A model generated the notes under the pieces. It was not told the origin of the DNA. It ran no database searches and saw only the letters and a list, made by a program, of their open reading frames with translations. From Shewanella sediminis HAW-EB3 (GTDB lineage Bacteria; Pseudomonadota; Gammaproteobacteria; Enterobacterales; Shewanellaceae): a DNA stretch of 64,000 nt. The stretch covers positions 3,658,001-3,722,000 of the forward strand of contig NC_009831.1 in assembly GCF_000018025.1 (NCBI RefSeq), in the 5' to 3' direction. Below are positions 1 to 64,000 of the stretch, one piece after another (the first letter of the stretch is position 1; every line of letters begins with the position of its first letter). A program made the position numbers and the translations under genes.

Positions 1-334
1 GTGGTACAACCCACTTACCTGAATCAGGCTCAAATCTTGCCGGTGGCCCTTTTTTGGATATCAAGGTTGAGCTCCAGGTATAGTTAACTCCTCCTATCTC
101 CCCGGAGCCTTCTAGTGCTGTTGAAGCATTAGTACCTCTAATCTCACTTTTTATTGTATTGAGTATTAACCCCACACTGCCGCTAAAATTGACATTTTTT
201 GAAGCCGTCAAACTAGAGATTGAAGCTGTTCTGTAGACGAGAGTCATAGCCGAAACGGTGATAATTAGAATCACACCTGCAACTAACACCTCTATCAGTG
301 TGAAACCTTTCGAATTAGTCGGTAACTTGCGCAT
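1..334 (-). CDS. GspI/PilV-like pseudopilin, C-terminus cut by window edge
   Basis: This is a partial gene: the ATG at 334 opens a frame that stays open to base 1, about 111 residues. The N-terminus has a short basic leader and then the type IV prepilin signature GFTLIEVLVAG, with Glu at +5 of the mature protein, followed by a hydrophobic alpha-1 helix. Proteins of this class are cleaved and N-methylated by a prepilin peptidase and form minor subunits of a type II secretion-like pseudopilus. The start overlaps the end of the upstream pseudopilin gene by 20 bp, so the two are probably translationally coupled. Position as the second small pilin after GspF suggests a GspI or GspJ/PilV-type subunit. 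The exact class cannot be fixed without the C-terminus. Confidence 0.75.
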   Translation of the reverse strand, partial: MRKLPTNSKGFTLIEVLVAGVILIITVSAMTLVYRTASISSLTASKNVNFSGSVGLILNTIKSEIRGTNASTALEGSGEIGGVNYTWSSTLISKKGPPARFEPDSGKWVVP

Positions 335-758
335 CGACACCCTCAATTAACCTAAATACATTTATCTCATCGATTTTTGAAGGCATTTCGACACTTAATA
401 TTTCTGGCTTGGGGTAGCCCCGACTGTTAAAAGTTATCTTTTGGTCACCCAATGAAAGATACTCAAAACTTGACTGTTTAAACAGTTCATTGCTCTTAAA
501 TAGCTTAAAGTGGCTATTTTCAAATTCAAAGGTATATTCAGTAGCGCTGGCAAAAGAGAGGTAACTTATTTTTTGTAAGTTATTTTTGAAGGCTATTAGT
601 TCTGACTGTGCTTGAGCTCTATTAATCATTTGTATCGTCAATGGCCCAACCAAAGACATCACAATTGCCATTATAGACATAACAACTATGAGTTCTATGA
701 GTGTAAAACCTCTGACCTTAGAATAAGTTAATGACTTCAACTTAAATCCCAATATCAT
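315..758 (-). CDS. GspH-like minor pseudopilin
   Basis: About 147 residues if started at the ATG at 758; an in-frame TTG at 770 is possible but weaker. A leader ending KVRG precedes FTLIELIVVM, the prepilin peptidase site with Glu5 and a hydrophobic helix. The rest is a short variable globular domain, as in GspH/FimT pseudopilins. The gene overlaps the end of the gspF-like gene by 17 bp and the next pilin by 20 bp, indicating a tightly coupled operon. It should be a minor tip subunit of the pseudopilus assembled by the neighbouring ATPase and platform protein. The family is assigned from the signature and position, and the substrate of the system is unknown. Confidence 0.75.
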   Translation of the reverse strand: MILGFKLKSLTYSKVRGFTLIELIVVMSIMAIVMSLVGPLTIQMINRAQAQSELIAFKNNLQKISYLSFASATEYTFEFENSHFKLFKSNELFKQSSFEYLSLGDQKITFNSRGYPKPEILSVEMPSKIDEINVFRLIEGVDAQVTD

Positions 759-1953
759 TAACAGATACAATACTCATCATCATCACCACAACCACCGAAC
801 CTACAATCCCCCCCATAAAGAGGATCATCAAAGGCTCGATTAGACTTGTCATCTTATCGGTCCAATTTGAAAACTCGGTACGTGAACGACCAGCAATTTC
901 CTCAAATACAGGCGCCATTTTACCACTCTCCTCACCCACTTCGAGCAGTGACATAAACAAGTCAGGAAATAGACCACTCTGCTTTAACGCAACAGTAATT
1001 GACTCTCCCTTACGGACTTTGTCTTTTACACCCGAGAGGTTTCTCGCGATAACACGGTTTTTAACACTACCCGCAGATAATACTAGGGCCTGATCTAGCT
1101 TAACATCCGAATTGAGCATCAAGGACATGCTACTGGCAAACCGGATACGTTCGACCAAATTAACAGAATTCCTCAGCACAGGAAGTTGCAATACAATGTC
1201 GTCAAACTTATGAGCAAAATGCCCCTGCTGCATCATCCAGCGAAAGCCGAAAGCTATGGCTGCAACGACGACAAACAGATGGATCTGATAGGATTGGATC
1301 CAGTCGGACACTCCAAGCAGAATTTCGGTATAGATGGGGAGCTCTGCCGCATCGGCAAACATAACGGTCAGTTTAGGTACAACAAAATTAAAGATAAATA
1401 GTACTGAACAGATACAGACCAACAGAATTACACTTGGATAGACAATTGCCTGTGTGATCTTACTCTTGAGCTCTTTTCTGTATTTGAGATCTTGAGCTAA
1501 ACCGGCAAAGACTTCAACAAGATTACCACTAGACTCACCAATGGTGACCAGGTTGATATAGAGATTATCAAACACCTTAGGATGCTTAGCCATAGCTTCA
1601 CTGAGGCTTTGACCTTTACGTACATCATTGGATAGTTTTTGTAGTAAGTCAGCCAGTGCGGTTCCTGACTTTGTTCTGGCAAGAACTGACAAGGCCTTGT
1701 CAATTTTAACGCCACTTTGCAGCAGCAAGCTTAACTCGGCGGTGACAAACTCTACATCGTCCAGCGTCACCACGTTATTGTTACCAAAGCTTAGCTTTAT
1801 TCCTTCTGCAGCAACCGCTTTTTCGACGAGCTGCACCGGGCGAAGTTTATCTCTCAGTAACTGCTCTTTAGCTTGTCCAGAGTTAACAGCTTCCATTTCA
1901 CCGGTCACAACTGCGCCGCTGGCATCGTAAGCCTTGTACGTAAATTGCGCCAT
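742..1953 (-). CDS. Type II secretion/type IV pilus inner-membrane platform protein, GspF family
   Basis: A 403-residue polytopic inner-membrane platform protein that couples the cytoplasmic ATPase to pseudopilus assembly. It begins MAQFTYKAYDASG, as GspF/PilC proteins do, and carries the two duplicated T2SSF domains (about residues 70-190 and 270-390). The conserved GESSGNL and GEESGKM motifs lie in the two halves. Hydrophobic segments lie near residues 170-190, 220-240 and 370-395. Length is typical of the family. The stop codon abuts the start region of the gspE-like gene at 1953, so E and F are translationally coupled. Whether it serves secretion or a pilus-like fibre cannot be told from sequence alone. 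Confidence 0.88.
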   Translation of the reverse strand: MAQFTYKAYDASGAVVTGEMEAVNSGQAKEQLLRDKLRPVQLVEKAVAAEGIKLSFGNNNVVTLDDVEFVTAELSLLLQSGVKIDKALSVLARTKSGTALADLLQKLSNDVRKGQSLSEAMAKHPKVFDNLYINLVTIGESSGNLVEVFAGLAQDLKYRKELKSKITQAIVYPSVILLVCICSVLFIFNFVVPKLTVMFADAAELPIYTEILLGVSDWIQSYQIHLFVVVAAIAFGFRWMMQQGHFAHKFDDIVLQLPVLRNSVNLVERIRFASSMSLMLNSDVKLDQALVLSAGSVKNRVIARNLSGVKDKVRKGESITVALKQSGLFPDLFMSLLEVGEESGKMAPVFEEIAGRSRTEFSNWTDKMTSLIEPLMILFMGGIVGSVVVVMMMSIVSVNDIGI

Positions 1954-3605
1954 TATCCGGCAACCCGAAGCACTTCATCTACTGAAGTGATACCTATCAT
2001 GGCCTTATAAAGCCCATCTTCTAGCAAGTTTCGATAACCCCTTTTCTTTGCAGTTTCGCGGGCAACGATAGGAAAATGTTTATCTTTCGGTAGCATTTTT
2101 ATCTCGTCATCACAGCGAAGGTATTCAACAATCGCAATTCGGCCGCTATAGCCACTTTCATTACAGTGCTCACACCCATTTGGAATATGGAGGTTTATTT
2201 CGACTCCACACTGATCTGCTAAAGGTCTTAACTGATACTTTTCAATTATTTTATCTGCATCGGGATGAGGTAGCGAACAATGCTTACACAGCTTTCGAGC
2301 CAAACGTTGCGCAATAACAGAGGTTATCGCCGCATTAAGTAGAAACTCTTCAGCACCCAAGTCAATTAAGCGAGTATAGGCACTGGCCGCATCATTTGTA
2401 TGAACAGTACTGAATACCAGGTGTCCGGTGAGTGCAGACTGCATGGCGATTTGAGCAGTTTCTGAGTCACGAATTTCACCTAACATGATCACATCGGGAT
2501 CTTGCCTGACTATGCTTCGAAGGCCGGCTGAGAAATCGAAGCCGATTTCAGACTGAACCTGAACCTGGTTAACCCCTTCCAGTTGATACTCGACTGGATC
2601 TTCGAGGGTAATAATTTTTACGTCACTATTATTAATGGAGTTGAGGAAGGTATATAAACTTGTCGTTTTACCACTACCGGTTGGGCCGGTTAGCAGAATA
2701 ACACCCGCCGTGGTTTTAAGATCTTCCTCAATCAGCTCACGGATATCACCGGATAGACCGAGCACATCCATATCGTACTTAATGGCTTCTTTACGCAGAA
2801 AACGCATCACAATACTCTCGCCATCGTTCAATGGTAAGGCCGATACTCGAATATCAAACTCTTCAGAGGCGATCTTCATTTCGATTTTGCCATCTTGAGG
2901 CTTTCGCTTTTCAGCGATATCCATACCTGACAAAATTTTCAGACGTGATGCTATAGGTAGACGCATCTTTGCCGGGAGCATCTCGATATCTTGCAGTACC
3001 CCATCGATACGGAATCGAATTCGATACTTCTCTTGGTATGGTTCCAGATGCATATCTGAAGCACCAGCCTTTAATGCTCTACCAATCAAAGAATTTAAAA
3101 GGTTAACTGTCGGTGCTTCTGTAGCTAACTCCTTTAACCTTTCCTCTTCATCGGTAGATAGTTCATTATCAGCGGTTTGTAACTCTGCATCTTGATAATG
3201 ACCGACTAATACCGTAGTCGTTTCATCATCGAGTACCTGCAGTTCAAACTGAATTTGATAAAACTCTAACAGTTGCATGATATCAAAGTTAAGTGGGTCC
3301 TGAACCGCAATAGTCCAAACACCTTTAGTCTGCTGAAGTGGGTACCAACCATGTTCAACTAATTTTGAAAGGTCGACTTTTTCTTCCCAAACTGGCGCTT
3401 GCCAGTCTTGCAAAGCGTTGATATCGACCAAGGGCAATTGTAAAAGCTTGCTATAAAGGCGCGGTAGTACCTCTTCAGACAAGGCTCCCATATTAACAAG
3501 AATTTTTTCAAGGCGACCATTAGCACGTTTTTGATAAGCAATTGCTTTTTCAATATCGACTGTTGATACGGCGAAGTCTTGCGTCAGTAGTGTTTCAATA
3601 TTCAT
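1953..3605 (-). CDS. Type II secretion-like assembly ATPase, GspE/PilB family
   Basis: A 550-residue cytoplasmic AAA-type ATPase that powers pseudopilus extension. An N-terminal MshEN/GspE-N-like region (about 1-150) is followed by the catalytic core. Walker A is GPTGSGKT at 307-314. The Asp box and Walker B lie around DPDVIMLGEIRD near 370, and the His box is the GHLVFSTVHTNDA segment. A zinc-binding C-terminal insert has two CxxC pairs, CKHC near 433 and CEHC near 470, typical of GspE/PilB. The gene abuts the gspG-like gene at 3605 and the gspF-like gene at 1953. Similar length and motifs are found in MshE and GspE, so the subfamily is uncertain. Confidence 0.9.
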   Translation of the reverse strand: MNIETLLTQDFAVSTVDIEKAIAYQKRANGRLEKILVNMGALSEEVLPRLYSKLLQLPLVDINALQDWQAPVWEEKVDLSKLVEHGWYPLQQTKGVWTIAVQDPLNFDIMQLLEFYQIQFELQVLDDETTTVLVGHYQDAELQTADNELSTDEEERLKELATEAPTVNLLNSLIGRALKAGASDMHLEPYQEKYRIRFRIDGVLQDIEMLPAKMRLPIASRLKILSGMDIAEKRKPQDGKIEMKIASEEFDIRVSALPLNDGESIVMRFLRKEAIKYDMDVLGLSGDIRELIEEDLKTTAGVILLTGPTGSGKTTSLYTFLNSINNSDVKIITLEDPVEYQLEGVNQVQVQSEIGFDFSAGLRSIVRQDPDVIMLGEIRDSETAQIAMQSALTGHLVFSTVHTNDAASAYTRLIDLGAEEFLLNAAITSVIAQRLARKLCKHCSLPHPDADKIIEKYQLRPLADQCGVEINLHIPNGCEHCNESGYSGRIAIVEYLRCDDEIKMLPKDKHFPIVARETAKKRGYRNLLEDGLYKAMIGITSVDEVLRVAG

Positions 3606-4024
3606 TATTGGTGGATAATATCTTCGTTATCGTCTGTGCCGCCAACTTGGCCGTCTTTACCTAAAGATCTCAGAGAATAAGGTAAACCACCTTCTCCTGG
3701 AGATTCATATTGGTATGGATTCCCCCAAGGATCTAATGGCACATCTTTTGGCAAATACGGGCCATCCCAACCGCGTTTGGTTGAACTTCTTAGCTCTTGC
3801 AGGTTAGCCGGATAAGAGCCTACATCTAATCTATATGTATCGAGTGATGTTTCGAGGTTTTGCATTTGAGCAACTGCGGTACTGCGCTGAGTTGAACTAA
3901 CCTTACTGAACATTTTGGGTGCTACCAGAGACATCAGTAGTCCCAAGATAGTAATGACAATAAGTAGCTCAACTAGCGTAAAGCCTGAGTTTTTTCTACG
4001 TAACAAACTGCTTATCTTAACCAT
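3605..4024 (-). CDS. GspG-like major pseudopilin
   Basis: A 139-residue major pseudopilin. The leader ends in NSG before FTLVELLIVITILGLLMS, the prepilin peptidase site and hydrophobic helix. The C-terminal half has hallmarks of GspG: a LDVGSYP segment, GWDGPYLPKDVPLDPWGNPYQY-type sequence and a terminal calcium-site-like region rich in Gly and Asp (GKDGQVGGTDDNED). This is unlike GspH-J or type IVa pilins. It is first in the pseudopilus gene set, 46 bp after the WecA-like gene on the same strand and abutting the gspE-like gene. It probably forms the pseudopilus shaft. Substrate is unknown. Confidence 0.9.
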   Translation of the reverse strand: MVKISSLLRRKNSGFTLVELLIVITILGLLMSLVAPKMFSKVSSTQRSTAVAQMQNLETSLDTYRLDVGSYPANLQELRSSTKRGWDGPYLPKDVPLDPWGNPYQYESPGEGGLPYSLRSLGKDGQVGGTDDNEDIIHQ

Positions 4025-4070
4025 TTAAAATCTTACCTCTTAACACATAATTCGACTGCTAAATAAAGCA

Positions 4071-5123
4071 CTATGAATAAAATTGACTTCTGAACCACGA
4101 CAATATCTGCCAGGCATGCTGAATGGCATAACTATAGAGTCCAAAGATCATAATAAAACCGATAAACATGATGACTTCAGGAACATGATAAAGTTCAGAT
4201 AATACGCCAACAAAGGTGAACAAGCTGGCACATAGGCTAATAATGACCAATGACTGCCTTGGCGTAAACCCTGCGCGCATAAAAATATGATGCAGATGGT
4301 CACGATCGGGTTTGAAAGGTGATTCACCTTTATTGATCCTTCTGAACATAATTGCAGCCATGTCCATTAAGGGGATAGCTATCAAGTAAAGTGCTGTAAC
4401 CGGCCTAAAAGCATCTACACCATCATCGACCCCGATAACAAGTAGCCAGACAACCGTTAAACCAATAAGCATACTACCGGCATCACCCATAAAAACTTTG
4501 CGTAATATCTTAGTCGGCCAACCTAAATTAAACATTAAGTAAGCAACCAATGAGGCAATAAACAGGAGGGGTAAGAGGTACCAGTCACTGCCTACACGGC
4601 TTAACAGGAAAGCTAACCCGGCAAAGGTTATTAGACTGAGCATTCCGGCAAGGCCATCGATACCATCGACCATATTGAAGGCGTTAATCGCCCCGATAAC
4701 CGCGATAACCGTAACAAAGACGCCTACAAAACTAAGTGAGATAAGCCCAAAGCCTAACAGATTACCTAAATCCTTGAGATATAGACCAGCACCGAAGATC
4801 ATCATAGAGGCGATGATAACCTGAGCCGCTAAACGATACCTGACCGGAATATCGTATTTATCGTCTAATACTCCGATAAAAAGGATCAAGGACGCCGACA
4901 CCAGATAGATATTGAGTGCCTGGCTATTGGGAATGAACATCATGCTTGTTGTTAAAACACTCAGGTAGATGGCAAAGCCGCCAATAAGCGGAACTTTTCC
5001 ATCGTGTTGCTTCCTACCAGCAGGTACATCAACTAGGCCAAATCTTTCCGCGACGGGGATAACCCAGCGTATCGCCATAAACGAAACGAAAAACGCGCAA
5101 CTCAAAGGGATTAGAAAATCCAT
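4071..5123 (-). CDS. WecA/TagO-type polyprenyl-phosphate sugar-1-phosphate transferase
   Basis: A 350-residue polytopic membrane enzyme of the MraY/WecA family, which moves a HexNAc-1-phosphate from a UDP-sugar to undecaprenyl phosphate to start glycan synthesis. Visible motifs are VLDDKYDIPVRYRL (the DDxxD-like metal/nucleotide site) near 85-98, NAFNMVDGIDGLAG near 150, GDAGSMLIG near 215 and DRDHLHHIFMR near 275, the HxHH motif of WecA-type enzymes. About ten hydrophobic segments are present. It follows the SLBB export gene after a 164-bp gap and precedes the pseudopilin genes by 46 bp. The sugar specificity, and whether it is the ECA/O-antigen WecA or an exopolysaccharide initiator, cannot be read here. 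Confidence 0.87.
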   Translation of the reverse strand: MDFLIPLSCAFFVSFMAIRWVIPVAERFGLVDVPAGRKQHDGKVPLIGGFAIYLSVLTTSMMFIPNSQALNIYLVSASLILFIGVLDDKYDIPVRYRLAAQVIIASMMIFGAGLYLKDLGNLLGFGLISLSFVGVFVTVIAVIGAINAFNMVDGIDGLAGMLSLITFAGLAFLLSRVGSDWYLLPLLFIASLVAYLMFNLGWPTKILRKVFMGDAGSMLIGLTVVWLLVIGVDDGVDAFRPVTALYLIAIPLMDMAAIMFRRINKGESPFKPDRDHLHHIFMRAGFTPRQSLVIISLCASLFTFVGVLSELYHVPEVIMFIGFIMIFGLYSYAIQHAWQILSWFRSQFYS

Positions 5124-5287
5124 GAATGCTTTCCTATCTTCTTACAAATGATCTAACGTTGAACAGAGCACAAAACAAGCACTACTCGAACTTTCAAGCA
5201 GTACCTGTTTTTGCACTACATGTTTGTAAAATAGTTAATCAAAGACTTACAACCCTCAATTAACTCAAAACATAACGGCCACAGTTT

Positions 5288-8056
5288 CTATTTAATATTA
5301 GAAATTGAAGCAAATGCAACGGCTGTATTATAGATGATACTGGTAACCTGAGTCCAAAGGGTTAAATTATCTTTGTATTCTGTATCCAGTGGTACAATAA
5401 TGGTGTCACCCGGTTGTAAACGGTCTTCACTGCTAAACCACATTGAGCGGCTAGGTAGCATCACTGAGCCATTAGCTTTCACAACATAAGTTCTGCCATC
5501 GTCGGCTCTCTCTCTCACACCACCTGACATATTCAGATACTGATCCAGTGTTAACCCTTGTTTATATCTGTGAGTTGCTGCGTGCTGCACTTCACCCATT
5601 ACTGCTATAGTTTGCTTGGTTGATGGCACGTAAAGAACATCAGAATCTTCCAACTGAAGATCAGCTTGTTCGATGCCAATTGAGATGGCTGAAAGGTCAA
5701 CAACGAGACGACCAACGGCTTCGATATTCTCGAGATCCGTTAACATCAACTGGGCATCGGCGTAATTCACAACATCACCATCTTTAGAGACACCACGAGT
5801 AGCGATATCCCGTCGAAGCTGATCGGCTAACTTTTTAATTTCCAGCTGTTCCTGCAAACGGACCGATTCACGAACGAATACCGATGAAGGAAGATAAGCA
5901 AAGTTAGTAAAGCCACCTGCTCGCTCAACGACTTCTTTAAGCGTTTCACCACGGCGAATGTTATAGACACCCGGGAAGCGAACCTCACCACGAATTTCGA
6001 CTGACTTGTTTTCCTGCCACTCAGGCGTGGTCATGATAGTCAGGATATCTCGGCCTTTTAATGTCAAGTTTGAGCTAGGCTCACCATTTAATGCCGCTAA
6101 TAGTTCGATATTTTGGTGGGTGATGTTCGAACCATCTGCAACGGTGACGGTGCGAGTCAGTTCGGCTCTGGATGTATAGGCGCCCTCTTTCAGTCCTCCC
6201 GCCGCTTTAACAGCCTCTGAAATTCTGGCATTAACTGCGAGTGGATACATACCCTCGTGGTAGACCTGCCCCTTAATGGCAACTACCTGTACACCATCGC
6301 CCGAACGGCTCTGATGATTTAGCTTCATGATGATTGGATAAAGCAGTTCACTACGGTTCATCAAACCACTGAGTTTGATGAGTTCAGGATCTTCAAACAG
6401 GTTAGCCATCATCCTGTTGACTTCACCTTTTATAGCTAAAGCTTCGTCATCCTCTACCTGCTCTTTAGCTACTACCACGCCACCAAGTTGGCTGCGGTTG
6501 CGCAGTTTTTGATTTTCTAACTGGGAAAAACCTGCTTTGAATAGATCTTTCGAAAGAGAGCTGTCACCGACAAGTTGTACAACTTTTTCGACTCTTTCCC
6601 TAACGAGTTTATTGAGTTCGAATCGATTCTGTGCATCATCACTGAAGTTAAACACCATTACTATGTCACGTGGGCTGAGCTCTAAATCTTCTGTAGCCGC
6701 TTTGGTGATAATCGCCTGCGACGGTGCAAATTGATGCACCTCTATATCACCGTGCTTATTGATCTCTCTGATGATAATCGCATAATCGAGATCGGCAGAA
6801 GGCTGGAAATCGCCCCAGATTGATGGTAGCAGATCGCTGACCCTTTGACCTTGATACCACTGATACTTACCCGGACGAATTACTGCACCAAGGACGGTAA
6901 TCGCATCTTCGAATTGAGTTGTAGCCGTTTTAACTTTAACAATGTCGCCAGCTTTGGCTATCACAGCTCGGCCTTTATCGGCTGTCAGATCGACATTCTT
7001 AATCGTTTTCAAACCTTGCTTATTGTATCTCTCGATACTACTACTTCTTGGATAGGCAGCGCCTTTGAGACCACCAGCCATGGCGATAACCTCACCCATG
7101 GACTCTTTACCTTTAAGCTCGTAGATAGCCGGGCGTCGGACTTCACCGTCGACCGAGACAAGCCCACCAACAGATGGAATGAATACCACATCACCTGAGC
7201 GCAGGCGCATGTCGTTCGATGCATCACCCCGCATCAGCAAATCATACAGGTCTAATGTGCCTAAAAGCTTACCTTTACGCTTGAGTTGGATGTTTCTTAA
7301 CGAGCCAATTTCAGCAATACCACCGGCAACAAATAGTGCCTGAGTAATTGTAGAGAGACTGGATACGGTATATGAACCTGGTTTATAGGCATCACCGGCG
7401 ATAAAGATGCGAATAGAGCGTAGTTCACCCATGGTGATATTGGTCTCTACCCCGATCATCTGCTGCTTAATACGTGCCGAAACCGTCTTACGCAGATCTT
7501 CAAACTTCAAACCAGAGACTGAGATTGGACCCAGTTCAGGAAACTGAATGTTACCGTCACGACTGATGACTAAGTCATACTCTTTATTCTCTTTACCATA
7601 AAGCTGAACCTTGATGTTATCACCAGGGCCAACCAGGTACTCACCCGGTACCGGAATATCCGATACAGGTGCGAAAGTCATTGGTTCACCTTCAAACAGG
7701 TCATAACCGTATGGCTGTAATTTTTTTGTATCTTTATCTTTTTGATCTTTTAAGAACTGAGTGACTTCATCTACGATGATCTGCTGCTCTTTCAACTCCT
7801 TCGCTTTTTCATCTTCCACTTCTCTTGGGTTGATAATTGACTGATTTTCAAACCCTTCTTGAGTAGTGGTAGAGTCAGCATTTAGCATTGATGGATCGAG
7901 CCCATATTGCTTGGCAAGCCTTTCTTGCTCTGCCTTAGGTAAGGTCTTGAATTGCTCGATCATTTGCGGTGAAGGGGTAACAGCCTGAACCGCCCCACTT
8001 GCTAAACATATAACACCTATGCTTACTATAATGAGTTTTTTTACTTTTAGTAACAC
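5288..8056 (-). CDS. Large SLBB-domain polysaccharide export protein (Wza-related)
   Basis: A 922-residue exported protein. The N-terminus is a signal peptide with probable cleavage after VQA (about residue 25); the Cys inside it is preceded by GVI, so there is no lipobox. A Poly_export (PES) domain starts near YLVGPGDNIKVQLYG (about 140). It is followed by about six SLBB-type beta-grasp repeats, recognisable by starts such as VSVDGEVRRPAIYEL, VEIRGEVRFPGVYNI and IAVMGEVQHAATHRY. This is much longer than Wza (about 380 residues) and lacks its acylation site. It probably acts in the periplasm/outer membrane in export of a capsule or exopolysaccharide. It lies downstream of the RfaH-like gene. 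Confidence 0.87.
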   Translation of the reverse strand: MLLKVKKLIIVSIGVICLASGAVQAVTPSPQMIEQFKTLPKAEQERLAKQYGLDPSMLNADSTTTQEGFENQSIINPREVEDEKAKELKEQQIIVDEVTQFLKDQKDKDTKKLQPYGYDLFEGEPMTFAPVSDIPVPGEYLVGPGDNIKVQLYGKENKEYDLVISRDGNIQFPELGPISVSGLKFEDLRKTVSARIKQQMIGVETNITMGELRSIRIFIAGDAYKPGSYTVSSLSTITQALFVAGGIAEIGSLRNIQLKRKGKLLGTLDLYDLLMRGDASNDMRLRSGDVVFIPSVGGLVSVDGEVRRPAIYELKGKESMGEVIAMAGGLKGAAYPRSSSIERYNKQGLKTIKNVDLTADKGRAVIAKAGDIVKVKTATTQFEDAITVLGAVIRPGKYQWYQGQRVSDLLPSIWGDFQPSADLDYAIIIREINKHGDIEVHQFAPSQAIITKAATEDLELSPRDIVMVFNFSDDAQNRFELNKLVRERVEKVVQLVGDSSLSKDLFKAGFSQLENQKLRNRSQLGGVVVAKEQVEDDEALAIKGEVNRMMANLFEDPELIKLSGLMNRSELLYPIIMKLNHQSRSGDGVQVVAIKGQVYHEGMYPLAVNARISEAVKAAGGLKEGAYTSRAELTRTVTVADGSNITHQNIELLAALNGEPSSNLTLKGRDILTIMTTPEWQENKSVEIRGEVRFPGVYNIRRGETLKEVVERAGGFTNFAYLPSSVFVRESVRLQEQLEIKKLADQLRRDIATRGVSKDGDVVNYADAQLMLTDLENIEAVGRLVVDLSAISIGIEQADLQLEDSDVLYVPSTKQTIAVMGEVQHAATHRYKQGLTLDQYLNMSGGVRERADDGRTYVVKANGSVMLPSRSMWFSSEDRLQPGDTIIVPLDTEYKDNLTLWTQVTSIIYNTAVAFASISNIK

Positions 8057-8370
8057 CGCACTCTCCGAGAATCAAACCAAAAATCGGTGCCCACAAAAAG
8101 GCACTAGCTAAAAAATAAATCGGCAAATTCAAACCTATGAATTCACTTTCTTAAACATAAATCAATAACTGTTCCTACTAATTTATAGGCTGGAACCAGC
8201 AAACCAATAAATTTTCAGATAAAAATTTCGCACGATTATACGCCTTTAATAACCTCAGTACAGTAGCACATCAAAACAAACTGACTAAAAAATCATTCGT
8301 TTCCACATTGAAAACATAAAGGCAACATAGAACCAACTCATGCTTAACGGAGACAACGCCACATTTGAAA
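8057..8370 (-). promoter_or_regulatory. Intergenic leader of the SLBB gene with candidate -10 element
   Basis: This 314-base AT-rich gap separates the RfaH-like gene from the SLBB gene. On the minus strand a TATAAT lies at 8235-8240, but no good -35 hexamer is seen 16-18 bases upstream. If it is used, the 5' leader would be about 170 bases. I searched it by eye for the ops consensus (GGCGGTAG) expected of an RfaH target and did not find one. Confidence 0.3.
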
Positions 8371-8913
8371 TTAATCAGAAGGCTTGACGATAGACATGGG
8401 AATTTTAACGCTCTTCATCTCCCCCATTATCTCAAATAGAACATGACAACGCTTATCACCACTTTTTTCTTGAAAAATCCCTTCAAGAGTAGAGAATACT
8501 CCTTCAGTCAAGCGAACTTTTTCACCGGGATTAATCACTTTGGGTTCAAACTCTTCATTGGAAGACGAACCGATATCGGTTGAACCTTGAGTCATCGAGT
8601 TCAACTCGTATTCTTGTTGTCGAATTGCATCTATAATCCCGTCGTCGATTGGTGTCATCAACTCCTTACAACCAACAACCTGAACAACACCACGGGTCGA
8701 ATTTATTCGACTAACGCTTACCTCTTTGGGATCAAACTTAATAAAGAGGTAACTTGGGAAGAGTGAAGTTTTCACGACCGAAACTTGACCCTTTTGCTCC
8801 TTTTTGACAGCAATAGTTGGTAGGTAAGTTTCAATATTTTGAATAGTTAAATTTTGAAGTGCTCTGGATTCTCCGCGAGGCTTACAATATAAAAGATACC
8901 AAGCTTTCATCAC
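8371..8913 (-). CDS. RfaH/NusG-family transcription antiterminator
   Basis: A 180-residue NusG paralogue. The N-terminal NGN domain begins AWYLLYCKPRGESRA and includes LFPSYLFIKFD (about 60-72), both typical of RfaH/NusG. A linker of about 25 residues rich in Ser/Asn/Glu precedes a C-terminal KOW domain beginning PGEKVRLTEGVFSTLEGIF. RfaH-type proteins bind RNA polymerase paused at ops sites and suppress termination in long envelope operons. Placement just upstream of the polysaccharide export gene fits this role. Two Met codons (8913, 8910) are alternative starts. It could be a specialised NusG (LoaP/UpxY-like) rather than true RfaH. Confidence 0.87.
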   Translation of the reverse strand: MMKAWYLLYCKPRGESRALQNLTIQNIETYLPTIAVKKEQKGQVSVVKTSLFPSYLFIKFDPKEVSVSRINSTRGVVQVVGCKELMTPIDDGIIDAIRQQEYELNSMTQGSTDIGSSSNEEFEPKVINPGEKVRLTEGVFSTLEGIFQEKSGDKRCHVLFEIMGEMKSVKIPMSIVKPSD

Positions 8914-9133
8914 ATTTTTACTCTTTGCATTATTATGCCTATACGTCCTTTTAACCGGCCATTTGCATCAGGATGCCTAATTAAACAGCCCTAATTGTCT
9001 CTATTAACCAACAATTAGTGATTTCCAATTCGATTTCATAATATCAAACTCCACTTCTTTTGTGAAAAGAATTCCACAGAGCAAACTTTTAAGAGTCTAA
9101 CAGGCTAAATACTCGCCACTCGGTCCATCTAAA

Positions 9134-9163
9134 TTGACATTTGCAGCCTGAAAAGGGTATATA
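9134..9163 (+). promoter_or_regulatory. Candidate sigma-70 promoter for the POT transporter
   Basis: On the plus strand TTGACA (9134-9139) and TATATA (9158-9163) are separated by 18 bases, close to the sigma-70 consensus. It lies in the 473-base gap (8914-9386) between the divergent RfaH-like and transporter genes and would give a 5' leader of about 215 bases. I saw nothing else clear in this gap. Confidence 0.4.
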
Positions 9164-9386
9164 AGATGGGTTTCGTAGGATTTATAACTTCAAATAGTAA
9201 AATATAACAATAGTCTGTGACACACTTGTTAGCGGCCTGGGCACATAAAGTTCTTACAATCATGTATTTAATGTAAGCGAGTGCTCAATTGGCATGTAAG
9301 GTTACAAGACTGTAAAACAAAGTAGTAACATTTTTCTGTGGCGACATTTGTCCCGCAGGCAATCACAAGCGAAGGTGGAAGACTTA

Positions 9387-10862
9387 ATGAGCGTAGCAAA
9401 ACCCCAGGGGACGATGCTAGGGCATCCGAAGGGATTGTTCCTGTTGTTTACAACAGAGTTATGGGAACGATTCAGTTATTACGCAATGCGTGCCATTTTG
9501 GTGCTGTATTTGGTAGATAAAGTACAAACAGAAGGTGGTCACGGTTTAGGTTGGACCAGCGCAGACGCAATCTCACTCTATGGTACATTTACCGGTTTAG
9601 TTTATCTGACTCCCCTCATCGGTGGCTGGTTAGCCGATACATATCTGGGTCAACGCCGCGCCATCATGATTGGTGGTGCTCTGATGGCAGCCGGTCAATT
9701 CATCCTTGGTACACCACATGCGTGGGTACAGGGAATGGAGACTCAAGTTTTCTATCTTGGTCTTGGCGTACTTATTCTAGGTAACGGCCTGTTTAAGCCT
9801 AACATCTCTACCATGGTTGGTGACCTCTATGAAGAGGGCGATCATCGTCGTGATGGCGCGTTCACTATCTTCTATATGGGTATCAACGTCGGTGCTTTCC
9901 TTTCGGGTATCATTGTAGGTTCGGTTGTCAGCGCCTATGACGGCAACTTCCAGATGGGCTTCCTCTGTGCCGGTATCGGTATGGTCTTCTCTTTAATCAT
10001 TCAATTTGCCTTCGCACAACGTTTACTCGGTGATATCGGTAAACACCCGGCTGCCAAACTTGAGAAAGAGAAAGCGGCAGCCAACGGTCAAGAAAATGTA
10101 AAAAAAGAACCTTTGACCAAGGTTGAGCGTGATCGCATTAAGGTGATCATGGTCATGGGTCTGTTCACTATCATCTTCTGGGCTGGTTTCGAGCAAGCCG
10201 GTGGTCTGATGAACCTGTTCACCAACGACTTTACCGACCGTATGATTGGTGGCTGGGAAGTGCCGACCACTTGGTTCCAATCATTGAACGCCATGTTCAT
10301 CGTGATTTTCGCGCCGGTGATCGCCTCTATCTGGATCCGCTTGGGTAAGAACGAGCCGAACTCTCCGGTTAAGTTTGCCTTAGGTCTGGTACTGCTTGGT
10401 GTTGGTTTCCTATTTATGATTGGTGCCGTACTTGAGATGGGTGGTAACCCGGATGCTAAGTCAAGCATGTGGTGGTTAGTAGGTGCATACTTCTTCCATA
10501 CTATGGGTGAGTTATGTCTGTCTCCTATCGGTCTGTCTATGGTGACTAAATTGGCTCCGCTTCGCATCGCATCTTTGATGATGGGTGCCTGGTTCCTGTT
10601 CGTTGCTGCTGCAAACAAGATTGGTGGTATCGTAGGTTCATTCATTGGACACGGCGGACCAAAAGAGGAGCAGCTTGCTAACGCAATGTCTATCTTCGCC
10701 GGTATCGCCATCACATCGGCTATTTCGGGTATCATCCTCTACTTCATGGCTGACAAGCTAGTAAGCTGGATGCACGGTGCCGAAGGCCCGCATCATACTG
10801 AAGAAGAAGCTCTGGAAGAAGAGATCGCAGTGACTGCAGAGCATGAAGGTATACAGCGTTAA
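9387..10862 (+). CDS. POT-family proton-dependent di/tripeptide transporter
   Basis: A 491-residue, roughly 14-helix inner-membrane symporter importing small peptides with protons. The POT proton-coupling motif ExxER(F) is present in ELWERFSYYAMRA (near 26), and the second PTR2 signature is FTIFYMGINVGAFLSG (near 155). A cytoplasmic loop rich in Lys/Glu around residues 215-245 and a C-terminal acidic tail follow. The ATG at 9387 is preferred over an upstream TTG (9348) because the POT motif then sits at the usual distance and a GAAGGTGGA purine tract precedes it. It is monocistronic and followed by a strong terminator. It is similar to DtpA/TppB-type carriers; substrate range is unknown. Confidence 0.92.
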   Translation: MSVAKPQGTMLGHPKGLFLLFTTELWERFSYYAMRAILVLYLVDKVQTEGGHGLGWTSADAISLYGTFTGLVYLTPLIGGWLADTYLGQRRAIMIGGALMAAGQFILGTPHAWVQGMETQVFYLGLGVLILGNGLFKPNISTMVGDLYEEGDHRRDGAFTIFYMGINVGAFLSGIIVGSVVSAYDGNFQMGFLCAGIGMVFSLIIQFAFAQRLLGDIGKHPAAKLEKEKAAANGQENVKKEPLTKVERDRIKVIMVMGLFTIIFWAGFEQAGGLMNLFTNDFTDRMIGGWEVPTTWFQSLNAMFIVIFAPVIASIWIRLGKNEPNSPVKFALGLVLLGVGFLFMIGAVLEMGGNPDAKSSMWWLVGAYFFHTMGELCLSPIGLSMVTKLAPLRIASLMMGAWFLFVAAANKIGGIVGSFIGHGGPKEEQLANAMSIFAGIAITSAISGIILYFMADKLVSWMHGAEGPHHTEEEALEEEIAVTAEHEGIQR

Positions 10863-10911
10863 AAGAAGGTTCGAGACTCTAGTTTACTAGTACCGACCAG
10901 CTCAAACGAAT

Positions 10912-10942
10912 AAACGCCGCATATGTATATGCGGCGTTTTTT
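10912..10942 (+). terminator. Rho-independent terminator of the POT transporter gene
   Basis: A perfect 13-bp stem (AAACGCCGCATAT, loop GT, ATATGCGGCGTTT) is followed by a T run on the plus strand, about 50 bases after the stop codon. Confidence 0.93.
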
Positions 10943-11087
10943 ATATCTAAAAGAAGTATAGAGTTACGAGTGCCTAGGTTCGAGGAGTTCAATTCGAGGA
11001 CTAAAAGTAAACGTATCCCCAGACTATTCTAAGACTGGTAACTCAAGAAGAAACTTCAAACTTTGCCTATAGCAGAATCTAAGAATT

Positions 11088-11741
11088 TCAGTCTTCCTTA
11101 GCCTGATATCCTGCAGGGCATTCATACACTTCACCTTTGCGTATTTTGATCAAAGCAGCCAACATTGCGGATAACTGTTTGGTTTCATCTATCAGCTGTA
11201 ATGCTTTAGTTTTATCGACTAAACCTATTTCAATGGCGATATATAGCTGTGTAACCAACTCTCCGGCTGAACCTTTGGAATAATAGAGGAATCTTGCAGA
11301 ATCTTTAGGTGTGCCTCTCTCCTCCCCTTCTGCAATATTGGATGGGATAGAAAGAGCGGCTCTGGTGACTTGGTCCTTAAAACCACGATCACGACTACAT
11401 TCAAAGAGTAATACCAATCGGTATAAAGATGTGACCGCTCAGCGAGAATTTAGCGCTTTCTAGGCAAGGCAACGAGTAAAGAACATAGTAATTCTACGTT
11501 TAAGCTCGTTAACACTGTATAGGAAGCGCTAAAACTCGCCTTTCAGGAGTGTTTTTGGCTGCCTACTTCTGCGTTAAATGACTTCAAAAGGGAACACCAT
11601 TCTTTCACCCATTCGTCTTGAATTAGTTTGCCAAAAAAACTCTGAGTAGATCACTTTCTTATTCCGATTGGTATTAACATTACAGACTAAACGCGAAGCA
11701 CGTTGCCAAACATCTAAGTTTTCAAAAGAATACTTTCTCAT
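11088..11741 (-). pseudogene. Four-helix-bundle (S23/23S-IVP family) gene split by a MITE
   Basis: The 3' part (11088-11417) encodes the conserved core of the four-helix-bundle family, with SRDRGFKDQVTRAALSIP and NIAEGEERGTPKDSARFLYY. Its only start is a TTG inside inserted DNA. The missing N-terminus lies on the far side of the insertion: reading down from the ATG at 11741 gives MRKYSFENLDVWQRASRLV, the family's usual opening with the LDVWxRA motif. A 269-bp element with matching inverted ends (11409-11677) sits between. The two frames do not rejoin in phase by simple removal of the element, so further small changes are likely. The function of the family is poorly known; some members are encoded inside 23S rRNA genes. 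Confidence 0.85.
11409..11677. mobile_element. MITE with 18-bp terminal inverted repeats
   Basis: The ends are TAATACCAATCGGTATAA (11409-11426) and the complement of TAATACCAATCGGAATAA (11660-11677), matching at 17 of 18 positions. The element is 269 bp with no coding capacity for a transposase. TA at each outer edge suggests a TA target duplication. It interrupts a four-helix-bundle gene. Confidence 0.85.
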
Positions 11742-11763
11742 GTCACCATCCATGGTTATGTAT

Positions 11764-11789
11764 AAAGGGCTGGTGGTACTTGGCCCTTA
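11764..11789 (-). terminator. Hairpin downstream of the RssB-like gene
   Basis: AAGGGC and GCCCTT form a stem around a 12-base loop about 50 bases past the stop codon of the RssB-like gene. The T tract is weak, so this is a putative terminator. Confidence 0.4.
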
Positions 11790-11806
11790 AAGCTTTCCGC
11801 TTATCC

Positions 11807-11822
11807 TAGTTCCTAGGAACTA
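11807..11822. repeat. Perfect 16-bp CTAG-centred palindrome
   Basis: TAGTTCCTAGGAACTA reads the same on both strands. It belongs to a set of CCTAG/CTAGG-rich short palindromes found in several gene spacers of this window. Confidence 0.6.
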
Positions 11823-11838
11823 CTAACTCGACCCTTTT

Positions 11839-12942
11839 TTAAAACGACAACTGCACATAGCCGCCGGTGGGGGTTTGGGTGTCGTAGACGAGACCGTGGA
11901 ATTGGTTTTCGAGTAACATCTGCTTATGGACGGGCTTACTTGAAGAGATACATAGCTGCTCTCCGGGCATTAAAGTCCTGAACTGAGCACTTGGGTGCCC
12001 CCAATCCAATATTCCAAGCTGGAGAGAGTCTGAGAGCGCGAGAGGCGTTAATCCTTCGTTATTTCTGATGTAACAACGTAAACCTTGGCCGGCTTGCGCT
12101 ATCGATGCGCGGTATTTAGTCAGCTCTACCACCACATAGACAATATCGATACAGATATCTAAACCTGATTTTGTCATGCGTTCATTGAGATAAGTGAGCA
12201 TGTTGTAGGGTTCGATGATCGCCTGAGTGGTGCCATTGCGAAACAACTTCAGCTTTTGATTAACGAAACTCTTAAGCAAGACGCTGGCGAAAGCCGCGCG
12301 ATTATCCTGAGGGTGAAAATGAGCCATATACATCACAAGATGTTTATCGCCGACATTGACCGTATCGATAAAGTAAGCACTCACCTCATCGGTCTTAAAC
12401 AGGCTGTAGTCAATTTTGGCGGTGAGATAGTTAATCTGTGACGGGGGGAATAACTGCTGCTGAACACTCTTAGCCGCTTCGGCATTTTGTTCTAACAGCG
12501 CCAGGTTATCCTGCAACTCCTGATAGGAGAGCTCCTCGATATCTTCGAGTTGAACATCTTTAGTGTGTTTCTCATCCAGGCTCTGCTTTATCGCATTTTC
12601 GATGAGAAATAGATCGGAGACAGGCTTAACTAAGTAATCGCTTGTGCCAATACGCAGCGCCTCAACGACATCTGCCATGACCTGATTACCGGATATAACG
12701 ATTGACGGTGTGCCGGGATTTAACTCAGACATCTTCTTGAGCATGACCAAACCGCCCATTATCGGCATACTGAGATCGGCCAGGACAATATCGAAAGCTC
12801 TTTGCTTAAACTTTTCCAGCCCCTGTTCGCCATCATCGGCTTCGATAACCGTCGCACCGCGGCTATCGAGAAACGATGCAACGATACGACGAAAAACAGG
12901 ATCATCTTCAACAAGTAGAATGACTAAATCTTTTAGCGCCAT
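11839..12942 (-). CDS. RssB-like response regulator with degenerate PP2C-type output domain
   Basis: A 367-residue protein. The N-terminal receiver domain (1-120) has the acidic pair VEDDP at 11-15, phosphoacceptor Asp56 in VLADLSMP and the YLVKPVS Lys. An alpha-helical linker (about 125-165) leads to a SpoIIE/PP2C-like domain. The metal-binding Asp motifs of active PP2C enzymes are not evident: where a GD...D and ADVxGHG would be expected there are SAYFID and MAHFHPQDN. This architecture matches RssB/SprE, the adaptor that delivers RpoS to ClpXP, but an anti-sigma partner-switch regulator is an alternative. It is apparently monocistronic. Confidence 0.75.
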   Translation of the reverse strand: MALKDLVILLVEDDPVFRRIVASFLDSRGATVIEADDGEQGLEKFKQRAFDIVLADLSMPIMGGLVMLKKMSELNPGTPSIVISGNQVMADVVEALRIGTSDYLVKPVSDLFLIENAIKQSLDEKHTKDVQLEDIEELSYQELQDNLALLEQNAEAAKSVQQQLFPPSQINYLTAKIDYSLFKTDEVSAYFIDTVNVGDKHLVMYMAHFHPQDNRAAFASVLLKSFVNQKLKLFRNGTTQAIIEPYNMLTYLNERMTKSGLDICIDIVYVVVELTKYRASIAQAGQGLRCYIRNNEGLTPLALSDSLQLGILDWGHPSAQFRTLMPGEQLCISSSKPVHKQMLLENQFHGLVYDTQTPTGGYVQLSF

Positions 12943-12997
12943 AAGGGTCCTTTTTAGAAGGCTCGAGTTTCCGGGTTCTACTACCCGGAGCCTGGGG

Positions 12998-13264
12998 TAT
13001 ACCCAAGCTACTTCAAAATGCTCGTTTCAGAGCTCCCGTAGGGTAGCTGAACAAGGCAGTGATTGAAGAGAATGGTGAGCCCCTTTTCAATATCACTAAC
13101 GCAGTGCAGGTATTCTACGGAAACTCCCGCAGGGCAAGGTGAGAAGCAACATGTTTCTGCGTTATGAAATATAAAATTAGAATAACTAGTTCAGCTATTT
13201 CATGCCTTGAACTCTGTCACTTCTCGACATGCTGAATCCTGCATTTCGAGGTCGTTTGGGTATA
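12998..13264. mobile_element. MITE with TATACCCAA termini
   Basis: A 267-bp non-coding element lies between the RssB-like gene and mlaA. The left end TATACCCAAGCTACTTCAAA and the complement of the right end TATACCCAAACGACCTCGAA match at 20 of 24 terminal positions over the full ends. The family differs from the TACCAAT-type MITEs elsewhere in the window. A CCGGGT hairpin lies just outside it at 12971-12988. Confidence 0.75.
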
Positions 13265-13283
13265 AATATGCCCTGGGCCTTCT

Positions 13284-14249
13284 TTAATCTAATTCCTGCA
13301 TAAACTCATCTAACAGCTCATCTTCATCAAGATCGACAGGTACATCACCATCATACACCTTATAGTCCATATGTTGAAAATAGGCTTCCTTAACAAAAGT
13401 ATAAGGGTCTAATGCGTTATCGACGAGTCTTTCTTGATCGATAGCTCCGGCCCTTCTATGCAGGTTCTCAAGCCCCCATTTTAACAAGGACTGCCACACA
13501 GTTATCTCCGATATTGGAAAGTATAGGCCATCAACCCAGAACGACGCGACCTCTCTGGTGACATAAGGTCCTAAGAACGGCGCCATAAAGTATGGGCCAT
13601 TAGGTACACCGTAGTAGCCTAACACCTCATTGAATTCATCTTGTTTGCGGGGCAGGCCCATCATATCTGCGACATCGATTACACCGAGTAACCCCATGGT
13701 CGAGTTTATCGTAAAGCGTCCACCGGCATTTGCCGCCCAGCCCCATTTACCCTGCAAGGTGTTGTTCACCAAGGCGCTGGGCTCATCGAGGTTAGTCACA
13801 AAATTATGGATACCTGTCTTCACCGGTCTTGGTACATAATCGTTATATCCATGAGCAACTGGTCGATAAAAATACCTGTCCAGGTACAGGTAGTTAAAGT
13901 CCCACATAGCCCGGTTAAACCCTTCGATGGGATCTCTTGGATCAATATAGGTAACGGTAACCTCGGCGGTCGTGACCTCTGCATTACCCTCAGACGCGCT
14001 AACATCGGAATCAATCCCTTCGATGCCAGATGCGATATCGGAACCGTCAATTGGGCCTGAGATGCTCTGTTCTGAGTAAGCCTGGACTGAGTTAGCCTGG
14101 TCAGAGTTAGTCTGACCAGAGCTAATTTGGGAATCGGTAGAATCGACATGTACACGTTCGACGTCCTGTCCGTATCTGTTTAACTGCGATGCTGAAATGG
14201 GCGCAACGCCAAACACTGCTATAACCAGCATTATCCATTTAAACTTCAT
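13284..14249 (-). CDS. mlaA: MlaA/VacJ-family phospholipid-transport protein lacking a lipobox
   Basis: A 321-residue protein. MlaA is normally an outer-membrane lipoprotein that removes misplaced phospholipids from the outer leaflet and passes them to MlaC. The family core is clear: DPIEGFNRAMWDFNYLYLD near residue 105, RPVAHGYNDYVPRPVKTGI, then LDEPSALVNN, GRFTINSTMGLLG and GPYFMAPFLGP. The N-terminus is a signal peptide ending near ISA (about 21) with no Cys for acylation. Between it and the core is a roughly 70-residue low-complexity stretch with repeated SxQ-like units (NSDQANSVQAYSEQ) and then acidic residues. It is divergent from the FliK-like gene, with 354 bases between them. Confidence 0.87.
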   Translation of the reverse strand: MKFKWIMLVIAVFGVAPISASQLNRYGQDVERVHVDSTDSQISSGQTNSDQANSVQAYSEQSISGPIDGSDIASGIEGIDSDVSASEGNAEVTTAEVTVTYIDPRDPIEGFNRAMWDFNYLYLDRYFYRPVAHGYNDYVPRPVKTGIHNFVTNLDEPSALVNNTLQGKWGWAANAGGRFTINSTMGLLGVIDVADMMGLPRKQDEFNEVLGYYGVPNGPYFMAPFLGPYVTREVASFWVDGLYFPISEITVWQSLLKWGLENLHRRAGAIDQERLVDNALDPYTFVKEAYFQHMDYKVYDGDVPVDLDEDELLDEFMQELD

Positions 14250-14603
14250 ATTTTTCTCTTTGGTAAAACAACTGAATCCGTTTCAGCTGATACTGCTTAC
14301 GATTAATACAAACCAGACACTGCATTGGTGCTAGATTTAAGAGTGAGTCCCAGTTACCTGAGTGACTGTAGCCTCAGCTAAAATTCAGCTTTGCTTAGGC
14401 TCTTAGCAGGAAAAACTAAAGTAAGTCTCTGCTAGAGTCGATAATGAGTAGTAATGACAAAAAATATCCTAATCAGCTAATAACTAGACTACTCAGTGTG
14501 ATTTTTGTTTGTAAGGCGATAAGGATACTAGTCAAAAAAAATAGATCAAATTAATTATCTCGAAAATTGTAAGCACTAATGAAAAAATACCGGAAATCAG
14601 TCA
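14250..14603. other. Divergent intergenic region between mlaA and the FliK-like gene
   Basis: This 354-base AT-rich gap must hold promoters for both divergent genes. The only recognisable site is a possible sigma-28 promoter for the plus-strand gene. No repeat or RNA gene was seen. Confidence 0.5.
14417..14444 (+). promoter_or_regulatory. Possible sigma-28 (FliA) promoter for the FliK-like gene
   Basis: TAAAGTAA (14417-14424) and GTCGATAA (14437-14444) resemble the FliA consensus TAAAGTTT/GCCGATAA. The spacer is 12 bases, where 11 is optimal. It lies about 160 bases before the start codon and would tie the gene to late flagellar expression. Confidence 0.35.
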
Positions 14604-16946
14604 ATGTCAGAACCTGTCAACACACGCAGTGGAAATAGTGCCCTGCCCATAACAAGAGTCGTTTCCGGTAACCATTCCAGAGGAGAGGTGGTGCCCTCTC
14701 CTGAAACTCAACCTCAAACGAAAACAGCTGCTTCAGTGCCCAATACGGGTACTAACACCAGCCCGGCGCCTCACACGGCAACTCCAAAGGGAGTGGGCTC
14801 GGCAGTTTCACAAAAAGCCGACAGTAAGGTCCAAGTGCCCTCCTCTTCGATTGCTACTGACAGAAATCCACAAATAAAAGTAGAGGCTCAGGGGCTAAGA
14901 GCAGCCGTTATACAGTTTTCTTCAAAGATAGACCAAATAACTTTAAATGGCTCAAATTACAATATTGATTTTTCATCTTACTCGAGTCGTCGCACTGCGT
15001 TAAAGGCCATGAGTTACCTTGTCAATACTAGTCAAGAGTTCTCACATCTTCAAAACTCAATAGTTCAAAAATCACAGGTTCAAACAGCATTGGCTCAACA
15101 AACATTAGCTCATAAAATTCAACCTCAAAATCCGGCGACTGAAAGTGCAGTTACTTCTAAGGGGACAGATTCATTCACGGCTCAGTTGATATCCTTGGGT
15201 AAAACGATATCCACAAGCCTGCCCGATGGGCTTAAAAACTTGATCCAACAAAATGGCATAAACCTCAACCAATTAAAGCAGCTGAGTTCCCGATCCCAAG
15301 GGTACCCACTTCCCACCGCTCAGTTCGACGGCAAGGCGTTAACCCTCTCCAATGGGTTGTCACTGCCTTTGCCACAAGTCAGTCTTTCATCTCTGATCAA
15401 AGCTCAAGCCTCTCCCACTCAAGGCACCACTCCCAGACTTGATGTCATACCTGGCATTACTTATCAAAACCAGCAATGGGTTTTGAAGCTTACTCCTATC
15501 ATAGAGACCAGCATCGTGGAGCTCACCTCTAACTTACGGTCTCAACCTTCATCACGAAACATAGGGGAGATGGAGTCACAGTTAGTGTTAGCTAAGCCGG
15601 AATTATCTAAGCTGTACTCAAGCTTAATTAAAGTGCTGGAAAAACTCCCCTACAAAGACTCAAATGGCTTGCCCCCTGCCAGTTCAAATGTACCCGGTAC
15701 CAAGCTGTCACCGACAGGTGTTTTAGCTGAGGCTAACTCTACTGTCGGCTCAACGAAAACCAGCGCTAGCATAAACCCGGAGGCTTTAGCTAAATCACTA
15801 TCGCATACACTAACTAATGCTTCTGAATCTAAGGCATCGGGTTCACAGACAGATACCGGGCAGAGCAATAAATATCAGGCGAACCAGAACCAGACGAATC
15901 AAGACCTGACAAGTAAAGGACTCAATATACCCGACTCAGTAAAGGGAGTGATCGAAGAGATTAAGCGACAGTCACCTAAACAGCAGTCACCTGAACTACA
16001 GTCACCGAATCAAAAGTCAGAGTTTGTGTCACCCGGTACAGGTAAACAGGAAAAAGAGGCCCCTTCGTCCGGGCTAAACAGAGATCTGATGTTAAGTGCG
16101 CTTAATAAGGCGTTCGGGAAAGCGGGAGGCCTCCCGCAAATGACAGAGAAAGCCGCTGAGCCTCAAAAATCCCTTGCTACTCTGTTGTTTAAACTTCTGC
16201 CCCAAATTCAACCCTCTATGTTGCGAACCTTAGCTCTACCGAGCAAGGTCCAGGAGGAGTTAGCGGGCCTGCTGCATTTACATTCATTTGCTGAGGTCAA
16301 TGCAGTCGCCAGAGCATCCATGTCACACATGAACTCAGTCTCGCTACTGTTTCAGCTTCTACTCGGTGTTAAGACGACTGGATTAGCCGGTAAGCCCGGA
16401 AGCGGTAATAGCGCTAAACTGAGTGCGTCATCTCAAAAATATTTACAAAAGCTTCAGGCTCAGTTAGGTGTGACCCCTTCGCTTCTGTCCATGTTCGACA
16501 AGGCGGGGACGACTGAGACTATGGCGAAGCTAGTTAACAATTTGAACCTCTACTCCCAGGCCAGCAACGATAACAATGGGCAGACTAACTGGTACTTTAC
16601 CCTCCCCTACTCGCTCAATCAGCATCAAGATCAACTTGAGGGACAGTTCACCAAAGAGGAAGCTAACCAGGAAGATGACCCAGATTCAAATTGGCGACTC
16701 CAGCTCAAATTTAACTTAGCTCAAGGGCCCCTTTTAATTAAGACCCATATAAAAGCCAACCGCTTAGAGATGACATTCAACGGCGAAGATGACACCTTAC
16801 TCAATAAGATTGATCTGCTATTGCCACCACTCATGGAAAAACTGGTCGATATCGGTTTAACACCGGATAAGGTAGTAACCAAACGGACTAAAGTCCCCGC
16901 GACGCTGCTCCCCGGCGATCATTATTTAGTTAAGATTAAGGCTTGA
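14604..16946 (+). CDS. FliK-like (Flg_hook C-terminal domain) protein
   Basis: A 780-residue protein. The first roughly 600 residues are low-complexity, rich in Ser, Gln, Pro and Thr, with small repeats such as QSPKQQSPELQSPNQ. The last roughly 130 residues resemble the FliK C-terminal substrate-switch domain: a beta-rich part (WRLQLKFNLAQGPLLIKTHI, RLEMTFNGEDD) followed by a helix LLPPLMEKLVDIGL. FliK contacts the FlhB C-domain to switch export specificity. The next gene encodes a free FlhB C-domain, as in the Bacillus ylqG-ylqH pair. A canonical fliK exists in the main cluster (38068-39897), so this is a second, divergent copy. Its role is inferred only. Confidence 0.7.
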   Translation: MSEPVNTRSGNSALPITRVVSGNHSRGEVVPSPETQPQTKTAASVPNTGTNTSPAPHTATPKGVGSAVSQKADSKVQVPSSSIATDRNPQIKVEAQGLRAAVIQFSSKIDQITLNGSNYNIDFSSYSSRRTALKAMSYLVNTSQEFSHLQNSIVQKSQVQTALAQQTLAHKIQPQNPATESAVTSKGTDSFTAQLISLGKTISTSLPDGLKNLIQQNGINLNQLKQLSSRSQGYPLPTAQFDGKALTLSNGLSLPLPQVSLSSLIKAQASPTQGTTPRLDVIPGITYQNQQWVLKLTPIIETSIVELTSNLRSQPSSRNIGEMESQLVLAKPELSKLYSSLIKVLEKLPYKDSNGLPPASSNVPGTKLSPTGVLAEANSTVGSTKTSASINPEALAKSLSHTLTNASESKASGSQTDTGQSNKYQANQNQTNQDLTSKGLNIPDSVKGVIEEIKRQSPKQQSPELQSPNQKSEFVSPGTGKQEKEAPSSGLNRDLMLSALNKAFGKAGGLPQMTEKAAEPQKSLATLLFKLLPQIQPSMLRTLALPSKVQEELAGLLHLHSFAEVNAVARASMSHMNSVSLLFQLLLGVKTTGLAGKPGSGNSAKLSASSQKYLQKLQAQLGVTPSLLSMFDKAGTTETMAKLVNNLNLYSQASNDNNGQTNWYFTLPYSLNQHQDQLEGQFTKEEANQEDDPDSNWRLQLKFNLAQGPLLIKTHIKANRLEMTFNGEDDTLLNKIDLLLPPLMEKLVDIGLTPDKVVTKRTKVPATLLPGDHYLVKIKA

Positions 16947-16948
16947 TT

Positions 16949-17278
16949 GTGTAGGACCGGCTTTAATGTAAGACCGGCTTTAACCGGGAATGGCTTCGAC
17001 ATACATCCGCTGCCGCTCCGTAGCCAAGAGCTTCGCGGCTGAAGCGCGCTCCTACAAGGGAGGGCAAATGGTTAATGGTTAATGGTTATGGTGTAGGACC
17101 GGCTTTGATGTAAGACCGGCTTTAGCCGGGAATGGCTTCGACATACATCCGCTGCCGCTCCGTAGCCAAGAGCTTCGCGGCTGAAGCGCACTCCTACAAG
17201 GGAGGGCAAATGGTTAATGGTTAATGGTTATGGTATAGGACCGGCTTTGATGTAAGACCGGCTTTAGCCGGGAATGGT
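16949..17278. repeat. 142-bp tandem repeat containing REP-like inverted units (2.3 copies)
   Basis: GTGTAGGACCGG-type starts occur at 16949, 17091 and 17233, exactly 142 bases apart. Each full unit carries ACCGGCTTTAGCCGG and GCTTCGCGGCTGAAGC palindromes bounded by GTAGGA and TCCTAC, then a GGTTAATGGTTAATGG tail. A further partial unit lies at 17811-17887. It fills the gap between the FliK-like and FlhB-C-like genes. Confidence 0.9.
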
Positions 17279-17305
17279 CCAGCAAATTAATAAAAAGTGA
17301 CAGAT

Positions 17306-17641
17306 ATGAAAAAAGAAGATGATAGCTATCAAGAAGAGCCCCCACAGACTGAGCGACAGGCTGTAGCACTTGGGTTCGACGGTCAACACACACCTACCGT
17401 TACGGCTAAAGGTACGGGCCTGGTTGCCGAAGAGATAATTGCCTTAGCCGAAGAGGCCGGCGTTCATATTCATAAGAACCCACACCTAAGCGACTTTTTG
17501 CAGCGCTTAGAGCTTGGCGAGGAGATCCCCAAAGAGCTCTACTTTCTTATTGCCGAATTAATTGCATTCGTCTACATGCTCGACGGAAAATTCCCAGAGC
17601 AGTGGAATAACATGCATCAAAAGATTGTTGAGGAGGTTTAA
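17306..17641 (+). CDS. Free-standing FlhB C-terminal-domain protein (FhlB/YlqH-like)
   Basis: About 111 residues from the ATG at 17306; a GTG at 17297 is an alternative, and neither has a good ribosome site. The sequence aligns by eye with the part of FlhB after its autocleavage site: AVALGFDGQHTPTVTAKGTG, then AEEIIALAEEAGVHIHKNP, then LGEEIPKELYFLIAELIAFVYML. The membrane half and the NPxH motif are absent. Such proteins are annotated as FhlB-like or YlqH in other bacteria. Pairing with a FliK-like gene suggests the two proteins interact in flagellar export control or compete with FlhB. That role is inferred. Confidence 0.8.
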   Translation: MKKEDDSYQEEPPQTERQAVALGFDGQHTPTVTAKGTGLVAEEIIALAEEAGVHIHKNPHLSDFLQRLELGEEIPKELYFLIAELIAFVYMLDGKFPEQWNNMHQKIVEEV

Positions 17642-17650
17642 AAGAGCGAC

Positions 17651-17887
17651 GCACACCTTGTGTGCTGATTGGCGGCGATGCCTGTGGAAGCAGAGACGAT
17701 GGTTTTGCCTTAGAAAGCTGAGACGACGCCAACCAGTTGGCTGTAAGGGCTGAGAAGATGCACACCTTGTGTGCTAAGCGACGGCTTAGCCTGTGGAGCT
17801 GAGACGCTTGTGTAGGACCGGCTTTAGCCGGGAATGGGTTTGAAATTATTTTGAGTAAAAGCTTCGCGGCTGAAGCACGCTCCTACA
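17651..17887. repeat. Cluster of short palindromes and a partial REP unit
   Basis: GCACACCTTGTGTGC occurs at 17651-17665 and 17760-17774. GCCAACCAGTTGGC is at 17728-17741 and GCTAAGCGACGGCTTAGC at 17773-17790. They are separated by GCTGAGAC/GCTGAGAAG linkers. From 17811 to 17887 lies a partial copy of the REP unit seen at 16949-17278. No gene is visible here. Confidence 0.75.
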
Positions 17888-17897
17888 GGGAACATCA

Positions 17898-18522
17898 AAC
17901 AGCGCAGCGTCATCTTTGCTCTAACAGCGCAGCGTCATCTTAGCTCTAACAGCGCAGCGTCATCTTGGGTCTGACAGCACAGCGTCATCTTAGCTCTGAC
18001 AGCGCAGCGTCCTCTTAGCTCTAACAGCGCAGCGTCATCTTAGCTCTAACAGCGCAGCATCGTCTTAGCTCTGACAGCGCAGCGTCATCTTAGCTCTAAC
18101 AGCGCAGCGACATCTTAGCTCTAACAGCGTAGCGACATCTTAGCTCTAACAGCGCAGCGACATCTTAGCTCTAACAGCGTAGCGACATCTTAGCTCTAAC
18201 AGCGTAGCGACATCTTAGCTCTAACAGCGCAGCGTCATCTTAGCTCTAACAGCGCAGCGTCATCTTAGCTCTAACAGCGCAGCGTCCTCTTAGCTCTGAC
18301 AGCGCAGCGTCATCTTTGCTCTGGCAGCGCAGCGTCATCTTTGCTCTGGCAGCGCAGCGTCATCTTTGCTCTGGCAGCGCAGCGTCATCTTGGCTCTGAC
18401 AGCGTAGCGTCATCTTAGCTCTGACAGCGTAGCGTCATCTTAGCTCTGACAGCGCAGCGTCATCTCGGCTCTGACAGCGCAGCGTCATCTCGGCTCTGAC
18501 AGCGCAGCGTCATCTTAGCTTT
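17898..18522. repeat. Satellite-like array: 25 exact-length copies of a 25-bp unit
   Basis: The unit is close to AACAGCGCAGCGTCATCTTA followed by GCTCT and repeats from 17898 to 18522 (625 bases) with no length change. Substitutions cluster in neighbouring copies (for example GTAGCG and GACATCT variants in the middle), as expected from slippage or unequal exchange. The unit length is not a multiple of three, so it does not encode a protein repeat. It lies between convergent genes and ends 4 bases from the DUF2802 stop codon. Confidence 0.95.
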
Positions 18523-18526
18523 AGTT

Positions 18527-18931
18527 TTACCCTTTCCCATGCAGCCTGATGATTAACTCGGCTTCAGCCTTGGGGAGCTCACATTCGTGAATCAACTCTT
18601 CGACACCTGCACCTAAGTCGACCATTTTCATCGCCCGAGTGTACAACTTGGCCTGTGGGTCTTGTTGGTTTGCTTCATCGAGTCTGGCATCTTGTTGGGA
18701 GGTTTTCTTTTCAAGCTCTAACATGCGCTTTCCGACACCGATCGTACCGCTTCTTAACTCTTGAAGCTCACGCTTTACCGCTTCTCGCTGCCGATCACTC
18801 TCTTTAACTAATACGGTCAGAGCATCGACTTTCGCCTTAAGCTTAGCGGTTTGCTTTTGCTGAAAGAATGCCAAGCCTAAACTCGCAATCACATACACTA
18901 ATGCTGCGATTAAGATTTCATCACCGATCAT
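18527..18931 (-). CDS. DUF2802 membrane-anchored coiled-coil protein
   Basis: A 134-residue protein: an N-terminal membrane segment (ILIAALVYVIASLGLAFF, about 5-22), a long coiled coil (about 25-95) and a conserved C-terminal helix with ELIHECELPKAEAELIIRLH. Proteins of the DUF2802 family lie next to cheW at the end of polar flagellar/chemotaxis operons in Vibrio and Shewanella; the function is unknown to me. Here a MITE ends 6 bases before the start codon and separates it from cheW by 452 bases. No clear ribosome-binding site remains. The 25-bp satellite begins 4 bases after its stop. Confidence 0.82.
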   Translation of the reverse strand: MIGDEILIAALVYVIASLGLAFFQQKQTAKLKAKVDALTVLVKESDRQREAVKRELQELRSGTIGVGKRMLELEKKTSQQDARLDEANQQDPQAKLYTRAMKMVDLGAGVEELIHECELPKAEAELIIRLHGKG

Positions 18932-18936
18932 GTGAA

Positions 18937-19219
18937 TATACCAATTCCGATAAGTATGTTGTCAATTCAGAGCTACTCAGGCTTTTCAATTCAAGGCGCA
19001 TTGATGTAGAAATGGTTATTCCCTTTTAAGTCAATGCAACACAGAAGTGGAATGCCAGAGAAGCTCCCTAAGGGCGGCTAGTGCTTTAACCAAGAGTAAG
19101 GCTCTGTATACTTCGTTTGATACTCTTGGTATAGAACAACTATAAACTTCGAGTATCCACCTCGTCTTCAGAGCCTTGAGTTCCCGCTGAATGAACAGAT
19201 ACTTAACGGAACTGGTATA
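18937..19219. mobile_element. MITE adjacent to the DUF2802 start codon
   Basis: The ends TATACCAATTCCGATAAGT (18937-18955) and the complement of TATACCAGTTCCGTTAAGT (19201-19219) match at 17 of 19 positions. The 283-bp interior has no transposase gene. It lies in the cheW-DUF2802 gap, which is otherwise usually short in this gene order. Confidence 0.82.
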
Positions 19220-19258
19220 AGACTCTTTTAAGGAAGTAACTTTATAGAAGATACAAGA

Positions 19259-19290
19259 TTTCAGGCTCCGGCAAAACCGGAACCTGAAAA
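19259..19290 (-). terminator. Putative terminator after cheW
   Basis: TTTCAGGCTCCGG and CCGGAACCTGAAA form a strong stem with one internal mismatch and a CAAAA loop, about 95 bases after the cheW stop. The downstream T tract on the minus strand is short. Confidence 0.55.
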
Positions 19291-19383
19291 TAGACCAGCA
19301 AATTCCTGATACTAAACTCTGGCTGCACTCGATCTAAAAGATGGAAACGAATAGATCTAAGCCTGAGTCAGAAACTGTAGCGG

Positions 19384-19890
19384 TTAAAGTTGGGACAGTT
19401 CCATCCACTCTTCGTCAGATAACAGCTTATCCAGGTCTACAAGGATAAGTAACTCATTATCCCTGTTACTCACACCTTGAATAAACTTGGCACTTTCCTC
19501 TGTTCCGACGTTAGGTGCATTATCTATCTCTGAACCACGAAGATAAACAACTTCAGCAACACTATCGACCAGAATACCAATCACCTGCTTTTCAGCTTCA
19601 ATGATCACAATTCTTGTTGAGTCGTCTATTTCAGCAGAAGCTAAGCCAAAACGAGTGCGCGTATCTATGACTGTGACAACATTACCCCTTAGGTTGATAA
19701 TGCCCAATACATAGTGTGGTGCACCGGGAACGGGTGCAATTTCGGTATATCTTAATACCTCTTGAACCTGCATGACATTAATGCCATAAGTTTCATTGTC
19801 GAGTCTGAAGGTTACCCACTGCAACACCTCATCATCTTTATTTACCGCTACCGCTACTTTATTTGCGTCTGTCATATCTACCTCAGCCAA
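19384..19890 (-). CDS. cheW: Chemotaxis coupling protein CheW
   Basis: A 168-residue single CheW/SH3-like-domain protein that links chemoreceptors to CheA in the polar array. Typical motifs are FRLDNETYGINVMQVQEVLR (about 28-47), PVPGAPHYVLGIINLRG and VIDTRTRFGL. Its start overlaps the parP stop by 8 bp, so it is translated as part of the cheA-cheB-parC-parP-cheW operon. A hairpin downstream probably ends the operon. Nothing unusual was seen. Confidence 0.93.
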   Translation of the reverse strand: MAEVDMTDANKVAVAVNKDDEVLQWVTFRLDNETYGINVMQVQEVLRYTEIAPVPGAPHYVLGIINLRGNVVTVIDTRTRFGLASAEIDDSTRIVIIEAEKQVIGILVDSVAEVVYLRGSEIDNAPNVGTEESAKFIQGVSNRDNELLILVDLDKLLSDEEWMELSQL

Positions 19891-21016
19891 CAGGATCCTG
19901 ACTACCTAAACCTGAATTTAATAACTCTATGAGTGCTTGCACATGCAATATGCCACACATCTGCTCTTTTACTACACCAGCCAACCAAGGGCGCTTCCCA
20001 GCTTTGCTCCGCCAGTTGACCTCAGATTTCGTGATTCTTACTGCATTTACCAAGGATTCACACGTCAATCCCCAGTTACTATCTTCTAATAATACAACAT
20101 ATTGATAGTTTACGGATTCAGCTAACGCTTTATCGTACTTTTCAGGCATGACCCAAGCACCGGTATCGACAACATTTAACTGTGTATCTCTATATGTTTG
20201 GACTCCCTTATACCAAGCGGGTCTGCCCATAATATGATTAATCCGTTCAATTTTAACTATTCCGCCCAGGCTCACTAACGGCACGGCCAATGTCAGCCCT
20301 GCTACCTTAAAGAATAGTACCTGAAACTCATCATCGAGCGTTTCAAGCAGATCTTTTGTCACTTTAGGTGGTATTTCACCTAATTGTGTCTTTAACTCTA
20401 ATTCCTGTTCCTGCTTTTGCTTTTGCTTAATATCGGCCTTGTTCTCAACATGAACATCGACTTTAGGCTTAACAGAGACTTTATCCGGAACAGATGTCGT
20501 CTTAATTTTCGATTTCGCAAGCGTTTGATTCTGAAGCTTAACAATTGATTCAGTTTCAATCTGTGGCTCAGGTTTGAAAACCGGCGCTAAAAGTTGCTCC
20601 AGAGCCAACTTATCCAGATTAGGATCGGTCTCTCTAATTTTTGGTTTCGTTAACGCCTGTGTCTCTGTATGCGTCTGATTGTGGGATTGAGTCTTGAGTT
20701 GTGTTTGTAGCCTTGGCGGCTCAATCGCTTCTGGCTTTTCAGTTACAGACTCATTTCCAGCAGGCCTTGATGACTCTTGCGTTAAAGGGTCAATATTTAC
20801 AGCCTTTTTATTTACAAGATCTGGTTTTACTTGTTCTTGATTTAAAGCTTCTGGTTTCAACGCCTCGACACTTGATCCGTCTGAAATCAGTTCGGGGAAC
20901 ACTTGTTCAGCAATATCGGCCGTTAGTGCCTCAACTTGAATATTTGACTCATCTTCGACCTCAGTAAGAAGCAGAGAAAAATAATCGAATACGGTTTCAT
21001 CAACTGAGGTTGTCAT
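19883..21016 (-). CDS. parP: ParP-like CheW-domain protein for polar chemotaxis arrays
   Basis: A 377-residue protein. Residues 1 to about 230 are predicted disordered and rich in Gln, Lys, Thr, Pro and Glu. The C-terminal 140 residues form a CheW-like domain (LFFKVAGLTLAVPLVSLGGI, then GVQTYRDTQLNVVDTGAWVM, then WLAGVVKEQMCGILHVQALI). In Vibrio, ParP contains a CheW-related AIF domain that binds CheA and receptors and, with ParC, keeps arrays at the pole. The gene overlaps parC by 17 bp and cheW by 8 bp, matching the Vibrio order parC-parP-cheW. Assignment rests on architecture and synteny. Confidence 0.85.
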   Translation of the reverse strand: MTTSVDETVFDYFSLLLTEVEDESNIQVEALTADIAEQVFPELISDGSSVEALKPEALNQEQVKPDLVNKKAVNIDPLTQESSRPAGNESVTEKPEAIEPPRLQTQLKTQSHNQTHTETQALTKPKIRETDPNLDKLALEQLLAPVFKPEPQIETESIVKLQNQTLAKSKIKTTSVPDKVSVKPKVDVHVENKADIKQKQKQEQELELKTQLGEIPPKVTKDLLETLDDEFQVLFFKVAGLTLAVPLVSLGGIVKIERINHIMGRPAWYKGVQTYRDTQLNVVDTGAWVMPEKYDKALAESVNYQYVVLLEDSNWGLTCESLVNAVRITKSEVNWRSKAGKRPWLAGVVKEQMCGILHVQALIELLNSGLGSQDPVG

Positions 21017-21791
21017 GAGAAAGCTCCCCAGTCAGTAGATGTTCTAACAACCTTTCATATGCCTTCGCACCACGACTGCTTGCCGAGTAATGAGAAGCGG
21101 GAAGATGCGCTAAACTCGCATCTCTGAATTTTGTGTCAACCGGAATAACATCCGGCCAGAGTTTGTCACCATACTTTTCTCCCAGATGCTGCAGTGCGGA
21201 TGATGCCGCCTTTGTCCGTCTGTCATACATAGTAGGAACAACAGTATAGTTATATCTGGTTTTCTTAGACCGCCCCATTAAGATCATGGTTTTTATCATT
21301 CGGTCCAAACCTTTAATCGCAAGAAACTCCGTTTGAACAGGCACAATGATATGCTGACTTGCCGCAAGCGCATTGACCATCAACACACCTAAGACTGGTG
21401 GACAATCGATCAGTGCGACATCATAGTCATCTTCAACTAAAACAAGCAGTTTTTGCAGTATGAGCCCCATGCCTCCTTGGTGACCGAGAGACCTATCTAA
21501 GGTCGCAAGCGCCATAGTCGAAGGAAGGAGGTCGATCCCCTCGACATCCGTTGAGACGACATGGCTTTTCACTCTCTCTTTAGTGAGCTGCTTATGAGCC
21601 AAAAAAACATCATAGAGAGAGCCAGGAACCTCTTCGGAATCAATGCCAAGGTAATAGCCCAGTGATGCGTGAGGATCGGTATCGATCATCAAGACACGCT
21701 GGCCACGTTTAGCCAGAGCCCCAGCTAAACTGGCAACCGTAGTCGTTTTACCCACGCCACCTTTCTGGTTTGCTATGGTCCAGATCTTCAA
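21000..21791 (-). CDS. parC: ParA-like ATPase ParC for polar chemotaxis array positioning
   Basis: A 263-residue Soj/ParA-family ATPase. The deviant Walker A KGGVGKTTT is at 10-18, DTDPHASLGYYLG forms the A' motif near 39 and LIDCPPVLG is the Walker B region near 128. In Vibrio, ParC localises chemotaxis arrays to the cell pole through HubP and ParP. It lies 36 bp after an unrecognised membrane-anchored protein and overlaps parP, inside the chemotaxis operon, which argues against a plasmid or chromosome-partition role. Confidence 0.88.
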   Translation of the reverse strand: MKIWTIANQKGGVGKTTTVASLAGALAKRGQRVLMIDTDPHASLGYYLGIDSEEVPGSLYDVFLAHKQLTKERVKSHVVSTDVEGIDLLPSTMALATLDRSLGHQGGMGLILQKLLVLVEDDYDVALIDCPPVLGVLMVNALAASQHIIVPVQTEFLAIKGLDRMIKTMILMGRSKKTRYNYTVVPTMYDRRTKAASSALQHLGEKYGDKLWPDVIPVDTKFRDASLAHLPASHYSASSRGAKAYERLLEHLLTGELSHDNLS

Positions 21792-21827
21792 AAAAAGCCC
21801 CTCAAATTCACAATCAATATCACTTTT

Positions 21828-22481
21828 CTAATTATTTTCTCGAGTTGTCACTCGAATGCCGCCATGAGGCAAGCTTATCACTTTAACCCCATCTTCATTT
21901 TCTGAAATAGTTAGGGGAACCGCCACTAACTCTTTCTGAACGCCGCTACCGTCGACTTCACTCTTTATCCCACCGGATTCAAGAGTGGAAGCAAGCTCGG
22001 CTTCCTGGGTATTCGAAGGCGTTTGTGAACTATGTCTGGATAGATCCGTTGCTTCGTTAACAGAGTCCCCATCAATTTTCTGATTCGGAGTGCGGGCAAT
22101 ACTGCTTGGTACAACTATATCATCCTGACCCAATTGTGCAGCGTTACGCGACTCACCTTGACTCGTTTTGTGAACTCTGGCCTCAGAAACCTCTACACCG
22201 GGTCCAACTGTCACCTTAACTTCCTGCTGAGGTTTAGCGTGGGATAGCAATGCCTGTGTCGCTTTGGGATGTTCAGCCATCCATTTTGCTACAACTTCAG
22301 CTTGCTCGTCTGGCACCATGAGTAAAACCTGACTACTTTGCAATCGCTCCACCTCGCTGAGTAGCAATGTATTTTTATGCCGCACATCGAAGTAGAGGGT
22401 AGTTGTAACAAAAACGCCTATTGAGAGTAGAAAAATAATCAGAATAGAGAAAGTGTTCATCTTTCTCTTGGCTCTAGCCAT
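21828..22481 (-). CDS. Unrecognised membrane-anchored protein in the chemotaxis operon
   Basis: A 217-residue protein that I do not recognise. A basic start (MARAKRKMN) precedes one transmembrane segment (about 10-29), then a short coiled coil (about 33-48). A helical patch [18 protein letters not shown] follows, then about 110 residues of polar, probably disordered sequence. The tail is more ordered-looking, [19 protein letters not shown]. Topology is probably N-in with the bulk periplasmic, by the positive-inside rule. It overlaps the cheB stop by 8 bp and precedes parC by 36 bp, so it is co-translated with cheB and parC. That position suggests a part in array placement, which is only inferred. 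Confidence 0.8.
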
Positions 22482-23589
22482 GGCTGGATTCTCTTAAAAT
22501 AGCTTCGGCCATATCATCCAGCGCTATCGATTGACTCGATATCCCGGCGGCAGTCACAGCTTGAGGCATACCATAGACGATACAACTGGCTTCATCTTGT
22601 GCCCAGATAGTAGCACCGGCACTCTTAAGCATTCTGGCCCCTTCTCTTCCATCGGCTCCCATTCCGGTTAAGACCACTGCCATCGTCTCCCTTCCGGATA
22701 TTTTTGAAGCTGAAGCAAACGTAATATCGACACTGGGCTTGTAATTCATATCTGCACTACCGGCGACGATTTTAATCCGACCATGAGCACCACCTCTCTC
22801 AAGCATCATCTGCATCCCGCCAGGAGCCAGATATGCGGAGCCTGGTCTTAATTGGTCTCCATTTTGTGCCTCTTTTACCTGAATTTTACAAAGTCCATTT
22901 AAGCGACTGGCAAATGCTGGAGTAAAGGCTGCCGGCATATGCTGAATTAATAAAATAGGATGGGGATAATTTGCCGGTAGTTGAGTCAATATCTTCTGCA
23001 AGGCCACAGGCCCACCGGTGGAAGTACCAATCAATAATAATTTATATTTTTTACCCGATGCCCTTTTAACAACGGTTCCTCTTACAGGAGCCGGAGCGGG
23101 CGTCACCGAACGGGCTAACTGAGGAGATGCCGGCGTTTTAGTCGATTTAGCAGGCGTCGGTGTCGTAGAGCGGGTTACAGGTCGATAAATTCGTCTACGT
23201 CCAAGTGCCTTAATTCTCTGTTGCAGTAAGAGAATCGCCTCATCTTTATTGGTCGCAATGTCTTCGAAGCGTTTAGGAAGAAAATCGAGTGCCCCAGCTT
23301 CTAGCGCGTCAAGCGTCGCCTTAGCGCCATCTTGAGTCAATGAAGAAAACATCAAAATTGGCGTCGGTGTTTTACCCATAATTTCACGGACGGCACTGAT
23401 GCCATCCATTACGGGCATCTCAATGTCCATAGTGATCACTTGTGGCTTAAGTTCTGCCGCCATTTTTACGGCTTCCAGACCATTAGAAGCGGTACCAATT
23501 ACCTCTAGCTCTGGATCTTTAGTGACAATTTCACTTACCCTTCGACGAAAAAAACTGGAATCGTCAACAACAAGAACTTTAATGCCCAT
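22474..23589 (-). CDS. cheB: Chemotaxis protein-glutamate methylesterase CheB
   Basis: A 371-residue two-domain enzyme that demethylates and deamidates receptor glutamates when phosphorylated by CheA. The receiver domain has VVDDSSFF at 8-15 and phosphoacceptor Asp55 ([13 protein letters not shown]). A Pro/Thr/Ala-rich linker spans about 138-172. The catalytic domain has Ser190 in [11 protein letters not shown], His217 in [13 protein letters not shown] and the Asp-containing [13 protein letters not shown]. It lies 25 bp after cheA. Domain order and length are typical. Confidence 0.95.
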
Positions 23590-23614
23590 TCAATTTCCTA
23601 TACCGCATGTTGTT

Positions 23615-25816
23615 TTATTTTTTTGCGTAATTCTTCAGCAAACCAGGTACATCAAGGATCAGTGCAATACCACCGTCAGATGTAATTGTGGCCCCTGCCA
23701 TGCCTGGTGTTCCATGCAACAAGGTGCCCAGAGGCTTAATAACAACTTCTTCTTGACCAATAAGAGAATCAACCACAAAACCTATCTGCATAGTGCCAAG
23801 TTGAACAATAACCACATGGCCATGCTCTTTATCACCATGCTTAAACCCGGTCTGTTTTCGGCTAAGCCAGTGCTCTAGATAGAACAGAGGCACGGCCTTT
23901 TCCCGAACGATTACTGTCAGCTGACCATCGACGATATTTGTCTTAGTCAGATCGAGGTGGAATATTTCACTCACACTTGATAGAGGCAGTGCGAAGACTT
24001 GTGTTGCAACTTCAACCATTAATGTCGGCATAATCGCGAGCGTTAACGGTACTTTAATCTCTAATCGAGTTCCCTTACCTTGCAAGGAGTCGATATGAAT
24101 GGTTCCGTTCAATTGAGCAATACGGGTTTTAACCACATCCATTCCGACGCCACGCCCCGAAATATCGGAGATCTCAACTTTGGTTGAGAAACCTGGAGCA
24201 AAAATCAGGTTATACGCCTCTTCGTCAGACATTCTTGACGCGGCATCTTCATCGAGCACACCACGACTTATGGCGATCTCTTTAAGTTTATTTGGATCCA
24301 TTCCGGCGCCGTCATCCTCAATCTTCAATAGGATGTGATCACCTTCCTGACTAGCAGAAAGGGTTATGGTACCCGTTCTGGATTTACCCGTAGCTTCTCT
24401 GTCTGCTGGCATCTCGATGCCGTGGTCGACAGAGTTTCTAACCAAGTGAACCAATGGATCGGCAAGTGCTTCGACAAGATTCTTATCTAAATCGGTATCT
24501 TCACCGATCATTCTCAGATCAATTTCTTTATTCAGGGTACGGGCTAAATCACGCACGACTCGAGGGAAACGGCCAAAGACCTTCTTAATCGGCTGCATGC
24601 GAGTCTTCATCACCGCACCTTGAAGATCGGCGGTAACAAGATCCAGATTAGCCAAGGCCTTAGAGAGTTCCTCATCGTCCCGGTTAATCCCTAAGCTGAT
24701 AAGGCGGTTTCTCACTAACACTAACTCACCGACCATATTCATGATCTGATCGAGCCTTGCAGTATCGACACGAACTGTCGTTTCCGCTTGTGGCATATTC
24801 GCCGGTGCCGCTTTGGCTACAGCCTTAGGTGCCGCTTTAGCTACCGGCGCTTTCGCAGCAGGCTTGGCAACTGGGGTTGCTGGAGCTGCAGGTGAACTCT
24901 TAGGCTGGCTAGCTACAGGAGCTGGGCTGACAGCTTTGGGGGCTCCACCCGAACCATGCAATTCATCGAGTAATTTTTCAAATTCATCATCAGATATGTC
25001 GTCGGAATCTACCGCTGGAGGCGCAGGCTCAACTGGTGGGGCAACTTGTGCATCCTTATTTTTAAACTGACCAGAGCCATGCAGTTCATCGAGCAGTGAC
25101 TCAAACTCATCGTCTGTGATATCACTGCTTGCAGGAGTTTCAGGAGCATCAGATTTAGAATCCTTAGAACCGGTAGGACCATTCGCCGCACCGTGAAGAG
25201 CATCGAGAAGCGCCTCAAATTCTGACTCATCAATTTCATCAATACTGCCGTTGCCAGAGCCGCTACCAGCTCCAGCGACTGTGGTTTCCGGGGCTTGGAC
25301 TGCTGGTGCAGGTGCCTCATCAAACAGCTCGATACCCGAATCATCCGCTGCCGGAGCTTGATCGAATAACTCAATTGAGTCGTCGGAGGCTGGAGCCTCC
25401 TGGGCAGCACCTTCACTGGGAAGAGGAGCACCTGAGCTCAGTAATTTTAAGTTGGCTAATAGTTCTGCATCGGCGGGGTCTTGCTCGACACCTGCCTGAG
25501 TCTGAGCAAACATTGCGTTGATGGCATCCACTGCTTGCAGAATGATATCCATCAATTCTGAAGATACTTCTCGCTTACCTGTCCGCAACAGATCGAAGGT
25601 ATTCTCGGCTTCATGACACACATCGACCATTGGGCCTAAGCTAAGAAATCCAGCACCGCCTTTTACGGTATGGAAACCTCGAAAGATTGCGTTTAGCAGT
25701 TCCGTATCTTCTGGATTATTTTCCAGAGTGACTAACTGTTCAGACAAAAGCTCTAAAATTTCACCAGCTTCGATCAAAAAGTCCTGCAGTATCTCTTCAT
25801 CAACATCAAATGACAT
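23615..25816 (-). CDS. cheA: Chemotaxis histidine kinase CheA with repeated linker motifs
   Basis: A 733-residue kinase that phosphorylates CheY and CheB. The P1 HPt domain carries His49 in FRGFHTVKGGAGF. P3/P4 begins near 345: MNMVGELVLVRNRL, N box LADPLVHLVRNSVDHG, G boxes IEDDGAGMD and GRGVGMD. A C-terminal CheW-like P5 domain follows. Between P1 and P3 there is no obvious folded P2 domain. Instead three acidic repeats of the form DDEFExLLDELHG lie at about 192-209, 231-248 and 272-290, separated by Pro/Ala/Ser-rich linkers. Two DDS(G)IELFD repeats lie before them. The gene is 15 bp after cheZ and 25 bp before cheB. Confidence 0.95.
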   Translation of the reverse strand: MSFDVDEEILQDFLIEAGEILELLSEQLVTLENNPEDTELLNAIFRGFHTVKGGAGFLSLGPMVDVCHEAENTFDLLRTGKREVSSELMDIILQAVDAINAMFAQTQAGVEQDPADAELLANLKLLSSGAPLPSEGAAQEAPASDDSIELFDQAPAADDSGIELFDEAPAPAVQAPETTVAGAGSGSGNGSIDEIDESEFEALLDALHGAANGPTGSKDSKSDAPETPASSDITDDEFESLLDELHGSGQFKNKDAQVAPPVEPAPPAVDSDDISDDEFEKLLDELHGSGGAPKAVSPAPVASQPKSSPAAPATPVAKPAAKAPVAKAAPKAVAKAAPANMPQAETTVRVDTARLDQIMNMVGELVLVRNRLISLGINRDDEELSKALANLDLVTADLQGAVMKTRMQPIKKVFGRFPRVVRDLARTLNKEIDLRMIGEDTDLDKNLVEALADPLVHLVRNSVDHGIEMPADREATGKSRTGTITLSASQEGDHILLKIEDDGAGMDPNKLKEIAISRGVLDEDAASRMSDEEAYNLIFAPGFSTKVEISDISGRGVGMDVVKTRIAQLNGTIHIDSLQGKGTRLEIKVPLTLAIMPTLMVEVATQVFALPLSSVSEIFHLDLTKTNIVDGQLTVIVREKAVPLFYLEHWLSRKQTGFKHGDKEHGHVVIVQLGTMQIGFVVDSLIGQEEVVIKPLGTLLHGTPGMAGATITSDGGIALILDVPGLLKNYAKK

Positions 25817-25831
25817 TAATATGACTCCTAA

Positions 25832-26599
25832 TTAGAAACCCAGACTCGAAAGCAGATCATCGACTTCGTCTTGACCTGTGACAACATCATCACGTTCCTC
25901 TGCATTCATGATAGGCCCCTCGGCTTCAACATTGCTGCTCGTGATTGGTGTGTCCTCACTAACGGGCTGTTCACCAAATACAGTAAGCATAGAAACTAAG
26001 TTATTTTCGACTTCACGTACTAAGTCGATGACCCTTCGAATCATCTGCCCTGTTAAATCTTGGAAATCTTGAGCCAATAAAATTTCATTTAGTAGCTCTC
26101 TTAAACGAATCGAATCTAATTCGCTTCGATCGACAAACTGCTGAACGTCATGACAAAGAACCTTAAATTCATTCAGTTCGATATCACGCCTCATGAGCTT
26201 ACCCCATGTTGGTTTTACCGATTGAATATTCGTTGTCAGAGCCTCTGCCAAAGGCAGACACTCCTCAACAGCATCCATGGTTTTATTTGCAGCTTGCTCT
26301 GTCATATCGATGACATATGTTAGGCGTTCTTTAGCGTCAGGGATCTCAGTACTCGCTAATGTGATCAGTCTGTCATCGACCTGAAAATCAACAATGGCAC
26401 TGTGAAGCTGTCGAGTCAGTCTTCCAACCTCATCGAACAGTTCTTTTTGAATTGGCGTTGCAATGTCCCTGACCAACTCGTCGGCTTGCTCTTGCTGGCC
26501 TTCGGTCAGCAGTTCGACAAGTTTATTTGCTTGCTCTAACGAAATGAGCCCTGAAGTTATAGCCTGCATAACACAACCTTGATTATCCGAGTCGTTCAA
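25832..26599 (-). CDS. cheZ: CheY-P phosphatase CheZ
   Basis: A 255-residue four-helix-bundle phosphatase that dephosphorylates CheY-P. The catalytic region is [18 protein letters not shown] with Asp178/Gln180 or nearby Gln residues inserting into the CheY site, as in the E. coli enzyme. After a disordered acidic segment the protein ends [13 protein letters not shown] (243-255), the C-terminal CheY-binding peptide. It overlaps cheY by 17 bp and precedes cheA by 15 bp. CheZ next to cheY-cheA is usual in polar-flagellate gammaproteobacteria. Confidence 0.94.
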
Positions 26600-26966
26600 A
26601 AATTTTGTCTAACTTCTCTTTTAACGTAGCGGCTGTAAAAGGCTTAACAACATAACCATTCACACCCGCTTGCGCTGCTGCGATGATCTGCTCTCTTTTT
26701 GCTTCTGCAGTAACCATCAGCACAGGGAGGTGCTTTAACTCATCGTCTGCACGAATCGCTTTTAATAGATCGATTCCCTGCATGCCAGGCATATTCCAAT
26801 CGGTCACGACAAAATCGAAGTCGCCTTTTTGCAACATAGGCAGTGCTGTTGAACCGTCATCTGCTTCTTGAGTGTTATTAAAACCCAAGTCTCTTAACAA
26901 GTTCTTGATGATACGCCTCATTGTTGAGAAATCGTCAACAACGAGAATCTTCATATTCTTGTCCAA
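26583..26966 (-). CDS. cheY: Chemotaxis response regulator CheY
   Basis: A 127-residue single receiver domain whose phosphorylated form binds FliM to change flagellar rotation. The acidic pair [11 protein letters not shown] is at 9-19, phosphoacceptor Asp56 is in [11 protein letters not shown], the conserved Thr is in LMVTAEA and Lys in GYVVKPFTA. It lies 73 bp after fliA and overlaps cheZ. A short palindrome resembling fused MITE ends lies in the upstream gap. Confidence 0.96.
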
Positions 26967-27002
26967 GGTTTCCTCCGCGGAGCTCTTTAATTGTTACTGA
27001 TA

Positions 27003-27036
27003 TCCCCAAACTACTTGAGGCAGCTTGGGTGTATAA
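27003..27036. repeat. Short palindrome resembling fused ends of the TATACCCAA MITE
   Basis: CCCAAACT and AGCTTGGG form an inverted repeat around ACTTGAGGC, followed by TGTATA. Read on the minus strand it begins TATACACCCAAGCTGCCTCA, close to the end of the 12998-13264 MITE. It lies between fliA and cheY and may be a minimal derivative or a weak hairpin. Confidence 0.45.
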
Positions 27037-27039
27037 TTG

Positions 27040-27759
27040 TTATTTTGTTGTCCAATGCTTAAGTTTAGCTTTAAGTCTGAGCATCGCCTGACTCAATATC
27101 TGGCTTACCCGCGACTCGCTAACTTCAAGAATGGCCCCAATTTCTTTTAAATTCAGTGCTTCGTCATAATAAAGCGACAAAACTAATCCATCTCTCTCAG
27201 GCAAAAGCTTGATAGCTTCCACTAATGCCTTATGAAATTCTACGTCTGCTATCGACTCAAATATATCGTCCTGCTGAACCTCTTCATGGCTAACAACATC
27301 AACCGACACACCTAAATCTTCGATACCAACAACTTTACCCACTGAAACATCATTTAGAATATGATGGTACTCATCGAGCGACATATCAAGTCGCTGTGCA
27401 ATTTCGCTGTCAACGGCATCTCTGCCTAGCTCTTGCCCTAATTCATCGATAACCTGAGCAACGCGCCTTTGATTACGATGAACCGAACGCGGAACCCAGT
27501 CTCCCCGACGGATCTCATCAAGCATCGAACCACGGATCCGAATGCCTGCAAAAGTTTCAAATTTTGCCCCTTTGCTACCATCAAACTTCGAAGAAGCTTC
27601 GAGAAGCCCCATCATTCCGGCTTGCAACAGGTCATCGAGTTGAACCGATGCCGGTAAACGCGCTAACAGATGGTGGGCAATCTTTTTAACCAACGGTGCA
27701 TACTGTTCAACTATTGAGGCTTTATTATCTAAACAAGTATACGCAGCGGCTTTACTCAC
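27040..27759 (-). CDS. fliA: Flagellar sigma factor FliA (sigma-28)
   Basis: A 239-residue sigma factor lacking region 1.1. Region 2 includes VQLDDLLQAGMMGLLEASSKF and FETFAGIRIRGSMLDEIR. Region 4 carries the HTH LNLKEIGAILEVSESRVSQI. It directs RNA polymerase to late flagellar and chemotaxis promoters, such as the sigma-28 site before the distal flagellin. The start overlaps flhG by 8 bp, so it is co-translated with the flhA-flhF-flhG genes. Confidence 0.96.
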   Translation of the reverse strand: MSKAAAYTCLDNKASIVEQYAPLVKKIAHHLLARLPASVQLDDLLQAGMMGLLEASSKFDGSKGAKFETFAGIRIRGSMLDEIRRGDWVPRSVHRNQRRVAQVIDELGQELGRDAVDSEIAQRLDMSLDEYHHILNDVSVGKVVGIEDLGVSVDVVSHEEVQQDDIFESIADVEFHKALVEAIKLLPERDGLVLSLYYDEALNLKEIGAILEVSESRVSQILSQAMLRLKAKLKHWTTK

Positions 27760-28633
27760 TCGTCCTATCCTCTTGATACTCAGGTCGTTGTACTAATCGC
27801 TCGACAAAAAATTCAAGATGACCACCTGGTTGCTGAGGTATCGGCCAACTAATTATCTTATTGGCCAGGCCATGATAAGCAATTGATGCCGGCGATTTAG
27901 GGTACGCCTCTACGATCAATTTTTGTTTACGTACAGATTTACGTAAATTTTCATCGAAAGGTATCGTTGCAACTAATTCCAACGCGACATCTAAGAAACG
28001 ATCCGTAACTTTACTAAGTTTAGCAAAGAGTTCCATCCCTTCCCGTAAACTTCTCACCATATTGGCAACTATTTTAAAACGGAAAACACCATGCTCACGA
28101 CTCAATATCTTTATTAAGGCATAAGCATCGGTGATCGATGTCGGTTCATCACAGACTACTACTAGCACATCTTGAGAAGCCCGAGAAAAACTCAATACCA
28201 TATCTGAGATACCTGCCGCAGTATCGACAATTAAAATGTCGAATTGAGTACGCATCTCACTAAAGGCTCGAATTAAACCGGCGTGCTGTGCCTGAGACAG
28301 TTCAACCATCGCCTGTGTTCCCGAGGTCGCCGGAATAATACCGATACCTTTAGGCCCACGAACGATAATATCATCCAGCTCTGCATCTCCCGATAATACA
28401 TGTGATAAGTTACGATCGGCTCGTAACCCCAACATAATATCGACATTAGCCAAGCCTAAATCAGCATCCAGGACTAATACACGCTTTCCTTTTTCAGCCA
28501 AGGCGACAGCGGTATTGATAGAGACACTGGTTTTACCCACGCCACCTTTACCACCGGAAACCGCGATTACTTTTACTTTTTCGTTATAAGGTTGATTCAT
28601 CATACGTAAACCACTTGCTTGATCCCGACTCAT
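27752..28633 (-). CDS. flhG: MinD-like ATPase FlhG/FleN, flagellar number regulator
   Basis: About 293 residues from the ATG at 28633. That start is chosen because it puts the FlhF-activating DQAxxLR motif (DQASGLR) at the N-terminus and leaves no overlap with flhF; an ATG at 28675 would add 14 residues. The deviant Walker A is GGKGGVGKTS, followed by VLDADLGLANVD and LIVDTAAGIS. FlhG restrains flagellar number by stimulating the FlhF GTPase and antagonising FlrA/FleQ. It lies between flhF and fliA in one operon. Confidence 0.93.
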   Translation of the reverse strand: MSRDQASGLRMMNQPYNEKVKVIAVSGGKGGVGKTSVSINTAVALAEKGKRVLVLDADLGLANVDIMLGLRADRNLSHVLSGDAELDDIIVRGPKGIGIIPATSGTQAMVELSQAQHAGLIRAFSEMRTQFDILIVDTAAGISDMVLSFSRASQDVLVVVCDEPTSITDAYALIKILSREHGVFRFKIVANMVRSLREGMELFAKLSKVTDRFLDVALELVATIPFDENLRKSVRKQKLIVEAYPKSPASIAYHGLANKIISWPIPQQPGGHLEFFVERLVQRPEYQEDRTSE

Positions 28634-28637
28634 TGCT

Positions 28638-30032
28638 TTACTCAAATGCATAGGCCCTTTCATCTGACCGTTCATTGTTCTGTACTAAGTGTTCTTTCTT
28701 ATCTAATACCGATAACGCTTTATTGGCTAAAGCTAAGGTATCAGCAACTTGCATATCTTCTGGAACTCTTTGCCCGTCAGTTACATAACTTAATGGTAAC
28801 CCACTTTGTATCAATACGCTCAATGCTGGAGCTAAAGAAATTGATTCGTCGAGCTTAGTCAACACGGCTCCCGATAGCGGAATACGTTTAAACTGCGCTA
28901 CGGCGTCCTCTAAGACCCTTCTCTGCCCTGTAGAAGACAGTACCAGATAACTGCGTATAGGTATTCTGCTATTTGCAGCTAAATTATCAAGTTGTTGGAA
29001 AAGCCTGATATCTCGTTGACCCATACCCGCCGTATCTATCAATACTAGCTTGCGATTCCTGAACTGATAAAGAATTTGTTCCAACTCACTGAGATCGTGT
29101 GCCTGCTTTACCGGACACCCCATTATTTTGCCATAGGTAGCCAATTGCTCAAAGGCTCCTATGCGATAATGATCGGTTGTAATCAATGCAACTTGATCTG
29201 CACCATGGTGTGCAACATATCTGGCGGCTAATTTTGCAACAGTTGTTGTTTTGCCGACCCCTGTAGGGCCAACAAATGCGACGACACCACCCTGACGAAC
29301 GATATCATCACCTTGATTATCTAACATATTGGCCAAACTGCGCGGCAAAGTTCTGACGAGTTCGGCCGGAGTATAATGTTCACTCAAATCGGAAAGCTTT
29401 GTTGCCACTGCCGGTGAAAACTCGGCATCCAGCAATTTACTTTCTAACATGGCACCGACAGGATTAACCCGACTCTTTTGCTCCGTCAGTAACGACGTCA
29501 CCTGATGAGTCAATAAATTACGCAGAGAGGCTAACTCTTCACGCATCGCATCAAACTCTTGATTCGGTTTAACTTTAGATTCATGCCCGCTTCGACCACT
29601 AAATGGCTTTGCTTCGGGTTCGGCTACTCTCGCATTAACAGATGGAGCTTGTAACCCTTTTGCCCACTCGGGCATATCCAGCTCATCAGATTTGTGACCG
29701 ACCTGCTGGTTAACACGACTCTGTTGTCTCTCTAACAGGGCTTGCAATGAATCAGCGGCAGGAGCCGGCTTAATTTTTGATTCCGTCCGAACGGGTCTTT
29801 TTGACCCAAGAGAAATTTTCTCTTCTGCCAGATCCAGAAATGATGACGTGGGAGCAGCATTTGCAGCTTGCTGCAATTTGGGCTTAGGCTCGTCGTAATC
29901 GACAGCCGCCACTATCTCTATGCCACCCGTCACTTTCTTGTTGGACATAATCACGGCATCTGAACCTAAGGTCTCTTTAACCTGGGCGAGAGCTGTGCGC
30001 ATATCTTTTGCTAAAAATCGTTTAATCTTCAC
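28638..30032 (-). CDS. flhF: SRP-type GTPase FlhF, polar flagellum placement
   Basis: A 464-residue protein. The B domain (about 1-170) starts MKIKRFLAKDMRTALAQVKE and is variable and basic. The N domain lies around 175-250, followed by the G domain with P-loop AFVGPTGVGKTTT, ITTDHYRIGAFEQL and LIDTAGMGQRD. FlhF recruits the first basal-body components to the cell pole and is needed for flagellar assembly in polar flagellates. It starts 11 bp after flhA and leads directly to flhG. Confidence 0.95.
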   Translation of the reverse strand: MKIKRFLAKDMRTALAQVKETLGSDAVIMSNKKVTGGIEIVAAVDYDEPKPKLQQAANAAPTSSFLDLAEEKISLGSKRPVRTESKIKPAPAADSLQALLERQQSRVNQQVGHKSDELDMPEWAKGLQAPSVNARVAEPEAKPFSGRSGHESKVKPNQEFDAMREELASLRNLLTHQVTSLLTEQKSRVNPVGAMLESKLLDAEFSPAVATKLSDLSEHYTPAELVRTLPRSLANMLDNQGDDIVRQGGVVAFVGPTGVGKTTTVAKLAARYVAHHGADQVALITTDHYRIGAFEQLATYGKIMGCPVKQAHDLSELEQILYQFRNRKLVLIDTAGMGQRDIRLFQQLDNLAANSRIPIRSYLVLSSTGQRRVLEDAVAQFKRIPLSGAVLTKLDESISLAPALSVLIQSGLPLSYVTDGQRVPEDMQVADTLALANKALSVLDKKEHLVQNNERSDERAYAFE

Positions 30033-30043
30033 TTACACACCCT

Positions 30044-32146
30044 CTACTGACCGACAGCAGATACTATTCTAATCTGCTTCTCATCGGGCACTTCCTGATA
30101 GGAGATCACCCTTAGGTTTGGAATTGTATGTTTAACAAACCTGGACAAGGTTGAACGTAACATACCCGATGTAAGCAATATTGCCGGCTGTCCAACCATC
30201 TCCTGCCTCTGTGATGCGTCTTCTAAAGACTTCTGCATACGTTCAGCTAGACTAGGTTCAATATTCGGACCTTCACCGCCAGTCGCCTGCATAGACTGAT
30301 GCAACATCTGTTCCAACTCTGGCGCCAATGTAATGACAGGGATCTCTGTCTCTGGTCCGCTGATCTCTTGAACTATCATGCGTTTCAGTGCAATACGCAC
30401 CGCGGCCGTCAGTACCTCGGTATCGGCGCTCTTAGTGCCATACTCAAGTAATGTCTGAACTATGGTCTTCAGGTCCCGGATTGAAACACCTTCATTAAGC
30501 AAGTTCTGCATCACTTTTACTACAGAGCCAAGTGGCATCACATCTGGCACGAATCCATCGACAAGCTTTGGAGAATGCTTACCTAACATCTCCATCAACT
30601 GCTGTACCTCTTCGTAGCCCAGCAACTTAGCCGCATTATTGGTTAATAGCTGACTCAAGTGCGTTGCCACTACCGTCGCAGCGTCAACAACGGTATACCC
30701 TAAGGTTTGTGCGTGCTCTCTAAGCTCAGGGGCAATCCACACCGCCTCCAGCCCAAAGGCGGGATCGGTGGTTTCAATGCCATCTAACTTGCCATACACC
30801 TGTCCAGGGTTAATCGCCAGTTCACAATCGTGTCTGATCTCGGCTTCCCCGGAGGCCACTCCCATCAGAGAGATACGATAGGTATTTGGCGACAGGTCAA
30901 GATTATCGCGAATATGAACAGCAGGAACCAGGAAGCCAAGTTCCTGAGACAGTTTCTTTCTAACCCCTTTGATTCGGCCCAGCAGTTCTCCACCTTGACC
31001 TTTATCGACCAGTGGGATCAATCGATAACCCACTTCAAGCCCAATGGTATCGACGTGTTGAACATCATCCCAACTGAGCTCTTTTGGTTTACCGGCATCG
31101 GCCTTCTCAGCCGGAGAGGTCTTAGCCAACTCCAGCGCTTTCTCGCGCTCATTTTCCTTCTTTTTATACATCATGAAAGCAACGCCGCCGACGGCAAAAG
31201 CGAGAGTGAGAAAGGCAACATGTGGCATCCCTGGTACGATACCCATGATAAACAGGACTGCGGCGGCGATGGCTATCGATTTCGGATTGTCAAACATCTG
31301 ACTCATCATCATCTGGCCCATATCACCCGACTCATTTTGACGTGTCACCATGAGTGCAGCCGCAATAGAGAGCAACAGGCCTGGTATCTGAGCCACCAGG
31401 CCATCACCAATGGTTAGCAGGGTGTAGATCTCTACCGCAGAGGAGAAATCGAGTCCATGCTGAACCATACCGATGACGAAACCACCTAAGATATTAATCA
31501 CCATGATCATAATACCGGCAATCGCATCACCTTTTACAAACTTCGATGCACCATCCATCGCGCCATAGAAATCAGCTTCTTTAGTGACCTCAGCGCGGCG
31601 AACCCGGGCTTGATCCTGATTTAACACCCCGGCATTTAAGTCGGCATCGATAGCCATCTGTTTACCAGGCATGGCATCCAAGGTGAAGCGGGCACTCACT
31701 TCTGAGATACGCCCGGCACCTTTAGTCACTACGGCGAAGTTAATGATGATCAGAATGAGAAAGACCACCAGACCCACGGCATAGTTACCGCCAATCACCA
31801 CAGAACCGAAAGACTCAATCACCTTACCGGCCGCATCACCACCATTGTGCCCCTCGAGCAGAACGACTCGGGTAGAGGCGACGTTAAGTGCCAACCTCAA
31901 CAGGGTTGCAACCAGCAATACACTTGGGAAAGCGGCAAAATCCAGTGGCCTGTCGGTATAGATAGATACCAGTAATACAACAAGCGCTAAGGCAATATTG
32001 AAAGAGAAAAGAATATCGAGCAGGAATGCAGGGATCGGCAATACGATCATAGCCAAAGCGGCTAAAACAAGCAGAGGTGTACCCAGGCCTTTAAAATTGG
32101 CGGGTCTTACTTGCTTTAATTGACCTAGGCTTGCTTTAACATCCAT
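30044..32146 (-). CDS. flhA: Flagellar export gate protein FlhA
   Basis: A 700-residue protein of the FHIPEP family. About eight N-terminal transmembrane helices (30-335) are followed by a cytosolic domain that forms the nonameric ring docking substrate-chaperone complexes. The FHIPEP signature lies in RFTLDAMPGKQMAIDADLNAG-like sequence near 150. Highly charged KKKENEREK links the membrane and cytosolic parts. It begins a transcript after a sigma-54 site at 32185-32201 and continues into flhF. Confidence 0.96.
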   Translation of the reverse strand: MDVKASLGQLKQVRPANFKGLGTPLLVLAALAMIVLPIPAFLLDILFSFNIALALVVLLVSIYTDRPLDFAAFPSVLLVATLLRLALNVASTRVVLLEGHNGGDAAGKVIESFGSVVIGGNYAVGLVVFLILIIINFAVVTKGAGRISEVSARFTLDAMPGKQMAIDADLNAGVLNQDQARVRRAEVTKEADFYGAMDGASKFVKGDAIAGIMIMVINILGGFVIGMVQHGLDFSSAVEIYTLLTIGDGLVAQIPGLLLSIAAALMVTRQNESGDMGQMMMSQMFDNPKSIAIAAAVLFIMGIVPGMPHVAFLTLAFAVGGVAFMMYKKKENEREKALELAKTSPAEKADAGKPKELSWDDVQHVDTIGLEVGYRLIPLVDKGQGGELLGRIKGVRKKLSQELGFLVPAVHIRDNLDLSPNTYRISLMGVASGEAEIRHDCELAINPGQVYGKLDGIETTDPAFGLEAVWIAPELREHAQTLGYTVVDAATVVATHLSQLLTNNAAKLLGYEEVQQLMEMLGKHSPKLVDGFVPDVMPLGSVVKVMQNLLNEGVSIRDLKTIVQTLLEYGTKSADTEVLTAAVRIALKRMIVQEISGPETEIPVITLAPELEQMLHQSMQATGGEGPNIEPSLAERMQKSLEDASQRQEMVGQPAILLTSGMLRSTLSRFVKHTIPNLRVISYQEVPDEKQIRIVSAVGQ

Positions 32147-32447
32147 TCAAAAAGAGTCCAAACTTTGACATCTAGCCCTTATTCAGCAATTTTTAAGCCA
32201 ATATGGGGAGTTTAGTAATTTAGTGCGAATTTAGTAAAAACTTAGTAAAAAATTAGTAAGTAGATTTTTAGCTGCGCCACTATACCGTTAAACACACGGT
32301 AAATGAACGGCTTAATATCTCAAATGGACAATATAATGATAAAAGCGGTAGACGTGGATAAGAATGCAACTATTCTGAGGGTTAATATTCTTATATCGAA
32401 TCAGCCAAGCTTCAATTGCCCATTATTTAACACTTAACAGCGGTAAC
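32147..32447 (-). other. flhB-flhA intergenic region with repeated TTAGTAA words
   Basis: A 301-base AT-rich gap holding the sigma-54 site for flhA (32185-32201). Upstream of that site, four or five TTAGTAA/TTAGTAA-like words fall at about 32213-32258. A weak TACCGT/ACGGTA hairpin lies at 32283-32301. The repeated words are in the place expected for activator sites but match no motif I know. Confidence 0.45.
32185..32201 (-). promoter_or_regulatory. Sigma-54 promoter of flhA
   Basis: On the minus strand TTGGCTTAAAAATTGCT has GG and GC 12 bases apart, as the -24/-12 consensus requires. The expected start site is about 28 bases before the flhA ATG. Confidence 0.7.
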
Positions 32448-33581
32448 TTAATGTTTAAGTTCATCAGGGATAGGTTGTTCACTTGGAATTGGATTGGGTC
32501 GTTTACCACCATGTTTTTGAAATTGACGAAGCTGAAATACGTAAGCGAGCACCTGAGCTACCGCAGTGAAAAGTCCTTCGGGAATTTCCTGATCGATCTT
32601 AGTTGTATGGTATATAGCACGCGCCAGAGGTGGGGCTGAGACGATGGCAATCTCATGTTCTCGCGCTATCTCCCTAATCTTGAATGCCACTTCATCGACG
32701 CCTTTTGCCAAAACAAAGGGAGCCGTGGCTTTCATGGCATCATACTTAACCGCAACGGCATAATGGTCCGGATTGACCACAATCACATCGGCATTAGGTA
32801 CTTCGCCCATCATGCGGCGTTGCGCCATCTCTCTTTGCATCTGCCTTACTTTGCCCTTAACTTCCGGCTTACCTTCGGTATCTTTATATTCATCTTTTAT
32901 CTCCTGCTTCGTCATCTTCAGCTGCTTGTTGTGGTTCCAGATTTGAAATGGAACATCGATAACGACAATAATTATTGTGGAGGAGCAGAGAATAATGAAC
33001 ATCCAGATCAGGAGATCTAATGCATGGTAAACGTTGCCGGGGAGGTGATCCCGTGAGAGTGCCAGAATATCATTAAAATAGTAGCTTAGAAGAAAATAGG
33101 CTGATAATGCGACTACCGAAAATTTTGCGATACCTTTGGTCAATTCGACGAGCGCTTGAACACCAAACATTCGTTTGAAACCATTGATCGGATTCATCTT
33201 ATCTGTTTTAGGCATAAATGCCTTAGTGGAGAAGGTGATACCGCCAAGGACAATATTGCCCAAGAATGCCATAAGGGTGAGTATTGCAATAAAGCTCAGC
33301 ATAGGGAATGCGAGCTGCTGACCTATGACAGGCCAGATTAAAAACAACGCATTGGTATCAAAGATCTGCGTTCTGTCCAGGGTAAAGAGCATCTCCATAA
33401 TATTATAGAGAGCCTTGGCTATACTTGGCCCAGTCATAGCGAAACCGACAGCGGCAGCCATCAAGACAGCTGAAGTTCCTAACTCCTTCGAGCGAGCAAC
33501 CTGACCTTTCTCCCGGGATTGCTCCCGGCGCCTGGGGGTCGCCTCCTCGGTTTTCTCTTGACTGCTGTCGTTCTCAGCCAT
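32448..33581 (-). CDS. flhB: Flagellar export switch protein FlhB with NPDH motif
   Basis: A 377-residue protein with four transmembrane helices (about 30-215) and a cytosolic domain. FlhB autocleaves between Asn and Pro of NPTH and, with FliK, switches export from hook to filament substrates. Here the motif reads NPDH (Asn270-Pro271-Asp272-His273), in VIVVNPDHYAVAVKYD. The rest of the C-domain is typical: APFVLAKGVDEVAFKI and PPLARAIYHTTKIDQEIPEG. It lies 32 bp after fliR, at the end of the fliK-to-flhB transcript. The Thr to Asp change could affect cleavage rate. Confidence 0.95.
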   Translation of the reverse strand: MAENDSSQEKTEEATPRRREQSREKGQVARSKELGTSAVLMAAAVGFAMTGPSIAKALYNIMEMLFTLDRTQIFDTNALFLIWPVIGQQLAFPMLSFIAILTLMAFLGNIVLGGITFSTKAFMPKTDKMNPINGFKRMFGVQALVELTKGIAKFSVVALSAYFLLSYYFNDILALSRDHLPGNVYHALDLLIWMFIILCSSTIIIVVIDVPFQIWNHNKQLKMTKQEIKDEYKDTEGKPEVKGKVRQMQREMAQRRMMGEVPNADVIVVNPDHYAVAVKYDAMKATAPFVLAKGVDEVAFKIREIAREHEIAIVSAPPLARAIYHTTKIDQEIPEGLFTAVAQVLAYVFQLRQFQKHGGKRPNPIPSEQPIPDELKH

Positions 33582-33613
33582 AGGTTAACTCCCGGGCTTT
33601 ATCGTTTGCATGA

Positions 33614-34411
33614 TTAAAAAAGACCATCGACATTACATTGAAGCAGTAACACATCACAAAGCAATAACTGAGCGGCACGCCAGACCTCACCGAAATGCTC
33701 CATAATCGGAGTCAGGGTTAACCATAAGATGATCAAGCCACTGACCATAGTCACGGGAAAACCAATCGCGAAGATGTTAAGTTGAGGCGACGCTCGGGTC
33801 ATGACACCGAAAGATAAGTTAATCAATAGAAGTGCCACGATTGCTGTGATTGACATCGTGAGCGCGGCACCAAACATATAGGCTCCCCACTCGGCTAGCA
33901 GCTTATAGCTGGTAATACTTAGCCCCTGATCGGAGATGGGGATCGTCTCGAAACTCACCACTAACATTCTGATCAAGACTAAGTGCCCATCGACACTTAA
34001 AAAAATCATTGTCGTTAGCAGTAGAAAGAAGTTACCGATAACCGGGGTTTGTTGACCCGATGAGGGGTCAACCATGGAGGCGAAACCCAGGCTCGTTTGC
34101 ATACCGATAATTTGTCCCGTCAACACAAATGTCTGCATGACCAACAAGGTGACAAACCCCATGGCAACGCCGATTAAGATTTGCTGTGCGGTCACAAACA
34201 CCGAAGATAAGGCGAAAAGTTCAATATTTTCTACGGGAGGTAATACAGGAGCAATAGCAAATGTGATCGCCATAGACAGGAGCAGACGAACACGGACTGG
34301 TGTGGTATTCGCCCCAAAAACAGCCATCACCATCAACATGCTCGATACCCGAAATAGCGGCCACATGTATGACGCTATGGTATCCATGATGGTGCCGATT
34401 AAAATTTCCAT
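33614..34411 (-). CDS. fliR: Flagellar export gate protein FliR
   Basis: A 265-residue, multi-helix inner-membrane component of the FliPQR export gate. It shows VRLLLSMAITFAIAPVLP, ILIGVAMGFVTLLVMQTFVL and SLGFASMVDPSSGQQTPVIG, conserved in FliR. It lies 52 bp after fliQ and 32 bp before flhB. Length and order are normal. Confidence 0.94.
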   Translation of the reverse strand: MEILIGTIMDTIASYMWPLFRVSSMLMVMAVFGANTTPVRVRLLLSMAITFAIAPVLPPVENIELFALSSVFVTAQQILIGVAMGFVTLLVMQTFVLTGQIIGMQTSLGFASMVDPSSGQQTPVIGNFFLLLTTMIFLSVDGHLVLIRMLVVSFETIPISDQGLSITSYKLLAEWGAYMFGAALTMSITAIVALLLINLSFGVMTRASPQLNIFAIGFPVTMVSGLIILWLTLTPIMEHFGEVWRAAQLLLCDVLLLQCNVDGLF

Positions 34412-34463
34412 CAGCCAGGGCGCTTTATACAGTCAAAGATAAACACCTGCTGGTAAATGTCCA

Positions 34464-34733
34464 TCACCCGATAACCTGCGGGATCATATTTACCATCTGA
34501 ATGAAGAACTCCATCATCGTTTGTATCAGTGTATGGCCAAGAAACATTAGTGCAAACAAGGTAGTAAGCAAACGTGGTAAGAAACTCAACGTCTGCTCAT
34601 TAATTGAGGTTGCCGCCTGAAAAACGGCAACAACGAGACCTATGATAAGACCAGGAACAATGATCAAGGAGACAATTGTCACGATAACGGTTAACGCTTC
34701 TCGGAATATATCGACCAGTGATTCAGGATTCAT
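34464..34733 (-). CDS. fliQ: Flagellar export gate protein FliQ
   Basis: An 89-residue protein with two transmembrane helices (about 16-38 and 53-75). The FliQ-type linker VFQAATSINEQTLSFLPRLL lies between them. Several copies assemble around FliP in the export gate. It lies 8 bp after fliP. Confidence 0.94.
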   Translation of the reverse strand: MNPESLVDIFREALTVIVTIVSLIIVPGLIIGLVVAVFQAATSINEQTLSFLPRLLTTLFALMFLGHTLIQTMMEFFIQMVNMIPQVIG

Positions 34734-34741
34734 AAGGACTC

Positions 34742-35488
34742 CTAGGTCCCAAAACTATTAGCTAGAGTCCCCATCACAAGGCTCCAACCATCGACGAGAA
34801 CAAACAACATAATTTTAAAAGGAAGTGAGACAATCATAGGTGAGAGCATCATCATACCCATGGCCATCAAGATACTGGCGACCACTAAATCCAGAACGAG
34901 AAATGGGACGAACAGCATAAACCCAATCTGGAAGGCCGTTTTTAATTCGCTGGTGATAAATGAGGGAATGATCACACTCATCGGCGCTTCTTCCGGAGAG
35001 TTAATATTCTGATAGCCGGAGATCTGAATGAAGGTATCGAGATCGGTCACGCGGGTCTGCGCCAACATGAATGTCTTTATCGGCTCCTTACCCTTATTAA
35101 AGGCCTCCTCGATGCCCATGCTCTCTTCCATATAGGGCTTGACCGCATCATCGTAAACTTTATCGAAAACGGGAGACATAATGAAGAAAGTGAGGAACAG
35201 ACTCATTCCGATCAACACCTGATTAGACGGTGCTTGCTGAAGACCAATCGCCTGACGAAGAATAGACAGGACTACGATGATTCTCGTGAACGAGGTTAAC
35301 ATGATAACCATGGCAGGCAGAAAACTCAGTGAGGTCATCAACAAGAGTATCTGCATAGTCACAGAGTATTGCGTCTCGCCCTGTGGGCCAGTTGTCACAG
35401 TTACGGCGGGTAGAACGCCTCCTTGAGAGAAGGCCTCCGGCGAAATAAGTAATAGGCTAAACGCAATAAAAATCAGGATCCGTTTCAT
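34742..35488 (-). CDS. fliP: Flagellar export gate protein FliP
   Basis: A 248-residue protein. A cleavable signal peptide (to about SQG, residue 23) is followed by four transmembrane helices. Conserved FliP sequences include [21 protein letters not shown] and [19 protein letters not shown]. Five copies form the core of the export pore. It overlaps fliO by 4 bp. Confidence 0.95.
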
Positions 35489-35862
35489 GATTGTTTTGAC
35501 TTTGCTTGAAGTAATCGACTGGCAAATGAATCCATCTCAGTATTTACCACAGTTTCCAGCTTATCTATTAAATTAACCTGTTGAGGAGTCACGCCCAGTA
35601 GATATTGCTGACCATCGACCTCGACTAATACCACCTTCTCTCTCTGCCCTAACGACGTTGCAGCAACCACTTTAAGCACATTGCTGCTTGCGGGGACTAA
35701 ATTAAACCGCCTCACGATATAAGCCAAAACGAAGATCAGGATAAGTACGACAATTAAACCACCCAACATGTTCGCTAAAGTAGCCATTGCCGAGTCTTTC
35801 TCTACCGCCGAGGCTGCTGCCGTAGTCGTAGCGGCACCCGCCGCCAACATTGAGATAATCAT
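35485..35862 (-). CDS. fliO: Flagellar export gate assembly protein FliO
   Basis: A 125-residue protein. The first half has an Ala-rich segment and one transmembrane helix ([20 protein letters not shown], about 34-53). A small soluble FliO domain includes [20 protein letters not shown]. FliO helps assemble the FliP pentamer. It sits 8 bp after fliN and overlaps fliP by 4 bp. Confidence 0.92.
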
Positions 35863-35870
35863 ATCAGCCT

Positions 35871-36254
35871 TTATTTAAGCTTTTTAATTCGTTCAGTCTG
35901 GCTGATCACGTCAGTCAAACGAATACCAAATTTATCGTTCACAACAACCACCTCTCCGTGAGCGATTAATGTTCCGTTGACCATCACGTCTAACGGCTCC
36001 CCCGCGACACGATCTAATTCGACCACTGAGCCTTGGTTGAGCTGCAATAAATTCCGGATACTGATAAAACTACGACCCACCTCCATCGAGATAGTCACAG
36101 GAATATCCATAATTGAATCGAGCTTGGCGACATCTTCTTCAGAAAGCGCCGCAGCGGTATCGGTTAACTCGTCGAGTTCGACAGCCTGCGCCTCTTCTAT
36201 TGCCTGCTCTGCCATCGCTTCAGCCCAATCATCACCTGTATCTTCAGTACTCAT
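35871..36254 (-). CDS. fliN: Flagellar switch protein FliN
   Basis: A 127-residue C-ring component. After an acidic N-terminal tail of about 50 residues the SpoA/SpoB-fold domain is clear: IPVTISMEVGRSFISIRNLL, GSVVELDRVAGEPLDVMVNG and VVVNDKFGIRLTDVIS. FliN forms the base of the switch ring and contacts FliH. A CCTAG-rich repeat lies between it and fliM. Confidence 0.95.
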   Translation of the reverse strand: MSTEDTGDDWAEAMAEQAIEEAQAVELDELTDTAAALSEEDVAKLDSIMDIPVTISMEVGRSFISIRNLLQLNQGSVVELDRVAGEPLDVMVNGTLIAHGEVVVVNDKFGIRLTDVISQTERIKKLK

Positions 36255-36297
36255 CTTTTTTACCTTAAATATTTTTAATATCTCTTAATGCTTAGTG

Positions 36298-36345
36298 TCG
36301 AGGTTCGAGGGTCGAATTTAGAACCTAGAACCTAGAACCTTCTGC
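36298..36345. repeat. CCTAG-rich repeat in the fliM-fliN spacer
   Basis: Three tandem copies of TAGAACC form TAGAACCTAGAACCTAGAAC at about 36319-36338. They are preceded by a GAGGTTCGAGG word that also occurs at about 10970. No gene or terminator was seen. Confidence 0.6.
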
Positions 36346-36359
36346 TCGTGACTATTAAC

Positions 36360-37385
36360 TTATAACTCTTTCGCTTCTCTGACCTTCGCCTTGCGAGTGA
36401 CCAGTTGCAGCTCATTCTTAGCCGTTTCCGGTCTCGGAATGGTTTCACATATTCTCAAAGCTAAATTATCACGCGCAGTACCTAGTTTGCATCGGTAAGT
36501 CGGCAGATCTTCGACCCTCATAACGATATGTTCCGGCAATTCAACGGTGATCACGTCCCCTTGTTTAAATTCCATCACATCTTTTAACGTAACCTGATGC
36601 TCTACAATGGTTGCATCTATGCCTACATCTACATCCATAATCTCATCCTTTAATGCCTGCGACCAACGCATATCGGTATCTTGAGTGTCACTTTGTACAC
36701 CGGCATCAAGCAGTTCACGGATAGGTTCAATCATTGAATAAGGCATGGTGATATGAAAATCCCCTCCCCCGCCATCGACTTCGATATGGAATGAACTGAC
36801 GACAACCACTTCGGTAGGGCTAACAATATTAGCCATAGCCGGGTTGACCTCAGAGTCCAGATAATCGAACTCGACATCCATCACAGGTGCCCAGGCATCT
36901 TTATAATCTTCGAAGATAATCTTTAGCAGTAACTGCACGATACGTCGTTCAGTTGGGGTGAATTCACGACCTTCAATTTTAGCGTGAAAGCGTCCATCTC
37001 CACCAAAAAAGTTATCCACTAAGATAAAGACTAATCTTGCTTCCATGGTGATCAGTGCCGTCCCTTTCAGGGGGCTAAAACGCACCATATTGAGACTGGT
37101 AGGAACAAATAGAGTATGGACATATTCGCCAAACTTAAGCATTTGGACACCGTTAATGGACACTTCGGCGGCTCGGCGCATCATGTTGAACATGCTGATC
37201 CGTAAATGGCGAGCAAAACGCTCATTCACGATCTCCAGCGTAGGCATACGTCCACGGACAATACGATCTTGCGAAGAGAAGTCATAGGAGCGGGCATCAA
37301 GCCCCTCGTCTACCTCATCTTCTTCTACGTCATCTACACCATGCAGTAACGCATCAATTTCGTCTTGGCTTAATAGATCACTCAC
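36360..37385 (-). CDS. fliM: Flagellar switch protein FliM
   Basis: A 341-residue C-ring protein that binds CheY-P. The N-terminal CheY-binding peptide is LLSQDEIDALLHG (about 4-16). The middle CheC-like domain includes ERFARHLRISMFNMMRRAAE and the GG-loop region VDGGGGDFHITMPYSMIEP. The C-terminal SpoA domain ends in TRKAKVREAKEL. It follows fliL by 41 bp. Confidence 0.96.
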   Translation of the reverse strand: MSDLLSQDEIDALLHGVDDVEEDEVDEGLDARSYDFSSQDRIVRGRMPTLEIVNERFARHLRISMFNMMRRAAEVSINGVQMLKFGEYVHTLFVPTSLNMVRFSPLKGTALITMEARLVFILVDNFFGGDGRFHAKIEGREFTPTERRIVQLLLKIIFEDYKDAWAPVMDVEFDYLDSEVNPAMANIVSPTEVVVVSSFHIEVDGGGGDFHITMPYSMIEPIRELLDAGVQSDTQDTDMRWSQALKDEIMDVDVGIDATIVEHQVTLKDVMEFKQGDVITVELPEHIVMRVEDLPTYRCKLGTARDNLALRICETIPRPETAKNELQLVTRKAKVREAKEL

Positions 37386-37426
37386 AATAGTGCCTTTTTA
37401 ACTTTTAAATAGGATATGTTTTCGAA

Positions 37427-37948
37427 TTACTGCATAACAAAACCGGTAAACAGGACTTTTTCAACGACTTTTCTTCCGGTTACCGGTTGCAGGGTATTTT
37501 GAACATTGAGCAGGGCCATCTGACGCATTTCGTCCTTACCGGCAAGTGAACTCAACTTCTGAACATCGGCGCTACTAAACGTAGTAAGTAACGCATCTTC
37601 AATTAATGGAATGTGCTTTTTAATCAAGAGATCATCTTCGCTTCCACGCACCATTAACTGAACTTTAATTTCAACCAATCTTGAGCGGTTCGCCCCGGGA
37701 AGGTTAAACAAAAATGGTCTGGGCATACCTACATAGTAAGCTTCGCCACTATTGACAGGTTCACCGGTCTCAGTGGCAACCTCCTCGGTATCGACAGTCT
37801 CCGCGGTGTCACTCGACCCAAGAAAAAACCAGAGTCCACCACCAATAAGAAGTACCAGTACCAGACCTATGGCACCAAAGATCACCAATTTTTTCTTACT
37901 TTTAGGCTCTTGGTTCTCTTCTAACTCTAATGATTCTTCTTCAGCCAT
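37427..37948 (-). CDS. fliL: Flagellar basal-body associated protein FliL
   Basis: A 173-residue protein: an acidic cytoplasmic N-terminus, one transmembrane helix (IFGAIGLVLVLLIGGGLWFF, about 24-43) and a periplasmic domain. The C-terminal domain has MPRPFLFNLP and the conserved end VEKVLFTGFVMQ. FliL associates with stator units and supports motor torque. It lies 119 bp after fliK; no separate promoter was recognised. Confidence 0.93.
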   Translation of the reverse strand: MAEEESLELEENQEPKSKKKLVIFGAIGLVLVLLIGGGLWFFLGSSDTAETVDTEEVATETGEPVNSGEAYYVGMPRPFLFNLPGANRSRLVEIKVQLMVRGSEDDLLIKKHIPLIEDALLTTFSSADVQKLSSLAGKDEMRQMALLNVQNTLQPVTGRKVVEKVLFTGFVMQ

Positions 37949-38067
37949 CTGATTTCCCTTCTAAAGACGTAACTAAGCCTGTTATTGGTGTGTTGTGATG
38001 CCTTCTATCTTGTCCCGACAGCACTTAATTTTCAATAACTGCTTTTCTAGCGCTATAGGTTACCTGC

Positions 38068-39897
38068 TTATGCATAATAATCTATACCTGAACTATAACT
38101 TGTTGTCTGATTTATGCTTAATAGTGACTCTTCTGCTGCAATTTCATCCATCTCATTGCCATAACGACCTTGGTTTTCATCACTTCCATTCTCTCCACGC
38201 TCCCCTTGACCTGTATCCCCCTGAGAAACGTGACTGTCAGTTAATTGCATGCCCTGTTCAGAAAGCAGATCTCTTAATCTGGGGATCGCCTGTTCAATCA
38301 GATCTCGCGTTTGATGCTGGGTCACCTGGAATTGCACCTGCGTCTGGTCGCCCTGAACCTGGATCCTCACCATCATCTGTCCTAATTCTGCCGGGTCGAG
38401 TCTGATCTCCGCATGATGTACGCCTTGGCTCACCATAGTCATCAATTGCTGTTTCATGACAGGAGAGAAACGTTGGATCATCTCCTGCATCATATTTTGT
38501 TGCTCGTTATTCTGTCTCAACGATAACTGAAATTGAGGGACTTCACCTCGGCTCGTCGGGGAGGTCGGAGTTGGCGCTGTTGTCTGAAAGGTCTTTATAT
38601 CTGCCACAGGCTCACTTTGAGCGGGCGAAAGTTCCATTGCACCTTTTATCGGTGTTAACTGCACCGAGAGCTCGGCTCCTTTCAACTGTTGCGCGGCAGC
38701 ATCTGGGGCAAGTCCCGCACTCTTGTTGTTAACCTGAAGGTTTTTATCGACTTCGAGAATGGACTTTTCGCCGAGGATATTACTCAACTTAGCATCGTTA
38801 GACTTGAGTTCAATCGGCTTAACTTCGACTGACTTAGCTTCAACTGGCTTAGTATCGCCAAGATTTACACCACTTAGTTTTAGCTCCCCCTCTTTAGGGG
38901 CGCTGGATTGAGCACCACCATTTAAAGCCGTTAATGGGTCGGATTTTACAGCCTGATTCCCCTTGAACTCAGCTCCCGCTTCATTTATACCTGCTTGACT
39001 TAGCCCATTGGCTCCCATAGCAACGGAGCTTGCATTTCTATCTAATGATGCCCCTTCACTGGCAGGACTTCCCGCTGTAGCTCCCTTGACATTGGCAGCG
39101 CCCTGAACATTGCCAGTCCCTTGTACATTGCCTGAGCTAGTCAATGATGCTTGGCTCGAAGCCCCGGTGACATTGCCATCGAGAACTTGTTGAAAATTCG
39201 TCGCACCGGCTTTAGCTAATGCTGCCAGCTCTGTTAATTTTTCAGCAGGCAGGGCCTGCAACTCCTCTTTTGACAATCCCGTTTTAGCCATCAGCAGTTC
39301 CATCATCTCCTGACCGATAGTATCGGTGGACTCGAGGCCGGTTTCATCTGTGCCACCAGTTTTAAGGGCGAGTTCTGACTCCTGTGACTCCCCCTGGACA
39401 AGCTCGGTCGTCAGCTCTGACTCCTGAGTTGTATTATTTCCAAACTTATTGAAGTTAAAGGCAAGCTCTGACTCTTGTGACTGAGAATTAGATGCCGGAT
39501 CGGCATTGAGCGGCAAGAGTTTACCGCTAAAGCCCAAGCTATCGGTATTATCAAGCTCGCTGGCAAGGGTCAGCTGACCTAATACATGATCTACATCGGT
39601 GGTATCCCCTTCAGCAGCATCAAGCTGCTCCTTGCTCAGTGAAGGCTTGTCCTCATTACCAAGAGCATCGATATGCATCTCTTTTGTCTTATTCGATTTT
39701 GCAGAGGACTTATCGACTTGATTACTTGCCTGCTCCAGCGCAGCATAAAAGTCATTCTTTTCAGAGGATTTAGTTTCAGAGGATTGGGGTTCAGATAGTC
39801 GACTTTCTGAATGGGCACTTTTCTTAATGCCGGCAGAGGCGTTACTCTCAGCAGTTATCTCAGCATTAGGTAAAAGTACATTTGTCATTTTCTGCAT
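38068..39897 (-). CDS. fliK: Flagellar hook-length control protein FliK
   Basis: About 609 residues from the ATG at 39897, chosen because GGAGG lies just before it; an upstream in-frame TTG at 39954 lacks this. The long N-terminus is Ser/Ala/Glu-rich and disordered, with repeats of SQESEL and of GNVQG type. The C-terminal switch domain (about 480-590) has LDPAELGQMMVRIQVQGDQT and FQVTQHQTRDLIEQAIPRLR. FliK is the secreted ruler that signals FlhB when the hook is complete. A sigma-54 site precedes it at 40000-40016, starting the fliKLMNOPQR-flhB transcript. Confidence 0.93.
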   Translation of the reverse strand: MQKMTNVLLPNAEITAESNASAGIKKSAHSESRLSEPQSSETKSSEKNDFYAALEQASNQVDKSSAKSNKTKEMHIDALGNEDKPSLSKEQLDAAEGDTTDVDHVLGQLTLASELDNTDSLGFSGKLLPLNADPASNSQSQESELAFNFNKFGNNTTQESELTTELVQGESQESELALKTGGTDETGLESTDTIGQEMMELLMAKTGLSKEELQALPAEKLTELAALAKAGATNFQQVLDGNVTGASSQASLTSSGNVQGTGNVQGAANVKGATAGSPASEGASLDRNASSVAMGANGLSQAGINEAGAEFKGNQAVKSDPLTALNGGAQSSAPKEGELKLSGVNLGDTKPVEAKSVEVKPIELKSNDAKLSNILGEKSILEVDKNLQVNNKSAGLAPDAAAQQLKGAELSVQLTPIKGAMELSPAQSEPVADIKTFQTTAPTPTSPTSRGEVPQFQLSLRQNNEQQNMMQEMIQRFSPVMKQQLMTMVSQGVHHAEIRLDPAELGQMMVRIQVQGDQTQVQFQVTQHQTRDLIEQAIPRLRDLLSEQGMQLTDSHVSQGDTGQGERGENGSDENQGRYGNEMDEIAAEESLLSINQTTSYSSGIDYYA

Positions 39898-39999
39898 GAA
39901 GCCTCCAACAGCCGCTATAGTCCAATTAACATATGGAGCTTTACATAGCGTCAAATTATCGACCGAAATCGGTCAATCTATAATTGCATAAAGATTACA

Positions 40000-40016
40000 A
40001 GCAATTAAGGTGCCAA
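40000..40016 (-). promoter_or_regulatory. Sigma-54 promoter of the fliK operon
   Basis: On the minus strand TTGGCACCTTAATTGCT matches the TGGCAC-N5-TTGC consensus exactly. It lies between fliJ and fliK, about 100 bases before the fliK ATG. Confidence 0.88.
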
Positions 40017-40055
40017 TGCATGCAAGTCTGTATTGAAAAAATGCGAGTAACGGCG

Positions 40056-40502
40056 CTAGCGGGAACGCTTTCGATAAAACTGTTGTGAAGCAAACTCATC
40101 AGTTAGTTTCTGCTCCCGTCTTAACTCTGCCTGTTGCGCCTTCTCGGCTTTATGGGCGAGCAAGAGTTCGACCGCCTTGCGCTTTTGCTGCTTCTCCTGC
40201 CAATACTGTTGTCGATGAAGCCTCTGAGTATCGGCTTCGGTAACCGATGCTATCTGTTTGACAATGGCATCATCGATCTGGCGAACAAACTGATGGAATT
40301 GATGATAATAACTGGCACTGATCGTCTTACCATGATTAGTTTCCATCTGTTTCATATAGTCTAATCGATAATTTCTCAACGCTCCCAACTGACTCTGACA
40401 TTTCTGAAGTGCCAACTGGGCTGACTGCAACTGAAGTGCGGCTTGCTCTTCGGCTTCTGTTGCCAGCTTTAAAACGGTGTCTAAAGGATCATGCTTAGCC
40501 AT
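40056..40502 (-). CDS. fliJ: Flagellar export chaperone/ATPase-stalk protein FliJ
   Basis: A 148-residue, highly charged, almost entirely coiled-coil protein rich in Gln, Lys and Glu, typical of FliJ. It forms the central stalk in the FliI hexamer and links it to FlhA. Conserved features include an N-terminal DPLDTVLKLATEAEEQAA and a basic C-terminus. It follows fliI after a 66-bp spacer that contains a perfect CTAG-rich hairpin. Confidence 0.9.
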   Translation of the reverse strand: MAKHDPLDTVLKLATEAEEQAALQLQSAQLALQKCQSQLGALRNYRLDYMKQMETNHGKTISASYYHQFHQFVRQIDDAIVKQIASVTEADTQRLHRQQYWQEKQQKRKAVELLLAHKAEKAQQAELRREQKLTDEFASQQFYRKRSR

Positions 40503-40534
40503 TAATATTCCTGGAATAAGAGAAGGTTATAGAC

Positions 40535-40561
40535 TCTAGGTCCTAGAGCCTAGGACCTAGA
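40535..40561. repeat. Perfect CTAG-rich inverted repeat in the fliI-fliJ spacer
   Basis: TCTAGGTCCTA (40535-40545) and TAGGACCTAGA (40551-40561) are exact complements around GAGCC. There is no T tract, so it is not a standard terminator. Confidence 0.75.
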
Positions 40562-40568
40562 AACTCAT

Positions 40569-41909
40569 TCATACCTTACACTGTGCGCCCAATTGAGAGA
40601 GCATTAGCGCACTGCTATCGAAGCTGAGCGCCTCTTTCATTGTCTGTCTTAGAAAGGCATTCATCGCCGGTTGCAAGCGGATAGCATTATCTATTCTCGG
40701 GTCACTTCCTTGAGTATAGGCACCGATAGAGATGAGGTCTTTATTCTGCTGGAACAAGGAATAGACTTGCTTGACACAACGCATCGACTCTAAGTGCTCA
40801 GGGCTTATCACCATAGGGGCGACACGACTGATTGAGGCTTCAATATCGATCGCTGGATAATGGCCGGAGTCGGCTAAACTACGGGACAACACAATATGGC
40901 CATCGAGAATCGCCCTGGCTGCATCGGCAATGGGATCTTGCAGATCATCGCCTTCTGTCAGTACCGTATAAAACGCAGTGATAGAGCCTTGACCTGGCCC
41001 GCCATTTCCGGCTCGTTCGACCAGTTTAGGTAATTTGGCAAAAACCGATGGCGGATATCCCTTGGTCGCCGGCGGCTCACCGACGGCTAGAGCAATCTCA
41101 CGCTGCGCCTGAGCATAACGAGTCAGGCTGTCCATCAGTAAAAGTACGTTATAACCAAGGTCTCTGAAATATTCGGCTATTCTTGTGGATGTTTCGCAGG
41201 CCCGTAGGCGCATCAAGGGTGACGTATCTGCTGGCGCTGCAACAACAACCGAACGGGCACGCCCCTCTTCACCTAGAATTTCTTCAATAAACTCTTTAAC
41301 TTCTCGTCCACGCTCTCCTACCAGGCCGACAACAATCACATCGGCAGTCGTCCCTCTCGTCATCATGCCAAGTAGCACACTCTTACCCACACCCGAGCCG
41401 GCAAAAAGCCCCATACGTTGCCCCTTGCCCACGGTGAGCATGGCATTGATAGCCCTTACCCCTACATCCAGCGGCTCTGTGATGGCCCTTCGCGATAACG
41501 GGTTAATCACTTGTGAATGCCTCGGGGCTCTTTGTTCGGTTTGTAACCGGCCTAGCCCATCGAGAGGGTGACCACTACCATCGAGTACTCTGCCAAGCAG
41601 TGACATCCCCACATTCAGACCCGTTTGTTCTCCTAAAGGAGTGACTTTAGCCCCTGGCAATACACCTCGTAGCTCTTCGATTGGCATCAGATAAAGCAGT
41701 TCACCATCGAAGCCTATCACCTCGGCAACCAGCTCACCGGCTAAGGTTTCAATACTACACAGGCTTCCTATAGGTGCACGACATCCGGTGGCCTCGAGCG
41801 TGAGACCCACAACGCGGACCAACTGACCGCTCGCCTCTGCGACGAAGGGATGAACCTTGATTGATTGATGCTTAATTTTGCTGAGTAGTTGGTTTTGGCG
41901 GCTGCGCAT
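40569..41909 (-). CDS. fliI: Flagellum-specific ATPase FliI
   Basis: A 446-residue F1-beta-like ATPase of the export apparatus. Walker A is [15 protein letters not shown] near 170, Walker B is [20 protein letters not shown] near 255 and the family signature [15 protein letters not shown] follows. FliI with FliH and FliJ primes substrates for the FlhA/FlhB gate. It is 120 bp after fliH. Length is normal. Confidence 0.96.
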
Positions 41910-42029
41910 GATGTTCTTCGCCTATTCATTGAATACTGGGGTTGTTAAGCTACTGGCTATAGGTGAAAAGTATGAAGGTGGATAGAATGAACTCGAGTCA
42001 TTATCGGGTAAGTCTCCACCCACTGATAC

Positions 42030-43034
42030 TTATTGCTCATTCGAGTCTCCGGAAGGAGGCTCATCTCTGGAATCCTCACCTGACACCGCATCAGTGTTAC
42101 CTTGCTTATCCATGCTGACCTGCTGCGGGTTGCTATCTGGCTGTATTTGTTGCTCTGAGTTATTTGAATTATTGTCTGGCAGCGCTGCCGAAGAGGGAAC
42201 AACAGACTTAGCCACAGAGTCTAACTCCTGTTTTTGCCGTTCAATAGTTTGAGCCAGATGTTGCTGGTGACCCTCTAACTCATCAAGAACCGAATTAATC
42301 CGAGTATCAAGACGCATATCTACGCTACTTCGCTGGCTATTAATGACACAGTCGCCTGGGCTCAAACTAGGATCGGCTTCCAGCTCCCAACGATTTTTCT
42401 CTAACTGGTTAACGCTATACAAGTCTTGAACGAGCTGATAATCATCAGGGTGCAGACGAATATTAATGCCTTGCTCCTTTATCGGTAAAGAGTCGACCCC
42501 CAACCTTAATGCCGAAAGAATATGTTCAGGGTGGGTTTTTAGTTCGTGTCCAACCACGGCTTTCGACAGCTTCATCGTCAATTGAACGAGCTCATGTTCT
42601 ATTTCGTTGTCAAGCAGCTGCATCGGTTTTTCAAATTGAGACAGTAAGGATTCAAACCGATTGATTAACACTTTAGCTTGTTCGACGCCATCCTGATAGC
42701 CTTGCTCCCGGCCTTGCTCAAACCCTTCACTATGTCCCTGTTTCATCCCTTCCAAACGACCACTTTCTATGCCCGCTTGGTAGCCTTCATCTTTACCTTC
42801 TGTGAACCCATCCTGCTCTGCTTGTTTTCGGATATCTTCAATTTCACTGAGCGTGGGAGGAGAAAAGGCGTCAGTTTCTTCGACGTGTTCATGGTGAACA
42901 GCCTTGCGTCCGAACAGATTTGATACATCATCAGGGACGGCTTGGGTCACATCGGGAATTTGCCAATGACTGAAGTCCATTTCAGACTCTGGTTTATTCT
43001 CATCTTTGGGCTTATCGGGGCTATTTGGTTTCAT
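42030..43034 (-). CDS. fliH: Flagellar assembly protein FliH
   Basis: A 334-residue cytosolic regulator of FliI that anchors it to the FliN ring. Gly-rich heptad-like repeats in the middle (GFTEGKDEGYQAGIESGRLE, about 97-135) are the FliH GxxxG region. The C-terminal stator-like domain includes IRLHPDDYQLVQDL and DPSLSPGDCVINSQRSSVD. A C-terminal tail of about 80 residues, rich in Asn/Gln/Ser, is longer than in many FliH proteins. It abuts fliG at 43034. Confidence 0.93.
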   Translation of the reverse strand: MKPNSPDKPKDENKPESEMDFSHWQIPDVTQAVPDDVSNLFGRKAVHHEHVEETDAFSPPTLSEIEDIRKQAEQDGFTEGKDEGYQAGIESGRLEGMKQGHSEGFEQGREQGYQDGVEQAKVLINRFESLLSQFEKPMQLLDNEIEHELVQLTMKLSKAVVGHELKTHPEHILSALRLGVDSLPIKEQGINIRLHPDDYQLVQDLYSVNQLEKNRWELEADPSLSPGDCVINSQRSSVDMRLDTRINSVLDELEGHQQHLAQTIERQKQELDSVAKSVVPSSAALPDNNSNNSEQQIQPDSNPQQVSMDKQGNTDAVSGEDSRDEPPSGDSNEQ

Positions 43035-44083
43035 TATAAGAACTCTTCACCACCACTGCCACCTAACATAATTTCCCCGCTGTCACTCAGACGTCGTGCG
43101 ATAGAGAGGATCTCTTTTTGAGCCACTTCTACTTCACTAATTCTGATTGGCCCCATAGCCTCAAGATCATCGCGCAGTAGCTCTGCGGCGCGCTTAGACA
43201 TGTTGCCTAAAATCTTATCTTTAAGCGGATCGTCTGCACCTTTAAGCGCCTTCATTAACACATCCTGCTGGATTTCACGCAGAAGAGTCTGAATACCTAT
43301 GTCATCAACATCGATGAGATTCTCGAAGACAAACATCAGATCTTGTATCTGCTGAGCCATCTCTTCATCTGACTCTCTCATGGTCTCCATCAGCTGGCTC
43401 TCAACACCGGTATCGAGATAGTTCATGATGTTAGCAGCCGCTTTCAATCCACCCATCTTGGCAGCTTGAGCACCGCCTTGGCCTGCAAACTGTTTCTCCA
43501 TAATATCGTTCAACTCTTGTAGCGCGGCCGGTTGCACCTCTTCTAAATTCGCTATTCGCATCATCAGATCTAGACGGGTATTTTCCGGCGACTGAGCAAA
43601 AATCTCGGCGGCCTGATCGGGTTCCAGATACGAGAGAACAATGGTTTGGATCTGGGGGTGCTCATTCTGGATGATGGTGGCAACTTGGCGTGCATCCATC
43701 CACTTAAGCGATTCGAGGCCTTTAGCGCCGCTGCCCATGATGATCTGTTCAATCAGGTTACCGGCTTTGTCTTCACCCAATGCCGCTGTCAGCGCCTTTC
43801 GGACGAACTCCTCACTATTAAAACCAATTGAGGAGTACTTCTGAACTTCATCCAAAAATAGCTGATGGACACCAATGACTTTTTCCTGACCAAAATCTTG
43901 CATCGCGGCCATTGCCATGCCCACTTTCTGAACTTGTTTAGGTTCAAGATGTTTCAAAATTGAAGCCGCATCGGCTTCGCTTAAGCTCAGCAATAAGATG
44001 GCTGTTTTTTCGGTACCAGTAAGATCATCGACACTAAACTTGCCGCCTTTGGACTTAACTTCATTCTCGTTATCATTGCTCAT
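43034..44083 (-). CDS. fliG: Flagellar switch/motor protein FliG
   Basis: A 349-residue C-ring protein. The N-domain binds FliF (LTGTEKTAILLLSLSEADAA), the middle domain contains the EHPQ motif (IIQNEHPQIQTIVLSYL) and the C-domain carries the torque helix region DIGIQTLLREIQQDVLMKAL with the charged residues that face the stator. It overlaps fliF by 11 bp and abuts fliH. Confidence 0.96.
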   Translation of the reverse strand: MSNDNENEVKSKGGKFSVDDLTGTEKTAILLLSLSEADAASILKHLEPKQVQKVGMAMAAMQDFGQEKVIGVHQLFLDEVQKYSSIGFNSEEFVRKALTAALGEDKAGNLIEQIIMGSGAKGLESLKWMDARQVATIIQNEHPQIQTIVLSYLEPDQAAEIFAQSPENTRLDLMMRIANLEEVQPAALQELNDIMEKQFAGQGGAQAAKMGGLKAAANIMNYLDTGVESQLMETMRESDEEMAQQIQDLMFVFENLIDVDDIGIQTLLREIQQDVLMKALKGADDPLKDKILGNMSKRAAELLRDDLEAMGPIRISEVEVAQKEILSIARRLSDSGEIMLGGSGGEEFL

Positions 44084-45794
44084 TGTCTTGTAACCAACCC
44101 TTTACGACTTGTGTCGACAGTTCAGGCTCATTTGCTACCAGTGCCCTAATTGCTTTAATCATATCATCATCTTTGTGAAGATCTGGTATCAAAATTGAAC
44201 CATCGTCGGCGTAACTGTATTCTGCTTCTGGTCTGTTCAACATACCTAATGTATCTGAAGCATATTGATCTTCAATCTCGGCCAGTTCATCACCAAATCT
44301 AGGCTCATCAGGCAATTTAACACTATCGGGATAGATGAGTCGTTTTAACATAGGTCTGACAACCGCAAGAATAAGCACCAAGATAACAATGCCACCCAGG
44401 GCTAACTTAATTGCACGCCAAAACCAGGGTTGCTCCCACAATTCGGGGGCGGGGACGTCTTCAATCAGCTGATCCATGAAGGGAACGGTAACGACTTCGA
44501 TTATGTCACCACGCTGGGTAGTGAAGCCCACCGCACCTTCGAGCAGGCGACGGATATTTGATAATTCCTGTTCGGTTCTTGGCACACGACTGACTTGACC
44601 ATCTTCGCCGGCACTGCCGGATTTAAAATCGACGGCGACAGATACACTGACTCGTCTCACCACACCAATCTGCTGTCTTGTATGGCTGATAGTCGTATCG
44701 AGTTCGAAGTTTCTCGTCGCTTCCCTATGAGATGAGCCAGAAGATGAATTAGACTCGGCGTCGGCCTGATTATTTAACGCCTCTTGTGGAATATTGGCTT
44801 CCATAGGGGGTTGGTTAGACAAGGCTCCTGGAATGCCCCCCGTGGTTGCACCGTTCGAATTATTCTCGACTGTCATCTCACTACGAAGCGCTGGCAGATC
44901 AGGGTTATATCGCTTAGCCGTCTGCTCAACGGAAGTAAAGTCCATGCTAACATCGACTTGAGAGGTAAAGTTCTCTGGCCCCAAGATTGGCATCAGTATC
45001 GATTCTACTTTGTTTCGATATTCTGACTCTTTTTGTTGAACCAACTCTTGCTCGCGGCGAGCTCGAGCCGAGACCGCATCCTGACTGCCGGAGTTAAGTA
45101 ATCTGCCATTAGAGTCTGTCACAGTCACACGTGTGGGCTCTAGTCCTTGAACTGCAGATGCCACAATATCAACAATTGAATCAACTTCTTCCTGACCAAG
45201 ACTTCCACGACGAGCATTGATCACAACCGTAGCACTTGGCTTAGAGCGATTACGTGCAAAAACATTCTCTTTAGGAATCGCTAAAATCACTTTTGCGCGG
45301 GTCACGTTTCTTAATTCTTCGATGGCTCTGGCCAAGTTTAACTCTTGGCTATGTTTGAGTCTGGCTTGCTCCATTCTTTGGCTGACGCCAAACCCGCTGT
45401 CTTGGCTCAGGTAATCGCTGCTACTGGCTGCGCTATCAACACCTTCGCGAGTCAGCATCAACTTTACATCTTGATACTTGTCTTCGGGTACCTTCACCAC
45501 ATCGACATCTATCTCATACTTGATCTTATTCTTATCGAGTACATCCAAAACTTGGATCATCTCTTGAGTAGACATTTTACCCAAAGGTCTGTATTCGGGT
45601 TCCTGTGCCCACAACATGACAAATACAGCAAGCGCAAGACAGATTGCAAGTGCAAGGATCATGGTCACCTGTCGTAACATATCGACTCCACCAAAAGAGC
45701 CAACACCGCCAGACTTGTTTTCTTCTTGTACACCACCTGCAATGCCATCGCTTGCCAATGTGGAATTTGTACCTACAACCATATCAGTACTCAC
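44073..45794 (-). CDS. fliF: Flagellar MS-ring protein FliF
   Basis: A 573-residue inner-membrane ring protein. Transmembrane helices lie near 38-60 (VTMILALAICLALAVFVMLW) and near 455-478 (LALGGIVILVLILAVVRPML). The YscJ/FliF ring-building domain contains LMLTREGVDSAASSSDYL. The C-terminal cytoplasmic tail ending in AIRALVANEPELSTQVVKGW binds FliG. It follows fliE by 64 bp. FlhF-dependent MS-ring placement starts flagellar assembly at the pole. Confidence 0.96.
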   Translation of the reverse strand: MSTDMVVGTNSTLASDGIAGGVQEENKSGGVGSFGGVDMLRQVTMILALAICLALAVFVMLWAQEPEYRPLGKMSTQEMIQVLDVLDKNKIKYEIDVDVVKVPEDKYQDVKLMLTREGVDSAASSSDYLSQDSGFGVSQRMEQARLKHSQELNLARAIEELRNVTRAKVILAIPKENVFARNRSKPSATVVINARRGSLGQEEVDSIVDIVASAVQGLEPTRVTVTDSNGRLLNSGSQDAVSARARREQELVQQKESEYRNKVESILMPILGPENFTSQVDVSMDFTSVEQTAKRYNPDLPALRSEMTVENNSNGATTGGIPGALSNQPPMEANIPQEALNNQADAESNSSSGSSHREATRNFELDTTISHTRQQIGVVRRVSVSVAVDFKSGSAGEDGQVSRVPRTEQELSNIRRLLEGAVGFTTQRGDIIEVVTVPFMDQLIEDVPAPELWEQPWFWRAIKLALGGIVILVLILAVVRPMLKRLIYPDSVKLPDEPRFGDELAEIEDQYASDTLGMLNRPEAEYSYADDGSILIPDLHKDDDMIKAIRALVANEPELSTQVVKGWLQDNEQ

Positions 45795-45858
45795 AATAGA
45801 TACCTGCTTGTTCTATCCATAATTTTTTAGTATTAACTCAAATTTCGATTGACCGAAA

Positions 45859-46191
45859 TTATACAGGCATACTCATAATTTGTTTATAAGCTTCGACAAA
45901 CTTGTTTCTGACTTGAACCGTAGCTTCAAAAGCAACACTCGCTTTTTCTCTGGCGATGACGGTATCGGATAGAGTCACACTTGTATCACCCATATCCAGC
46001 CGACTAGCCATAGACGCTGAGTTGGCTTGAAGTTCACCCACACTGCCCACGGCTTGAGAAAGGAGCTCACCAAAATTACTGCCTGAGGTATTATTAACCT
46101 GTCTGGTAATTTGGGTATTAATGCCGCCAGCAGGAATTTCACCGCTTAGTGACTGCATCTCTTGCAGTAATGAATTGGCACCTATTTGCAT
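45859..46191 (-). CDS. fliE: Flagellar rod/MS-ring adapter FliE
   Basis: A 110-residue protein that connects the MS ring to the rod. The conserved C-terminal half includes LDMGDTSVTLSDTVIAREKA and FEATVQVRNKFVEAYKQIMS. It is the first gene of the fliEFGHIJ transcript, downstream of the sigma-54 site at 46268-46284. Confidence 0.95.
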   Translation of the reverse strand: MQIGANSLLQEMQSLSGEIPAGGINTQITRQVNNTSGSNFGELLSQAVGSVGELQANSASMASRLDMGDTSVTLSDTVIAREKASVAFEATVQVRNKFVEAYKQIMSMPV

Positions 46192-46267
46192 AACATGCTC
46201 CCTATCGCCGTCCTTCTTGAATACAAAGTGACGAATAGTTGACGAAAATTACAGATAGTTATGATGA

Positions 46268-46284
46268 TGCAATAAGTTTGCCAA
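46268..46284 (-). promoter_or_regulatory. Sigma-54 promoter of the fliE operon
   Basis: On the minus strand TTGGCAAACTTATTGCA has the GG/GC pair 12 bases apart. It lies about 77 bases before the fliE ATG and probably responds to FlrC. Confidence 0.85.
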
Positions 46285-46296
46285 GTTAGACAAAGG

Positions 46297-46515
46297 AAGG
46301 GGGGGCTAAGAAGAACGCTACGCTGCTAGGACGTGACTTCGTCACTTCGAGGGCGTCGCGCTGCTCCTCCTAGGTTATGGGTTGGACAAATAAACTTAAA
46401 ATCAAACCGATACAAGCTTGTGCGCTTGCATTTCCTAGAACCTATTAGGACGAAGTCCGTCCTAGCAGTGAGCCTGCGAGCGTCCTAGTAGCCTGCAGGG
46501 CGTCCTTCTCAGCTT
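46297..46515. repeat. Block of imperfect palindromes between flrC and the fliE promoter
   Basis: About 220 bases with several hairpins (GTGACTTCGTCAC, GGACGAAGTCCGTCC) and repeated CTAGGACG/CGTCCTAG words. The outer ends GCTAAGAAGAACGC and GCGTCCTTCTCAGC are roughly complementary. ACGCTACGCTG echoes the 25-bp satellite unit near 18 kb. No gene was seen. Confidence 0.65.
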
Positions 46516-47874
46516 TTAAGCCGGGATCTGTATTCCCATATCCCGCATTTTAGCCATCTTATATCTGAGGGTTCTGGCACTTATCCCCAGTTTTTCGGCG
46601 ACAAGCTTACGGCTTCCCTGACATTGAGTCAGCGTCTCGAGAATAATGACGTGCTCTTGGGCCTTTAGCTCATCCCCGAGCCCATCGAGTTCGGCAGGCT
46701 TAGGTTCAATATTTTGCACGATATCTGATCTGTCCTGATTAAGTATCCCATCTTGCGAGTCAATAATGATGTCATTAACGCCGATATCCGCGCCGCTTTG
46801 AAGTATCAATGCTCGTTGGATCACATTATCTAACTCTCTGACATTGCCGGGCCAGCGGTGTGTCAATAAGCGCCTCGAAGCACTTTCATCGAGCTCAGGT
46901 ACTTGGGCCAATCCCGATGACGTGGCGTGCCTTAACAGTAAGTGTCTGGCTAGCGGCAAGATATCAGCCGGCCTTTGATTTAACGCCGGCCATGTCAGTG
47001 GAAAGACATTGATTCGGTAATATAGATCCTCACGAAACTCCCCTGAGCTCGCCAGAGACTTAAGATCACGATTCGACGTCGCGAGCACTCTGACATCCAG
47101 TTTGATATTCTTACGCCCCCCGAGTCGCTCAACCTCACGCTCTTGAAGTACACGCAAAAGCTTGGCCTGTAGTCCTAGCTCCATCTCTGAGATTTCATCC
47201 AGCAGCAGAGTCCCTCCCTGCGCCTGTTCAAATTTTCCGGGGCAAGCCTGATAGGCACCGGTAAAGGCACCTTTCTCATAGCCAAAAAGAGTGGCTTCGA
47301 GCATGTTCTCAGGAATCGCGGCACAATTAATTGCCACAAACGGACCCTCGACACGACTGCTGTTTTGATGAATATAGCGCGCCAACACCTCTTTTCCTGA
47401 ACCACTCGGTCCCATAATCATCACCGAAGCATCGGATGCTGCTACCTTTTGAGCTAAACTGAGTAACGCAAGACTCTTGTCATCGGCGACAATGGGTTGA
47501 TCCTGAACCAGTTTAGGCTTCATATAACGAGAAACCTGGTTTAATAGCACCTCGGGAGCGAAGGGTTTTGCCAGATAATCGACAGCGCCCAATTTAATCG
47601 CATTAACCGCATTATCTATGGTGGCATAAGCCGTCATTAACAGCACTGGTATTTGTGTATGTTGATGAAGGTAATTGAGCAAACCTATGCCTCCAATCCC
47701 CTCCATCTGCACATCGCTTATCACCATATCGAATGATTCACCTTTCAGCTTAATGATGGCCTCTTCAGCAGAACTAACATCGGTGCATTCATATTGTGCC
47801 AGTAATAGCGTATCTAATAGGGCTTCCCTGAGCGAGTGGTCATCCTCAACCAAGAGTATTTTTCCTTCAGACAT
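46516..47874 (-). CDS. flrC: Sigma-54-dependent response regulator FlrC/FleR
   Basis: A 452-residue NtrC-type activator. The receiver domain has LVEDDHSLREALL and phosphoacceptor Asp54 (MVISDVQMEGIGG). The AAA+ domain has Walker A GPSGSGKEVLARYIH and the sigma-54-contacting GAFTGA in GYEKGAFTGAYQ. A Fis-type HTH ends the protein (SRKLVAEKLGISARTLRYK). Phosphorylated by FlrB, it activates class III genes such as the fliE, fliK, flhA and flgF promoters seen here. It overlaps flrB by 8 bp. Confidence 0.95.
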   Translation of the reverse strand: MSEGKILLVEDDHSLREALLDTLLLAQYECTDVSSAEEAIIKLKGESFDMVISDVQMEGIGGIGLLNYLHQHTQIPVLLMTAYATIDNAVNAIKLGAVDYLAKPFAPEVLLNQVSRYMKPKLVQDQPIVADDKSLALLSLAQKVAASDASVMIMGPSGSGKEVLARYIHQNSSRVEGPFVAINCAAIPENMLEATLFGYEKGAFTGAYQACPGKFEQAQGGTLLLDEISEMELGLQAKLLRVLQEREVERLGGRKNIKLDVRVLATSNRDLKSLASSGEFREDLYYRINVFPLTWPALNQRPADILPLARHLLLRHATSSGLAQVPELDESASRRLLTHRWPGNVRELDNVIQRALILQSGADIGVNDIIIDSQDGILNQDRSDIVQNIEPKPAELDGLGDELKAQEHVIILETLTQCQGSRKLVAEKLGISARTLRYKMAKMRDMGIQIPA

Positions 47875-48988
47875 GAGATGACTCCTCAGCTTGTTTAGAT
47901 AAACCTTCCTGTAAAAGATCTTCTTTATCTGTCATTTGTTGTAACTTGGGAAAGTGTAAGGAAGCTCTGCAACCCATTCCTTTCTCGCACCTAAAATCAA
48001 TCTTTCCGCCATGATTAGCCACCACCGACTGAACAACAGCAAGACCAAGCCCTGTTCCCTGTGGTTTAGTCGTAAAAAAAGGTTCCATCACTTTCTTCTG
48101 CATCGCCTTATCTAAGCCTTTGCCATTGTCGGTGACGTCGATCTGAAGTTCGTGAGCCGATTCTCGCCCTTTCAGCTCGACCCGGGTCGCGCCCGCTTCT
48201 ATGCTGTTAACCACAAGGTTATTGATAGCCGAGCTTAATGCGCTGGCATTGGCAAGAAACTCACCACTGGATTCATCGATAAATTCAAGCTTACATGAAT
48301 GTTGCTTTGCAATGGGTTCGCAATTCGCCAGCACACTTCCCATAATCGAATCGACAGTCTCAGCTTCACCTTGCTCTTGTTGACGTCCCTTTGCCATCAG
48401 CAACATATCGTTCACCTGATGTTCAAGCTCATTTAGCCTATCGACGAGCTTCTTCTGAAAACGGCTTCTTGCAGATTCAGATATTCTGGGGCTGGCTAAA
48501 TTTGAGGCGTATAGCAAGGCTGCAGTCAATGGCGTACGCACTTGATGAGCAAGAGTTGCCACCATCTTTCCTAGTGCAGAAAGGCGCTGAAGATGTGATA
48601 AATTCTTTTGCAGCAGACGGGTTTCAGTCAGATCAGTCAGTACTATTAGCTGGCCTGGTTCTGGCGTCAACGGGGTTATCGCGAGCTTAACTCTGCGACC
48701 ATTGCGAAGTGAAACTTCATGACCATCGTCATCTTGTGGAGAAAAGGCACGGTTAATGACCTGAATCCACCTTAAGCCCTCTAATGGTAACCCCAAGAGT
48801 TCAACGGCCACTGGATTAGCATCCGTGACTAATCCATCACCATTAATGATCACGACTCCGGAAGGCATAGCCTGAAGGATGCGTTCCATTCGATTGGACA
48901 TATTGGCAGCAGGTGCTGTTTCCAACCATCGAGGCGAGTGCTGATTTAATGTATCAAGTTGAATCTGAGGACTTACGGACATATCCAC
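47867..48988 (-). CDS. flrB: Sensor histidine kinase FlrB/FleS
   Basis: A 373-residue cytosolic kinase without transmembrane helices. A PAS-like domain (about 30-120) precedes the HisKA region with His148 in MVATLAHQVRTPLTAAL. The ATPase domain has N box INNLVVNSIEAGA and G boxes DNGKGLDKAM and GTGLGLAVVQS. It phosphorylates FlrC. It is transcribed from a sigma-54 site at 49020-49035, and its stop overlaps the flrC start. Confidence 0.94.
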   Translation of the reverse strand: MDMSVSPQIQLDTLNQHSPRWLETAPAANMSNRMERILQAMPSGVVIINGDGLVTDANPVAVELLGLPLEGLRWIQVINRAFSPQDDDGHEVSLRNGRRVKLAITPLTPEPGQLIVLTDLTETRLLQKNLSHLQRLSALGKMVATLAHQVRTPLTAALLYASNLASPRISESARSRFQKKLVDRLNELEHQVNDMLLMAKGRQQEQGEAETVDSIMGSVLANCEPIAKQHSCKLEFIDESSGEFLANASALSSAINNLVVNSIEAGATRVELKGRESAHELQIDVTDNGKGLDKAMQKKVMEPFFTTKPQGTGLGLAVVQSVVANHGGKIDFRCEKGMGCRASLHFPKLQQMTDKEDLLQEGLSKQAEESSHV

Positions 48989-49019
48989 TCCGTCAAAAAA
49001 TTGCTGCTAACGGAGGTTT

Positions 49020-49035
49020 TGCATGAATTGTGCCA
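49020..49035 (-). promoter_or_regulatory. Sigma-54 promoter of flrBC
   Basis: On the minus strand TGGCACAATTCATGCA has the -24 element intact and GC 12 bases from GG. It lies about 35 bases before the flrB start, fitting activation by FlrA as in Vibrio. Confidence 0.8.
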
Positions 49036-49191
49036 TATATAAAAAAGGTAATAGTTTCTAGGTGATAGTTCCTAAGGATCACGAAAAGAAAGCCACTGGT
49101 CGATAATGTTCCATAGAACAGTCGACACTTCCTCAGCTGACCCATAAGGATATGGGAAATGTCTTTAAAGCGTATTAAGCGCTTAGAAAAC

Positions 49192-49227
49192 AAAAACCAG
49201 CTAACCCTCATAGAGAATTAGCTGGCT
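49192..49227 (-). terminator. Terminator of flrA
   Basis: On the minus strand CCAGCTAA and TTAGCTGG form a stem followed by TTTTTG, about 50 bases after flrA. It separates the flrA and flrBC transcripts. Confidence 0.85.
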
Positions 49228-49235
49228 TCTTTAAT

Positions 49236-49272
49236 TTAAATCTAGGACCTAGTTTCCAGGATCTAGGAACTT
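49236..49272. repeat. CTAGG-rich repeat after flrA
   Basis: TCTAGGACCTAG is followed by AGGATCTAGGAA within 30 bases. A related TTCTAGGTGATAGTTCCTAA lies at about 49055-49074. It is the same word family as in the fliM-fliN and fliI-fliJ spacers. Confidence 0.6.
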
Positions 49273-49276
49273 ATTT

Positions 49277-50710
49277 TCAATCTTTACCCATGCCATATTT
49301 TCTCATCTTTTCGACGAGAGTCGTGCGTCTGATACCTAACATTTCAGCCGCTCTGGCAACGACATTATCTTGTTGTTCTAACGCTTGCCTAATCATATCT
49401 ATCTCAAGCTCAGCGAGAAGGTCTTTGAGATTAACGCCTTCCGGGGGTAGCTCGCTTGGAAAACGTGTTTCAGGAATATCGACCGGTTCATCATTACTGA
49501 ATATCGAAGCCAACGCATCACGCTCTAGCTCCTCTTCACTCACCTCGACACAATATTCAGGTACATCTATGTGACGATATTTAACAGGAAGATCATTAAC
49601 ATCGACCAAGCCGCCTGGGTAAAGAATAGTAAGGCGCTCAACTAAATTCGAGAGTTCTCTTACGTTACCTGACCAGGCGTGCTCCTTCAGAGACTCTATC
49701 GCTCTTTGGGTAAAACGAACCTTACCACGCCCTTCGTTATAAACACGACTGACTAACTCCTGAAGCAAGAGAGGTATATCATCTTTTCTCTCGCACAGGG
49801 CAGGCATTTCGATAGGGAAAACATTTAATCGATAATAGAGATCTTCACGAAACTCACCGTTAGTGATCATATCTTCCAGATCTCTATGAGTCGCAGCGAC
49901 AACACGAACGTCGGTAGTAATTGACTTTGAACCCCCTACCCGTTCAAATACCTTCTCCTGTAACACACGCAAGAGTTTCACTTGCATCTGCAGAGGCATA
50001 TCACCGATCTCATCCAGGAAGAGAGTGCCTTTCTCTGCTAATTCGAAGCGTCCTTTACGGGCACTAATCGCACCGGTAAACGATCCCTTCTCATGACCGA
50101 ACAACTCACTTTCCAGAAGCTCCGCAGGAATTGCGCCACAATTGACCGGGATAAATGGGCCATCGCGACGTTCAGATATGTAGTGGATATTACGGGCTAC
50201 CACCTCTTTACCTGTACCGGACTGACCTAACACCAATACCGTAGCATCAGAGCTGGCAACTTGACTAATTAAGTGACGAACCTGAGCAATACCATCACTT
50301 CGCCCAACCATACTCCTGAATAACTTAGTCTGATTGACACTGGTGGGAATATCCGGACGTTTAGCCTGGCCGAAGACCTGACAGAAATGTAGCAGCTCGG
50401 TCAACTGAGGATAATTGAGGGGTTCCTCAATATGACCCAAAATATTAGATGCTGTAACGCCCGTTAAGTCTCCGAGCAACAATATAGGCTGCCAGGGTAA
50501 TGTCCCGGCAAGAGATTTAAGTAACTCTTTAGATTGAGTTTCGGCTGAAATAACCAAGGCTCTGAATCGAGTGTTTTGAATTCGCAGCTCAAGCTTATCG
50601 ACTGCGACTAGCTCAACTTGCTCACCCAAAAACTCAAATACGCACGACAAGCGATTAATTCGCTCTGACTGGTTACCGACAAGTAGAATTCGTTGATCTG
50701 TTTGCATCAT
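49277..50710 (-). CDS. flrA: Master flagellar sigma-54 activator FlrA/FleQ
   Basis: A 477-residue activator at the top of the hierarchy. The N-terminal FleQ domain (1-120) is receiver-like but without a clear phosphoacceptor. The AAA+ domain has Walker A GQSGTGKEVVARNIH and the sigma-54 loop GSFTGA (in HEKGSFTGAIS), with Ser in place of the more common Ala. The C-terminal Fis HTH includes VARAAEMLGIRRTTLVEK. FleQ orthologues bind c-di-GMP and are antagonised by FlhG. It is monocistronic with its own terminator. Confidence 0.95.
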   Translation of the reverse strand: MMQTDQRILLVGNQSERINRLSCVFEFLGEQVELVAVDKLELRIQNTRFRALVISAETQSKELLKSLAGTLPWQPILLLGDLTGVTASNILGHIEEPLNYPQLTELLHFCQVFGQAKRPDIPTSVNQTKLFRSMVGRSDGIAQVRHLISQVASSDATVLVLGQSGTGKEVVARNIHYISERRDGPFIPVNCGAIPAELLESELFGHEKGSFTGAISARKGRFELAEKGTLFLDEIGDMPLQMQVKLLRVLQEKVFERVGGSKSITTDVRVVAATHRDLEDMITNGEFREDLYYRLNVFPIEMPALCERKDDIPLLLQELVSRVYNEGRGKVRFTQRAIESLKEHAWSGNVRELSNLVERLTILYPGGLVDVNDLPVKYRHIDVPEYCVEVSEEELERDALASIFSNDEPVDIPETRFPSELPPEGVNLKDLLAELEIDMIRQALEQQDNVVARAAEMLGIRRTTLVEKMRKYGMGKD

Positions 50711-51000
50711 TAAAAAAGCCGTAAAGCGCTCGTTATTATTCGCATTAATTATTAGTGTTTGTTGCTTAAAAAGCTGTGTAGTGTTTCCAATACAAACTGA
50801 ACAAAATCACTACCGTGAGGAATAGTGTATTATCAGCAAGCTATTAGCAAGTCCCTGATGCATTTAATGCAAACCTGAATTGATTTTAGCTGCACTCCAT
50901 TGATTTTAGCTGAAATATTCAACGAATCCAGATCCGATTGTCAATTAATTGACTTTTGACGATTTTTTTGGGGTTCCCTCCCCTTAAACCTATTTTGAAT

Positions 51001-51411
51001 TTATACGGCTTCGGTGTGTGATGCCATATGGTGCTGTTCCGGCGGAATCGCGTCCCACCCCTCTTTAATCGTTCTCAGAATATCAGAAACATCATCGATC
51101 GCTTGAACATCATTATTCAGATTCGCATCAGAAATTCGACGTAGCATAAAGTCATAAAGTGCACTTAAATTAGTGGGAATATCTCCACCTTCTTCCATAT
51201 TTAAACTGTTATTTAGTCCGGTGATAATGCCTATCGCCTTACCAATATAGATCCCTTTGTTGGCGGTATCATTATTCTCAATCGCATATCGGCTCTGTGC
51301 TAAACGCTGCAGTGCACCTTCAAACATCATCTGAATGATTCGGTGGGGGGACGCAACGGAGATTTCACTCTCAACTGACACTTTTCGATATGATTGCAGT
51401 GACTTTCTCAT
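51001..51411 (-). CDS. fliS: Flagellin export chaperone FliS
   Basis: A 136-residue helical chaperone that binds the flagellin C-terminus before export. Typical features are the N-terminal YRKVSVESEISVASPHRIIQ and GALQRLAQSRYAIE, then FMLRRISDANLNND. It is 10 bp after the fliT-like gene and ends the flaG-fliD-fliT-fliS set. Confidence 0.94.
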   Translation of the reverse strand: MRKSLQSYRKVSVESEISVASPHRIIQMMFEGALQRLAQSRYAIENNDTANKGIYIGKAIGIITGLNNSLNMEEGGDIPTNLSALYDFMLRRISDANLNNDVQAIDDVSDILRTIKEGWDAIPPEQHHMASHTEAV

Positions 51412-51421
51412 ATATACCTAC

Positions 51422-51748
51422 CTATTTGGCACCTATTGATTTGTAAACATTAATTTGGCGTTTACTTTTTCTTCCAAGATGCAAAAGCTCTTGCCTGTGT
51501 AGTAACACTCGCTTAGCTTGCTGCTCAAATTGCTGCGTTAACGCTAATTGGCTTTCCAGCACAGGTCTATCTTCATCTTTTGGAGAAGTTAGCAGCTCAT
51601 CGAGTAAAAGTTGACGCTGTTCAACTAACTCTTGCAAATTTAACACCAACTCATCAGCCGTTTCGTTTTCCGCTGGAATTTTTTCCAACTCAATCAAGGT
51701 TTCCGATACAGACTTATTTAATTTTTCCAGCTCTGGTAGAACTTGCAA
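51422..51748 (-). CDS. FliT/FlaI-like flagellar chaperone
   Basis: A 108-residue, nearly all-helical, charged protein located between fliD and fliS, where FliT (FlaI in Vibrio) lies. The C-terminus INVYKSIGAK resembles the conserved end of FlaI-type proteins. FliT chaperones the cap protein FliD. Sequence conservation in this family is low, so the assignment rests mainly on position and helical character. Confidence 0.75.
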   Translation of the reverse strand: MQVLPELEKLNKSVSETLIELEKIPAENETADELVLNLQELVEQRQLLLDELLTSPKDEDRPVLESQLALTQQFEQQAKRVLLHRQELLHLGRKSKRQINVYKSIGAK

Positions 51749-51775
51749 GAGACCTCCCGTTTAAAACGATATTAC

Positions 51776-53149
51776 TTAACTTTGACTTCTAACCACACCA
51801 GGCAGTGAGTTTAAGCCACCAACAATCCCGGCAGACTGCTGGTTTAAGTTACCGACAATCAAATCCATCGCATTAAACTGCTTCATCAATCTGGCCTCGA
51901 GCTGCTCCATCTTAAGAGTAAAGGCCTCACGTTGATCATCCAGACGTTGTTTATCACTGGTATAAGCGTTGTTTCTGCTGTCAATCAAACCTGTCGTCGG
52001 TTTTACATAACTTTCAACCAAGGTGTCCAAACGGTTTGCAAGACCGGTATCTTTTGTCGAAAACAGGCCTTCTATACCCGTCATATTCTCTTCAATCGCG
52101 GTATCAAGCTTGTCACTATCTACAGATAACTTTCCATAACGGTCTGCTTCGATGCCGATATCATAGAGCGCTACAGTCTCGCCTCCGACATCGACCCTTG
52201 AACTGATCATACTCCGCAATTGAGATTCAATTGAGCGGATCATAGAGTCTCCCTGCAGCGCAGCGGCCTCTTTTTTATCAGCATCATAGGACGATAGCTT
52301 ATCCACCGTGTCGATTAAGCTGTTATATGCATCGACAAAGCCTTGCACATTATCTTTAACGGCGTCTTTATCCAGCTCAACCTTAACCACCGTTGTTTCA
52401 TTCAAGTCGGCATCTGTAAGGCTCAGAGTAACGCCGGTAATCGCGCCTTTAACTTCATTGGTCTGTGAAGTCAGTTGCTGACCATCTACATGAACTATCG
52501 AATTTTTAGCAACTTGTAGCTCAGTAAGGTTAGCCCCGCCGAACATATCATTCAGACCGGTACCCACAGTGTCGTTTGCTACCACGCTTATCTGGCTATC
52601 AGTACCTTCGGTATCAGAACTTAATACCAGCCTGCTACCTGCATCACTGGTAATAATTGTCGCCGTAACGCCGACATTATCGGTTGCACTATTGATATTT
52701 TTAGCGATATCTTCGAGTGAATCGGTCGCACCGACAGTCACGGAAAAGTTCTCACCGTTTACCGTCAGATCTAGACTTCCTTCCCCAACAGGTAAGCTTG
52801 GGTCGGCAACATTGATGCCGGCAACCTTATGCTGCTGAGCTAATTGCTCAACCTTCACATTATAACTGCCGGATTGTGACGTCTTATCTGCAGTTGCTGT
52901 CAGATAGCTACTCTCACCGGTAGAAACGGTTCTCTGGTTTAAACTACCACCATCCTGAAGCTTTTCCAGTGCATCCTGAAATGTCGATAAGGCGCTCTTT
53001 AATGTGCCTATCGCCGATACTTTTGCATCGATCGTCTTTTCAGTTTTATCGAACATTGCTTCTTTCGGGATTTTCTCTGCATCAACAAGAACACCGACAA
53101 TAGTGTTAATATCGAGCCCTGAACCTATTCCCGTTGCCGTTAATGCCAT
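51776..53149 (-). CDS. fliD: Filament cap protein FliD
   Basis: A 457-residue secreted cap protein that folds flagellin at the filament tip. The N-terminal D0/D1 region is MALTATGIGSGLDINTIVGV. The C-terminal part includes YNSLIDTVDKLSSYDADKKE and LDTLVESYVKPTTGLIDSRN, ending in a coiled-coil helix. Length is typical of gammaproteobacterial FliD. It is 52 bp after flaG and 27 bp before the fliT-like gene. Confidence 0.95.
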   Translation of the reverse strand: MALTATGIGSGLDINTIVGVLVDAEKIPKEAMFDKTEKTIDAKVSAIGTLKSALSTFQDALEKLQDGGSLNQRTVSTGESSYLTATADKTSQSGSYNVKVEQLAQQHKVAGINVADPSLPVGEGSLDLTVNGENFSVTVGATDSLEDIAKNINSATDNVGVTATIITSDAGSRLVLSSDTEGTDSQISVVANDTVGTGLNDMFGGANLTELQVAKNSIVHVDGQQLTSQTNEVKGAITGVTLSLTDADLNETTVVKVELDKDAVKDNVQGFVDAYNSLIDTVDKLSSYDADKKEAAALQGDSMIRSIESQLRSMISSRVDVGGETVALYDIGIEADRYGKLSVDSDKLDTAIEENMTGIEGLFSTKDTGLANRLDTLVESYVKPTTGLIDSRNNAYTSDKQRLDDQREAFTLKMEQLEARLMKQFNAMDLIVGNLNQQSAGIVGGLNSLPGVVRSQS

Positions 53150-53201
53150 AAAAACCTCTTACAAATATTCTGTTACTGCTAACTAACTTTTAATTGAAGA
53201 A

Positions 53202-53591
53202 TCAGGCTTCTGTCTTCATAAGGAGACCTGTGACTTCAGTCAACTTCCGCGCCAATTTTAACGCTTCTTCGTTCGGGATCTGTCTAATCAGATCACCGGA
53301 CTCGATGTCCATAACACTTACAACATTTGTGCCAGAATCTTTATCGATTTTAAATGCTAACCCTTTACGCATAACTGACATCATACTGGACAAGTCTTCG
53401 ACTAAACTCTGTAACTCTTTTTCATCTAACTTGGGTTCTTCAGAAGCACTTTTTTCCACTTCCTCTACAGCCTTAATTATAGTGTTCGGCTCAAGCTCTG
53501 CACCTTCTACGACTCCCGCTTTAGCAGCTCCAGTCCCTATCTCTATCTTAGTCGCTGCCGCGCTGGATGAGCTTGCAAAATTGATATCCAT
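53202..53591 (-). CDS. flaG: FlaG family filament-length protein
   Basis: About 129 residues from the ATG at 53591, which sits 9 bases after AGGAGG; an ATG at 53597 is the alternative. The first roughly 55 residues are low-complexity. The conserved FlaG C-terminus has LSSMMSVMRKGLAFKIDKDS, VVSVMDIESGDLIRQIPNEE and ALKLARKLTEVTGLLM. FlaG influences filament length in several genera. It lies between the distal flagellin terminator and fliD. Confidence 0.9.
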   Translation of the reverse strand: MDINFASSSSAAATKIEIGTGAAKAGVVEGAELEPNTIIKAVEEVEKSASEEPKLDEKELQSLVEDLSSMMSVMRKGLAFKIDKDSGTNVVSVMDIESGDLIRQIPNEEALKLARKLTEVTGLLMKTEA

Positions 53592-53634
53592 GACCATACC
53601 CCTCCTAACTTGCCTAGTTTATCCCTAAACCATT

Positions 53635-53664
53635 AAAGGGAGATCCGTCGCCGAACCTCCCTTT
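53635..53664 (-). terminator. Terminator after the distal flagellin gene
   Basis: AAAGGGAG and CTCCCTTT form a stem around a 14-base loop, 35 bases past the flagellin stop. The T tract is short. Confidence 0.65.
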
Positions 53665-53698
53665 CTACTTATTAACTATAACCCTGTTACATTACTAT

Positions 53699-54517
53699 TT
53701 ATAGTAATGAAAGTGCTACTTGAGGTAACTGGTTAGCCTGAGCTAACATAGCTGAACCTGTTTGCTGTAGTACCTGGTTCTTAGTCATAGCAGACGTTTC
53801 TTTGGCGAAATCCACATCTACGATACGACTCTTAGCATCGGCTACGTTAGCCTGAGTGTTCGCACTGTTACTGATGTTGTGAGACAGACGGTTTTGAATC
53901 GCACCTAAATCAGCACGTTGGGTATCAATCGTCTTAATCGCTTTATCGATAGCGCCTAGAGCTGAGGCTCGGTTAGCTGAAGTCGCAATGACTACTGCGT
54001 TCACAGATAGTGATGCTTTATCTGTTTTCTTGACGGTAACTTTAATATCTTCGCCGTCCTGATGACCTACCTGGAAATTTTTACCAGCTGAGAAGGTACC
54101 AGTCATAAGCTTTGTGTTACCGAACGCAGTCGTCGTACCAATTGCATCAATCTCATTGACTAATTGATCCATTTCCGCTTTAAGTGCCGCAATATCATCT
54201 GCGCTATTTGCACCGTTCTCGGCTTGAACCGTCAAGTCACGCATACGCTGCAGCATGTTTGTCTGCTCTTGCATCGCACCTTCGGCAATTTGAGCGATAG
54301 AGATAGCGTCGTTTGCGTTACGCATACCGACTTCGAGGCCTCGAACCTGACTGTTCAAACGGTTAGAAATTGCAAGACCGGCGGCATCATCTTTTGCGCT
54401 GTTAATACGCAAACCACTCGATAGACGCTCCATTGAGGTAGCTAGATTACCACTAGATGTATTCAGGTTTTTCTGAGCCTTTAGTGATGTGACGTTCGTA
54501 TTTACTGTAATAGCCAT
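53699..54517 (-). CDS. flaB: Flagellin, distal copy (FlaB-like)
   Basis: A 272-residue short flagellin with D0/D1 domains and almost no D2/D3. The N-terminus is [20 protein letters not shown] and the C-terminal helix ends in [20 protein letters not shown]. It is about 95% identical by eye to the adjacent flagellin, with an unbroken identical stretch of about 70 residues in the middle. It has its own sigma-28 promoter and a terminator on each side, so it is monocistronic. By analogy to Shewanella it should be the main filament subunit. The FlaB name follows gene order. Confidence 0.94.
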
Positions 54518-54596
54518 GATTGATTCCTCTTTATACCTGACTTAAGAACTTGCCTGTCTGCTTTAAGCCAGGCGGAGCTAATTGGTTACAGTATAT

Positions 54597-54623
54597 TTAA
54601 CGGCAGAGGAGTTTTTATCTTTA
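54597..54623 (-). promoter_or_regulatory. Sigma-28 promoter of the distal flagellin
   Basis: On the minus strand TAAAGATA, an 11-base spacer and GCCGTTAA match the FliA consensus TAAAGTTT-N11-GCCGATAA at most positions. It lies about 80 bases before the start codon. Confidence 0.85.
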
Positions 54624-54706
54624 GTTATTTTTATCAAAAAAACAGCAATTTTTTAAAAAACCTTTGAATTCAATTACAAACTAACTAACAAGTGAAGAAA
54701 TAAAGC

Positions 54707-54746
54707 TTAAAGTGGCTCGACACGAAGTTAAATTGAGCCACTTTAA
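54707..54746 (-). terminator. Terminator between the two flagellin genes
   Basis: TTAAAGTGGCTC (54707-54718) and GAGCCACTTTAA (54735-54746) are exact complements, about 20 bases after the proximal flagellin stop. Confidence 0.85.
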
Positions 54747-54761
54747 TAGCGATATCCATGG

Positions 54762-55583
54762 TTACCCGAGTAAAGATAGTGCAACTTGAGGAAGTTGGTT
54801 TGCCTGAGCAAGCATAGTAGAGCCAGTCTGTTGAAGAACCTGATTTTTAGTCATTGTGGCAGTTTCTTTGGCGAAATCTACATCGACAATACGACTCTTG
54901 GCATCGGCGACGTTAGCCTGAGTGTTAGCACTGTTACTGATATTATGAGCTACACGATTTTGAATCGCACCTAAATCAGCACGTTGGGTATCGATGGTCT
55001 TAATCGCTTTATCGATAGCACCTAAGGCAGAAGCTCGGTTAGCTGAAGTAGCAATGACGACTGCGTTCACAGATAGTGATGCTTTATCTGTTTTCTTGAC
55101 GGTAACTTTAATATCTTCACCATCTTGATGACCAACCTGGAAGTTTTTCCCCGCAGAGAAGCCTCCGGTTAATAGTTTAGTATTACCAAACGCTGTACTC
55201 GTACCGATCAAGTCAATTTCAGTGACAAGCTGATCCATTTCCGCTTTCAGCGCTGCAATATCATCGACACTATTAGCACCGTTCTCCGCCTGAATAGTCA
55301 AATCACGCATACGCTGCAGCATGTTTGTCTGCTCTTGCATCGCGCCTTCTGCGATCTGTGCGATAGAGATAGCATCGTTAGCGTTACGCATACCCACTTC
55401 AAGACCACGTACTTGCGAATTAAGACGGTTTGAGATTGCCAGACCTGCAGCATCATCTTTAGCGCTGTTAATTCTCAGACCACTCGATAATCGCTCCATC
55501 GAAGTCGCCAAAGCACCACTAGAAACATTCAGGTTTTTCTGTGCCTTCAGTGAAGTCACATTGGTATTTACCGTAATAGCCAT
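54762..55583 (-). CDS. flaA: Flagellin, proximal copy (FlaA-like)
   Basis: A 273-residue short flagellin with the same D0/D1-only layout as its neighbour. It differs from it at roughly a dozen positions (for example [10 protein letters not shown] against [10 protein letters not shown]) and has an extra terminal Gly. Its upstream 66 bases after flgL hold a GCCAAG/CTTGGC hairpin but no convincing sigma-28 site, so expression may differ from the distal copy. In Shewanella putrefaciens FlaA is reported to build the cell-proximal filament segment; the same role here is inferred. Confidence 0.93.
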
Positions 55584-55649
55584 GTTAATTTCCTCTTCTT
55601 GGTTGTACTGCCAAGACTTAGACCTTGGCTAAAAAACTCGTTATAAAGT

Positions 55650-56840
55650 TTAAATGTAGTCAAACAATGAAACTGACCCTACTTTGCTGAACACGTTCGA
55701 CACCGCATTCAACGCTAACTGTTGCTTCTCATACTCGGTAATTGCCGAGGCATAATCTAAATCTTCCAACATAGATAAAGCCGAACTATTGACAACTTTC
55801 TCTTCCACATGAGTCATATTGTGGCTCTCGAGGCTCTTGAGGTTATTACCTGCTACTCCCCGTTCAATACTTATTTGATTGACACCACTGTCAATGTTAT
55901 TCAATACCTGTGCCAACTCAGCCATCCCCTGAGGAGTATTTATTTTATTCGGTGATTCCAGCAGAGTGATCGCCTCATTTATGGTGTCGAAGATACTCAC
56001 ATTGGCAGCTGGAGAAATACTAAAACTGTCTCCGGCAGCAGGCATACCGTCGAGTTTCACTTCTAAACCGTTATAAACAATGGGGTTGCTTGAATCGAAA
56101 TTGACTTCTGTCTGTACTAAGGTGTTGGTGGCATCTCGTATCTCTAAGTCCGCTCCCACCATAGTAAAAGTATAAGTTTGCTCTACATGAACAGCCGGGT
56201 TGGTTATTTTGGCGCTTTCTACTTTGAAATCACCTGCTTGGGTCGCCAGATAATTGGCGCTATAATCTCCCATACCACTGGGCGCATTCATAAATGCACT
56301 GTCACCCGGAATATTGGTCCCTATGGTGACCCCCGATGCAACAACCGATTGCCTGACACCATTGTCGCCGCTATAAACTATGTTTCCGGTTGCATCGAAC
56401 GCAAATGCTTGAGTACCGGTTTCGTTTCCGGAAAACATATAATTGCCCGACTCATCTTTGGTATTGGCAACACTGAGCAGCTCATCCAGGGTTCCGCGCA
56501 GTTCATCGGCAATCATTTGCCGCTCGGAGTCGGCAAGTCCGCCGTTGACTGCACGAATCACCAGCTCTCTGGATGAACCCACGAGCTTCTCTGCCGTACC
56601 TAGCTTGCTTTCAGTTATCGCCAAATGGTTGGTTGCATATTCGATGTTCTTAACAAACTGATCGACGAGGGCATTCTGTTGATTAAGGTTATCGATACCA
56701 ACCGCGGCAACAGGGTCATCACCGGCAGTATTGACTTTTTTCCCGCTCGATAGTTGATCTAAAATCTTGCTGGTCGCAGACTGCCTATCCAAGACACTGG
56801 TGATACCTTGGTTAAACATCTGTGCAGTTGAAATTCTCAT
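55650..56840 (-). CDS. flgL: Hook-filament junction protein FlgL
   Basis: A 396-residue flagellin-like junction protein. The N-terminus MRISTAQMFNQGITSVLDRQ and C-terminus NAVSNVFSKVGSVSLFDYI are typical. The middle (about 130-290) is a variable beta-rich domain. It lies 57 bp after flgK and 66 bp before the proximal flagellin gene. Confidence 0.94.
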   Translation of the reverse strand: MRISTAQMFNQGITSVLDRQSATSKILDQLSSGKKVNTAGDDPVAAVGIDNLNQQNALVDQFVKNIEYATNHLAITESKLGTAEKLVGSSRELVIRAVNGGLADSERQMIADELRGTLDELLSVANTKDESGNYMFSGNETGTQAFAFDATGNIVYSGDNGVRQSVVASGVTIGTNIPGDSAFMNAPSGMGDYSANYLATQAGDFKVESAKITNPAVHVEQTYTFTMVGADLEIRDATNTLVQTEVNFDSSNPIVYNGLEVKLDGMPAAGDSFSISPAANVSIFDTINEAITLLESPNKINTPQGMAELAQVLNNIDSGVNQISIERGVAGNNLKSLESHNMTHVEEKVVNSSALSMLEDLDYASAITEYEKQQLALNAVSNVFSKVGSVSLFDYI

Positions 56841-56897
56841 ATCGAACCCCTATCTCGCTGAACTAATCTGGAAGTTAAAAAAGTCATTTCGCTCTCC

Positions 56898-58814
56898 CTA
56901 TCGAGTCGAGTTAAATAGCGTGTCGAAAATTTCAGAAGCCGTCGTCATAATCCGAGCCGATGCCTGATAGGCTTGTTGAAAGCGGAGTAAATTGGCCGCC
57001 TCTTCATCTATGTTGACACCAGACTCACTCTGCACTCTGCTGTACGCCTGAGAATAAACAGCTTGAGCAGAGCCCATAGCAACTTCGGCGGCCTTTGTTT
57101 TTCCACCAACACTCAACTTGGTACCTTCATAAACATCAGTCAGCGTCGATGTGCCGCCGTTCATCAATTTAGTTTCACTCAATTTAGACATGGCCACCGA
57201 GTTGGTGTTGTCGCCCGGAGCAAATGAGAGGTCGAAAGTAAACCTGTCCGTTGCCGCCGCCGTCGATGTCACATCGAAGGTAAAGCCATAGGCGCTAATT
57301 GAAGGTGGAACAAATGCTGCCGCCGCACCAAGAGAGGCACCGGTAGCATCGAAAACTTCGAACGTATTCGCGGCTGTATTAATTTCGAAAGTGAGTTCAG
57401 AGCCCGTGAGAGGGAATCCCGCAGCTCCTCTGTTATCGATACTCACCATCTCTATTTCGGTATTACCGGAGTTTGCCGCATCGGGAGTAATCTTAGGTGC
57501 AGCAGCGGCAATACCTTCAGGATCTGTCATCACTACACCGATCCCTGCGGCGGCCCCTGCAGCGGGTCTTATTTCAAATTTGTCCCCATCTGCCAATGCG
57601 CCGGAGTCGATATGAATAGTGAAGCCGCCGGCGCCATCAAGCTGGGTACCGTTTAGCGTCAACGGTGTGACATTGCCGGTTAAGGTATCTGTGAGTTCAT
57701 AAGTTGCCGGAGCGGTGTAAGATAGCTCGTAACTATTACCAGATAACTGTCCCGAGTCATCGATATTGACCCGAAGCGACGCAGTACCTGTATTTGAGCT
57801 TAACGCTCCGACTCTTCCGACAGACATAGTGGGATCGTTAATGTCTTTAAAGATATCTTTGCCCACTTCGCCGTTTAGATCGAAACCCTCTTTCTGGGCT
57901 TGGTTAAATGCATCGGCAACCCCCAGAGATAGTTGACCAAGCTCCTGCTGCGCCTTGACTAATGTCTCGTCACGAAACTCGAATAGCGCGCCAATCTGTC
58001 CACCCAGTTTTGAACCATCGATAACTTGGCTGTGAGTTCCTATCGAGGCGGTAATTTGTGACTCTCTGCCGAAAGGGTCTCCGGGTGTAGTGCCAATTGC
58101 CATAGAAACTTCGCCGGAAACCAACATCACAGCTCCGCCCAGCATGACACTCTTGGCCCCCGTATCGAGCGGGATGACGTTAACTTCTGAGTATTGGCTC
58201 AACTCTTGGATCAACGCATCTTGTTTATCGAGAAGCTGCGCATCCTCACCCTGAGACTTCATCAACTCCTGATTGATATGGCCAAGCTCTTTACTGATCT
58301 CATTGATTCGGTCGGTAATGCCGACGATCTGATCATTGGTCTGCTTCATCTGACCATCGAGATGAGACTGCATCTGATTAAGGCTTGTGGCCAGTTGTCC
58401 GGCAGAGCCCAGTACGCTTCCCCTTATGCCTATATCATCGGGAAGATCTGACAGGCTGTTAAGGCCGGCGAAGAAATCATTGAGTCCTTGTGGCACCGCC
58501 TTGCCGATCTGAGAGAAGAGCTGATCGAGCTCACTCATCTTGGTATGTGTCGTTTGGGCTTCACTGGCACTCGTCTGTCCGATGCGTAGTTCACGCGCGG
58601 CATAGTCGTTGTAGATACGCTTTACGTCTGAGATATAAGTTCCGGAACCATAGAACTCACTCCCCGCACGTTGTGATTCGAGACTAGACTGCTCGGCAAC
58701 CTGCCTGTGATACCCCTGAGTATTGGCATTAGCAATGTTATTACTGGTCACCGCCAGTTGTGATTGCGAAGCTAAAACCCCGGTACGGGCAATATTAAGA
58801 AGATTCATCGACAT
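56898..58814 (-). CDS. flgK: Hook-filament junction protein FlgK
   Basis: A 638-residue junction protein. The N-terminus SMNLLNIARTGVLASQSQLA has the rod/hook-type ANTQGYHRQ motif. The C-terminus VNIDEEAANLLRFQQAYQAS is the axial-protein signature. The central domain (about 320-530) is rich in Ala/Gly/Thr and is the surface-exposed region. It lies between flgJ and flgL. Confidence 0.94.
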   Translation of the reverse strand: MSMNLLNIARTGVLASQSQLAVTSNNIANANTQGYHRQVAEQSSLESQRAGSEFYGSGTYISDVKRIYNDYAARELRIGQTSASEAQTTHTKMSELDQLFSQIGKAVPQGLNDFFAGLNSLSDLPDDIGIRGSVLGSAGQLATSLNQMQSHLDGQMKQTNDQIVGITDRINEISKELGHINQELMKSQGEDAQLLDKQDALIQELSQYSEVNVIPLDTGAKSVMLGGAVMLVSGEVSMAIGTTPGDPFGRESQITASIGTHSQVIDGSKLGGQIGALFEFRDETLVKAQQELGQLSLGVADAFNQAQKEGFDLNGEVGKDIFKDINDPTMSVGRVGALSSNTGTASLRVNIDDSGQLSGNSYELSYTAPATYELTDTLTGNVTPLTLNGTQLDGAGGFTIHIDSGALADGDKFEIRPAAGAAAGIGVVMTDPEGIAAAAPKITPDAANSGNTEIEMVSIDNRGAAGFPLTGSELTFEINTAANTFEVFDATGASLGAAAAFVPPSISAYGFTFDVTSTAAATDRFTFDLSFAPGDNTNSVAMSKLSETKLMNGGTSTLTDVYEGTKLSVGGKTKAAEVAMGSAQAVYSQAYSRVQSESGVNIDEEAANLLRFQQAYQASARIMTTASEIFDTLFNSTR

Positions 58815-58890
58815 CAGCAGAGACTCCCATCAAAATTAAAAGCAACGCAGCGCACCGATTCCATTGCCATATGCAAACCAAATATTACTT

Positions 58891-59904
58891 TCATGGTTGT
58901 ACTCCCGGTATCGATGCCTTGAGATCCTGACTAATGGATTTCATCACCTTTATCACTTTATCGGCATATTGAGGATCGGTTGCATAGCCCGCATCCTGAA
59001 GCGCTCGAATAAATTCATTTGGACTTGCTGCCTTCTTCATGGCCTCCTGGTATCTTGGACCTTCCGACACGAAAGAGACAAAATCATCGAAGCTCTGCTT
59101 AATATCGTCATAGACTCTGAAGTCGGCTTTTTGCTGGACGGCAACCCCTTGCTCAAACTCAAGAGTACTGACCATAGCCTTACTTCCCTGCCAGCGTTTA
59201 TCAGCCTTGATATTGAAAAGGTTATTACTCGAATCTCCACCCGCACGTTTTACCATCTTCTGTCCCCAACCAGTCTCTAATGCCGATTGCGCAATAAGCA
59301 CTTCAGGTTTGGTACCCAATGTGGCTGCGGCTTTTTCAGCGTGAGGATAAAGCTTGGCAACAAAATCTTCAGGACCGCTAAACGTCATTCCCGCCTTTGT
59401 CACTTCAGACGGCAAACTCTTGCCTGTTAATATGCTTTCAAGCGGACTATTTGGTTTAGCGTCAACAAGCTGACTATCCGCAGGTGGATTAATAGGAGTA
59501 GCCTCAGTTCTGACCGCACGACTCATCACCATTCCTTGAGCCATCCCACCCTGTTCAATATCACCACGAAGCACCGAAGCCGGAGTGACCTTGCTGGTTT
59601 CCGGTGAAAGTTGCTGAACCATAAGATCTGCCAGTCCCAGCATGCCTTTATCCGATAGGTTCACAGACATCTGTTGATCGTGCATCTGCTCATAAAACTT
59701 GGTGTACTGGCTGTTCATCGGACTATCAGATTCAAATACCGCATTGGCATCGCGCATACTTTTCATCAACATCTGAACAAATATCCCTTCAAACTGCTGA
59801 GCCACCTCTTTAAGCGCCCCCTTATCATCTTTCTGGGCCTTCGATCTAAGAGAGTCCAGACCTCCGATATCCAAAAAGTGAGATGAGTTCGACAGCTTTT
59901 CCAT
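58891..59904 (-). CDS. flgJ: Bifunctional rod cap/peptidoglycan hydrolase FlgJ
   Basis: A 337-residue protein. The N-terminal rod-capping domain (about 15-100) includes FEGIFVQMLMKSMRDANAVF. The C-terminal glucosaminidase domain (about 180-330) has the predicted catalytic Glu210 in QSALETGWGQKMVK, followed by NNLFNIKADKRW. It opens the cell wall for the growing rod. A sigma-54 promoter at 59953-59969 and a terminator upstream of that separate it from flgI. Confidence 0.95.
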   Translation of the reverse strand: MEKLSNSSHFLDIGGLDSLRSKAQKDDKGALKEVAQQFEGIFVQMLMKSMRDANAVFESDSPMNSQYTKFYEQMHDQQMSVNLSDKGMLGLADLMVQQLSPETSKVTPASVLRGDIEQGGMAQGMVMSRAVRTEATPINPPADSQLVDAKPNSPLESILTGKSLPSEVTKAGMTFSGPEDFVAKLYPHAEKAAATLGTKPEVLIAQSALETGWGQKMVKRAGGDSSNNLFNIKADKRWQGSKAMVSTLEFEQGVAVQQKADFRVYDDIKQSFDDFVSFVSEGPRYQEAMKKAASPNEFIRALQDAGYATDPQYADKVIKVMKSISQDLKASIPGVQP

Positions 59905-59952
59905 AAATGTTCCAGAGATTCCGACAATATTCAGACGATAGTAACCCTACGC

Positions 59953-59969
59953 TGCAAACTGCGTACCAA
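59953..59969 (-). promoter_or_regulatory. Sigma-54 promoter of flgJ
   Basis: On the minus strand TTGGTACGCAGTTTGCA has correct GG/GC spacing of 12. It lies 49 bases before the flgJ start. Confidence 0.78.
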
Positions 59970-60030
59970 TTCAACACATAACGGATATTTAGCCGGGAAA
60001 ATTAGACAATGTAAGGAGGGAGAGGCATCA

Positions 60031-60062
60031 AAGAGAGTTCAGACAGAAAACTGAACTCTCTT
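60031..60062 (-). terminator. Terminator of the flgF-flgI operon
   Basis: AAGAGAGTTCAG and CTGAACTCTCTT form a perfect 12-bp stem around an 8-base loop, about 33 bases after flgI. Confidence 0.82.
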
Positions 60063-60094
60063 ATATGAAGGCATTGAATGGGCCCTGACAAAAA

Positions 60095-61186
60095 TCAGAT
60101 AATGATCAGCTCGCCATGCAGAGCACCGGCCACTTTTAACGCTTCAAGAATCGCAAGCACATCGGAAGGCGCTGCGCCGACGAGGTTTACCGCCCTGACC
60201 AGCTCATCTAAGGAGGTGCCTGGGTTAAACATAAACATACGACTATCTTCTTCGCTGGCATCGATAGTGCTGTTTGATGTCACGACCGTTTGACCGCCCG
60301 CTAGCGGATTTGGCTGTGATACCTGTGTAGCTTCGGCAATGGTGACTGTGAGTCCACCATGGGTAACAGCCGCGGGTAGTAAGCGAACATCTTTACCCAC
60401 AACTATGGTACCGGTACGGGAGTTAACAATCACTTTTGCAGACTCAGACGCAGGCTCTACTTGAATATTCTCAAGGGTTGCCAGAAATGAGACCCGCTGA
60501 GAGACATCTCTTGGGGCACTCACCTGCACAGAAGCGGCATCCAGCGGCCTTGCCATTCCAGGACCGAGTAGTTCGTTAATGGCATCGGCTAAACGTTTGG
60601 CCGTTGAAAAATCGGCGCGACGAAGGTTAAAGGTTAAGTGATCACCTGTCGAAAATGGGGTTGTGACGGTTCTTTCCACCATGGCCCCATTTGGAATACG
60701 TCCAACGGTTGGGGTATTTTGAATGACTTTAGAGCCATCCAGCCCCTCTGCACTGAATCCACTCACCACCATGCTTCCCTGAGCGATCGCATAAACGTTA
60801 CCGTCGACCCCCTTCATGAAAGTTTGCAGTAACATGCCCCCACGCAGACTCTTAGCCTCACCCAGGCTGGATACGGTAACGTCAAGAGTTTGACCCGGCT
60901 TAATAAAAGCCGGCATTACGGCGCTGACCGCCACAACGGCAACATTCTTAATTTTCGGCCTGAAATTATCGGGTAGATTAATGCCGAAGTTTTTCAGCAT
61001 GGTTTTGAATGTTTGCTCTGTATAGCGGGTCTTCTCACCCGTGCCGGGTAAACCAACAACCAAGCCATAACCGATTAACTGGTTACTTCGCACGCCTTGC
61101 ACATTGGCAATATCTTTGATGCGTTGGGCCTGGCTCGTGCCGCAGACAAGCAGTAAAAGGAATATAGAAAACAACTTAATTTTCAT
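60095..61186 (-). CDS. flgI: Flagellar P-ring protein FlgI
   Basis: A 363-residue periplasmic protein that forms the P ring in the peptidoglycan layer. The signal peptide is cleaved near SQA (residue 20). The mature start [20 protein letters not shown] and [18 protein letters not shown] are diagnostic. It lies 12 bp after flgH. Confidence 0.96.
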
Positions 61187-61198
61187 GACAATGACTCC

Positions 61199-61888
61199 TT
61201 AGAAAGGCCACCAGCTGCCCATAAAGAATGAACTGAGCCAACCCACTTTCTGAACATCGGCAAAGGTACCTGTACCACTATATTGAATGCGGGCATTAGC
61301 GACACGCTGTGAATCGATGGTGTTGTCCGGTCTAATATCCTGAGAGCGAACGATGCCGGTAATTCGAACAAATTCATCACCGTTATTGATGCTGATCCAC
61401 TTCTCTCCGCGAATAACTAAGTTACCGTTATTCAGCACCTGCATCACATTGGCAGAGATACTGCCGGAGAGGCTATTACTCTGATCGGCATCCGACTCGC
61501 GCTTGGTATTCATGCTGTCTTTGTATCTGAGATCGATAGGCTGACCACCGATAGAGATGTTTTTCCCGCCCGCATAGATGGGATCGAGTGTTAAATCAGT
61601 CCCCTTCTTGATCTCATTACTGGCGCTCTTCTTCGCCTGTGTCGACTCCTGCAACATGACAGTGATGATGTCACCGACCTTAAGTGCCTTGATATCAGAA
61701 TAAAGGCTGGATGCCTGACTGTCCTGATACATAGAGCCCGTCGCGGCTATCTTAGTCGGCGGCGCTTCAGGATAGACCGGCGAATAATATGGGTCGTCCG
61801 CAATCGGCTTCTCACCCGTTGAGCTACAGCCCGTCAGTACCGGTGAAAGTATAATGGTTGCAGCAAGCAAAACAGATAACTTACTCAT
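61199..61888 (-). CDS. flgH: Flagellar L-ring lipoprotein FlgH
   Basis: A 229-residue outer-membrane lipoprotein with a lipobox LTGC at about 18-21. FlgH motifs include [20 protein letters not shown] and [20 protein letters not shown]; the C-terminal half is beta-rich, with [23 protein letters not shown] sequence. It lies between flgG and flgI with 10-12 bp spacers. Confidence 0.96.
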
Positions 61889-61898
61889 AACTATGCCT

Positions 61899-62687
61899 CT
61901 ACAGATTCTGGTTCACATAAGAGAGCATCTGGTCGACTGCCGATATCACTTTTGAGTTCATCTCGTAGATACGCTGACTCTCAATCAGGTTAACTAACTC
62001 TTCAGTCACATTTACATTTGAGGTTTCCAACGCGCCCTGGCGTATTGCCCCCATACCATCGAGTGATGCAGTGCCCTGAATAGGTGTGCCGCTGGCTCCG
62101 GTTTCCGTGTACAGGTTTTGCCCCATGGGATCCAGACCACTTGGATTAATAAAATCGGTCATGCTCAGCTGGCCAACCACCTGACTCTCGGCAGTGCCAG
62201 GCGTTTTAACCGACACTTCACCTTCGGCCGACACGGTAATACCTGTGGCATTTTCCGGAATGGTGATCGCCGGTTGAACCACATAACCTGAACCCGGTGT
62301 TACGATCTGTCCGGTATCATCCAGGGTAAACTGACCATTTCGGGTATAAGCGGCGGTGCCATCGGGAAGCTGAATTTCGAAGAATCCAGGTCCTTCGACC
62401 ATAAGATCCATCGAGTTATCCGTGGTAAGCATATTGCCCTGAGTAAATACCTTCTGCGTGGCGACAACTTTGGTACCCGCACCGATATTTAAACCATTTG
62501 GCAGTTTAGTATTGGAAGCGCTCACGCCTCCAGCCTGATTAACCGTTTGATATAAAAGGTCTTCGAAGACGGCTCGACTCTTTTTGTAACCAACAGTGCT
62601 TGCGTTAGCAACATTGTTAGAAATCACCGAGATATCTGTTTGCTGAGCGTCTAACCCAGTCTTACTTATCCATAACGCGGGATGCAT
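61899..62687 (-). CDS. flgG: Distal rod protein FlgG
   Basis: A 262-residue axial protein. The N-terminus [20 protein letters not shown] with [12 protein letters not shown] and the C-terminal [20 protein letters not shown] are the rod/hook-family signatures. It lies 11 bp after flgF. Length is typical of FlgG (about 260). Confidence 0.96.
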
Positions 62688-62698
62688 AATATTGACTC

Positions 62699-63457
62699 CT
62701 AACTAACACGCATTAATGAAGAGGAGGCTTTATCCATCTCTTCGGCTGTTTTCATCATTTTGACTTGCATCTCAAATTGACGCTGTATATCGATGAGGTT
62801 AACCATCTCATCGACGGCATTGACGTTACTTCCTTCTACTGCGCCACTTTCGACACCAACAAAAGGATCGGCGGGGGCATTCTCTCCCGACATCAATCTA
62901 AACAGGCCATCTGAGCCTCTCATCATATTTTGATTACCCGGATTGACGAGCTTGATGCGGCCCACCTCTTCAATCACTTCTGCCGTTGCGCCCTGAGGCC
63001 TGACAGAGATGATACCGTCCTGAGCAATCTCAATCTTTTCTATAGGCAGTGGCAAAACGATGGGACCTGAATCGCCCATCACCGGATTACCGCGATCGTT
63101 ACGGAGCAGACCTGTGGTATCGAAACTCAAACTCCCCGAACGGGTATAGGCTTCACCGCCATCACCCGCCTGAACGGCAATCCAACCGTCGCCTTTAACG
63201 GCAACATCGAGATCTCTGCCTGTCGTTTTAATGGGGCCGGATGCAAAGTTTGCCGACGGACTCTCAGTCATCGCGAACACGCGTGTCGGCAATCCTTCAC
63301 CAAAAGCTTGCATGGAGCGAGCTTGAGCCATATCGGATTTAAAGCCGTCGGTATTGGCATTTGCCAGGTTATTTGCCCGAACCGCCAGCGAATTCATGTT
63401 CTGCTTAGCGCCGCTCATAGCGACGTAAAGTAATTTATCCACCAGCGCCTCCGTCAA
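62699..63457 (-). CDS. flgF: Proximal rod protein FlgF
   Basis: A 252-residue rod protein. The N-terminal axial motif is ANNLANANTDGFKSD, and the C-terminal motif is NAVDEMVNLIDIQRQFEMQV. A sigma-54 promoter at 63493-63507 starts the flgFGHI transcript after the flgE terminator. Confidence 0.95.
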   Translation of the reverse strand: MTEALVDKLLYVAMSGAKQNMNSLAVRANNLANANTDGFKSDMAQARSMQAFGEGLPTRVFAMTESPSANFASGPIKTTGRDLDVAVKGDGWIAVQAGDGGEAYTRSGSLSFDTTGLLRNDRGNPVMGDSGPIVLPLPIEKIEIAQDGIISVRPQGATAEVIEEVGRIKLVNPGNQNMMRGSDGLFRLMSGENAPADPFVGVESGAVEGSNVNAVDEMVNLIDIQRQFEMQVKMMKTAEEMDKASSSLMRVS

Positions 63458-63492
63458 TCTTTCTGCTATTACTATCTATTAAAATAATAAAA

Positions 63493-63507
63493 GCAAACAT
63501 CATGCCA
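63493..63507 (-). promoter_or_regulatory. Sigma-54 promoter of flgFGHI
   Basis: On the minus strand TGGCATGATGTTTGC has the -24/-12 pair at 12-base spacing. It lies about 36 bases before the flgF start. Confidence 0.8.
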
Positions 63508-63604
63508 GATTGTTCAGATGAGTTAACTTTGAACTTGATAGCTTGTAACAGATGAAACAAGGTTTTAGGGGGTAGTCATGAAAGGAATAAAAAGGTAAAG
63601 CGGC

Positions 63605-63629
63605 AAGGCGTTGCCAGCGGCAACGCCTT
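63605..63629 (-). terminator. Terminator of flgE
   Basis: AAGGCGTTGCC and GGCAACGCCTT form a perfect 11-bp stem around AGC, about 20 bases after the flgE stop. The T run comes a little later on the minus strand. Confidence 0.8.
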
Positions 63630-63648
63630 TATCATAGAGGAGAGTAAG

Positions 63649-64000
63649 TTACCTGATCTGCAACACGGTCTGCTGCAGGGTGTTATTCACCTCAAGCGTT
63701 CTCGAGTTCGCCTGGAAGTTTCGTTGAGCAGAGATAAGATCCACAAGTTCGGTGGTCAGATCGACATTCGACTGTTCCAGTGCCGATGAACGAATACTAC
63801 CGAAGGTACCGCTATTTGCCTCACCGGCGAGCGCAGCGCCTGAGTCGAGGCTGGCTTTCCATGAGGTATTACCCACCTGCGTCAGTCCCTGCTCATTAGC
63901 AAAACGCGCCAAGGCCACCCTTGCCAGCGCTACCGTCGCACCATTACTGTAACTGGCGTTGATCAGACCATCGGCGCCGACCTCGACATTCGTTAAACGG
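63649..64000 (-). CDS. flgE: Flagellar hook protein FlgE, C-terminal part
   Basis: Only the last 117 codons are inside the window, and the frame is open to base 64000. The C-terminal axial-protein signature is NVDLTTELVDLISAQRNFQA, followed by SRTLEVNNTLQQTVLQIR. Upstream residues include VEVGADGLINASYSNGATVA, as in the hook D1 region. The GTG at 63918 is internal, not the start. It is the last gene of an operon extending to the right. Confidence 0.93.
   Translation of the reverse strand, partial: RLTNVEVGADGLINASYSNGATVALARVALARFANEQGLTQVGNTSWKASLDSGAALAGEANSGTFGSIRSSALEQSNVDLTTELVDLISAQRNFQANSRTLEVNNTLQQTVLQIR

Follow-up and report, generated by a model that had tools for sequence, protein, structure and literature searches.

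Three conserved acidic helical repeats in the linker of a P2-less CheA of Shewanella sediminis, probable docking motifs for CheY

In Escherichia coli CheA the P2 domain binds CheY together with P1 (PMC5705603), and in a Pseudomonas putida study the CheY-binding domain of CheA was assigned by Pfam (PMC11978298). P2 is called dispensable by Berry, Andrianova and Zhulin (2023), who, using HHpred, report P2 to be missing from more than half of all CheA proteins and the AlphaFold linker of P2-less CheA to be unstructured (PMC10782961). In a term search, the main text of that paper contained neither the word 'motif' nor the word 'FliM', and by title and abstract, a scope outside which most subscription papers lie, we found no description of a CheY-docking motif in CheA. 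The N-terminus of FliM binds CheY, and does so better if CheY is phosphorylated (PMC7355467). In Vibrio, ParP binds a segment of CheA between P2 and P3, termed LID, by way of its AIF domain, a single tryptophan of which is required; the LID is reported to occur only together with ParC and ParP (PMC5706961, PMC7534058).

The window analysed here is a stretch of 64,000 nucleotides of the Shewanella sediminis HAW-EB3 genome. It carries a chemotaxis operon in the gene order cheY, cheZ, cheA, cheB, a small frame, parC and parP, and the features which concern us are as follows.

23615..25816, minus strand: cheA, 733 aa, P1-linker-P3-P4-P5, without P2
25517..25795, minus strand: P1 (Hpt), residues 8-100, Pfam PF01627
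24782..25432, minus strand: P1-P3 linker, residues 129-345, predicted disorder except for three repeats
24602..24781, minus strand: P3 dimerisation domain, residues 346-405, Pfam PF02895 (H-kinase_dim)
26583..26966, minus strand: cheY, proposed partner of the CheA repeats
25835..25873, minus strand: CheZ C-terminal peptide, of known CheY-binding type
37338..37367, minus strand: FliM residues 7-16, QDEIDALLHG, of known CheY-binding type
21000..21791, minus strand: parC (ParA-like ATPase)
19883..21016, minus strand: parP (CheW-like AIF domain, residues 232-364)

Pfam places Hpt at residues 8-100 of CheA, H-kinase_dim at 346-405, HATPase_c at 453-592 and CheW at 599-728. Both the operon context (cheY-cheZ-cheA-cheB-parC-parP) and the high similarity over P3-P5 put this protein in a clade which we take to be class F6, following the usage for Vibrio cluster II. 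That cluster is given as F6 in PMC7534058. The small frame between cheB and parC is a coding frame of 217 aa (21828-22481), and among 100 loci it matched only two (L069 and L071), both from the genus of the window.

The linker between P1 and P3 is rich in proline and alanine and holds three acidic repeats of the form D-[DE]-E-F-E-x-L-L-D-x-L-H-G, which together span CheA residues 192-290, exactly 24947-25243 of the window.

25190..25243, minus strand: repeat 1, IDEIDESEFEALLDALHG, residues 192-209, predicted helix 197-207
25073..25126, minus strand: repeat 2, SDITDDEFESLLDELHGS, residues 231-248, predicted helix 235-245
24947..25003, minus strand: repeat 3, residues 272-290, DDISDDEFEKLLDELHGS (272-289) plus one residue, predicted helix 276-286; by Vibrio linker conservation the candidate for overlap with the LID

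The initial annotation had read all three as DDEFExLLDELHG; repeats 2 and 3 fit this consensus, while repeat 1 is only a diverged copy, identical to each of the other two at 10-11 of 17 residues. Repeats 2 and 3 agree at 14 of 17 residues and use the same codon for just six of those 14, and by this sequence comparison they are old duplicates kept at the protein level; a recent tandem duplication of the DNA is ruled out by the same codon divergence. Ahead of the main repeats the linker also holds two copies of another short acidic repeat, DDS(G)IELFD (25310-25384, residues 145-169), and one to three matches to [IV]ELF[DG] were seen in 42 of the best 120 listed Shewanella-type CheA.

The P2/CheY-binding domain of CheA (Pfam PF07194, PF09078) sits, like the repeats, between P1 and P3, and the job which we propose for the repeats, docking of CheY, is the same; P2, however, is a folded domain, whereas the linker of the window has no predicted fold, no profile match and no PDB match. 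Neither a P2 nor a CheY-binding Pfam model was found in the window CheA at E≤1, so that the profile search in residues 130-345, which the initial annotation had named as a possible refutation of its claim, came back without a P2. A sequence search of the PDB with the linker returned no chain, only a single chance match at E 0.69; as a positive control, a search with the L110 linker, from a CheA like that of E. coli (family f162), retrieved the E. coli CheA structures with P2, e.g. 1a0o_B, at E down to 1.6e-30. AlphaFold2, run with 44 sequences, modelled residues 129-351 as coil except for three helices of 11 residues each (197-207, 235-245 and 276-286), every one coinciding with a repeat, in a model of low confidence (mean pLDDT 53, pTM 0.28, with P1 at about 85). 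In blocks of ten residues the pLDDT was 48-59 over the repeats and mostly 26-34 over the remaining linker. If the model is right, the repeats are isolated amphipathic helices in a disordered context, as for motifs of the FliM/CheZ type. A P2 too diverged for Pfam was rejected for the window CheA, since no PDB chain was retrieved where the control worked and the model has no strands in the linker. The weak Pfam matches in the linker, SHOCT and GemA (21.2 and 24.7 bits against a gathering threshold of 27 each) among them, are sub-threshold and were set aside as short acidic-helix look-alikes. A Foldseek search with the model listed 50 matches, all CheA kinase parts or other kinases, with no aligned range given, and is uninformative for the linker. 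Pfam finds the four other domains, and Pfam, the PDB sequence search and AlphaFold2 agree in showing no folded P2, as the initial annotation had supposed; by these searches the protein belongs with the P2-less CheA of Berry, Andrianova and Zhulin.

We aligned the linker across 44 CheA of Shewanella and Vibrio, a comparison which the initial annotation had suggested with Pseudomonas included; of residues 127-342, 33 columns were invariant, and every one of these fell inside a repeat. Among the best 120 of 8000 scored relatives of the window CheA, 119 carried three copies and one carried four, and three copies were likewise present in all of the best 120 of 8000 scored relatives of a Vibrio fortis CheA. 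A wider census covered 167 rows of CheA, nearly all from gammaproteobacterial genomes and the rest from other classes of the phylum. The rows were ranked by the BLAST score of residues 346-733, without the remainder of the protein, and divided where the scores drop from 362 to 346 bits. Linkers shorter than 60 aa (L002, L033, L144, L175), a locus with no CheA match above 150 bits (L037) and a copy of the window CheA (L008) were left out. In the clade above the gap (≥362 bits, 57 family codes) the motif, by a regular expression composed after the sequences had been seen, was present in 112 of 114 CheA, with one copy in 11, two in 26, three in 62, four in 12 and five in one; it did not occur outside the linker in any of the 114. 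The two rows without the core motif (L132 and L137, family f46) have near-variant repeats. These variants are like DPDGEITDDEFEALLNQRD and lack LHG, and their genomes have no ParC or ParP match. Below the gap (≤346 bits) the motif was found in 0 of 53 rows, which contain two genes entered twice (L022/L177 and L029/L247); several of them have a domain at the linker position. Composition shuffles of the 114 clade linkers, 300 each, gave a mean of 0.00006 motif matches per linker. Furthermore, 56 of 58 loci outside the census (L040-L068 and L205-L233) could be parsed, and all 56 had two to four copies, some of their genomes having been counted already; eight of them are named, from Vibrio, Agarivorans, Aliagarivorans and Celerinatantimonas. 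The motifs are real, old and under strong constraint. One might still regard the repeats as acidic sequence of low complexity that binds no particular partner, in line with their acidic, Pro/Ala-rich surroundings and with scores against a FliM/CheZ matrix that are not extreme; but with 33 invariant positions amid a variable linker, a protein sequence conserved over diverged codons and the motif in 112 of 114 clade CheA over 57 family codes, we consider this very improbable.

What the repeats may bind is suggested by their likeness to two peptides in the same window, the N-terminal FliM peptide QDEIDALLHG and the C-terminal peptide of CheZ, both of which are present as the initial annotation had claimed. 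The FliM peptide shares with the CheA repeats a core of acidic-acidic-hydrophobic-acidic-x-L-L; the repeats differ in having F for I, D or E for Q and, ahead of HG, one more turn of the form D-x-L, and whereas FliM has one site at its terminus, CheA has one to five copies within its linker. The C-terminal helix of CheZ also has this core, with x-x-L coming one turn later, but it ends with LGF at the chain end, whereas the repeats are internal and continue as HGxG. In short, FliM and CheZ have I or V at the position of the motif's F, and Q and D at positions that are mostly D/E in the motif. We built a matrix solely from 91 unique CheA repeat cores and scored 18,317 windows of the 57 reading frames of the window, the FliM and CheZ sites having been named in the initial annotation before this search. 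The three CheA repeats took ranks 1-3, FliM 7-15 rank 5 and CheZ 243-251 rank 9; interspersed were windows not known to have anything to do with CheY binding, in FliA (rank 4), ParP (6), another stretch of FliM (7) and a further frame (8). In the reverse direction a matrix of FliM and CheZ ranked two of the CheA repeats 7th and 11th and left the third below the top 15, the scores of single windows being not extreme. The likeness is therefore present but modest, and by eye no pattern of covariation between FliM peptides and CheA motifs was seen (10 FliM from 16 loci). Also, a preference for phosphorylated CheY like that of FliM would be odd for a docking site on the kinase, which counts against CheY as partner. 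Other partners have to be weighed here, as P2 itself is described as docking CheB besides CheY (PMC11978298) and an acidic, helical motif could fit any receiver domain or basic groove. The repeats might then dock the CheB or CheV receiver domain, or P4 or P1 of CheA, and control kinase activity rather than CheY supply; we hold this to be quite unlikely, as FliM and CheZ, both named beforehand as CheY binders, score in the top ten with the repeat matrix. The initial annotation had proposed that linear motifs recruit CheY instead of a folded P2: the searches and alignments bear out conserved linear motifs and no folded P2, and CheY is the partner to which the sequence likeness points indirectly. 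Indirect support for CheY also comes from the lack of the motif in the 53 other CheA rows, several with a domain in its place, and from the motif having been kept in genomes where no ParC was found. Taking these lines together, we judge that the repeats are, somewhat more probably than otherwise, CheY-docking linear motifs in place of P2.

We also looked at how other CheA classes fill this position. The Pfam CheY-binding model matched four of 147 CheA linkers, and Pfam P2 was absent among 25 of the 33 families listed for linkers, the other eight having at most one member each. The linker of L110 is of P2 type by the PDB search and has no repeat; those of L109 and L111 are similar by eye and also have none. 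The second CheA of the window genome (L007) has a conserved domain at the linker position and no motif. It and 24 relatives belong to another CheA class, in which a conserved domain with WxIxFxP..TGNDPxR sits where P2 would be; a profile built from all 25 found no chain in the PDB except a single chance match at E 0.69. Three further linkers (L151, L158, L240) look P2-less by eye and are also without the motif. A universal rule of either P2 or this motif therefore fails, the linkers of L151, L158, L240 and L237-L239 showing neither by eye and regular expression; since L151, L158 and L240 have no P2-like stretch and no motif, a dock is perhaps not needed in every CheA. In betaproteobacterial CheA related to that of Sulfuritortus calidifontis, one segment of the type DINWDxLHAxLTG, a pattern composed after four linkers had been seen, was present in 118 of 118 proteins (those longer than 580 aa among 120 listed matches, close relatives with 60-100% over the N-terminal part), and P2 was not among their listed Pfam domains. 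AlphaFold2, with one CheA folded, gave the Sulfuritortus linker a single helix, residues 169-177 on this W-type motif (mean pLDDT 72). The hydrophobic spacing of the W-type motif resembles that of the CheA repeat, but the MAFFT register differs. The linkers of L234, L237, L238 and L239, from other classes of the phylum, share PGEVS[LM][DE]ELExxF, possibly another docking motif, and that of L234 also holds a stretch resembling truncated globin by eye. The linkers of L235, L236 and L026 contain segments of the form (P)IGEILV..G.., which by eye we take to be like GspE-N/MshEN-type domains; if so, a sensor of c-di-GMP may occupy the P2 position there.

A competing reading, which draws on the published Vibrio work and is absent from the initial annotation, is that the repeats are the LID: by binding the CheW-like AIF domain of ParP they would anchor the array at the pole by way of ParC, and CheY would play no part. 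Ringgaard 2014 reportedly gave the original description of the CheA-LID in Vibrio. That segment lies in the same linker of an orthologous CheA whose operon, like that of the window, holds parC and parP, and the repeats too lie between P1 and P3 with ParC and ParP nearby. In 117 close Vibrio CheA the linker is conserved mainly in the three repeats, together with a short tail that follows repeat 3, and the LID therefore probably contains or touches a repeat. The LID is, however, described as occurring only together with ParC/ParP (PMC5706961, PMC7534058), and the CheA repeats, which are what our comparison covers, occur also where ParC gave no match. ParC matches at E≤1e-48 were obtained in 129 of 199 genomes of the order and 107 of 281 of the class. 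The motif or a variant was present in nine CheA, of six or seven families, from genomes without a ParC match, families f10, f21, f23, f24 and f46 having kept it without ParP as well. The clearest case is G287, one contig and 100% complete, where an F6-type CheA has three canonical repeats and neither ParC nor ParP was found. G007, G021 and G124 (95% complete, 240 contigs) have two repeats, G018 and G137 one and G020 degenerate ones; G154 has three variant repeats and G234 two, and the sole ParA-like match in each of these genomes is a distant one (126 and 138 bits). A tenth genome (G139) likewise gave no ParC match, and its CheA frame is truncated. ParP was not found at E≤0.01 in the nine genomes; since ParP is hard to detect and was missed in four genomes with ParC, the ParC result carries the weight. 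Three CheA (L176, L178 and L244) were left out when CheA with and without ParC were compared: in G144 and G245 ParP occurs without ParC, probably through assembly gaps, and G614 lay outside the ParC search. A FastTree of P3-P5 requires at least seven changes of the ParC label, four of them forced by well-supported branches, by a method that joins long branches readily. On the other hand, the CheA without ParC have fewer copies (12 regular-expression matches, or 17 with variants, in nine CheA against 283 in 102 with ParC, uncorrected for kinship), which speaks for a part in ParP binding, and one copy may accordingly serve ParP. The tail GxGQ[FH] of the middle repeat was dropped by eye as the ParP determinant, as Vibrio has ParP and lacks the tail. 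Since repeats or variants persist in nine CheA without ParC, ParP binding as the sole role is unlikely on these sequence comparisons, the analogous motif of the Sulfuritortus-like CheA perhaps pointing the same way; we would give the LID without a CheY role perhaps one chance in several.

Returning to the repeats as docking motifs for CheY, the linker would be a disordered chain with three amphipathic helical short linear motifs standing in for P2. Each copy would become a short helix upon binding CheY, and perhaps also upon binding the receiver domain of CheB. FliM, CheZ and the P2 of E. coli all use the alpha4-beta5-alpha5 face of CheY, and this would most likely be the binding face here too, so that the repeats could hold CheY near the phosphorylated P1 with its aspartate left free. 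It is plausible that multivalency raises the local concentration of CheY. One copy, most likely the last, may have been taken over as the LID that binds ParP. Of this picture we infer the partner and the face at which it is bound, the part played in phosphotransfer and any gain from having three copies.

What is new, if this reading holds, as we think reasonably probable, is that tandem linear motifs take the place of a folded dock. P2 would then be replaced rather than dispensable in a clade of 57 family codes that includes Shewanella and Vibrio. A broader proposal, which we put forward tentatively and with more doubt than belief, is that P2-less CheA, over half of all CheA, have largely moved CheY docking into lineage-specific helical linker motifs with tunable copy number: the F-type in one to five copies in the gammaproteobacterial clade, the single W-type DINWDxLHAxLTG in Betaproteobacteria and perhaps GEVSxEELExxF in some Alphaproteobacteria, with one copy co-opted as the ParP-binding LID in species with polar arrays. 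If that co-option is true, array tethering and CheY supply would compete for, or share, the same tail; valency would be tunable, and one stretch of the protein may link phosphosignalling with the tethering of polar arrays. Docking by such motifs may account for the way in which many P2-less CheA kinases find CheY.
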